The notes beneath the pieces are model-generated. The model saw only the letters and a list, made by a program, of their open reading frames with translations, did no database searches and was not told the origin of the DNA. Positions 1 to 64,000 of a stretch of DNA of 64,000 nucleotides are shown here, one piece after another. Positions within the stretch are counted from its first letter, which is position 1. Each line of letters starts with the position of its first letter. A program made the translations under genes and the position numbers. The stretch is from Malachius bipustulatus (lineage: Eukaryota > Arthropoda > Insecta > Coleoptera > Melyridae). Location of the stretch: contig OU342635.1 of the NCBI GenBank assembly GCA_910589415.1, positions 39,520,929 through 39,584,928 on the forward strand, written 5' to 3'.

Positions 1-1136
1 TAACAATTATTACAGCTGAATATTATAAAAAGGGAAGTTCATAATACAACTTCTTGATTACATAGCTAGCTGCTTAAGTAACTTATGTAAATAAACTCTA
101 AGTTCTCGAGATACATTAAACTTTGAAACAACTTGAAATTTGATGAGCGAATTAAACTTAACTTGAAGTTCTGAGACACATCAAGGAAATTCCATACCTA
201 TACATATAGAAGGGAAAGTTCGAATATTACATTTACTAAACCGGAAATTATATTGAATTATCTTCGGTATTAAAAAGTTTTGTTTTTTTTTTAGTTTAAA
301 AGGCCTGGCCTTTTTGGGGCTTTCTACAATGGGCATCAATCTTAGAAAAAAACTATCTGAGCACTTATTTTTCATAAAATTTTCAGTAATTTTATCATAA
401 GTTAAGATTCTAATCAAGAGGATTAATAAGACTTTAATTTTTCAAAATTGAAGTTAGCAACCTTCAGGCCAAAGTATGTCCCTTCAGGAAGCCGTTCGAA
501 ATCCTTTCAACAAGAAATAAAACTTACCATCCTAATGAATTCAAAAAGAAATCGCGATGACATTTTTGACTTTGTTAAAGTTAATATTTAGAAATCTGGA
601 CAAAAATTGACCTTAGCTCCACTTCCTGGAACTTTTAGCTAATCATTTATGCCAGAACACAAAACGTAACAACTTAAAAGTAACCATAATTTGGTACAAA
701 TCGACCATATACCTACCTAAATCTTAAAAAATAGAACTACAGGAGCTCTGAGATACTGAGAAAAAGACAAACAAACCACAGAGTATGCAGACGTAATAAC
801 ATCAGAACTCGCCTTTACTTCAATTTATAAACTCCTCTTTTTTACCTCATTTCTTTTATTTCATGTCGATATTAATGCGCCCTACTAAATGAACTTTTTT
901 CCGTTTTTGCTATACACCGGAAGAAAACTTTTGACATTAATTCATCAAAGACCGCATCTTCAAACTAATTACAACTAAATGGAACAAAGTTCTCGTAAGC
1001 AAACATAAAAATTTAAGATCCCCAGAGTTAAATGTTACTGCGGAGTTATACGCTCGGCTACGATTATTACCCCTTAAGTCTTGCGGTAACCGTTTTCCCA
1101 GAATAAAATTCGCTTTAGCAAAGATGATTGACTTAC
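1..1136. other. LOXL intron 3, partial; no exon seen
   Basis: AT-rich sequence downstream of LOXL exon 3. I looked for the LOX catalytic domain on the minus strand and did not find it. A donor-like site (GGATG then gtaagt, minus strand) lies near 525-530, but I could not define an exon around it. Confidence 0.5.
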
Positions 1137-1308
1137 AAGGATACGCTCTCATCTTCATCAATCTCTCCTTCTCCTTCCCGAGGCTTCTCGCAGATGACTC
1201 CCGCGGCTTCGGCTGAGCTGCAATCATTATTGCCCCATCCGTCAAATCTGCAGTTGATTATCTCCTCCTCGGTGCCGTCACAGTACACATTATCCATCCA
1301 GTAACGCC
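1137..1308 (-). CDS. LOXL exon 3 (second half of SRCR domain, acidic linker)
   Basis: Acceptor gattag before 1308 and a strong donor gtaagt after 1137; 172 bases, entering in phase 1 and leaving in phase 2. It encodes [19 protein letters not shown], then FDGWGNNDC and AGVICEKP, the last four SRCR cysteines, followed by a Glu/Asp-rich linker. The next exon was not found in the remaining 1.1 kb. Confidence 0.85.
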
Positions 1309-4300
1309 CTAATCATCCAAAGATTTCAGTTTTAGATAGAAGGGGACTTCATCCCGAATCATCTCGTTAATCTTAACATCCTATTTCAGGAGGTGATTAT
1401 TGCTATAAGGTATTAACAGTGACTCGGTTATAGCGGATTAGGATTCAGGGGAGAATCGGTGAGGGGAAAAATATCGAAAAATTAATCAAAGACTAGTTCT
1501 TTATTGTATGATGTAGGTGAGTTATAATAAAGCAACTAAATAGAAGTTTTTATGACTGTCTCGACCATATAGTCAACACCTAAGTCAAGTAGAAAAATTA
1601 CCCTCTTGTTTCGATCACTGAATTAGCAGGGTATCTTTTAACTTTGAATATTTCCCCTTCTATTGGATATTTTATTTTCCTTTATCCATTCCAATATTTT
1701 CAATAGAGAAATCCCATACCATTATGGATAGAATGAACTGGCCCATATATTCCTACAATTCCCTTATTACTCAGATGAGTAACGAGCCTAAGCTCACCAA
1801 TTGCCTAAACGAAAAAAAAAAAGGAAAATATGGAGTAAAAATAAGTAATTTTTATTATTAATTTATAACCGAGTAGGTACACTGTATTTGAATATATGGT
1901 AAAACTTTCTGTTATAAATCTCCCGAACTATAATAAAAATTTAGATTTAATATAATTTATAGCAGCTTTTAGAGGTAAGTACCTACGAACTAAAAGCACT
2001 TTATGGATCGATTTTCAATTTCTACCTCCATTGCATGCACGCATATTTTTCATTCTCTCTATGGAAATTAAGCTGCTAGGTGTTTTTGTGTAGGATTCGT
2101 AAAAATTATACGCATTAGAACTGTTTCGTGATAAATCGACAGCTCCATATTCAGCTTTTGGGGGAATAAAAAAAGGCGTAATTATAGGTGAATTGACAGT
2201 AATTACTTCTGGCAGGTCCGAAGTGGGAATTGACTGTCGGCTCAGCTTCTCCCAGGGGATAGCCTAGTTGTTTGCACACGACATTAGCTTCCGATTGGTC
2301 CCACTCGTCATCGCATATTGCACCCCATTGGCCGTTGTGGAGGACTTCTACATTTCCTGAAATTATGAATTAATTTTTTTAGGTCAGTGTTTCTTTTTTT
2401 AACGATTTACCTTTTTATCTTGGAAATTTCAAATGAGACTATCGAGGAACAAATAAGTGTATACCTGCATTCTCTTAGAAATAAAACAAGATATAATGAG
2501 ATAGATTTATAGGAGTTTATACTATACTTATAACCAATGTACAGGGTGTTTCTCCCCAAATTGTGTAAAATAATATCAACACCGAGATATTTTAATAAAT
2601 TAGGTACCATACAGGAGAAATACGAATGATAAATAGTGACAAAGATATACAAAATTAATAATTTTAAGCTTTTAACAAAAAATCATTAAGTGGCAACCGG
2701 ACATGAGTTACTTACTTGTAATTTCTGATTTCTTTGAAGTATATACAGGGTGGGCCACGGTATACGAAACGGAAGATTATGGCCGTGTCTCTGGATTTTA
2801 GGATCTTTTTATTTTTGGAGTGGATAGAGACCCGGCAGAGGTACGTTTTAAAATTATATTCATAATGTACAGGTTGTCCCAAAAGCATAAAACATATCAA
2901 AGTTATGTTTTTTTAAATGGAATGCTCCTATGTTATTGCATTTTTAGATTGTCTGAAAAGAGAAAATAAGATAGGCTTTTACAGTTGGTGCTTAAATTCA
3001 GAAGTTTTTGAGTTAAAAACAAGTGAAAATCGTCATTTTTCAAGTTCATGGCCCTGTACAACGAAAACGGCTCAAGATAGAGAAAAACGGTTTACATGTC
3101 CCTATTTTAACTTTTCATGTACGATCCTATGGTATAGAAACATTTGTGCTTTCTTTGATTTTTTTATTTGGCGACGCGTGGAGAAATCTCAGAATTTTTC
3201 AAATTTTTTATCACCCTGTATAAACATTTCATCTACATCGTAGGATAGTACATGAAAAGTTAAAATAGGGACATGTAAGCCGTTTTTCTCTATCTTCAGC
3301 CGTTTTCGTTGTACAGGGCCTTGAACTTGAAAAATGACGATTTTCACTTGTTTATAACTCAAAAACTTCTGAATTTAAGCACCAACTGTAAAAGCCAATC
3401 TTATTTTCTCTTTTCAGACAATCTAAAAATGCAATAACATAGGAGCATTCCATTTAAAAAAACATAACTTTGATATGTTTTATGCTTTTGGGAGACCCTG
3501 TTTCCGTTTCGTATACCGTGGCCCACCCTGTATATTTTGCTTAAAAATGGTTACCTATCTACTTAAAAAATTCAAACCTATTCTAAATGATCATTATGCG
3601 TGTGAATTATTTCCAAAAACAGCTGTACCTCCTATCTACTGTAAGAATGGTAGGTGCAGCTGTTTTTGGAAATAATAACTACTACAAGAATTTAGAAAAA
3701 ATAAAACTTTAAATTGATGAAGACGAAATATTGCCGGAAATATGATAAATACGATTTTCAAATAATAATTTTCATTACCTATTGGAGTGGAATTATTATG
3801 TAGCTTTGGAGCAAGCCAAAATGTTACATTCGTTATATTCTACTCTACTGTGTGTTTTTTTTTAATATAATGTAAAGATCACCTTTTGCCCCTCTCGAAT
3901 ATCCTCATTGTACCTATATCTCAAAAACTGTTGATAATTTACATAACAAACCTAATGGACTTTTTTTAGCAGAAATGTCTGGCTTTTGACTTGTATTTAT
4001 TGCTGTAATATTAGACTACAATAATTATTAGAAAAACGAAAAAATAAAAAAATTAAGCCGTCTTGGAGTTATAGAAAAAATGTAATTTTTTAGAATATAA
4101 AACACCCTGTAATTTCGTTAATATATAGTTGTTAATATCTAATTTTGTCTTTAAAAGAATTAAGTAAAATATTCTACCGTTGAAGTTTGTCCCCTTAATT
4201 CTGGGATATCCTGTATTAATTCATGTATCTGCATTTATTTAGGTAGGTACTTATTATAGGGATCGGAGTTTGTTGAAACCTTTTTGTTGTATTGTCAAAC

Positions 4301-7300
4301 CTGAAAATCCGAGGGGTTTGTAGGTACACGGAAGAAAAATTTCGAAACAAATGCTATAATAATTTAAAGCTCTGGTTGCCGATAATACAGGCTGGGCCAT
4401 CGAAAAGGTAACAAGCCTAATAGTTTGGAAAGTGAAGATGTATGCGAAAAACTCCGAAACAGGTCGATTTTGTTATCGAGGGGGACATATTTTCGTGACA
4501 AATTTAACTACCCAAGTTCACCCCTTTGGCAGGGGTAGCTACCCCTTTGCTTATCATCATAGGGAACAGATATCGAGTACTACATTATTTGAAAGCTACT
4601 TGAATTCTCTTTACAACGATATCCAACATTTTGAGTTTCGCTTACATACAGGATGGCCCAACGAAAACGTAACTCGCCTTAATCACTTGTATGTGTATGT
4701 AAGCCACCCTGTATGTAAGCGAAACCCAAAATGTTGGATATCGTTGTAAAGATAATTCAAGTATCTTTCAAATGATGTATCACTTTTGCTTACATACAGG
4801 GTGGCCCAACGAAAACGTAACTCACCTTAATCACTTTGTATGTAGGCCATCCTGTATGTAAGCGAAACCCAGGATGTTAGATATCGTTGTAAAGAGAATT
4901 TAAGTAGCTTTCAAATGATGTATCACTCGATAGCTGTTCCCTATGATGATAAGCAAAGGGGTAGCTACCCCTGCCAAGGGGGTGAACTTGGGTAGTTAAA
5001 CTTATCACGAAAATATGTCCCCCTCGATAACAAAATCGACCTGTTTCGGCGTTTTTCGCATACATCTTCACTTTTCAAATTATTAGGCTTGTTACCTTTT
5101 CGATGGCCCACCCTGTATATCATTTGAAATTAAAAGTCACCGCCATCATAAATGACTAATTAGGATAAGTATTACTTCCAATCTTTCGTATGGTATACTT
5201 TGTATGTGTCTGATTGATATAATATGCTGATGAGCCCATATTAAGGACGAAACGGTATCGTTCATTATCTTCAGTTTTCATCCCACGTGCTGTGCAAAAG
5301 AGTTTCAAGTTAAATTAGAATATAAATCAATATAAAATCTCAATTCTAACATAATTGTTACAATATAATAGAAGAAGATTAAAAAATATGAACATTAGAA
5401 ATTTCGCACCTAGAAAAATACGATTAAAAATGGAAAGATTTGAATGACTTCATATAATTTCTTGTAATCCTAATCATCAATCGAAACGTCCGCAATAAAG
5501 CCCTGCTTGCTCTTTTATTCATGTTTCATTATCCATCATTTTTTTTTTCAATTTGTTACCATTTCTAAAGGGCGCTGCGTCGTGTCACTGATCCCTCCAA
5601 TCAAGCTTCCATTGATTTCATGAATGTTCAATACATTATCATTTCCCCCGGTCATGAATCTTTTATAACTCGGACATGTCACGTATGCTCACATGAAAAA
5701 TACCTGTTATATTATTCGTCGGAAAAAAGTTGATTTCAATGTGGAATCAGTCAAATGGAAAGAGTTTTGTATCAAAGAGTTACATTGGCATCTACCTACA
5801 TATACATAGCGCCGAAAAACGATTAATTACGCATTGTAAATAAATCTAGGTGGAGTTTTCGTTTTAAAAGTATCCAGAAAAAATATGTTTTTGTTGGTTT
5901 CAACTGGATTACCTATTCACATTATGACGTGATCGTCAAATCTCATCGTAAGCTGAAACATAACATCAAGACACAAACAACAAAACTGACGTTTATAAAA
6001 AACAAAATCATGAAAACCTAATCCTAATTCTGAGAAAACTCATATACCCTACATAAAGCCTCTTCTCTGGAGTAAGTCTTGGGTAAATCTTACAAAAAAA
6101 GATACACAACTTCATGAAACCTAATTTAAATTTATAAATAACTTCGAAAGATATAATATTTATACGGACTTATTTTTGCATGCATGGGAGATCATACTTT
6201 ACAAAGCGATCCTTAAATAATTAGTGTTCTTGAATATTTAAGTGAAATATATATACAGGGTGTCAATTTGAAAACTTGCCACCCCCTAATTACCCTTAAA
6301 AAATGTTTCTCAAAGAAATCGCGAAACATGTCAACTTTGTCTTTTAATTTATGTTCTATTGACTAACATTTTTTTTATACAGAATGTTCCTTGGCTGAGT
6401 AATGACGACACTGTCTATTTTTTAAATTGAACACCCTGCATATTATTACAATTTCAGATTGTCTGAGAAAATCCAGTAAGAATGGTTTTTACAGTTAGAG
6501 TTTAAATTGAGTAAGTAAGCCGTTTTTCGATATTTAGAGCAGTTTCCGATGCACACTATTTTCAAAATCGAAAATTGCGATTTTCACTTGTTTATAACTC
6601 ATAACCTACTCAATTTAAACTGTAACTATAAAAATCATTCTTACTGGATTTTATCAGACAATCTGAAAATGTAATATACAGGCTGTTCAATTTAAAAAAA
6701 TATACAATGTCGTGATTACTCAGCCAAGGAAAATCCTTATATCAAAAAAATGTTACGTCAATAGAACATAAATTAAAAGACAAAATTGACCTGTTTCTGG
6801 ATTTCCTTGAGAAACATTTTTTAAGGGAAATTCGGGGGTGGGAAGTTTTCAAATTGACACCCTGTGTATTAATAATCTGACGTATTATTAAAAATTACAT
6901 TTAAAGAGCTTTATCGGTTTCCATTTCTTATACCATCATAACATTTTTCTCAACGTTAAGACGTGCTAGTGATGATGTTCAGGGCTTTTTCATCAAAATT
7001 ATATTGTATTTTCAAAATTTTTGAATTTTTTTCGATTTTTTTAAATTTAACCAATTATGGAGAAACTCCGTTGACCGAGTGGATTTTTATTCAACAAAAT
7101 GTCTGACCCTGTTTTTTTCTCATTAGGTACTTAGAAAAAAATAATTTATTCCTTTTGATTTGGTCAAGTGGAGTCTTGACTTGACCTAATCAAAAACGTG
7201 TAGGTAATACAAAAATATCTGGTTGAATCAATCTAATTAACCAAACGAACGAATATAAATAACATGAAAGAATTAAAGTTTTAGAAAATTTACAGATTTG

Positions 7301-7797
7301 TTCGTCCACCTTCGTCCACAAATTTTAGGGTTAAATTCAATTGTATGAATATAGTTTGTTCCCTTAATTAATTATAAAATTCATAAAAATTACTAATTGA
7401 TTATTGATTTCACAACGCAGAATTCTGAGAAATTTAAAAAAATCGCATTTTGATAGAACAATAATCCTGATTTAACAAAAAGTCATGCAAAAATGTCCTT
7501 CAAACTTAAAAAAATAAGTACTTATAAGAAATTTATCCTTCGAGCATTAGATATTTTTTATTTACTATTAGGTAATTCGTTTCAAATAAACTGACAAAGT
7601 TATTAACCTTCATATTCTCCTTTGCCCCCAACAAGTTTAACTCCTCCATCTTCTTTCTTCAATCGTTTTAAGTGCTTCCTTACAACAGTTCCGTTCCTTC
7701 TTCTTCTGTTTTCTCGCGTTACACTATTATTTGAATAAGTAACATCGCACAAGACATAAACACAAACAAGGCTTAATAAAAATTGCTCGCACCTCAT
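1137..7797 (-). CDS. Lysyl oxidase-like (LOXL) gene, 5' part: signal peptide and SRCR domain
   Basis: Three spliced coding exons, 7608-7797, 2207-2356 and 1137-1308, with phases 1, 1 and 2 that join without a break. Together they give about 170 residues. The protein starts with a signal peptide ([17 protein letters not shown]), then a basic linker with RRRR and possible N-glycosylation sites (NNS, NGT), then one SRCR domain beginning near [12 protein letters not shown]. The domain has six cysteines ([33 protein letters not shown]), the group A pattern, and is split over two exons as group A domains are. An acidic tail ([10 protein letters not shown]) follows. LOXL enzymes are secreted copper amine oxidases that cross-link extracellular matrix. 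In insects they carry one or two SRCR domains before the catalytic domain. No catalytic domain is visible; it should lie left of position 1. Another secreted SRCR protein remains possible. Confidence 0.75.
2207..2356 (-). CDS. LOXL exon 2 (first half of SRCR domain)
   Basis: Acceptor ttcag before 2356 and donor gtaatt after 2207; 150 bases, phase 1 to phase 1. It encodes [19 protein letters not shown] and [14 protein letters not shown], the characteristic first half of an SRCR domain with its first two cysteines. No stop occurs in frame. Confidence 0.85.
2744..3532. mobile_element. Foldback element with TACAGGGTG ends, in LOXL intron 1
   Basis: The left end TACAGGGTGGGCCACGGTAT is mirrored by the right end near 3503-3532 in inverse orientation, with TA on both outer sides. 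The inverted arms continue inward (about 2870-3120 against 3240-3495). The left arm carries an extra piece at about 2778-2870. There is no credible ORF, so it is a non-autonomous palindromic element with Tc1/mariner-type TA target use. Confidence 0.8.
4386..5117. mobile_element. Foldback element with nested inverted modules, in LOXL intron 1
   Basis: The left end TACAGGCTGGGCCATCGAAA is inverted at the right end (GATGGCCCACCCTGTA). Arms 4386-4640 and 4870-5117 are inverse copies. Between them are shorter inverted modules that repeat ACATACAGG-TGGCCCAACG and CCACCCTGTATGTAAGCG. The two similar ORF-like translations in the arms are mirror copies, not genes. Confidence 0.8.
5208..5270 (+). ncRNA. 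Degenerate hammerhead-ribozyme-like motif in LOXL intron 1
   Basis: CTGATGA (5227-5233) and CGAAAC (5248-5253) stand at the spacing of the hammerhead core. Between them, stem II could form G5234-C5248, C5236-G5246 and C5237-G5245, with one C-A mismatch. The stem III/cleavage part (GGTATC) does not give the C-G pair next to A15.1-U16.1. The bases flanking the core cannot form the first stem I pairs, although a 5-bp AT helix can form further out. It is probably a decayed copy, unrelated in flanking sequence to the 461-bp units. Confidence 0.35.
6254..6866. mobile_element. Foldback element with TACAGGGTGTCAATTTG ends, in LOXL intron 1
   Basis: The left arm 6254-6420 is inverted at 6700-6866 (CAAATTGACACCCTGTG at the end). 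Inside lies a second inverted pair (about 6428-6545 and 6585-6700) with its own CACCCTGCATA / TACAGGCTG ends. This inner module shares the phrase AGATTGTCTGA with the element at 2744-3532. No coding capacity. Confidence 0.8.
7608..7797 (-). CDS. LOXL exon 1 (signal peptide, basic linker, start of SRCR)
   Basis: ATG at 7795-7797 opens a 63-codon exon ending GAA G before a gttaat donor. The reading frame hits a stop right after the donor, which supports splicing here. A hydrophobic run ([12 protein letters not shown]) directly follows the start, as in a signal peptide. The last residues, [12 protein letters not shown], are the usual beginning of an SRCR domain, with the final Gly codon completed by exon 2. 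Confidence 0.75.
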
Positions 7798-7822
7798 AAT
7801 TAATTAATTAATTAATAATACT

Positions 7823-7857
7823 AACTGCATTGAACACATCAAAGTGAATATAAATAA
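7823..7857 (-). promoter_or_regulatory. Possible TATA/initiator core promoter of the LOXL gene
   Basis: On the minus strand a TATTTATA box (7850-7857) lies 31 bases upstream of the A of a TGCAGTTAG initiator-like site (A at 7826). This is the standard spacing. It would leave a 28-base leader before the ATG at 7797. Such motifs are common by chance in AT-rich DNA, and there is no transcript evidence. Confidence 0.3.
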
Positions 7858-8349
7858 ATGTACACGAGTCTAATTTCTTTGTAACACTGACACAATGTCT
7901 AAGATGACCCTAAGATTATAATGAATTGCGCCTTATCGAATTGGGAGACGCAACTTATTTGAAACTATTTCATGAGCGGGTTATTCTGTCATTATTAGAC
8001 ACGGGTTATTTATGTTTTTTCCTATTTTTGTTCAAAATTTGTTACGGGAAAGGATGTGATGTAATCAATTAGGTGACATCCTTTGTAGTATTGTTTTTGT
8101 ATTAGATTTTCATTGTTTTCTGGAGCGAGTGATGATTTCTTATATCAAGTAACCTTGAAGAGTGACATGGTTTTCAATACTTTGATAAAGTTTATATTAT
8201 GCAATCTTGTATAACTTGTATATAATAACAATTAATAGTTATATGTACTAATTATCTAAATATAAGTTTTATATTTATCCCAAGTAGCTCAATTAATTAG
8301 TCGTTTCTATATGAAAATTAAGAAATTCTTTCCTATTCTAGTCAAAACG

Positions 8350-8360
8350 ACTTATATTTT
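8350..8360. repeat. Left target-site duplication of the ribozyme array
   Basis: ACTTATATTTT, directly abutting the first unit of the array. The same 11 bases occur at the far end of the array at 16203-16213. The preceding G also matches, making 12. Confidence 0.85.
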
Positions 8361-8572
8361 GAAGAAAACAGAAGGCAGGTATACTCAAGGATTAATTCAT
8401 AAAAATAATGAATTGTAGGTCAATGAGTATAAGCACACAGAGTGCAATTGCTAGCCTGTTAGGTGGGTTCGGAGAAATCCTCCATCGCCCATAACAGTTG
8501 TCATGCTGGCAGTGCCCGAAACTCCAACCAGAGAGTTTGCTTCCGCATCCAACAGCAGAGCCTTCCAGAGTA

Positions 8573-8632
8573 CCAAATCAAGCACAGACACGTGTTTCGT
8601 TCTACTGGAACTCATCAGTGTGCTGCATTCGG
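8573..8632 (-). ncRNA. Hammerhead ribozyme, left arm copy 1
   Basis: Reverse complement of the reference copy at 12280-12339: GTTTCGTTC, TACTG, GAACTCATCAG in plus-strand reading at 8594-8617. All helices are kept. Confidence 0.9.
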
Positions 8633-9033
8633 AGTGTCTGGAGGATGCTGTCGGATGAACGGAAGCCGGGGCCTCTTAAGGCCAGCATTAACACGGAACT
8701 CCGTGTGGTGTAAAATAGAGCGACATCTAGCGGTCAGTTCAAGGAACTAACCGTGAGTTCACTCTAAATTGATTGAAGTTCCAGACACTACCAATAAAGC
8801 CGGTCGATGACAACGAATAATGAAGAAAACAGAAGGCAGGTATACTCAAGGATTAATTCATAAAAATAATGAATTGTAGGTCAATGAGTATAAGCACACA
8901 GAGTGCAATTGCTAGCCTGTTAGGTGGGTTCGGAGAAATCCTCCATCGCCCATAACAGTTGTCATGCTGGCAGTGCCCGAAACTCCAACCAGAGAGTTTG
9001 CTTCCGCATCCAACAGCAGAGCCTTCCAGAGTA

Positions 9034-9093
9034 CCAAATCAAGCACAGACACGTGTTTCGTTCTACTGGAACTCATCAGTGTGCTGCATTCGG
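9034..9093 (-). ncRNA. Hammerhead ribozyme, left arm copy 2
   Basis: Identical to left arm copy 1, one 461-base period on. Confidence 0.9.
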
Positions 9094-9494
9094 AGTGTCT
9101 GGAGGATGCTGTCGGATGAACGGAAGCCGGGGCCTCTTAAGGCCAGCATTAACACGGAACTCCGTGTGGTGTAAAATAGAGCGACATCTAGCGGTCAGTT
9201 CAAGGAACTAACCGTGAGTTCACTCTAAATTGATTGAAGTTCCAGACACTACCAATAAAGCCGGTCGATGACAACGAATAATGAAGAAAACAGAAGGCAG
9301 GTATACTCAAGGATTAATTCATAAAAATAATGAATTGTAGGTCAATGAGTATAAGCACACAGAGTGCAATTGCTAGCCTGTTAGGTGGGTTCGGAGAAAT
9401 CCTCCATCGCCCATAACAGTTGTCATGCTGGCAGTGCCCGAAACTCCAACCAGAGAGTTTGCTTCCGCATCCAACAGCAGAGCCTTCCAGAGTA

Positions 9495-9554
9495 CCAAAT
9501 CAAGCACAGACACGTGTTTCGTTCTACTGGAACTCATCAGTGTGCTGCATTCGG
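9495..9554 (-). ncRNA. Hammerhead ribozyme, left arm copy 3
   Basis: Identical to left arm copy 1, two periods on. Confidence 0.9.
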
Positions 9555-9955
9555 AGTGTCTGGAGGATGCTGTCGGATGAACGGAAGCCGGGGCCTCTTA
9601 AGGCCAGCATTAACACGGAACTCCGTGTGGTGTAAAATAGAGCGACATCTAGCGGTCAGTTCAAGGAACTAACCGTGAGTTCACTCTAAATTGATTGAAG
9701 TTCCAGACACTACCAATAAAGCCGGTCGATGACAACGAATAATGAAGAAAACAGAAGGCAGGTATACTCAAGGATTAATTCATAAAAATAATGAATTGTA
9801 GGTCAATGAGTATAAGCACACAGAGTGCAATTGCTAGCCTGTTAGGTGGGTTCGGAGAAATCCTCCATCGCCCATAACAGTTGTCATGCTGGCAGTGCCC
9901 GAAACTCCAACCAGAGAGTTTGCTTCCGCATCCAACAGCAGAGCCTTCCAGAGTA

Positions 9956-10015
9956 CCAAATCAAGCACAGACACGTGTTTCGTTCTACTGGAACTCATCA
10001 GTGTGCTGCATTCGG
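9956..10015 (-). ncRNA. Hammerhead ribozyme, left arm copy 4
   Basis: Identical to left arm copy 1, three periods on. Confidence 0.9.
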
Positions 10016-10416
10016 AGTGTCTGGAGGATGCTGTCGGATGAACGGAAGCCGGGGCCTCTTAAGGCCAGCATTAACACGGAACTCCGTGTGGTGTAAAATA
10101 GAGCGACATCTAGCGGTCAGTTCAAGGAACTAACCGTGAGTTCACTCTAAATTGATTGAAGTTCCAGACACTACCAATAAAGCCGGTCGATGACAACGAA
10201 TAATGAAGAAAACAGAAGGCAGGTATACTCAAGGATTAATTCATAAAAATAATGAATTGTAGGTCAATGAGTATAAGCACACAGAGTGCAATTGCTAGCC
10301 TGTTAGGTGGGTTCGGAGAAATCCTCCATCGCCCATAACAGTTGTCATGCTGGCAGTGCCCGAAACTCCAACCAGAGAGTTTGCTTCCGCATCCAACAGC
10401 AGAGCCTTCCAGAGTA

Positions 10417-10476
10417 CCAAATCAAGCACAGACACGTGTTTCGTTCTACTGGAACTCATCAGTGTGCTGCATTCGG
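10417..10476 (-). ncRNA. Hammerhead ribozyme, left arm copy 5
   Basis: Identical to left arm copy 1, four periods on. Confidence 0.9.
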
Positions 10477-10877
10477 AGTGTCTGGAGGATGCTGTCGGAT
10501 GAACGGAAGCCGGGGCCTCTTAAGGCCAGCATTAACACGGAACTCCGTGTGGTGTAAAATAGAGCGACATCTAGCGGTCAGTTCAAGGAACTAACCGTGA
10601 GTTCACTCTAAATTGATTGAAGTTCCAGACACTACCAATAAAGCCGGTCGATGACAACGAATAATGAAGAAAACAGAAGGCAGGTATACTCAAGGATTAA
10701 TTCATAAAAATAATGAATTGTAGGTCAATGAGTATAAGCACACAGAGTGCAATTGCTAGCCTGTTAGGTGGGTTCGGAGAAATCCTCCATCGCCCATAAC
10801 AGTTGTCATGCTGGCAGTGCCCGAAACTCCAACCAGAGAGTTTGCTTCCGCATCCAACAGCAGAGCCTTCCAGAGTA

Positions 10878-10937
10878 CCAAATCAAGCACAGACACGTGT
10901 TTCGTTCTACTGGAACTCATCAGTGTGCTGCATTCGG
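10878..10937 (-). ncRNA. Hammerhead ribozyme, left arm copy 6
   Basis: Identical to left arm copy 1, five periods on. Confidence 0.9.
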
Positions 10938-11338
10938 AGTGTCTGGAGGATGCTGTCGGATGAACGGAAGCCGGGGCCTCTTAAGGCCAGCATTAACACG
11001 GAACTCCGTGTGGTGTAAAATAGAGCGACATCTAGCGGTCAGTTCAAGGAACTAACCGTGAGTTCACTCTAAATTGATTGAAGTTCCAGACACTACCAAT
11101 AAAGCCGGTCGATGACAACGAATAATGAAGAAAACAGAAGGCAGGTATACTCAAGGATTAATTCATAAAAATAATGAATTGTAGGTCAATGAGTATAAGC
11201 ACACAGAGTGCAATTGCTAGCCTGTTAGGTGGGTTCGGAGAAATCCTCCATCGCCCATAACAGTTGTCATGCTGGCAGTGCCCGAAACTCCAACCAGAGA
11301 GTTTGCTTCCGCATCCAACAGCAGAGCCTTCCAGAGTA

Positions 11339-11398
11339 CCAAATCAAGCACAGACACGTGTTTCGTTCTACTGGAACTCATCAGTGTGCTGCATTCGG
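11339..11398 (-). ncRNA. Hammerhead ribozyme, left arm copy 7
   Basis: Identical to left arm copy 1, six periods on. Confidence 0.9.
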
Positions 11399-11799
11399 AG
11401 TGTCTGGAGGATGCTGTCGGATGAACGGAAGCCGGGGCCTCTTAAGGCCAGCATTAACACGGAACTCCGTGTGGTGTAAAATAGAGCGACATCTAGCGGT
11501 CAGTTCAAGGAACTAACCGTGAGTTCACTCTAAATTGATTGAAGTTCCAGACACTACCAATAAAGCCGGTCGATGACAACGAATAATGAAGAAAACAGAA
11601 GGCAGGTATACTCAAGGATTAATTCATAAAAATAATGAATTGTAGGTCAATGAGTATAAGCACACAGAGTGCAATTGCTAGCCTGTTAGGTGGGTTCGGA
11701 GAAATCCTCCATCGCCCATAACAGTTGTCATGCTGGCAGTGCCCGAAACTCCAACCAGAGAGTTTGCTTCCGCATCCAACAGCAGAGCCTTCCAGAGTA

Positions 11800-11859
11800 C
11801 CAAATCAAGCACAGACACGTGTTTCGTTCTACTGGAACTCATCAGTGTGCTGCATTCGG
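11800..11859 (-). ncRNA. Hammerhead ribozyme, left arm copy 8, nearest the centre
   Basis: Identical to left arm copy 1. Its unit is cut off at 11948, but the ribozyme itself is whole. Confidence 0.9.
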
Positions 11860-12279
11860 AGTGTCTGGAGGATGCTGTCGGATGAACGGAAGCCGGGGCC
11901 TCTTAAGGCCAGCATTAACACGGAACTCCGTGTGGTGTAAAATAGAGCAACTGTTATGGGCGATGGAGGATTTCTCCGAACCCACCTAACAGGCTAGCAA
12001 TTGCACTCTGTGTGCTTATACTCATTGACCTACAATTCATTATTATTTTTATGAATTAATCCTTGAGTATACCTGCCTTCTGTTTTCTTCATTATTCGTT
12101 GTCATCGACCGGCTTTATTGGTAGTGTCTGGAACTTCAATCAATTTAGAGTGAACTCACGGTTAGTTCCTTGAACTGACCGCTAGATGTCGCTCTATTTT
12201 ACACCACACGGAGTTCCGTGTTAATGCTGGCCTTAAGAGGCCCCGGCTTCCGTTCATCCGACAGCATCCTCCAGACACT

Positions 12280-12339
12280 CCGAATGCAGCACACTGATGA
12301 GTTCCAGTAGAACGAAACACGTGTCTGTGCTTGATTTGG
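12280..12339 (+). ncRNA. Type I hammerhead ribozyme, reference copy (right arm, copy 1)
   Basis: Core CTGATGA at 12294-12300 and GAA at 12314-12316. Stem II is GTTC (12301-12304) with GAAC (12310-12313) around a 5-base loop. Stem III is A12317-T12324 and C12318-G12323 around ACGT. The cleavage triplet GTC ends at C12325. Stem I pairs AGCACA (12288-12293) with TGTGCT (12326-12331). After a 2x2 internal loop it continues with CCGAAT (12280-12285) and ATTTGG (12334-12339), including one G-T wobble. Self-cleavage at each copy would release 461-nt monomers. Stem III is very short, as in animal type I ribozymes of retroelements. CACGTG in stem III is self-complementary, so a dimeric form could build a longer helix. 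Confidence 0.9.
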
Positions 12340-12740
12340 TACTCTGGAAGGCTCTGCTGTTGGATGCGGAAGCAAACTCTCTGGTTGGAGTTTCGGGCAC
12401 TGCCAGCATGACAACTGTTATGGGCGATGGAGGATTTCTCCGAACCCACCTAACAGGCTAGCAATTGCACTCTGTGTGCTTATACTCATTGACCTACAAT
12501 TCATTATTTTTATGAATTAATCCTTGAGTATACCTGCCTTCTGTTTTCTTCATTATTCGTTGTCATCGACCGGCTTTATTGGTAGTGTCTGGAACTTCAA
12601 TCAATTTAGAGTGAACTCACGGTTAGTTCCTTGAACTGACCGCTAGATGTCGCTCTATTTTACACCACACGGAGTTCCGTGTTAATGCTGGCCTTAAGAG
12701 GCCCCGGCTTCCGTTCATCCGACAGCATCCTCCAGACACT

Positions 12741-12800
12741 CCGAATGCAGCACACTGATGAGTTCCAGTAGAACGAAACACGTGTCTGTGCTTGATTTGG
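12741..12800 (+). ncRNA. Hammerhead ribozyme, right arm copy 2
   Basis: Same 60 bases as 12280-12339; predicted cleavage after C12786. Confidence 0.9.
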
Positions 12801-13201
12801 TACTCTGGAAGGCTCTGCTGTTGGATGCGGAAGCAAACTCTCTGGTTGGAGTTTCGGGCACTGCCAGCATGACAACTGTTATGGGCGATGGAGGATTTCT
12901 CCGAACCCACCTAACAGGCTAGCAATTGCACTCTGTGTGCTTATACTCATTGACCTACAATTCATTATTTTTATGAATTAATCCTTGAGTATACCTGCCT
13001 TCTGTTTTCTTCATTATTCGTTGTCATCGACCGGCTTTATTGGTAGTGTCTGGAACTTCAATCAATTTAGAGTGAACTCACGGTTAGTTCCTTGAACTGA
13101 CCGCTAGATGTCGCTCTATTTTACACCACACGGAGTTCCGTGTTAATGCTGGCCTTAAGAGGCCCCGGCTTCCGTTCATCCGACAGCATCCTCCAGACAC
13201 T

Positions 13202-13261
13202 CCGAATGCAGCACACTGATGAGTTCCAGTAGAACGAAACACGTGTCTGTGCTTGATTTGG
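13202..13261 (+). ncRNA. Hammerhead ribozyme, right arm copy 3
   Basis: Same 60 bases as 12280-12339; CTGATGA at 13216, predicted cleavage after C13247. Confidence 0.9.
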
Positions 13262-13662
13262 TACTCTGGAAGGCTCTGCTGTTGGATGCGGAAGCAAACT
13301 CTCTGGTTGGAGTTTCGGGCACTGCCAGCATGACAACTGTTATGGGCGATGGAGGATTTCTCCGAACCCACCTAACAGGCTAGCAATTGCACTCTGTGTG
13401 CTTATACTCATTGACCTACAATTCATTATTTTTATGAATTAATCCTTGAGTATACCTGCCTTCTGTTTTCTTCATTATTCGTTGTCATCGACCGGCTTTA
13501 TTGGTAGTGTCTGGAACTTCAATCAATTTAGAGTGAACTCACGGTTAGTTCCTTGAACTGACCGCTAGATGTCGCTCTATTTTACACCACACGGAGTTCC
13601 GTGTTAATGCTGGCCTTAAGAGGCCCCGGCTTCCGTTCATCCGACAGCATCCTCCAGACACT

Positions 13663-13722
13663 CCGAATGCAGCACACTGATGAGTTCCAGTAGAACGAAA
13701 CACGTGTCTGTGCTTGATTTGG
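13663..13722 (+). ncRNA. Hammerhead ribozyme, right arm copy 4
   Basis: Same 60 bases as 12280-12339; predicted cleavage after C13708. Confidence 0.9.
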
Positions 13723-14123
13723 TACTCTGGAAGGCTCTGCTGTTGGATGCGGAAGCAAACTCTCTGGTTGGAGTTTCGGGCACTGCCAGCATGACAACTG
13801 TTATGGGCGATGGAGGATTTCTCCGAACCCACCTAACAGGCTAGCAATTGCACTCTGTGTGCTTATACTCATTGACCTACAATTCATTATTTTTATGAAT
13901 TAATCCTTGAGTATACCTGCCTTCTGTTTTCTTCATTATTCGTTGTCATCGACCGGCTTTATTGGTAGTGTCTGGAACTTCAATCAATTTAGAGTGAACT
14001 CACGGTTAGTTCCTTGAACTGACCGCTAGATGTCGCTCTATTTTACACCACACGGAGTTCCGTGTTAATGCTGGCCTTAAGAGGCCCCGGCTTCCGTTCA
14101 TCCGACAGCATCCTCCAGACACT

Positions 14124-14183
14124 CCGAATGCAGCACACTGATGACTTCCAGTAGAACGAAACACGTGTCTGTGCTTGATTTGG
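14124..14183 (+). ncRNA. Hammerhead ribozyme, right arm copy 5, with stem II mutation
   Basis: Differs from the others at 14145, where C replaces G just after CTGATGA. This base forms the 10.1-11.1 pair closing stem II against the core, so the change makes a C-C mismatch and should weaken cleavage after C14169. The remaining helices are unchanged. Confidence 0.85.
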
Positions 14184-14584
14184 TACTCTGGAAGGCTCTG
14201 CTGTTGGATGCGGAAGCAAACTCTCTGGTTGGAGTTTCGGGCACTGCCAGCATGACAACTGTTATGGGCGATGGAGGATTTCTCCGAACCCACCTAACAG
14301 GCTAGCAATTGCACTCTGTGTGCTTATACTCATTGACCTACAATTCATTATTTTTATGAATTAATCCTTGAGTATACCTGCCTTCTGTTTTCTTCATTAT
14401 TCGTTGTCATCGACCGGCTTTATTGGTAGTGTCTGGAACTTCAATCAATTTAGAGTGAACTCACGGTTAGTTCCTTGAACTGACCGCTAGATGTCGCTCT
14501 ATTTTACACCACACGGAGTTCCGTGTTAATGCTGGCCTTAAGAGGCCCCGGCTTCCGTTCATCCGACAGCATCCTCCAGACACT

Positions 14585-14644
14585 CCGAATGCAGCACACT
14601 GATGAGTTCCAGTAGAACGAAACACGTGTCTGTGCTTGATTTGG
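14585..14644 (+). ncRNA. Hammerhead ribozyme, right arm copy 6
   Basis: Same 60 bases as 12280-12339; predicted cleavage after C14630. Confidence 0.9.
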
Positions 14645-15045
14645 TACTCTGGAAGGCTCTGCTGTTGGATGCGGAAGCAAACTCTCTGGTTGGAGTTTCG
14701 GGCACTGCCAGCATGACAACTGTTATGGGCGATGGAGGATTTCTCCGAACCCACCTAACAGGCTAGCAATTGCACTCTGTGTGCTTATACTCATTGACCT
14801 ACAATTCATTATTTTTATGAATTAATCCTTGAGTATACCTGCCTTCTGTTTTCTTCATTATTCGTTGTCATCGACCGGCTTTATTGGTAGTGTCTGGAAC
14901 TTCAATCAATTTAGAGTGAACTCACGGTTAGTTCCTTGAACTGACCGCTAGATGTCGCTCTATTTTACACCACACGGAGTTCCGTGTTAATGCTGGCCTT
15001 AAGAGGCCCCGGCTTCCGTTCATCCGACAGCATCCTCCAGACACT

Positions 15046-15105
15046 CCGAATGCAGCACACTGATGAGTTCCAGTAGAACGAAACACGTGTCTGTGCTTGA
15101 TTTGG
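15046..15105 (+). ncRNA. Hammerhead ribozyme, right arm copy 7
   Basis: Same 60 bases as 12280-12339; predicted cleavage after C15091. Confidence 0.9.
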
Positions 15106-15506
15106 TACTCTGGAAGGCTCTGCTGTTGGATGCGGAAGCAAACTCTCTGGTTGGAGTTTCGGGCACTGCCAGCATGACAACTGTTATGGGCGATGGAGGA
15201 TTTCTCCGAACCCACCTAACAGGCTAGCAATTGCACTCTGTGTGCTTATACTCATTGACCTACAATTCATTATTTTTATGAATTAATCCTTGAGTATACC
15301 TGCCTTCTGTTTTCTTCATTATTCGTTGTCATCGACCGGCTTTATTGGTAGTGTCTGGAACTTCAATCAATTTAGAGTGAACTCACGGTTAGTTCCTTGA
15401 ACTGACCGCTAGATGTCGCTCTATTTTACACCACACGGAGTTCCGTGTTAATGCTGGCCTTAAGAGGCCCCGGCTTCCGTTCATCCGACAGCATCCTCCA
15501 GACACT

Positions 15507-15566
15507 CCGAATGCAGCACACTGATGAGTTCCAGTAGAACGAAACACGTGTCTGTGCTTGATTTGG
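15507..15566 (+). ncRNA. Hammerhead ribozyme, right arm copy 8
   Basis: Same 60 bases as 12280-12339; predicted cleavage after C15552. Confidence 0.9.
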
Positions 15567-15967
15567 TACTCTGGAAGGCTCTGCTGTTGGATGCGGAAGC
15601 AAACTCTCTGGTTGGAGTTTCGGGCACTGCCAGCATGACAACTGTTATGGGCGATGGAGGATTTCTCCGAACCCACCTAACAGGCTAGCAATTGCACTCT
15701 GTGTGCTTATACTCATTGACCTACAATTCATTATTTTTATGAATTAATCCTTGAGTATACCTGCCTTCTGTTTTCTTCATTATTCGTTGTCATCGACCGG
15801 CTTTATTGGTAGTGTCTGGAACTTCAATCAATTTAGAGTGAACTCACGGTTAGTTCCTTGAACTGACCGCTAGATGTCGCTCTATTTTACACCACACGGA
15901 GTTCCGTGTTAATGCTGGCCTTAAGAGGCCCCGGCTTCCGTTCATCCGACAGCATCCTCCAGACACT

Positions 15968-16027
15968 CCGAATGCAGCACACTGATGAGTTCCAGTAGAA
16001 CGAAACACGTGTCTGTGCTTGATTTGG
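15968..16027 (+). ncRNA. Hammerhead ribozyme, right arm copy 9
   Basis: Same 60 bases as 12280-12339; predicted cleavage after C16013. Last ribozyme before the right target duplication. Confidence 0.9.
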
Positions 16028-16202
16028 TACTCTGGAAGGCTCTGCTGTTGGATGCGGAAGCAAACTCTCTGGTTGGAGTTTCGGGCACTGCCAGCATGAC
16101 AACTGTTATGGGCGATGGAGGATTTCTCCGAACCCACCTAACAGGCTAGCAATTGCACTCTGTGTGCTTATACTCATTGACCTACAATTCATTATTTTTA
16201 TG

Positions 16203-16213
16203 ACTTATATTTT
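16203..16213. repeat. Right target-site duplication of the ribozyme array
   Basis: ACTTATATTTT, identical to 8350-8360 and in the same orientation. It begins where the last unit breaks off after TTTTTATG. Confidence 0.85.
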
Positions 16214-16462
16214 ACCTAACTTTCTACTTTAAAGGTTTTTATGAAGTAATATATTTTAGTCAGTTTTTTACTTTGAAGACATCTAACTTTATAAGTAAAT
16301 GTTGCAGGAAGTTATGGGTTAATTTATTTAAAACAATATTCTTATAATCAGATGTACCAAAGTGGCTAAAAATAGGGTATAATAAGACTATCTGATCATA
16401 TACATTAGGTACTTTATTTCTAACTTCAAAATTATATTAACCATACAGTCAGGATTGATATA
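16214..16462. other. AT-rich intergenic DNA
   Basis: Unique-looking sequence between the ribozyme array and the nested transposons; nothing recognised. Confidence 0.5.
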
Positions 16463-17450
16463 TACAGAGTGTCCCAATATTCCATAGACATGGAGCAACC
16501 ACAGATTACTGAGGTAAAAAAAAGTCGCTCGGACCAAACTTATCTCTATACCAAAATGCTTCATCGTTTGTCCGTTAGAGGGTTTCAAAGTCTTTTGAAA
16601 AGTTTAGTTTTTTTGAAATAGCTCAAAGTCGGCTGATTCCAATTCGATGAAATTTGGTAGGTAAATTTCTTATTAAAAGTACTAATTTCTGAGATGTTCG
16701 ATGTGGGCGCCAGTTTGGATCCTACAAAGTACCATCCTGCGCAAAAAATTTATTTGAATTCTTCTTGGAACCTCGTCGTTTTGCAAACTGTTTACTGCGT
16801 TTGAAAAATAAAAGTTTGCAAACACCTGAAAAAAAAAACCGAACCATATTAAACATCTTTTATGAGATTAGATCAAATAATCACCTGACAATTTTATTGA
16901 AAATTTGATTTCAAATTATTAAAAGAATGAAATAAAATTTTGGTTAGGTACCATCGACTAATTTATTTTTTCACATAGCACCTCGGAAAGATACAGATTT
17001 TTGTAGGAGACAAACAATGAGCTAAAACGATGTATCTTTCAAACAAAAAAACATGAACAGCGTTCCTGCTACCCTATCAACAATTACGATCGATTTTAAT
17101 GGAGGGTAGGGGTAGTTTCACCCCTTCCCGGGTTTGCGTCAAATTATCATGTACATCAGAAGTTAGTACTTTTAATAAGAAATTTACCTACCAAATTTCA
17201 TCGAATTGGAATCAGCCGACTTTGAGCAATTTCAAAAAAAATAAAATTTTCAAAAGACTTTGAAGCCCTCTCACCAGTGGCGGATTTCCGATTAGGCTAC
17301 GTAGGCTATAGCCTACGACGGCAAATTTTCGAAGATCAAAAATATTTTCGAGTGCTGGGAACTTACGTGACCTTGGTTATTGAAAAAAAATTTGCCTGCG
17401 GCGCTTTTTCGAGAGGGGGCCCTGGGCTTGCCTTTATGCAGCATCACTTA

Positions 17451-19534
17451 TACAGGGTGATTCATGAGTGACCTTACATAGACCAATGGTGATAAGCGGA
17501 CTTCAAGGCGGGTCGAAATCCACAAAAGAAATTTTTTTTGTGTGATTGGTTAAGAAGTTACAGGGTGTTTTATGTCTCAGGTACAAAACTTTGATAGGCG
17601 ATATTTCTGAAACGGCTGGAGATATTTTGTAGGAATTTACTAGGAATGGTGCATTCCGGAAACTCATCAAAACCGCATTCTGAGTTAATTAAAAATCCAG
17701 GACCGGACTTGAAAATTTTTTGCCCCCATGGTCTTTGTTGAAAAAGTTTATTTTCTGACCGTGCTAATGAAAAACTGTCATCGAATTTGAAAAGATAAGA
17801 AAAAACTCTATAGAAATCATTCCTCAATTTGAACGGCACACCCAAACCGTCTCGAAAAAAAAATGTCAAAGTAAAACTTCTCAGTAAATTATCGTTTTCG
17901 AGCAGACATCTTTTACTTAATGTTCGTCTGAATTCCTTCAAATTTATTTTTTGACTTGTTTTTGTGGGAAAAATGTTGGACAGAAGGCCAAGCTTTATTA
18001 CTGGGAAATCAGGTGTCAACTACAAAATTTTCAGATTTCACTAATAATCACAAATCATTTCACTAATAACGAATACCAGACATTATGTTTGTGTATGGTT
18101 TCTGCAATGGAAATTCAAGAGCAGCTGCGAAAGAATACCATAAAAGATCACAATCGAAGAACACCGGCCCATGTAACGTTTCGCGTCTGTTTTTCAATTT
18201 TCTCGAAACCACGGCATATTTCCCTGAGTTCAAAGGAATGCTGAACCTCAATTGGAAAATCTGAGCCATCAAAACATCGTGGAGATGGTGGCAGTTCCAA
18301 GTACAAGTACGCGAAGAATTGGGCAAGCACTGAGCATTTCTCAATCAAGAGTATGGCGAACTTTGAAAAAAAGAAGAGCGGATGCCATCCCTGTCACGTA
18401 CAAAGCGTACAGAGGCTTCAACCATTCAATGAAGTTCCATTGAATGGACTGCGTAGAATTTTGTGTACAGATCGAAGCTCAGTTCACGCGGGATGGTGTA
18501 ACGAATAAAAAAAACTCCCACCTATGGGCATATGAAAATCCGCGCTCTGTTGTTCAGAAGAACTCGCAACAGATTTTCTATAAATGTGCAGTATGGCATT
18601 GCAAATGATACCCTAATAGGACCCCATTTTTTGCTGGGCGGCTCACGGGGGAAATTTATTTACTTTTCCTACAAGTCATTTTGCCCGGCTTGCTTGCAGA
18701 GGCGAACGTGAATCGTTGGTTCGGGCGCGGCGGCCCTCATTCCTGACCACCTAGGTCCCCCAACCTCACTGTTTTAGACTATTACCCATGGGGCCATATG
18801 AAGCAGGAAGTCTAAAAAATGGAAGTAAGTACCAGAGAGGAGCTCAGGACGCGAATACTGGTAGTTGCTGATGAAATTAGAAACAACAGGCAAATAATTC
18901 AAAAATCAAACCAAAATTTATGGAAACGCTGCAGGAAATGTATTGAAGTTGGTAAAGGACATTTTGAGAACCGTTTATAACATTAATATTAAACATTTAA
19001 TTTACTTTGACATTTTTCCCACAGAAACAAGTCAAAAAATAAATTTGAAGGAATTCAGACGAACATTAAGTAAACTATGTCTGCTCGAAAACGATAATTT
19101 ACTGAGAAGTTTTACTTTGACATTTTTTTTTCGAGACGGTTTGGGTGTGCCGTTCAAATTGAGGAATGATTTCTATAGAGTTTTTTTTTATCTTTTCAAA
19201 TTCGATGACAGTTTTTCAGTAGCACGGTCAGAAAATAAACTTTTTCAACAAAGACCATGGGGGCAAAAATTTTCAAGTCCGGTCCTGGATTTTTAATTAA
19301 CTCAGAATGCGGTTTTGATGAGTTTTCGGAATGCACCATTCCTAGTAAATTTCTACAAAATATCTCCCGCCGTTTCAGAAATATCGCCTATCAAAGTTTT
19401 GTACCTGAGGCATAAAACACCCTGTAACTTCTTAACCAATCACACAAAAAAAATTTCTTTTGTGGTTTTCGACCCGCCTTGAAGTCCGCTTATCACCATT
19501 GGTCTATGTAAGGTCACTCATGAATCACCCTGTA
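17451..19534. mobile_element. Tc1/mariner-type element with roughly 550-bp inverted repeats
   Basis: Begins TACAGGGTGATTCATGAGTG and ends with the inverse, flanked by TA on both sides. The inverted repeats run about 17451-18005 and 18990-19534. Between them lies a decayed transposase. A 149-residue minus-strand ORF in the left repeat and a similar plus-strand ORF in the right repeat are mirror copies of repeat sequence, not genes. It is nested in the hAT-like element. Confidence 0.85.
18070..18980 (+). pseudogene. Tc1/mariner-superfamily transposase, broken
   Basis: Pieces of an insect IS630/Tc1/mariner-type transposase are readable in order over changing frames. An N-terminal segment (DIMFVYGFCNGNSRAAAKEY) comes first, then a helix-turn-helix (STSTRRIGQALSISQSRVW, near 18300-18360). 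Next are WAYENP with PFFAGRLTGEIYL, then PPRSPNLTVLDYYPWGH with the last catalytic Asp of the DDD/E triad, then CIEVGKGHFENRL before a stop. There are several frameshifts and stops. The stretch that normally carries the middle catalytic Asp, between LLAE and NRW, is deleted. It cannot encode an active enzyme. Confidence 0.8.
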
Positions 19535-19982
19535 TACATAACAATTATGGCATTTTTGCGATCTTCACTTTTTTAACAAAAAATTGTAAAAATTTCGCGG
19601 GGGAGGTCCCCCGGACCCTATATGCGACGGGACTTAAATAATACCATAGGCGGCGATTTGATTCAGCCTATAGGCGGCGATTTGATTCAGCCTATAAGGC
19701 GGCACCTTTGTAAATCCGCCTCTGCTTCTCACGGACAAACGAAGAACTTTAGTATAGAGATAAGTTTGGTCCGAGCGACTTTTTTTACCTCAGTAATCTG
19801 TAGTTGCCCTATGTCCATGAAATATTGGGACAGCCTGTATATTCGCCTTGAAAGTATGAAATATTTTGAAAGTCCCACGAAAAGTTCTGCAGCAGTTCAA
19901 AATTTCGAATTAAAAATACCTAAAGACCTGCAAGAGCATAATTATTTAATAAAAACGTTTTTATAAATATATAGTTTCACTA

Positions 19983-20413
19983 TACAGGGTGTTAGTTAAG
20001 TACGGGGCCAAACTCCAAGGGGTGCTTCCTTGAGTGATTTTAAGAAGAAAAGTTCAAATAAGCATGGGTCCGAAAATGCATATTTTTCAAGATACAGGGT
20101 TTCAAACTTTTATTTTTTTTCTCGAAAACAAAGCAAGATATGAAAAAAACTCAAGAGATAAAATAGTTGTATTTCTAGTTGCTTAATTATTACAAACCCT
20201 CTTGTTATCACAAACAGAACTGCCAAATTGCAACAAAATTGATTGAAAGAGTTTAGAGATATTCACGAACATTCGATTTTTTTTTTAAGTTTGACACCCT
20301 GTATCTTGAAAAATATGCATTTTCGGACCCATGTTTATTTGAAATTTTCTTCTTAAAATCTCTCAAGGAAGCACCCCTTGGAGTTTGGCCCCGTACTTAA
20401 CTAACACCCTGTA
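19983..20413. mobile_element. Foldback element, TACAGGGTGTTAGTTAAGTA ends
   Basis: The arms of roughly 120 bases are inverse copies (GTACGGGGCCAAACTCCAAG at the left, mirrored at 20375-20400). The element is flanked by TA. 431 bp, no ORF. Confidence 0.85.
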
Positions 20414-20446
20414 TACCGCAAAGCCAATCAAAGCCAAAATTGTCAA

Positions 20447-20725
20447 TTATCAATAGCCCGCGAACTCGGAGCATGCTATCGTGTGTTCATCGTGTGTGAT
20501 AAAATTAAATTCTTAAGAGAGTAATTAAGTACTAATTTTCTTACCGCAGTGCTGTAGGTATGTTCTTTTTTTCCATAGATATGACCATTTTTGTAAAAAT
20601 AAGAGCCACACTGCACTGAACATGTGAATAAGTTCAAGTTAGATATATCATTTTCATTATTTTTTTCCATTGCAATGAAAGGGCAGATTATTATTTTGTA
20701 TTCTAAGGTGAATTTGAGCGATTGC
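20447..20725. mobile_element. Fragment related to the element at 29418-29984
   Basis: GCGAACTCGGAGCATGCT and the following sequence (chopped matches such as ACTGCACTGAACATGTGAAT) match the 3' part of 29418-29984 in inverse orientation. One end is missing, so this is a truncated copy. Confidence 0.6.
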
Positions 20726-21104
20726 CAAACTTTAACCATCGATTTCAATTTTTTTTTTTTGTAGCTAGTTAAGCTTGAAGTAAAGCCGTGACCAGATTAT
20801 GTAAAATTATGTTTATTTTACCCAGAATAAGCTTACTTCATTGAAGTCAAACTTTTGGAAATAATGACCTAAGTAATAATTGGTCTGTATCTGTATCCAT
20901 TCATATGGATAACTGTATAAATGGTAAATGTTCCCACTTGTGGTCTTCAAAGAATTTTTCACTTTCAAGGTAGATATAGGGAAATTAATTCCCAACCCTA
21001 GTTTATTTTATTAATGGGCTGAGTGGTTGAAAATTACTTTGCAGTTAGAAAGAGGTCAGCAATTATGGTCAAATAGCCTTATGTTAAACCCTATTTCCAC
21101 TGTT

Positions 21105-22101
21105 CCCAAACAGCACAAAGTAGTCCTATGGACGTCCAATGGACATCCCTCTATGTACCAACGGACGTCCATAGGACGTCCGTTTTTGTCCTATGGACGT
21201 CCATGGGACGTCCACTCAGTGTCCATTTGTCACAACTTTGGACATCCGCAGGATGTCCGTTACCGGACGTCCATAGGATGTCCGTTATCGGACGTCCATA
21301 GGATGTCCGTTATCGGACGTCCATAGGATGTCCGTTATCGGACGTCCATAGGATGTCCGTTATCGGATGTGCACAAAGCATTTGCTTTGCTGATAAATAT
21401 CTTAGTGAGGAACAAAAGATAGAAAATACTGGATAAGTCTTGAAATTTAGAGTTTTGAAAAATCCAATAAATGTAGTGATAGGTATAGGGTATATACGGT
21501 AATTTTCTGTTTTGAAAACAACGTTGATAAGGGCTAAAGATACAGGAAAACGACTAGGTACTTACCTACTTACGTATTTCTATCATTAAGTTTTATCTGT
21601 AATTTTCATTGAAAAGTTGTTAATTATATTAGTTTATGATAATATTGATAAACTTAATGAAAATATTCGTTTTTGGATTTTTCACAAACTCTAAAAATTA
21701 AAGATTCACCGAATTTCTTTCTTTTGTTCACTGTATAATGCAGATGTCTTCATCTTCACCTTCACGCTAGCAGTCTTGAGTTTGATGGGAATGGCGGAAG
21801 TCTTTCCTTGGGACGAATTTGTATAATGTAGGAATGTGGATTGTATGATAGTGGAAGAATGGAAGATGGGGTGGTTATCGCGTGCGTGCGCACTTGTGCT
21901 GCTATTCTCTTCCTGTCTGCGACAGCACGTCATGCGCAATAGTCAAAAATAACTCGATGGACGTCCAATGGACGTACTTTTGTGGACGTACATAGGAAGT
22001 CCGTGCGGAGAAGTCCGTAGGACGTCCATTTATTGTCCATGGACCAATGGACGTTAATGGATACTCAACGGACGTCCATAGGACACTCGGTGCTATCTGG
22101 G
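21105..22101. mobile_element. Element with CCCAAACAGCAC ends and GGACGTCC subterminal repeats
   Basis: CCCAAACAGCAC at the left is mirrored by GTGCTATCTGGG at the right. Next to each end are many GGACGTCC palindromes (21120-21370 and 21955-22085). The middle 0.6 kb is AT-rich with no gene. The layout fits a non-autonomous DNA transposon; I cannot name the superfamily. Confidence 0.6.
21265..21367. repeat. 25-bp minisatellite within the GGACGTCC element
   Basis: Four near-perfect copies of a 25-base unit, GGACGTCCATAGGATGTCCG followed by TTATC, at 21265, 21290, 21315 and 21340. Preceding sequence (21130-21264) is a diverged form of the same motif. Confidence 0.85.
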
Positions 22102-23571
22102 TTAGTTTTGATATAATTTTTTTTAATATTTAAATTTTAAGACTCTGCTTTATCTGCTTATATTGAAAATTTTATACGGTTGGAAACGGCATAAAAAGTA
22201 AGTATACTACCAAAAAGTGAAAATATAATTATGCTACAAACAAAATCGCTACAAATCCCCCTCTGATATTTTTTTACAAAAAATTAATATATCAACGGAA
22301 TTAGGTAATGAATCTATGCGTTACTATCTGTATTTAAACAGAGCATAAGGAGCAACTAATTAATATAGGACACCAGAATGTGCAGAATTTATATTAAATC
22401 GTTTTTCTTGGAAATCATCAAAGCTTTTATAATTTTTTTTTGACCTGTCCCATTATAATGAAAATTGTCTTCATTCTTCGTAAATTAATTAAAACAGAAT
22501 TGAATATTTGAAGAATTCCAACGAAATTTTGAAATTTAACCAAGGCATACCATCTATAATGCATAAATAATATTATTTTGCAGGTATGGACATCTAGTGG
22601 TGATACCAAGCATCAAATCAATGAGTAAAGATAATTTGCATCCTTGAAAAGAAAAATTCCCTTCAATAAAATTATGAATGGGTGAAAAGTTTGGTCAATA
22701 GATGGCAGCAAGCTATAAAAACTTATTTTCAAAAAAATGTGAAATAAAGTAGATATATTATAATAATTTACAGAAGGGACATGATTCAAAATATGATTTT
22801 CCAAAATAATTCTCTCAAGAGGTCCAAGTACATACTATTATTACCTATAATTTTCATCAGGAGTGGGATTTCTGTTACAGGCTCGAATTTTTTGTTTATT
22901 TTTAATTGCAATTATTTTGTTTGAATTAAAACAAATACCTATATTTTTTCAATTCTTATATTTAGTTTCCTGTGCAGGGCGTAAAAATATTAAAATAGTA
23001 ATTATAAATCGTAAAACCTACAAAAAATTATTCATTTGTTTTCAATTCAATTCAATGAAAAAAGATTTTAGGTGTTGAACTTTTCTTAAAAAAAGAGGAT
23101 GCGCGGTCCATTTTTCTGCGTCTCTTCTTTTATAGTTATGAAAATTCTTTATTAAAATATCGAAATTTAACCACCATCCTGTACAGTTTTCCACACTCCT
23201 CACTATTAGTATTCAAAGTTTGTAAATAAATGTAAGTCAAATAAAATCTAGGTCAGCAGGCTATAAATATAATGGTTGATTTTAATTCTTCAAATCTAAA
23301 AAAAAACATATTTTGCCAACTTTCCATTATTATATTTTGATGGGACCCAGTTGTGTCAAGATTTTTTGATCTGAGATGCAGGAATGGGGTTGTAGAGCTA
23401 GACGTGGAAAAAATAAAATCATATTGATATTAATTTCTCACCTTCAGGGGTGAAATCTTCTAGAGATTATTTTGTTACTTTTAAGATTGTATTACCCAAT
23501 TGATTCCAACTTAAAAAAAAACTCTCTGATGTCTTCATTAGTTAATTGATAATAATAAAATAAATCTGGGC
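22102..23571. other. AT-rich intergenic DNA, no gene seen
   Basis: Only short chance ORFs without family resemblance, and no repeats recognised. Confidence 0.5.
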
Positions 23572-24073
23572 CAGGGGAAGCAGTTTGGTAGTGGCAGCAG
23601 TATTCTAAATAGGACATTATTTTATTCACCAGTACAGATATTTTCTTTTCTAATAAAATACACACGCCCGCATAGTCTCCTAAGCAGGGTATCTACCCCA
23701 CATTCAACCCCAAAATTTCAAAGTGATACCTTTATCATGTTATATTCAATTTTAAAATCTTTTTCCACTGCATACAAAATAAAACATTTTATTATTTAAT
23801 GTTTAATATAATAATTTTAATAGCTTGTCCAAATCCTTAGATCGTATTATACGCCTATGTCCTAAAAAATAAATGTTTGGATTCTAGGAGATAAAACGTG
23901 CTAAACTTTTCAAAAAATAAAAATGTTTCATCACAGTATTTTTTTGGAGGGAGTGTAACTTTCAATTAAGGCATCACATGATAGGGGTTACAATTTAAAA
24001 TTTTTGAGTTGAGTTAGCTACCCGCTTGGAGACAATTTACAAAACTGCTGCCACTACCGGACTGCTTCTCCCT
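23572..24073. mobile_element. Short inverted-repeat element
   Basis: GGAAGCAGTTTGGTAGTGGC at the left is mirrored by GCCACTACCGGACTGCTTC at 24049-24068. About 500 bp with AT-rich middle and no ORF, so a likely MITE. Confidence 0.55.
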
Positions 24074-25804
24074 CTATTCTGCGAACCAGAACCAGTTTTC
24101 GTTTTTTCTAAAACAAAATTCAATATTCAAAGTTATAGTCAATCCGACGTTTTGGAAATAACCAAACGTCTGCTTCTTTTAAAAAAGTGGACCAATAGGT
24201 ACTCATAAGTTCATTGAAGATTATCACTAAAAAATTGTAATCACAACACTTTTACCACGTTTTAAAAGAAATTTTATAAATCACATGAACTGATTCAATT
24301 CTGTAGACAGGAAGAAATTTAATAAATCCTACACCTTTTCTTGAAAGGTACTTTCTTTTTATAATTTTCCATCAATCATGATTTTTTTTCATTTTGGACT
24401 GTCTTGTTTTATGACTATTGAAACAATCATTAAAATTACATTCTTTATTTTTTATAAAATAAAAATGGATTTCAACATATTCACAAAAGTGCCTTAAACA
24501 CATACACTTTTTACAGAGAAACAAAACTGGTAAGGTCATTTTTCATACAATAATTATTAGGTATTTATCATAAGAATCGTATTAATTAGTTCAAACAAAA
24601 CATAATTTTCTTATCCAAATGTTGCACAATTTTCTAAAAATGTCAACAGGGATCAACTCTCCCTTAAACAAAAACAAACAATACAAAATAGATATAATTA
24701 TTTTAAATTTAAACAAATTAACAATAAACCACATTTTTCTAACACACAATTTCTGTCATCTTCTAGGATAATCGTCAATATATCTATACCTCTATAATAC
24801 CTTTAACGATAACTTCAGGAGGTACTTTACTTACAGTTACAATCAATCATCAATGATCAATACAAACGGGCACTGTTTATTTTTATAAAAATGAATTTAC
24901 AAATATTTTTTCGATACATCAATTATTCTACATCTACCAAACAACACAAACAAAAATGAGATATTTAAATAAATACAATTCTCTCAAGGAAGAAAAATGA
25001 ACTTATCAGTCCTGTATACATGTCATAAAAATTGATATGTTCAAGTAACTTTACATCGATTATTCAACTATTTGGAGCAAACAATTCTTATGAAAGGATT
25101 GCAAAATACAAATATCTACATTTACAGTTACAGGGTATACAATCAGATTTACGGCAAAATATCACAATCAAAGAAAATTGGGTCTTTTACATACATCGAT
25201 CTATAGTTCAAAATCAAAATGTGCTAGTCTGGAATGGAAAAACAATATTATTCACTACAGAAATAAAAATATTCCTCTAAATTGTGTTCTTTACTATTAA
25301 TAGTATTAATAATTAGTATTACAAATTACCACTAAATGCCTTTCTTGCAAAACTGACCTCCAAAAACAAAATAATTCCACTAACAAGGCAAGAATGACAT
25401 TTAGAACAATTCGACATCATTTTTTCCATTTCAGCAGATGATCACTAACGCAATCTCACTTAAAAAAGAGGTATACAAAATTACATTACCTATCACTTAA
25501 CAATAAACCCTACTTCGTAAAAAATTATTCGGTATGTAATGTACATATATATATAATATATTAAAAAATTAAATTATCATCTACTAAGATGGAAATCTTG
25601 TGCATGATCGGTCGGCTAACACTTACTTATTTACACATTGTACGATGAGGATTGATCTACAAACGAAACAATTGTAAAACAATTGTGCAAAAACACTCAA
25701 GGGTGTCGGGGCCGGGGGCTGGAACGGGGGAAGACAGATGACAAATGACAGAAGATGAATAATAGATGATGATACAACAGACTGTTCCGGCTGGTTCAGA
25801 AACA
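24074..25804 (-). other. Downstream flank and probable 3' UTR of Gprk2
   Basis: AT-rich DNA just past the Gprk2 stop codon on the minus strand. It probably holds the 3' UTR, but several AATAAA-like sites prevent choosing a poly(A) site by eye. No repeats or other genes seen. Confidence 0.4.
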
Positions 25805-38555
<12,751 letters not shown>

Positions 38556-40391
38556 CTGGAAAAAAAATATGGTGGTTAGAAAATTTCGTTTTTTGGAGGG
38601 GATGAATTATCGGCTGCCAAAATATAAGAGATAAATCGGATGTCTGAACTCTGAAGGATGATTCAAGGTTACCAGAATCTTCTTGGCAGGAAGAGATTAA
38701 AAACGTGCAAGTTACAGCCTTTTGCCCAGAAATTTACCCGAGCGATTTGAAAAAGTAACTACCGTTTGGAAGAAAATTACTGGGGGGCACCTAGGCAACC
38801 CCTCCAATTGAGGGAAAACATTTTCGTCCAATTTGTTCCTTGCGTTTACCTCCAGTACCGGGTGAGTCATTACATGGTCACGGGGAATATCTCAGAAACT
38901 AAGTCTTACAGTCTCAGGAACAAAAAATTTTCTGAGAAATGTGACCTTAAAAATTACATAGTTGGAAAATAGTTTTGAGCTTCTAAAATGGCCGCTATGG
39001 GGGCGTAAGGTAAGAGCCATGACGAAATAAAAAATTTGAGTTTTCCCATCATTTTTAAAAATTAGGGTATGTTCAAAATAGTTTCATTTTTTTATCTTGC
39101 AGTTTTCTTAATTACTCCATAAATAAAGTGGTGGGAAAACGTGAAAATTTTGGTAATTCAAATATCTATTATTCCGGTTAACCTCGACGGAATTTATCAA
39201 GATTAGTCTCATTACAAAGAGTTTTCCTTCTTCTGTCGATTGAATCTTCCGAATTTTCCATTTTATTACCACCGCAACCGCTAGAGGGTGTTATTTAATA
39301 TGTAAGGAAATACCGCGATTTTTCGAAAAAAAAAAAACAAATATCGCTGCACGCGCTAGACCCCTGCTCGACAAGACAAATTTTGAGAAAAGGACTGAAA
39401 TTATATAAAAACCCACTTTTCTTCCACTTGGAAAATTACAAGGCATTTTTTGTCACCATCTATCTGACTGTTATTATGACAAACTTCGAGTCTGACTGAA
39501 AAAGAACTTGTTATGAGAAAAAGCTTGTCTGTGTCGAAGTGTAAATTTTTTATACACTAGAAAGTGATCTGCCAGGTCAAAATTAATTTTAATATAATTT
39601 GAAAATATTTTGTATACAGCAGAAGACAAGCTTGTACCGGCCTTAGCAGGATTTAAACCCGGGTCCTTTGGAGCAAGAGTCACGGACCTGTACTATCAGG
39701 CAACTGCAAATTAACCTGCATAATTTAACAATGCGGTTTGTCGATAAGTACTTTAGATACCGTTTTTATTCGAGGAATTGTCTCATCAAATACCATTCGA
39801 GCTCATGCGGTTGTTTTCTTGTACGTACTTTCATGTAAGCAATTTAACTCTATCTACAGAAAAAATAAAGAGAGCATAGCCCGAGTGATTTTTCCTTTCG
39901 TTAAATTTCCAATGCAAATCTAGAATAACTGCACAAAAATATCCGGCTACATTGGAGCTTTAATGGTATTATTCCCCCCGACAAAAATTATCTGAACTAA
40001 ATAACACTCGGAAAAATTCCTGGAACTAACTATGTATAGGAAAAGCTATCTTGAAAAAAACTTGCAAGAGCTAACCTGACCTTACTTAACTTTAGATAGC
40101 TTGAGGAACGTTCTGTCTAATCCTTAAAAAAATAACCTTGGAAAAAGCTCCAGGAGTGAGTGAAATGGAAATCTACCCAAGCTAACCGCTCTACCTGCAT
40201 AAAAGCGTCAATTTATTAAAAAAAAATCGTAAAAAATGCTAGGCAAACTCTTATACTATTAAAAAAAATCCTGTGATCTCGAAATAAAATTCCAAAGAAC
40301 TTACAAATTTTTATTGAAAAATAATTTAAATAAAAATTACAGGAAAATTTCTGGTTAAAAAATTTACGCAGTATCGCCTATTTTAATAATA
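38556..40391 (-). other. Probable Gprk2 intron upstream of the RGS exon
   Basis: Must be intron if Gprk2 continues upstream, since the RGS exon starts in phase 1. I searched for the conserved GRK N-terminus and did not see it. Near 38860, ACCGGGTGAGTCATTACATG looks like an isolated transposon end. Confidence 0.5.
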
Positions 40392-40410
40392 ATTATACAT
40401 CGATCTCGTC

Positions 40411-40545
40411 TTTTCCAAATATGAACACATTAGTATAACACATTTCCGGTGTGTCCGGGACTTCACAGTTGAAAGTAGCTACTTGAATTATAAACAAATC
40501 CGCTCACGGCTTCTCCGATACATGCTGCCTCAGAACACTTTCTTG
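40411..40545 (+). repeat. DIRS left inverted terminal repeat
   Basis: Inverse of 45607-45750; shared stretches include CACATTTCCGGTGTGTCCGG and GCTTCTCCGATACATGCTGC. Confidence 0.9.
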
Positions 40546-40724
40546 TGTAGTCCGCGACGGTCGTGCTCTCGCCAGTGCGTAATCCCGCCGTAAATACGTA
40601 TTCCGGCAATACGACGTAATAGTGTGTGCGAGACCATGGAAACTGTGCCCCATGGAAAAAGACCTTCTCTCCGCTGACGATATAGTTCCACATCGGATTC
40701 TGACCATTCGGATACCACTCGAAC

Positions 40725-42860
40725 TCCTCCTGGCATAAGTTTCAGCCTCGGTGCATAGTGGTACAAGTTTTAACCATTTTTGTTGCACCTCCACTCTTTC
40801 TTCCTGGCATAAGTTTCAGCCAGCTGTGACGTGGATTCTTCCTTCCTGGCATAAGTTTCAGCCTCGGTGCATAGTGGTACAAGTTTTAACCATTTTTGTT
40901 GCACCTCCACTCTTTCTTCCTGGCATAAGTTTCAGCCAGCTGTGACGTGAATTCTTCCTTCCTGGCATAAGTTTCAGCCAGACGCATCGGTGCGTAGTGG
41001 TACAAGTTTTAACCATTTTGGTGCACTTCCACACCCTGGCATAAGTTTCAGCCAGATGTCCCGAACTCATCCTGGAGGAAGTATCAGCCAGACAGCGGTG
41101 CATAGTGGTATAAGTTTTAACCCTGTTGTTGCACCTCTACCGTTTCCTTCCTGGCATAAGTTTCAGCCAGATGCCACGTGGATTCTTCGTTCCTGGCATC
41201 AGTTTTAGCCAGCCGCCTTGGTGCATAGTGGTAAGTTTTAACCTTTTTTGTTGCACTTCCACACACTGGCGTAAGTTTCAGCCAGATGTCTTGAACTGAT
41301 CCTGGCAGAAGTTTCAGCCAGGCGCTTAGTGGTAAAGTTTCCGCCAGGCATCGGTGCATAGTGGTGTAAGTTTTACCCATTTTGCTGCACTTCCACCTTT
41401 TTTCCTGGCATAAGTTTCAGCAAGATGTTCCGTGGATTCTTCTTTCCTGGCATAAGTTTTAGCCAGCCTGCAAGTGATATAAGTCTTTCCACCGAACATG
41501 GAGCGGACCAGACTAGAACGCCTCAAACGGAAACTGTGCCACCTGGAAAAACACCACCTATCGGCTGACGACCGTTCTACATCGGTTCCTGATCTTTCAG
41601 GTACGTACTTGCACTCAGCCTGTCGTGCAAGTTTTACCCTTTTTCCGTCTTGGCATAAGTTCCCGCCAGGCGCTTTGGTGCAAGTTTTGCCCTTTTTTCC
41701 TGGCATAAGTTTTAGCCAGCTGTCTCGGGGCAATTCCTTGTCTGTTAACTATTCCTTTCTGGCGTGGCATAAGTTTTAACCAGCCGTCTCTGCGCAAGTC
41801 GTACAAGTTATAACCATTTTTTGCACTTCAACAATTTCTTTCTGGGCCAAGTTTTGGCCAGCTGTCTCGGTGCTATTCCTTGCACATAACTTATTCCTTC
41901 CCGGCATGACATAGTTTTTGCCAGCCGTCTCTGTGCAAGTGGTATAAGTTTTAGCCCTTAGTTTTGGCCAGTCGTCTTTGTGCAAAATGGTACACGTTTT
42001 AACCCTTTTTTGCACTTTAACATTTCTTCCTGGGCCAAGTTTTGGCCAGATGTCTTGGTGCTATTCCCTTGCACGTAACCCGGCATGACATAAGTTTTTG
42101 CCAGCCATCTCTATGCAAGTGGTCTAAGTTTTAGGCTTTAGTTCACCAGCTAGAGGCAGGGAACTTACCCGACCTTGATCCTCTCAAAATCCTGAAGTTT
42201 CTCAAGGAAACGGACTTGAAGAGGGTGCTTCACTAAAGGAATTCCACACCAGGCGAAGCAAAGTAGAGGGGATACAATAGATCTTTTAGGTTGCAGTAAC
42301 TTAATCACCCTCAAAAATACAATACAAATACAAATAGGCTTTAGTTTTAGCCAGCCATCTTTGTGCAAAGTGGCACCAGTTTTAACTATTTTTTGCGCTT
42401 TAACCATTTCTTCCTGGGCCAAGTTTTAGCCAGATGTCTTGGTGCTATTCTTTGCACGTAACTTATTCCTTCCCGGCATGACATAGTTTTTGCCAGCCGT
42501 CTCTGTGCAAGTGGTATAACTTTTAGGCCTTAGTTTTGGCCAGTCGTCTTTGTGCAAAATGGTACACGTTTTAACTCTTTTTTGCACTTTAACATTTTTT
42601 CCTGGGCCACGTTTTGGCCAGATGTCTTGGTGCTATTCCCTTGCACGTAACCTATTCCTTCCCGGCATGACATGAGTTTTTGCCAGCCGTCTCTGTGCAA
42701 GTGGTATAACTTTTAGGCCTTAGTTTTAGCCAGCCGTCTTTGTGCAAAGTGATACAAGTTTTAACCATTTTTTGCACTTCAACCACCTGAGCCAAGTTTT
42801 GGCTAGATCTCTCGGTGCTTTCCACGCACGCAACCTAGATTCCTTCCTGGCATGCATAAT
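40725..42860. repeat. Degenerate tandem repeats with CTGGCATAAGTTTCAGCCAG motif
   Basis: About thirty diverged copies of a palindrome-like motif, CTGGCATAAGTTTCAGCCAG. They are interspersed with GTGCATAGTGGTACAAGTTT and AACCATTTTTTGCAC blocks. The first half (40725-41500) is more regular. From 41800 a second subtype (GGGCCAAGTTTTGGCCAG) dominates. All ORFs over it are by-products of the repeats. It fills the place where gag would be in a DIRS element. Confidence 0.85.
42165..42345 (-). other. Non-repeat, exon-like segment inside the DIRS repeat block
   Basis: About 180 bases that do not share the repeat motif. On the minus strand they are open (KLLQPKRSIVSPLLCFAW, then HPLQVRFLEKLQDFERIKVG) and end at a strong donor gtaagt near 42167. 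I do not recognise the protein. It may be a captured exon or chance. Confidence 0.3.
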
Positions 42861-43277
42861 TATCTGCATTTTAAATTTAATTTTAAATTTGCATTTTGCC
42901 GATTTTAACTTTCAAATGTTGGAACTCTGGTGAATATATTCAAGGATATTTTACTTTTTGTTTAACTCTTCTACAAGGGAGTAGAGTTTGGTTCCAGCCC
43001 TATCAGACCAATATTCTGATAATACAGGGCGTTTTAAAATCGAGGTTCGTGCAACCGGGCATAAGTGTTGCCATCAATGCGACGGCTCACCTGGCGGACC
43101 ACTTTCTTCGGCATGGTCCTTCCGTTAAAATTCTCTCCGTTTGCTCCTCCCCATGGACATCGGCAGAATTTTCGCCGACACCATCAACATGGTGTCAATC
43201 CACCGCCAACCATTCCCCTCCACCGACGTCGACTTAAAACTCTCAACACCCCCTGCCAGGGCTCCATTGCCTTATCA

Positions 43278-43298
43278 GAGGGGGGGGGGGGGGGGGGC
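43278..43298 (+). repeat. Poly-G run
   Basis: A run of about 20 G, followed by a duplicated phrase (AATACAAGAATAATACTGTT at about 43307 and 43347). Confidence 0.8.
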
Positions 43299-43390
43299 GA
43301 CAGAAATAATACAAGAATAATACTGTTATACTTGACTGGATCATAATACAAGAATAATACTGTTATACTTGACTGGATCAGATATGATTC

Positions 43391-43900
43391 TTGACTGGCT
43401 CAGATATGATTGGCAAGGCAAGCTATCCTGTTGAGGTACTTACTTGGATCAAGGGTTACAAAATCAACTTCTACCCCATTAAAAAAAACGAATCCCATTC
43501 ACTACTCAGTTTAGCTCACGTAAACAATAAAAAAATAAATCAACAAACTCGAAGGGAATTTTTTCTCGCCATATTAAGCCTAATTAAGAACCAGTTTCAA
43601 AGAGCATCGCCTCATTGTAATCTAGAAACCTATAAAACATTTGCCTCCTTTTGATTGTTTCCTAACGGAAATACACTAATAGATCTCATGGACGCTTATT
43701 ACAATCGTGTCTCGCGTCATCCAGGAAATACTCGAATTCGAGTTTCAAAACGCAGCATACGCCGTACACTTCGGTCTCTGCACCGGGCATTATATTTCAC
43801 TTGGAAAACCGGCTCTAGGTCAGTTATGTTCTCTCGACATCGGTTGCGTCAATCACTTATGATTTTATTGCCAATTCTTAATCAAAGGAATTCCAATGTA
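43391..43900 (+). pseudogene. DIRS-like reverse transcriptase remnant
   Basis: Across frame changes the translation gives VEVLTWIKGYKINF, then SPHCNLETYKTFASF, then TLIDLMDAYYNRVSRHP (the LKDAYY catalytic motif A region with Lys replaced by Met), then EFQNAAYAVHFGLCTGHY, which recalls LPFGLCTAPY. These appear in the order seen in DIRS reverse transcriptases. A stop and at least one frameshift break it. Confidence 0.7.
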
Positions 43901-44389
43901 TACAGGATGCCCCGTTTGCGGTAGACTTTCTGGGGTTTCTTCTTATCCTAGTAAAGAGCTAGTCTCCTACAAAACTGTATAGTTTTCTAGGGCTACCAAA
44001 CAACTCACATAACTTACCTGGAACAGGCAGTCGTTTATTCACTGAAATGCTCTCTAACATATTCTAACATTCTTTACGGCTTGCTACTAGCCATTTCATA
44101 CATCAACAAAATGGGCGGAGTGAAAAAAAAAAACATCTCACCTTATCAGAGACTTTCAGTACTACGGAATCAACTTATGTTGACAGTCTCTTACATCAGC
44201 TCCACCAACAGCATGAACGCATGAACGCAAACCGGGAATACGCATGAACGCAAACCGGGAATCGATCAGATGTTTGAAGGTGGAACTGAATATCCCCTAC
44301 GCGTCCGCTTTCAACCACATAAGAAACCAGAAGTCGATTTATTTGCAGTAGTCTGACTGCAAGTGCATAGGCTTATCCTTGAAAATTCT

Positions 44390-44560
44390 TACAGGGGAAT
44401 TGTCCCTACTTGGCCTTGCCAACCATTGTACCCCTATCAGTAAGTGGTTATCCACTTTCCGGAAAAATCTGCTCTTGTCTCCTTCCCTGGAAAGTCATCC
44501 ACTCTGTGGGAAATTTCCCCTCTTAGTCGCTTCCCTTTCTACGGAAAGAGGTGCCCACAA
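44390..44560 (+). pseudogene. DIRS-like RNase H/recombinase-linker remnant
   Basis: One frame reads GIVPTWPCQPLYPYQ, a stop, then KSALVSFPGKSSTLWEISPL. It resembles the conserved VPxWPxQPWYP...HPLW stretch of DIRS polyproteins. Traces of a recombinase N-terminus (KNTLEQCSGYSGTIYG) follow near 44590. Confidence 0.55.
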
Positions 44561-45436
44561 ACGGCCATCCCGGTTATGTTAGTGTCTCTCGGCAAAAACA
44601 CCTTGGAACAGTGCTCGGGGTACTCTGGGACTATCTACGGCATTCATCCTGCCAAGAGAACGCCGTCCACATAATAGCATCTCACTACAACGCATTTCAT
44701 AATGCCCCCTTCACGCCGCAGAATTCCCCCCATGATATGAATTCCCTCGCTCGTATTATAACTCACATCCGAGCCTAGCACCAGGTTGGACGTACACCGG
44801 AGGAATGACACTTCGCTTGGAGGAATTACACTTCGCTTAAGTCAACTCACACCAACTGCAACTGGGGTTCACAGAGTGGATGGACCTCATTCGGGAAACT
44901 GCTGCTGGAACGCAATTAGTATCAGGAAGAAAAAATAAATAAATAAATTCTGCGTGGCCTTGACACTTAACGCTCAGTCGCTGGTTTAAATGGCATTGGT
45001 GGCGAACTTTTCAAAAGCCATAGCTACCATGCAGCGACTTCACCGGCAAGCCGTGCTGGCGTTGTCCTCAATGCCATCCCGAAGCCTGTTTGTTGGTCTG
45101 CGACGAACCACCATGGCTAGGTCCTGTAGTAACAGGCCCAATTTCCAAACCAGTTCCAAGCATTGCAAGTGCCCCTTTTTTCCCTCGGAAATAATCACCT
45201 GTACCTACTGGCCCTAGTAGTCTATGACTATTCGGTTATTTCCGTTTCTACGAGTATTACGTTCCTACTTTCTTATGACACTCATTCTCAATTATCAAAA
45301 TTCTAGTTACTTATATTGGTTTTCTCTTATCGATTGTTTATCGATTCTTTATGCTACTCATAGGTAATATACCTATTCAATTGTTCTTAATAATGTTCTT
45401 TATCTCCGGATTGTTAATCACCCGCTCTTTAAACAA

Positions 45437-45550
45437 ATACTAATGTGTTCATATTTGGAAAAGACGAGATCGATGTATAATAGAAAGAACAAACGACTTA
45501 CCTGAAGGATGTTCGTTCTTTATTATACGAGATGAGTCTTTTCCAAATAC
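45437..45550. repeat. DIRS internal complementary region
   Basis: 45437-45481 is the complement of the left terminus (40392 onward). 45482-45550 is the complement of the right terminus up to 45797. The two are fused exactly at GTATAAT/AGAAAG, so the region bridges both ends as in DIRS-1. Confidence 0.9.
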
Positions 45551-45606
45551 TTCGAACCCTCCCGTCCCGGTCTTTCCCCCTTTAGTGATTAACAATTACG
45601 CGGACA

Positions 45607-45750
45607 CAAGCCGTGTTCTGAGGCAGCATGTATCGGAGAAGCCGTGAGCGGATTTGTTTATAATTCAAGTAGCTACTTTCAACTGTGAAGTCCCGGACAC
45701 ACCGGAAATGTGTTATACTAATGTGTTCATATTTGGAAAAGACTCATCTC
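45607..45750 (-). repeat. DIRS right inverted terminal repeat
   Basis: Mirror of the left repeat. The element runs about 47 bases past it (45751-45797), and that extension also occurs inverted in the internal complementary region. Confidence 0.9.
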
Positions 45751-45797
45751 GTATAATAAAGAACGAACATCCTTCAGGTAAGTCGTTTGTTCTTTCT

Positions 45798-48700
45798 ATT
45801 ATTATTATGTATTGATATCCATGCATGTAGTATAGGTATTAAAAATGAATAAAACCATTGGTAGAGAATACCAATTAGGATATAATCTACACAATGCTTA
45901 ATTATCATATAAATCAACCTCAATTTACATAAGAAAAAAATATATGACGCACGAGAACGGATCACAAATATACAAATATGTATAAATTTGGCAGTTTTTC
46001 AGCTTCCTTGACATGTTCGCAGTACCATAAACGATCGAAGAAGGTGTAGGACCTTGCCCAGTTACGTTAATTGCATATCGAATTATCATAGACCTGTTTA
46101 TGAGATTAAAATTTAAAAATATTCTCATCGAGCTTAATAATGTGGCATAATATTTGTATTTACCGTTAGAAAAGCAGCGACAAACGCGTCGGCAAACGCG
46201 TCGTTTGTCGACAGATAAATGGAAAATATTAATTTATTTCAAAAGCGAAACTGACAGGAAACATCCTTATTGATCACTTACGGAGGTATTTTATTTTTAT
46301 TTTATTGAAATTTTATTGCCTGTATGAAAATTTACTGCTGTTTGATTGTTCGTTACCTTAATTTCCCATTAGAAATTTTATGACCTGCTCCAGTTGGTTC
46401 CGATCGTTTCTGTTCTAGTTAATTTAGACTAAATTCTCAAAAGTCAAACTTTTTAATTTAATTAAGCAACACTTCAATAATTTACAGTTACACTTAACAA
46501 CAAGAAAACAATAGAAAAAATATAAATGCTAAAAAATGAAATCTATGAAATTTTTTCTCGATAACACCCTTTTTCATTGATTTTGTAGTAAAAGAATAGA
46601 TATGATATGGTACTCGCAGAAAAGGCCAAAACAAGTTAATTTATTAAAAAGAAATGAGTAAAACCTTATTGTTTCATTTAGCAAGATGCAGCTCCTCCAC
46701 AGCAAGATAGAGATCCTCCAAATTATTATTCTCTGTTAAATAACTAAAAAAAAATTGGGTTGAGAGTGGGGCACCTTTGCCTTCTTAAAATCGTCAGTTT
46801 TAAACTCTTTTTTTTATGATGAAACTAAATCCAAATTTTTGGAAGACTTTTGGAGGATAATTTTTTGGCAAGAAACTTTTCCAAATAATTTTTTTTTTAA
46901 CAAGACGAAGCTTTTTCACGTTATATGCTTTATTCGACCTTGCAGATTATCGTTAGAAAAGAACAGGTCGAAAAAACAACCCAATCTTCTCCACATTAAG
47001 CGCCCTCTAAGCTAATTTTCAAAATAATCGTTCCACAAGAGTGAACGAAAAACCAGACAGTTTTAAACTAAGAATTTTCCAAAATAAAAGACCGCCAATC
47101 AAATTCAGAAAAGCTCAAATTTACCTCCATTTGAGGATATTTACCGAAGATATGAGGCAACATTTCCCGAAATATCTTAGATATCGTATTAGAGCACTTT
47201 TAAAATTCAAACACTAATTGAAACAAAAATGCAGGTATGATGTTGTGCAGAACGATGATTTGCAGAAATTACGAAGATGTTAAGACGGAGACACGCCATC
47301 TACAAGATCCATTAAACAAACTGTAATATTGCGGTCTCTGAAGTGTCATGACCGTTCCAGGAAGAAACAAATTATGGTCCTTGGCGTGCCGTATTATTAT
47401 ATTATATCCCGTTATATTATTATATTAGAGATATGGGCGATAAGAATCAAATCAAGAGATAGGTACAATGACTCAAGACTCCTGGGAAGTTTCGTTAATA
47501 CGAACCTATTTGTAAGATTAATTAATCTTTCTACAAGAGCTGTTTAATCGATTCATTGTTGTCTGCAGTAAAGTGTGTTATTTACATAGAAAACTAAATT
47601 AGTACTAGGAAGTAAAGTTTCTGAATCATTGACGTAGTTTTTCCTTATATTTCGGGCTGTTTAATTTCGCATGCGAGCATTAGGTTTCATTAAACAATAC
47701 TGTGAAATACGACGTATTATTATCACTGACAAGTTTTAGAAACGGTCAGTCGTTCTGTTTGAAAAAGGGAAACATTTTGATTTGATCTACATTAAAAGCC
47801 GTTCTGATCCCTGGGAGATAGAAGTTTCATACAACGATAAATCTCGTGAAAAAAGATCTTGATGATAAAACTTTCCAAGTGGCTAAAGACCTCAGTTTCT
47901 AGCACTGTAAACAGAGAGCACTCAGCCAGGGTTCAATTTGTTTTCAGCCAACTAGAAACGGCTTCAGATTCAATTTACTGAAACCTGAAATTCGCTCAAA
48001 GACCAGAATATGAAGTGTGGAGCGTAGGTGTCCATTAATTTACGCCCACCTACGCGCGGTTGATATAAAATATTAGCACGCACGCTGAAAAAGTATACTT
48101 ATGGAGAAAAAAATACACTCCCACCGGTATTATTGTCCTGAAAAAGCCGTTCTAGAGGTTATTTCACTTTTACAAAAGTTAGGGACACGTAGGGAATTTA
48201 ACCGAAATACAAAATTGAGTTCAAAGTTCACATAATTATTCATATAATAATTATAGTTGGTTTCACTTTAACAATAGGTATAGTGTACAAACGGGTAAAA
48301 ACATCGCGTATAAGTGGTTGGGTTATTTCTAATCATTCTTTAATAACCCTCTGATTAAATTTCTTATTAACTTTTATTAATTCTTATCTCTGACTGGTTA
48401 AAAGTTCAGGAAGGTGGAGCCTGCATGTCCTACTAAAATCCTTATTTCTAGAACCGTTACTTTTATTTTAGGTAAAATAGAGTTCAGATTTCGATTTTAG
48501 CGCTAGGCGATCATTGCACCATGATGTAATATTAAAATTTTGATATTTTCTGAGAGTTATAAAAGTGGTCCCTCGAGCCAGATTTTTATACGCTTGATGA
48601 CGAAAAGTTTATTTTGACTATACATATATTTTTATTTAGCCAAAATTTTCATATTAGATACAATTTTGGGTAATTTTTTAAGTTGTCAAAACAATCAGCA

Positions 48701-51700
48701 AAATTTGAAAAAAAAAACTGCAACTTAAAAAGCGTTACTGTAAAGGGCTTTCAGGATTCCTTTGGTCCTTTGAACCGGATTGTTAAAGCTTGATAAAGCA
48801 CATTTATTCTGATTTTTTTCATCATATTATGCGATTTTTATATAAATGCTATTTTTGGACTTTCGAGATTCAAACACAATAAGTAAACTTCGAAAACATT
48901 GTAAACCTTCGCAATTAATTTTTTTTACAATAACTTTGATCATTGTAGTCAAAAATTTTAAAGCTTAGTGAAGCAAATATAATTTTGACTGACACCGATT
49001 AGGTATGTAATTTTTTGTCAATTGAGGGTTTTATTGTTATATTTAGTATAATTGTTCAGATGTTCTCTGAATAAAATACTGCACTATCGTAAAATGACCA
49101 CGCCTTCAAACCTTCAGTCCGTCGGAAATCTCCTCTTCTAAAAGTGTCTAGAAACATCGAATCTATTTTTTATATCGACGCGCTAATTCGCGTTCATTCT
49201 ATTATTATTTCATTATCTTCGAGGTTCTGAAAGCTTTAGGTCGTCGCAGGGTAATGATAAAAAAATCATACGAAGGGATCTCAGTGGTATTTCTTACTGT
49301 ATATGTATAATTATTAATTTTTTTCCGCATATTCTTTATAGAAGATCGCTGTCATTTTGGTCGCAGTCAAAAATGTCATTTAGGCCACCAAACCACTTAT
49401 GAATGTTTCTACATTGTCCGTATGTAATTCATTTTATAAGGACTGAAAGCTGGGATATGCCTTTCTTGCCCAGCCATGTCCGCAGTACTCTGATTAATTA
49501 CTGAAATTGATTAATATTCGATATTCACAGATGATTTAACAGCAAGTGAGAAAATTTAATAAGCTAATGCTTCAACAGCCCTGTCAAACGGTTCCCGTGA
49601 CTCTACTTTGGAATTGAAAATAATAATTTTATCCTTTCAAATTGGCTTTTCCAATCAAGCGTGAAAATACTATTACTTTCTTTTGTGTCAACGTTATTTA
49701 CGTGACAAGTAAACATTATTGGACCATAAATAATCTACCAAATTGATTGGTAAACCTGCCAAATGAACTAGAGCAATACCTACTCCTACTACAATAACAC
49801 ACACAGAGAAGTATTTATTAGATATGAACAAAATATTCTTAATTCAAATAAATCTTAGTTTTCCATATACGCAAACAAATATTTTCTTGGCATAATTAAA
49901 TTATTTATTTGCATTCCTTTTTTTGATTAAAATAACTGCTGCATCAATTCAAACATACAGTATTTTTAAATTTCTAGTGAACATAGTTTTAAGATTAATC
50001 TATGATATATTTGAATTCAAGAATATTGATATTTGAAATGAAATAGAATATATTTTGAATAATTCATCGATACTTTTGCATTTGATATACAATAATTTGA
50101 TCCAAATAAATGGATTGTTTGGAATAAGAAAGGGTTTATTTCTATTGAAATATGTATGAGCTGTTTTGAAATTGTTAGCTGATATATTTGATTTGAACAC
50201 ATTTATTGCTTAAAATGAAAAATGTGTTATTAATAATGAAACAATTTAATATATTATTCTGATTCTGAAAATGATACATTTTTGACTATAGCATATGATT
50301 TGTTTTTATTGTTTCAAGCAAACAAATTTGTGTTCTATACAATATTTTAATTTGTTAAAATTAAGAGGAAGGATTCTTAAATGAAATGGCGTAAGTTTTT
50401 AATAAAAAACTATATATTCCATTAGAACTGCTTAAAAAACAAAAATATAACATCAAATATGTAATTTGATTACTTAACTTAACAAAACTTCAAAACATAT
50501 AAAATTAACTGTTATTTATTATACACAATGAGTTTCACATAAGCAAAAAGTATAAGAAAGACGCATAAATACATAATATGGTGACAAAATATTTTAACAT
50601 TTTGTATAGTAGGTAGTAAATTATAATAAGATATACGAACCATATCCATTCCCTGGACGGATTTATAGATTTTTAATTTGTTTATAAATTGTAGTCTCTT
50701 GCCAATTGATGGTATCAGTTCCTTAATCATGGAACTTGTTATAGGTGTGAAATATTGTCCAATGTAATGTCGTTATCTGTAATAATTCTGTTATAGAATA
50801 AGTAATTTAAGAATAGAGGAGTAAAGCCAATAAGCATCATCAATAGGTATTCAAAATGGCTACCTACACTAAAGGAAGACGTATAGCCTTCAATAATAAA
50901 TTATTGAATTCAATGAAAATAAAAACCTTGATAAAAGCTTGATAACATGACACAATAGTGAACGAGATACTTAGGTATGTAGGTAATTAATGATGCTGCC
51001 TAATGTCTCAACTCTAATCTACGTTAAGCGATTTACTATAAAATTGTACCTCACTTACCTTTGAAGACTTCTACTAACGTGTAGGGAGATCCCACGACTC
51101 GACTAACTCTTCCATACTAAAAATAGCTGACGGTCGAATGGCAAAAAACATACACACATCTAACCACATCACATCGCAATACAATAAGTACAATATTATT
51201 TGAACTAGATTTGGCCAAACTGCCCGTTACCTATTATGATGGTCACTCGTCGTTAGCAAGCACCACAGGGCACATAACAGGCGGGACGCGGATCCAATCC
51301 GTATAACTATACTGCGTATGCCGGTTAGCTCGATTACTCGACTGAAGAAAATGTATATTTGACACAAAACGTCCTCATTTCAAAATAAAAATGCGTGGGC
51401 TAAATTTTAAATTTCGATATCTTTGACCCAACAAAAAAACATTTTTCTTCCATCAAATAAACCATAGATTTAAATGAAAATAAGTGCGCTTACTTCGATA
51501 ATATAGCGTTGTTTCTTACTAAAACTTGAACATTTTCTTCAATTGATCATTACGGATTGGTTTAATCAAAAAAGGTTTTTTTGACTAAAATAAATAAGTC
51601 GAGAATATTTTTTTCTTCCCCAGAATAAATCAATCTGTTCATAATAAAAATAAATTCTTTATACAAAAAAATATACTCTTTACTGAAATAAAAGAATTCA

Positions 51701-53711
51701 AAACAATAATTATTCTTGATATAAAATATCATTTTTCTGTGTGCACACATAAGTCTATCCTGGAAGATATATTACTTGCTGCAGGTGTCCAGAAGGAAAA
51801 GCGCTCCCCGGTAAAATTTTATTGTTCTCGAATATTTGCCAGATTTCGGGATATTCACGAATAAACCATTAAAACCACATGCTCCCCTTCTATTCGCATC
51901 CACAGAAGCGTAGATTTGAAATAGCATATGGGAAGGTTTGTATGCTTTTCCCAATTTTCTCGCTGGCATATGTTATTTCTAGCTGCTAAGGGTCGAAAAG
52001 TTGTGCTTTTCCTACCGCTGAAAGCTGCTCTAATCCTATTTTAAGCCGACGTGTCACCCTCTCAGATATCCAGACCCAGCGGAATGGCTCCAGGAACGAT
52101 TTATATGGCTCTGTAGAAGCTTTCATTTAACAAAAAATTATGTACCGTCCCGTCGAAATTTAAATATATATGTAAATATATATAGAACCTTCTGCACATT
52201 TATTTTCCTGGTAGCAGTCGTGCGTTGGGTGGAATTAAAATAGAGTTATACAGAGCAGTTCAAAAAATGTTTGTTTAATAAAGTGGCTTTTTGAGCTTCA
52301 TGGGTATATTACGTAGTTAGAATTTTTAATGGAATTATTGAAATATAAAAGTTATCCAAGATCTTAAATGGAATCCTATATTATGTATGTTCAAAAGCCC
52401 ATTTTATCGTATTTTTTATACATAAGCAAGTCGGTTTAAGACGTGACAATGTTTTTGACAATGAAGAGTTCATGAGAATATTTATGAAAATGATTTACAC
52501 TATACAATGTTTTTTACTTCAAAATTTCCAAAAATTACTCACTGATGTATCTGAAGAGTGAAAACTGTAATACATGAATATCTTATTCTCTCTAGAACTG
52601 CGTTGTTAAAATTAAATGTTTTGTAACAAGATCCTATAAAATCATTTGAAATAAAATTTATCATGTAGATATTATTTGGCGAAGATAGTCCTCCATAGAC
52701 ATGTCCCGTATTTACAATCCTTCCTCTCGAAATCCTTGCAGAAAGCCGTTAAGCACCCTTTATTCCATTAAAATTGCATGGAATAAGGCGTCCTGACTGT
52801 AAAGGTTCCTAAAGGATCGGCCATAAATACGACCTAAATAAACAGGAGATTCATTTCGGTGGTGATTTTCAAGCTAAAATTTGTAACTTTATATTGTATG
52901 AGTCTAAGCCCCAAACTTGGAATATATTTGCTTGCTACGAACATATTTTAAATGAAAGGGTAAAAATCTTGTCCAAATGAATTATGATTTTTGTCGAAAT
53001 TTCAATTTTGTTTCCATTCATTTTATAACTTTTCTATTAAAATTCAGGAGTGGTCACATACAATTATTATTATTGACAGATAATCAGTTCCTTCTAGGAT
53101 TGAACATTTTCCAAGAAGGAGAGCGTAAACTTTTGTTGATTGCTTTTTAAGCATAGATTTGCTAACAAGAATAATGAGAAAGGCCCAGAAAGATAACTTC
53201 TGGGAAATTTGATCATAACAAGTTGAAGGAGAAACCTTATTAAACAAAGAAATTCCCCGCTTAATTTTCACCTCCCATAACGATATAATCTGAAAATGTG
53301 TTCAACTTTCATAAGAGGAATTAATTAAAATCGAAAAACAACTTCAAAATTCAACATTTAAGGAGAAAAACTTTTCGAATATCTCAAAAAATTAAAAACA
53401 TTTCAAAAACTAAATTTCAACTTTTCAATACCTAATTAAATACCCGTCTTTAAGAGAAACAAATATTACGGAGGGAGGCCGCATTACATCGATTTCAAAC
53501 GAATAAAAAATCAACCCTCATAAGTTTTGTCATGTTTGTTTTTCAAACCAACTTTAATCATTTTTATCTTCAATCATTAAATTCTGTTTACCAATTCCAA
53601 CTCAGATATCTAAATCGATGTGTGCACGTGTATAAAAAAAAATATAAACTTCGACAAGTAGGTTAATAACGAAACATTGGAAAAAGTATTGCGAAAATAA
53701 ATAACTGTCTA
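45798..53711. other. Eight kb of AT-rich DNA without recognised gene
   Basis: Intronic (if Gprk2 extends through it) or intergenic. Only chance ORFs. A good donor site (minus strand, AAAG then gtaagtgagg, near 51058) could mark an untranslated exon. Confidence 0.45.
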
Positions 53712-54120
53712 TACAGCGTGAGTCAGTTTTTTTGTAGCAGGGCTTCACCAGTCTATAGAAGACCTATTTTAAGGAATAAAAGTTCCCATAAACATTTGAC
53801 CGGAAAAGCGTGGAATAATAATACAGGATGTTGAAAAAAAATCAGTTTTCACCGCATTATACCAAGAGGTTATTTATTATAATTTAGAGCACACGAATAA
53901 ACGAAGAAAAACATGTATGAAAAAATTAATCGGTGATGTAGACTCCTTTTTAGCTCAAGAACTTCTACGTCCATGGAATTGCAAGATCTTTTTTATCAGC
54001 GTTGGATTCCCTGGATTTCTCTTAAAAAAATTCTGAATATTAAAAATTTTCCCTAGTTTTCAAGTAAATTGAGTCTAAACTTCATTATATTGGGAAAATA
54101 AGCTCATTTTTTCGATATAA

Positions 54121-54683
54121 TAATAATAATAATAATAATAATACTTTATTTCACGTCAATAAAAATCAATACATCACTCTGTAAACTATGAATAGTATGC
54201 TATTTTGACAGAAATAATATAAGCAATAACACCCTTGCGTTAAACCTTAAATCTACATAATTTCAAAAACCAACAAGAGACAGAGGTACCTACAAGAATT
54301 GAATTGCGCCAAAAGACAGAACTGCGCATCAGAAGCTAAGCTTGTTAGATGCGCAAATCTATCCCCAACACCATGTAGGCGACATTAACCACATTTTAAC
54401 AAACATTTTCCATCTTTTTCTTTTATTTATTTTCTCCTATTTATTCATTTATTAATTAATTTATTTCCTCTTAGAACAACGCCCACCATGAACAACCCGT
54501 GAGCGGCATACAGACCTAGTCCAAATTCAATACTTTTGAAATATATTCATTACTAAGGGTTTTTATCCAAGATTTCACTTTTTTTTTTATTCGTCCGTCA
54601 CTGTTTAGTCTCCTGATTTCCGGGGGAATTATGTTATACAATCTTGGAGCCAGATATGCATAATTTCTAGATATTAATTGATA
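54121..54683 (-). mobile_element. 5'-truncated non-LTR retrotransposon with (TTA)n tail
   Basis: On the minus strand a coding end (54516-54683) is followed by a 3' UTR and a TTA-repeat tail at 54121-54150. The probable target duplication is TTTTTCGATATAA at 54108-54120 and TTTTTGGATATAA at about 54684-54696, with one mismatch. Tail type and protein end fit a Jockey/CR1-like LINE. Confidence 0.7.
54516..54683 (-). pseudogene. C-terminus of a LINE reverse-transcriptase protein
   Basis: 55 codons in one open frame: RNYAYLAPRLYNIIPPEIRR and KKKVKSWIKTL, then TAG at 54516-54518. The RNY..LAPRLYN..P phrase is typical of the extreme C-terminus of insect non-LTR reverse transcriptases. The upstream part was lost on insertion. 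Confidence 0.7.
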
Positions 54684-55127
54684 TTTTTGGATATAAAATA
54701 ATAATTGAAAAAAGCCATGACTGTTTTAAGCAAAATAAGTAATTTGAGGTAGTTTAGACTCAATTTACTCAAAAACTATGAGGAATTTGGAATATTTACA
54801 TATAAGTATACCTTTCTTTTGTAAGAAAGCTCTAAGGGAATCCAACGCTGTTAAAAAAGGTCTTGAAGTCAATGGGCGTAGTTGAGCGATTCACCTGTAT
54901 TTTTCTTCGTTTTTGGGTGCTCTAAATTATAATGAATTAACTCTTTATTTAAAATTAAAATATTGAGAAATGCCCGAGTGATGCGCCGAAAACTAAAAAA
55001 CAAAAAAGTTTCAACACCCTGTATCTTTTTTTCCAAGCTTTTCCGGACATATGTTTATAGGAACTTTTATTCCTCAAAACAGGTCTTTTATAAACTATCC
55101 TGCTACCAAAAGCTACCTCACCCTGTA

Positions 55128-56569
55128 TATACCTTTTGATATATTGCTTCAATCTATCAAATTCATTTCGATTCAGGCAAGAAAAAAAAATCGAAAAATA
55201 ATAACGTATCGGTAAGGAGAAACACCGGGAACATGAGGGCTAATCAAAGTCGGAGCGTTAAGAGCAAAGGTAATTAAAGGGTTACCCAACACTGACCGGT
55301 GCCTTTGTTCCACTTCAATCCCGATGAGAGCTCAATGACGTGGGTAAGTTGCTTTGAACCTTCCCTCATCAAAGGAAGAGACTGGATAATTAACACGGGC
55401 TTAAAAATTTTGTTCCGCATCAGACTAACTTAAAAAATATCATAAATTGAAAAACTTTTTTAAACGTCCATAACGCTTTAGAAAAATGGAAAAAAGATCC
55501 TTAAATTTATCAAAATTCTCGGGTATAATAATTATCTTGGTTCAACGTATCTCATTCATAACAACCTGTTCTTATAGCTAAATAAACTTTTATCACATCT
55601 CTTGGAAATTATCCTGCGATTTTACAACAACTGATTTTTTTCTTGATGCATGAATCTCGATTATCAAGCTGAAGTGCAGACACGTTGCAGAAGTGTTCAC
55701 TGGTTCACCCTCTATAGGTAAGATAAAATTATTAAAAATAAAAAAGAAGCCGCTTTCGCTCGTCACTATGTACATTATTACATACAAAACGTGACCAATA
55801 TCACTGAGTCAGTGAGTAATCTTCAGCATTTCTTTGTCTTGTTGTCCGAAGTCAATCAAAATGCACCTAATGGACTCATCTACGCAAATAACCACATATG
55901 TATTGTATCTACATATATGGCATCTTGTAAATAACGATCAAGATCTCATTTGAATTCATGTAATCGATTCATAATCGACCTTTGCAATGGAATGAACTGT
56001 GGACTCTATTTCTAATTTTACCCTTCCCATCAATTTTTGTAATGATATTGATAACCCTCGAAGAGATCAAAGCCCGGTCATTTATTATAATACGTTCATT
56101 CTTCCGATACTCTTGAATCAATAACAAAGATACATGAAAGTATTACAAGTTACAACTATATTAACTCTTTATCTTGAATTTCGAGTAACATTTCTCTCTG
56201 ACTAAAAGTTTCCATGCACTTTAAGCCGTTGGAGACGGATGCTTATAATATAGGTAGTCACCGTGTAAACTTTTAAATGATACTTTGAGAACATCAATAA
56301 AAGAACTGATAGCTGCTTGGAATAGGAAAGTTTGTATTAGATAGAAGTTGGAAACGATCGCGATTAACATATTTTCATCGTTCAAGAAACTACTATGAAA
56401 AATAGTTTATGGAAAATGCAGTAGTCAGTTTTAGAGCAAAGGTTTTCAGTCTCGATTTTTTCGATAATTTTACAAAAAAAAATCGTCGGTAGCAAAAATT
56501 GAGGAATTTTTTTTCTTGGCTTTCTTGACGCACTTTACGATGACGCTTCCAAAACTAAAAGCCACTTTA
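55128..56569. other. AT-rich DNA, no gene seen
   Basis: No repeats or coding exons recognised. Confidence 0.45.
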
Positions 56570-59500
56570 TCCTGAGCGACTCTGCGTTCTCGAAATATAA
56601 GTGTTCAAAGTTGAAAAAGTAACGATTAATTACCTTTACCCCTAAATATTTTTGTCAGCGATTTAGTCCAGTCATTTTAGAGGGAAAAAAGGCAAACTCA
56701 AAAGTTAATTTTGTGCAGAAATTTTCAGAAAGCAGAAATTTTTCGTTGCATAATGTTTTACCTTCCTCAGAGATGTTATTAAAGTGCAAAATTATTACAA
56801 ATTACCTCCAGGCGTTGTTCGCCATCTTGAATTTAGGGAGTGAGTTTGTTTTTTCCCCTCGGTTTTTCCTCATTGTAAGTATGACGTATGCCTAGAATTA
56901 ATTTGGCTGCGGGAGATGATCCCATTCGCGTTTTTCCTCATTATCTCGGTAGTTTTTGAGTTTTGGACAAAAAAATGGAATCTTTTGTATTAGGTGGTCG
57001 TAGGTGAGTCTAAATCCAAAAATACCTCCAACCCCTTGTGGAAAAGCCGCCACTTTTAGCGGGTAAATTTGTGTTTTTTTTGCCTTTTTTAACGTTATTT
57101 AACGTGAACATTTTTATCGAGAAAAGTGTAAAGTGAGAACTTTACAAAAAAAAATGTTCTTTCTCTTCACAAGTACAGTATCGTAATATTTTTCTAATCA
57201 AAATTCAGTGAAATTATGTTGGAACAAAATATTGACTCTTTTTCTACAGAGTGCTCCATTTTAATTCCCTCCCCCCCCCCCCCCGCAGTTTATTATCTCT
57301 GACCAAAATGTTTAAGGAAAAAAATCAGTCGAACAATGGTTGGTTTGGAGAACATCGTTTGGACACACAAATCTCCCCCCACCACACCACATCGCTAGAA
57401 GGTGGGGGTAATTTTCAAATTTTGTATACAAACTGCAATTTTTTATTGCGAATTATGATTTTGTGTGAAACAATATCAAACTATTGCCTGAAAATTGTTA
57501 ATCCGATGTCTCCCTCACCCCCAAAAATTCAAGTCAAAATTCAGTGATCCATTTTAATTATTTATTCCTATTTTATTGATTTATTGATTAATTAATTGTA
57601 TTATTAAATTGTTTAATTGTCACAGCTGTCATTTGAAGTTTTATTTAGGTAACAATCCATCCATCAAAACCATCCACTCTATCCATATATCTATTACTCC
57701 TATATAGCCAGCTTGAGAGAGAGGCTTGTCTCCGACAGTAGAGTGCAGACGATCGTCTCTCTGTTGCACAGTCTTGGATTTCACCTATGTAATGGTGGTT
57801 TGCTGTCGCGACATAAGAGGGCGCACCGGACGTCTCGGGAGTATGTAATAGATATATGACTCTATCATCAAAATCTCAATTGACAGCGGTGACAATTAAA
57901 AAATTGTACAATTCAACCATTCAAAAGTAATTAATAAATAAATAAAATAGAATCAATATAATAGAAATAATTAATTAAAATGGATCACTCAATTTTGACT
58001 TGCATTTTTGGGGGTGAGGGAGGCATGGGTTGAAAAAATGGTTCAGCTCGTGTTTCAGGCAATAATTTGTAATTGTTTAAACAAAATCATAATCATAAAA
58101 AATTACCTTTCATATACAGTGTGTGTGTCACAGGCATGGTACACCCCCTTTTTTTCTTTATTTGTTGAGATAATTTTTTTTTTAATTTGGTACGTCGCAA
58201 TTCTCGATAGAGCGCACTTTTTAGCAGAAAAGTGAATTTTTTCCCACAATGACTATTTTGTTTTACTCCAATTGGATCTTCTTTCTAATGCTAGAAAAAT
58301 GGAATTTTTGTTCAAAGTATTAAATAAAGTGATTTATGGATAAATTATGCGCACCGGAATGATTTTTTGAGCTGGATTCATTTTTTTCAAATGGTGCCAT
58401 ATTGGTACCGAGGTACCATCTACTAGTAGGTACTCTTAATAAGAGACATTTTGCTGTACTCATTTTGCATCTGTGACAAACACAACTGAAGTCATGGCAC
58501 ACTATAATTGAGAAATAAAAAATTAAATAAAAACAAATCTGACATTTAAAATGGTACTTATATTGTTGGATTCGTATACAAATGTATAGAACCCAAAAAT
58601 ATAATAATATACAGGGTGTCCCATTTAAAAATAAAAAGTTGGTAACATTTCCGGAAAAACCGGATGTGGGAAAAAATTCACGTTTCTGCTAAAAGGTGCG
58701 GTCTATCGAGAATATGCGACGTACCAAATTTAAAAAAATTATCTCAACAAATAAAGAAAAAAAGGGGGTGTACCATGCCTGTGACACACACTTACAAATG
58801 TATACTTCATGTACAAGATTTCAAAGTCACCCCCCTCCCTCGCGATGGGATATAGTGGGGGTGATTTTTTTGTTCAAACGATGTCCCCTCCAAACCAAAC
58901 AATGTTTGACTGAACTTCTTTTAACACTGCTGGCCAGAAATAATCAACTGGGGGGAATAAAAAGGATCATCCTGTCTTATATATGGTAAAAATTCCGGCT
59001 AAATTGGTGAAACTAAATTTTAGGGGCATATTTGCGTTTATTTTTAGATGGAAAATTAAGCGAATAGTAGATTTCTAGATTAATTTTTTAAGAAGACTAA
59101 AATAGCAACCGAACCTAATATCGATCGAGCGCGGTAATTTGTATCGACAGTGGCTTTGACGTGCGCTACTGCCTAAAAATAATTGGTCCATTCTTATGAA
59201 AATTTCAAGCGCTACAAGTTTTGTTGAAACGATTTTCAGATCGCGATAGAAAAAAGAGAATTATTCAAAAATAAAAGATTTTTCATTCCCATTTTCCCCA
59301 ATTAATTACCCATGGTTAATTATTAGCTATTGCATATCCGAAAAAACGGCATAAGTGCAAATTGTAGGGAATTTTTTTCTCCGTAAAGTGTTATCACACT
59401 TTTTGCGATAAAGTTAATAATTAACGTCGTAAAATGCAAAAAACAAATTCATCCCCTAACAACAAAATGGCAGCTTTTCCACAAGGGGTAGGAGGTCGAA

Positions 59501-59900
59501 TTTTTTAATTTAGACTTACTATTATTATCCGCCAAACACCCATACAAAATTACGTTTTTCCCGCTTAAAATGGAAATTAAATTCCCCAGAAATTTGGAAA
59601 TAGCTGGTTTTGCCCAAAACTTCAAAAACCAGTAATGATAAGGGGAAAAAACTCACCCCCTATAAATTCAAGACGGCGGACAGCGCCTGGGAGTAATTTG
59701 TAATAATTTTTGGCACTTTAATAAGCATCTCTGAGGAGGAGGGAACAAAACTACTCCATCAAAAAGTGTCTGCGGCCAAATAACTTTTTGAGTTTGCCTT
59801 TTTTCGTCTAAAATGACTGGGGTAATTTGTGAGAAAGCTACAACCTCTGCAGCAGTAATGTTTTTCCGACTCAACTATTTCTAAATAAGCTGTGCTCTGA
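56570..59900. mobile_element. Large compound foldback region
   Basis: Outer arms 56570-57200 and 59330-59900 are diverged inverse copies (CCCCTTGTGGAAAAGC at 57028 mirrors 59475-59490). Inside lies a second palindrome with arms about 57440-57730 and 57830-58100 around 57780. A third has arms 58109-58247 and 58670-58810 (GTGTCACAGGCATGGTACAC and its mirror). A TACAGGGTGTCCC end at 58612 has no partner. These look like nested insertions of foldback elements. No protein gene. Confidence 0.65.
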
Positions 59901-61856
59901 CCAAAATAAGTCCAATTCTGGATGACACATCGATTTTTTCGTGAATATGTCGAAAAGATTATTTATTACGATACGACTGAAAAATTGTATTTCAATAAAA
60001 ATCCCTGCTTAGACGTTATAAATTACGAGAACTTCAGAACTGCAATCGGTTCTTCGGTAGTTGTCCTCGTTTTCGAAAAACAGAAGAGTATAGATTGAAA
60101 GAAGAGTTCAAACCAAAGCAATGGATTAGTTGTCGTAAGGTTTGTAATAGCAGCAATCTCATCTGTAGATAGGTTGAAGGGTTTACAAGGTTCAATTACA
60201 CAATTAATCAAGACTATCGATTAATTCACGGATTAATTATTAGTTATAAATTAGGACAATTTGTGATTTGGCAGTTTCCGATTACTCAACGAAAGGCGAA
60301 GGCGCAGAGGATTTGGGCTAAGACTAATACAGGAGCCAAAAAGTTATTGCGTAGAGGTACCAGGATCAGGAAACTTCAATTAATTCAAAATGAAAATGAG
60401 TCAAAATAATTATAAATGTCCATGTCTACGAATCTTAATTTACATACTCGTATACTATTTCAACCAAGAAATTACTTTTCTTTATTATAATTTAAGCAGA
60501 ATTTTTTTAAAAAAAAACTACTTTTGGTAACATTTGTGTGGAAAACTGGTACATACTTGTAACTTTTTGCAAAATTGAGGAAGAAGCGAATATTGCATCT
60601 GACGAGAATTTTTTCTTGTTGAAGTTCTTTGTGTCAGAAATACGAGAATATAGAAAGCGGTAATTTAACGTTCCGATGATGGTTTTTCTACTCGGAATAA
60701 GACAGCAATATAGGCAAAAGTGTCGATTAAGTAATGTAATTCACGGCCTCCCGGTGATAGATGTGAGTCTTCCAGTCATAACATCTGTTATTGCTTCTAA
60801 TGTAATGGAATTGATTAGTACCTGTAATGTCAAAGCCTCGCTGCTCCGGCGCTACCGACAATACGCCTGTTCCGTTAACAATGGTACGTGCAGTTGCCGC
60901 CGATGTTTATGTGTCTCTGAAGAATTAATGAACTTTTGTGTAAATAGTCAGCAAGTAGAAACCTACTTCGTTATGAAATGTGTTTATGCCGTTGCGATGT
61001 GTAAATGCAATAATTATCTTAGCGAATGAATTATGAATTTCTTCTCTCTTAACACAATTACCAGGGCAAATACCTTGAGCTGGCTCGTCCATTTTCTGTT
61101 TGCTCTCAGCCCGGTTTCATTCTTGTTTGCGTGGTCTTTTATTTTAATAGTCCATTCATAATTTAATTCATGATATTATCGGTGATTGTGCTTTAATTCA
61201 ATTTACTTAATGAAAATAGAAAAGCATCTATTATGATGAATAACACGTAGTTCATAAACCTTCTCTGTGGGCGCCGAAGGAAAAAATTTATTTGCACTTC
61301 TTCACAGTTCACAAATTACGAACAATACCTACAAATAACTGTTTAAATTTTCCCGGCAATATTATTTCCGATTTTTTTAATACCAGCCGCGACTGATTCC
61401 TTTCCAGGAATAATCCAGTTATTATAATTAAGTAATGTTAAATAATACATACAGTGTGGAACACACTTATGAAATAAAATTCATTAATTAGAGAAAAAAA
61501 GTTTTGGAAAAAAAGCTCGCACTCCTCAACTTCAAATTTTTATTTGGCATCCTTTAAGTCTCAATTTGAATTTTTACCCCCACCGATGTTATTTTTTTGT
61601 ATTTTCATATTTCCTGAGAAAATCCAGTAAGAATGGTTTTTACAGTTGCAGTTTTAAATACAATTTACTATAGACTTTTTTTAGCTTCCAAAGGTTACCT
61701 ATCTCGTTCATTTTTTAGTTTTTTTTTTTTAATTATGAAAAGTTATTTGAAAAAGTTTGCCTTAATGAATTATTTATAATACACAGTAAAAAAAATCCCA
61801 TTAAAAGACATCCCATATTTATGAATATTGGCATATTCATGTCAATTCAGGTATTA
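59901..61856. other. AT-rich DNA, no gene seen
   Basis: A 117-codon plus-strand ORF at 60676-61029 has no recognisable domain. A short piece at about 61613-61665 (GAGAAAATCCAGTAAGAATG) matches the inner module of the element at 6254-6866. Confidence 0.45.
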
Positions 61857-62601
61857 TACAGAGTGAGTTTTTTTCAATGTTTATAGAATAGAGGGATCTC
61901 GTAAACTACTGCAGTTTAGAGGAACAGTTAAATGAGGAAAGTGGTGCAGTTTCATGAGCTTAATTCGAAACAGCTTTTGTTTTTTGAAAATCTTCATGGG
62001 TTCCTAGATATTTAACATAAAGTAAATTTCAGGAATTTCTTTATACTAAGATAGCAGTCTTATTATTGGGACTAAAAAAAGTCGAAAAGGTAAACATTTT
62101 AGACAATTTTATAAACAATAAAATGGCGTTACAATTTTTTTTATTTGTCCTGTCATTTTCGAGCTATGACATAATCTTGTTTTTTTTTTTAAATGTAAGT
62201 CATAGTTGGTTGTCTTTTTTTCTAGATACAACGATATAAAACTCGATATGGTTTTTTCTGAAAAGAAAAAAGTTAGGACGGTTTTTACACTTTAAAAAAA
62301 GTGTCATAACTCGAAAATGACACGACAAATAAAAAAAAAATATAGCGCCGTTTTATTGGTTTTAAAATCGTCGAAAACATTCTTCTTTACTATTGTTCTC
62401 TAATCCCAATAAAGAGTGTGATTTCAGTATAAATTCGCGAAATTTCGTCAAATATCCAGGAACCCATGAAAATTTTCAAAAAAACAAAAGTTGCTCCAAA
62501 TTAAACTCATAAAACTGCATTAATTTCCCCATTTAACGGTTCGTTTCATTGAGTGTTTTACGAGATCTGTTTACTAAACATTGAAAAGAACTCACCCGGT
62601 A
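61857..62601. mobile_element. Foldback element, TACAGAGTGAGTT ends
   Basis: The left arm (AATGTTTATAGAATAGAGGG, GTGGTGCAGTTTCATGAGC) is mirrored near 62490-62601. The middle shows further inverse pairing (TGACACGACAAATAAAAAAA against 62135-62160). No ORF. Confidence 0.8.
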
Positions 62602-64000
62602 TACTTATAGTAGTTCTTATTTTTTGTTTTATTTCGCTTTTTTTTCGAAATTTATTCTTCAGTGTACAGTTACCATTAAATAGGTGCATGTAGTACCTAC
62701 TCGCCTTACTGACTGCAGACTTCCTCATACTGACTGGAAGATCATACTTAAATATAATTTGTTGATGACCAGTTACTGTATGTAGGTATATTCTTATTGA
62801 TCATGATTTTAACATTTTTTATAATATTGTAATGAGGTAGGTACTGTAATTTATAAATTTGGTGGGTGGGTAGATCAATAAAAAACTACGTTTTCAAAAT
62901 TTATAAAAGTACATAATAAAATTCCATAATACGCACAAACACTATCTAAACTATTTATGTAGGTATGTACCTATTATTTTTGTAAGTTACTTTTCAAGGT
63001 GCACTACAAACAATAATAATTATTATAAACTAATGTCATTGAAATAACATTTAGTTTCAAAATGAAATTAGAATTTTTATTTTATTTTTGGTATTCTACA
63101 ATTTTTAAAACGACCTTAGATATTTTATACTTTTGATTTTTTTCTTCTCTTCTCTCGATATATTGATTTTACATGAAGAGAAACATTTGTTTATGGCACA
63201 TTTCAATAAACAAAAGGTATTGTAAATACCTACATCATAATTTGGATTCCATATTAATTTTAATGTCCAATAACAATAATTATTAACATTAACGTATAAC
63301 AATTATTATTATTTTACCTGCAATAACAATACCTACAGCTTGACACACGTAAGGTGGCCAGTGGCGCAGTAGCCTTTGGGGAGTGGCTTAATTTTCAAGT
63401 TTGTCAGATTTAACGAATTTTACTATCCATGCAGACAGGTTAAGACTTTATGCAAAGTCAATTGAAATGACAAAAAAAAAACTAAAAAGCACCAGATAAT
63501 AATAATTTCGGTACTGTCTTATCTTATCAGCATATAAAAAACGTATTGTTTATAAATTCATTAATATAGGGGTTTTTGAGTCATTAATTCGGTAAGTCAA
63601 TCAAATAATTTAAATCGCCGTCTTTTCCAATCCGCTTATTTATTAATTAAATAGGTATGTCAGTACTCGTCAAGTCAATGTGGACTAGCGAAGAGAGCGA
63701 AGGGAGCGTTCGATAATAATTTTGTTATCTTTTTGGTTTTATTTAAATGTAAAATCGGACCATACTGTCAACTTTACAACCCAGCATTTCTCTATTCAAA
63801 TAGTGCAGCGTGGTTCAAAAATATTGAGCTAAACCTCGTGCTCGTGAGTTGTGAATTATGGTGACCGCATCTTCATATATTAAAAATAAAATACTTTTTG
63901 GCCAAAGTCGTGATACAAAAGTCGTTACTAAAGTAATAAAATTCCGTATTTTAACATTAATTACAGAAAATTCATTTTTAGACAAGAACTTTGATACTCA
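62602..64000. other. AT-rich DNA at the right edge, no gene seen
   Basis: Nothing coding. A GGCCAGTGGCGCAGTAGC phrase near 63357 recalls the box-like starts of some SINEs, but no SINE body was found. Confidence 0.4.

Follow-up and report, generated by a model that had tools for sequence, protein, structure and literature searches.

A two-armed, retrozyme-like hammerhead element of Malachius bipustulatus and its probable insertion by Penelope-type priming on circular RNA

The hammerhead repeats at positions 8361-16201 of the window, the 64-kb stretch of DNA that was analysed as a whole, form a single insertion of eight units on the minus strand followed by nine on the plus strand, joined head to head. 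What is seen here is a dispersed insertion built to a fixed plan of two arms, and not a satellite expanded in situ. Judging from sequence, we consider it probable that this is a non-autonomous animal retrozyme, moved by Penelope-type priming on both target strands from a circular RNA, with one start site for each strand.

The insertion is flanked by a 12-bp target site duplication, GACTTATATTTT, with its left copy at 8349-8360 and its right copy at 16202-16213, where the first two bases fit the unit too. The minus-strand arm (8361-11948) holds 7.8 units with eight hammerheads, and its outer end, between CTTCTGTTTTCTTC and ATT, corresponds to unit position 226, start site B; the plus-strand arm (11949-16201) holds 9.2 units with nine hammerheads and ends at about unit position 188-190, between CATTATTTTTAT and GA, start site A. 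The arms meet at 11948 with an overlap of about one base, and the first plus-strand unit carries three additional bases. The 461-nt unit has a GC content of 46% and is non-coding, its longest stop-to-stop frame being 95 aa, and the anatomy of the element includes no LTR. The single tandem array assumed in the sequence-only reading had to be abandoned, as the strand flips inside the interval, while its term "retrozyme-like" suits an element with type I hammerheads, no coding capacity, this GC content, target duplications and many near-identical dispersed copies. That reading lacked the features that carry most of the information, namely the change of strand, the duplicated target site and the fixed position of both outer ends.

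The hammerheads of the unit are real, and their self-cleavage is predicted. As had been proposed, there are 17 cores, one per unit, and 16 of them are identical over 45 nt; the exception (copy at 14130; 14132-14175, plus strand) differs by one base, a G to C change in the first base of stem II at unit position 437, and has no Rfam match at E up to 0.5. The first plus-strand type I hammerhead occupies 12288-12331, with further copies every 461 bp up to 16019, and the mapped core agrees with the earlier placement of its predicted cleavage after C12325; the corresponding cytosines of the other plus-strand copies are 12786, 13247, 13708, 14169, 14630, 15091, 15552 and 16013. The innermost minus-strand copy lies at 11808-11851, with predicted cleavage after C11814, and the remaining copies follow at 461-bp intervals as far as 8581 (cytosines 11353, 10892, 10431, 9970, 9509, 9048 and 8587). 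The Rfam type I entry RF00163 aligns over the whole model with 32.6 bits (E 3e-6 in a search of 601 bases) and matches 16 of the 17 copies at E 3.2e-4 in a search of the 64-kb window, yet the score falls just below the curated gathering threshold of 34 bits, so that no hammerhead is listed in the window at this threshold. In RNAfold, stem I consists of three 6-bp helices separated by loops, and in the minimum-energy fold the core is paired otherwise than in the catalytic fold. A loose core pattern occurs once more in the window outside the array, and the exact pattern has no match in IMG/VR.

The same architecture recurs at further loci. We examined 33 loci, i.e., the window locus and 32 more of the same genome; of the 1002 candidates for the unit, the 40 with the highest similarity were scored, and old copies are therefore under-sampled. 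Thirty loci are two-armed, always in minus-plus order (plus-minus 0/30), and each combines one outer end at A (near 190) with one at B (near 226), AA or BB pairs being absent from all 30, an outcome with a coin-toss probability of about 1e-9. Target duplications of 10-15 bp, most frequently 12 bp, were detected at 31/33 loci, and the target sites have the form C-12-G. The other three loci have one arm only, and at two of them no duplication was found. An origin at the DNA level, by a satellite grown through unequal exchange and then inverted, by an integrated DNA circle or by an assembly error, is very improbable in the light of these duplications, the same two outer ends and the consistent lack of plus-minus order. 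Exchange can enlarge tandem repeats, and near-perfect arms of several kb are difficult to assemble, but the arms join at non-equivalent positions and the flanks differ, unlike in a fold-back read.

The inner ends are scattered along the unit, and their distribution does not differ detectably from a uniform one (KS p 0.11). This bears on self-priming, in which the cDNA would snap back and copy itself into the inverted arm. In 3/30 loci the two arms have inner ends no more than 2 nt from each other, as self-priming would have it, but in 26/30 the distance between them along the unit exceeds 20 nt, and the four loci within 20 nt compare with 2.7 expected. This wide spread speaks against self-priming as the main route, and a second fixed outer end is not predicted by snap-back; we regard the explanation as very improbable.

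We hypothesize instead that read-through transcription of an array would be followed by hammerhead cleavage of the transcript into 461-nt units and their ligation into circles. An endonuclease, as the insertions suggest, would cut both target strands 12 bp apart, and the two resulting 3' ends could then serve as primers on the circular RNA, reverse transcription from one starting always at A (about 190) and from the other always at B (about 226). Both cDNAs would make a varying number of circuits of the RNA. Being of the same sense, they would be joined at their stopping points, frequently at a few bases that they share. The expected product is a minus arm followed by a plus arm, with the RNA 3' ends outward and the target duplication on both sides.

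Circular RNA as the template is supported indirectly by the structure of locus L011 and by variants private to single loci, which are present in every copy that reaches them: a private insertion at L040 in 17/17 copies, variants at L034 in 16/16 and 15/15, at L024 in 4/4 and at L039 in 3/3 and 3/3, in both arms in each case, and a variant at L035 in 2/2 copies of the minus arm, the plus arm stopping short of that base. At L011, the 461-nt unit gives way to 2.8 rounds of a second hammerhead unit of 315 nt and then resumes at another position. A nested insertion at L011 was rejected because of this resumption elsewhere and the lack of a target duplication flanking the 315-nt stretch. The substitution 112T>G appears in a single copy at L012 (of 12) and at L013 (of 14), which is not expected from one circle, short of a copying error or the use of a second template.

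An alternative is that both strands prime on a linear transcript of several units, made from an older array, or that a LINE performs twin priming; the 112T>G singletons would fit. Since arrays are already homogeneous, a linear multimer would likewise yield like copies, and the minus-plus order is the expected product of twin priming. However, private variants in all covering copies of both arms argue against a linear multimer, as does the excursion at L011, which would require two of them. In LINE twin priming, one arm starts from the 3' end of the RNA and the internal start of the other varies. The two fixed start sites observed here, one per strand, match those of a Penelope-like element of the same genome. 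Overall, this group of explanations seems unlikely to us.

The rule of one site per strand extends to the 315-nt unit, a second hammerhead family (Rfam hammerhead 53.5 bits), for which there are 915 candidates in the genome. Two-strand clusters are minus-plus in 10/10 cases among the 150 matches listed, and of the 10 loci fetched, all eight that were resolved pair one end at 78-82 with one at 219-225 and have 12-bp target duplications. The two start sites of this family are about 145 nt apart, compared with 30-45 nt elsewhere.

The Penelope-like element mentioned above, P1, is autonomous, with RVT_1 and GIY-YIG domains, and its head-to-head copies, like those of the 461-nt family, have two start sites, one per end, at 225-231 and 267-272 (query positions) in 6/6 two-armed insertions. 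Because P1 inserts by this rule, machinery of the Penelope type, i.e., a reverse transcriptase with a GIY-YIG endonuclease, is the most likely one for the retrozymes. Genome-wide, GIY-YIG matches change strand 23 times in minus-plus and twice in plus-minus order, the latter two between matches of unlike score class, and the search revealed further Penelope-like families. P1 itself is probably not the partner of the 461-nt family, since its targets at the three loci read are AT repeats, unlike the C-12-G sites. Its sequence has no clear similarity to the 461-nt and 315-nt units (best E 0.25). In the Penelope loci L071, L074, L079 and L080, Rfam matched no hammerhead at E up to 1, although short strings that resemble one can be seen there. 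Having no frame of more than 95 aa, the 461-nt unit is not itself a Penelope-like element and could at most draw on such machinery.

Earlier publications describe retrozymes, Penelope copies arranged head to head, and pairs of adjacent start sites. For animal (non-LTR) retrozymes, the available part of the account by Cervera and de la Peña (2020; PMC7229834) proposes a circular template and a Penelope-like helper, and describes short repeats in tandem, dispersed over the genome, which carry type I hammerheads, have a low GC content, lack LTRs and are flanked by target duplications longer than 4 bp, features that are seen here too (duplications at 31/33 loci). The units in that account measure about 170-400 nt with GC under 50%, whereas ours, at 461 nt and 46% GC, is longer; the sister family has 315 nt and 41% GC. 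The account presents direct tandem copies, without a two-armed head-to-head insertion, a fixed pair of ends or a target motif. As far as the excerpt of PMC8490949 goes, the schistosome W-elements and Sm-alpha type repeats are likewise satellite-like, with functional type I hammerheads, and have a target duplication described for one element but no two-armed architecture. Plant LTR retrozymes (PMC4918200), as described in PMC11722881, are also non-coding and carry hammerheads, and form the circular RNA that is predicted here, but they differ in having type III hammerheads, LTRs, a primer site for tRNA and duplications of 4 bp, features that our element lacks.

Among Penelope-like elements, the purified Anolis protein PAc cuts and extends both strands and uses two adjacent internal start sites, without a difference in start site between the strands in vitro (PMC11167929), and elements of Adineta vaga form head-to-head pLTRs with a tail on one and target duplications, for which self-priming was favoured without a settled explanation (PMC3846280). 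Paired start sites (the "tail"), AT-rich targets, head-to-head copies and target duplications are shared with our families and so, under the proposed mechanism, would be the cutting and extension of both strands. Two of our families, unlike those ORF-bearing elements, are non-coding. The strict rule of one site per strand, in two non-coding families and one Penelope-like element, differs from PAc, and on rolled circles it was not found in the literature searched, i.e., open-licence PMC articles.

What moves animal retrozymes and whether RNA circles serve as templates are open questions (PMC7229834, PMC7761336). A single rule that holds for both hammerhead families and for the autonomous P1 of this genome links the question of retrozyme mobility with that of head-to-head Penelope copies. 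We lean towards the view that Penelope-class retrotransposition in general may be a two-sided, rolling-circle, target-primed reverse transcription at a near-symmetric C-12-G site, in which two 3' ends would use two dedicated start sites on one circular RNA. The "tail" would then be the distance between these sites, head-to-head copies the normal product, and hammerhead retrozymes the stripped-down form of the process.

The hammerhead-bearing repeat in the window, a retrozyme-like unit of 461 bp, had been taken in the sequence-only reading for one tandem array of 17 hammerheads; the 17 copies and the unit length stood, but Tandem Repeats Finder returned two adjoining, opposed arrays, one at 8360-11948 and the other at 11948-16207, in which the units are mutually reverse-complementary; splitting by core places eight hammerheads on the minus and nine on the plus strand. 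The sequence GACTTATATTTT flanks both sides (8349-8360 and 16202-16213), and 8361-16201 is therefore one insertion of 7841 bp, a minus arm and then a plus arm, in cDNA-like order with the RNA 3' ends facing outward. All but one of its units match the reference unit: the unit at 13795 carries one substitution, and the first unit of the plus arm has an insertion of 3 bases. Every unit of 8361-16201 also holds CCGCTAGATGTCGC at unit positions of about 315-340, which may resemble an insect CTCF site.

The proposed covariance-model check gave a type I match to the unit (Rfam, 32.6 bits, E 3e-6 in 601 bases searched), though below the cut-off of 34; across the window the model matched 16 of 17 hammerhead copies (E 3.2e-4), and none was listed there at the gathering threshold. 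A weak RAGATH-25 match at 441-489 on the plus strand (E 0.039, 26 bits where the cut-off is 49) is probably due to chance. Elsewhere in the window, near-perfect inverted repeats (2869-3501, 4385-5118, 17449-19536 and 19981-20415) are probably palindromic transposon remnants, and minus-strand frames at 26626-27617 and 38038-38733 may be exons of a G-protein-coupled receptor kinase, which they resemble by eye.

A search of the 544-Mb assembly with the unit yielded 305 matches from the best 40 of 1002 candidates, and the 150 matches listed form at least 33 clusters including the window, of which the remaining 32 were fetched, aligned to a tandem of the unit and their outer ends placed by BLAST. 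Both arms are present at 30 of the 33 loci, always minus to plus, and all 30 have one outer end at site A (190-206) and one at site B (225-233), ranges that include a few bases shared with, or running on into, the target. The three single-arm loci end at B (L019) or A (L026 and L027). Loci carry a median of 4.4 copies (range 1.3 to 17), and the arms are of similar mean length (A 3.13, B 3.23 units; A longer in 18/30) and correlated (Spearman 0.48, p 0.007, 30 two-armed loci). Inner ends did not depart clearly from uniform (KS p 0.11), with some clustering near 46-92 and 369-415, and the arms meet with an overlap of 1-10 bases in 19 of 30 pairs or with 1-25 intervening bases in 11.

Target duplications occur at 31 of 33 loci and were looked for and not found at L026 and L027; they measure 12 bp in 15 cases, 13 in eight, 14 in five, and 10, 11 and 15 once each. 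Oriented by start site, C precedes the duplication in 21/31, G follows position 12 in 16/31, and both occur in 11/31. The site is near-symmetric, which would fit a dimeric endonuclease.

Copies within a locus share differences from the reference unit, counted as fixed when present in at least 75% of covering copies. Four variants in L034 each occur in 15/15 or 16/16 copies, a one-base insertion is found in 17/17 copies of L040, and L025 has one in 9/9, on both arms throughout. Locus-private variants (L024, L034, L035, L039 and L040) likewise span both arms, except in L035, where the plus arm stops short of the site and only the minus arm carries it. Against one template per locus counts 112T>G, found in lone copies of L012 (1/12, 2418 nt in from the outer end) and L013 (1/14, 540 nt in). 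The G at position 112 is the older base, back in one copy of otherwise young arrays. The minus arm of L011 is a mosaic that quits the 461 unit at 250 and resumes at 351, and L011:4629-5505 holds a second retrozyme unit, 315 nt long and bearing a different hammerhead, for 2.8 rounds, with no duplication at that stretch; copying seems to have switched templates here, from one circle to another.

The hammerhead of the 315-nt unit scores 53.5 bits (Rfam, 9/9 copies in L045). Of 915 candidates for this unit, 39 yielded 312 matches, with at least 19 clusters among the 150 matches listed, ten of them two-stranded and all ten minus-plus. Both ends were fetched for these ten. The eight that could be resolved all pair an end at 78-82 with one at 219-225 and have a 12-bp duplication; for the other two (L065/L066 and L067/L068) the left end lies at 222-227 and 212-219, varying by aligner, their right ends being beyond the fetched piece. 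C precedes the duplication in 8/8 targets, G follows position 12 in 7/8, G stands at -3 in 8/8 and C two bases beyond the G in 7/8, compared with 15% G and 18% C across the flanks. Site A and the 219-225 site have TTATTTTTAT in common, and the start sites are 145 nt apart in this family versus 35 nt in the 461 unit.

A genome search for GIY-YIG (PF01541), in which 150 of 775 candidates were scored, found 150 matches, many in frames above 800 aa. Strand changes among clustered matches were minus-plus in 23 cases and plus-minus in two, both between matches of different score class. At C11:3382-82839, 24 matches spaced about 3327 bp apart, six minus then 18 plus, form a Penelope-like element in giant head-to-head tandem. 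An autonomous family, P1 (L071-L078), encodes RVT_1 and GIY-YIG, and its targets are AT repeats at the three loci read. With a 360-bp P1 probe, 40 of 53 candidates yielded 41 matches. Twelve of these are full length; 19 stop at 267-272 and six at 225-231, and four are of other kinds. All six two-armed insertions (C4:8142052/8145246, C2:46970413/46975864, C14:28999591/29000620, C14:42472975/42479580, C13:45305545/45310676 and C6:41921581/41924749) have one end of each kind. Because, among the matches listed, all 13 unpaired ends lie at 267-272 and all six ends at 225-231 fall within pairs, the former site may be used first; the three single-arm loci of the 461 family lack such a bias.

The accessible parts of PMC7229834 describe circular RNA from animal retrozymes and propose primed copying of circles with Penelope-like helpers; those of the review PMC7761336 present the same model and mention no motif pointing to the helper. 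PMC11167929 reports that a Penelope-like protein, once purified, both cleaves and extends the two strands, and that its two adjacent internal start sites correspond to the 'tail', no strand difference being seen there. The available text of PMC3846280 reports head-to-head pLTRs with a tail on one and duplications, favouring self-priming (for further background, see the parts available of PMC8490949 and PMC11722881).

The sequence shows one insertion of two arms, fixed outer ends, one of each kind, duplications and shared variants; both hammerhead families and the autonomous P1 follow the same end rule. We propose that hammerheads would cleave the unit RNA, which would circularise, and that both target strands would prime on one circle through an enzyme of Penelope type. 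It is worth testing whether transcription in either direction across a two-armed locus would yield hammerhead-bearing RNA from one arm.
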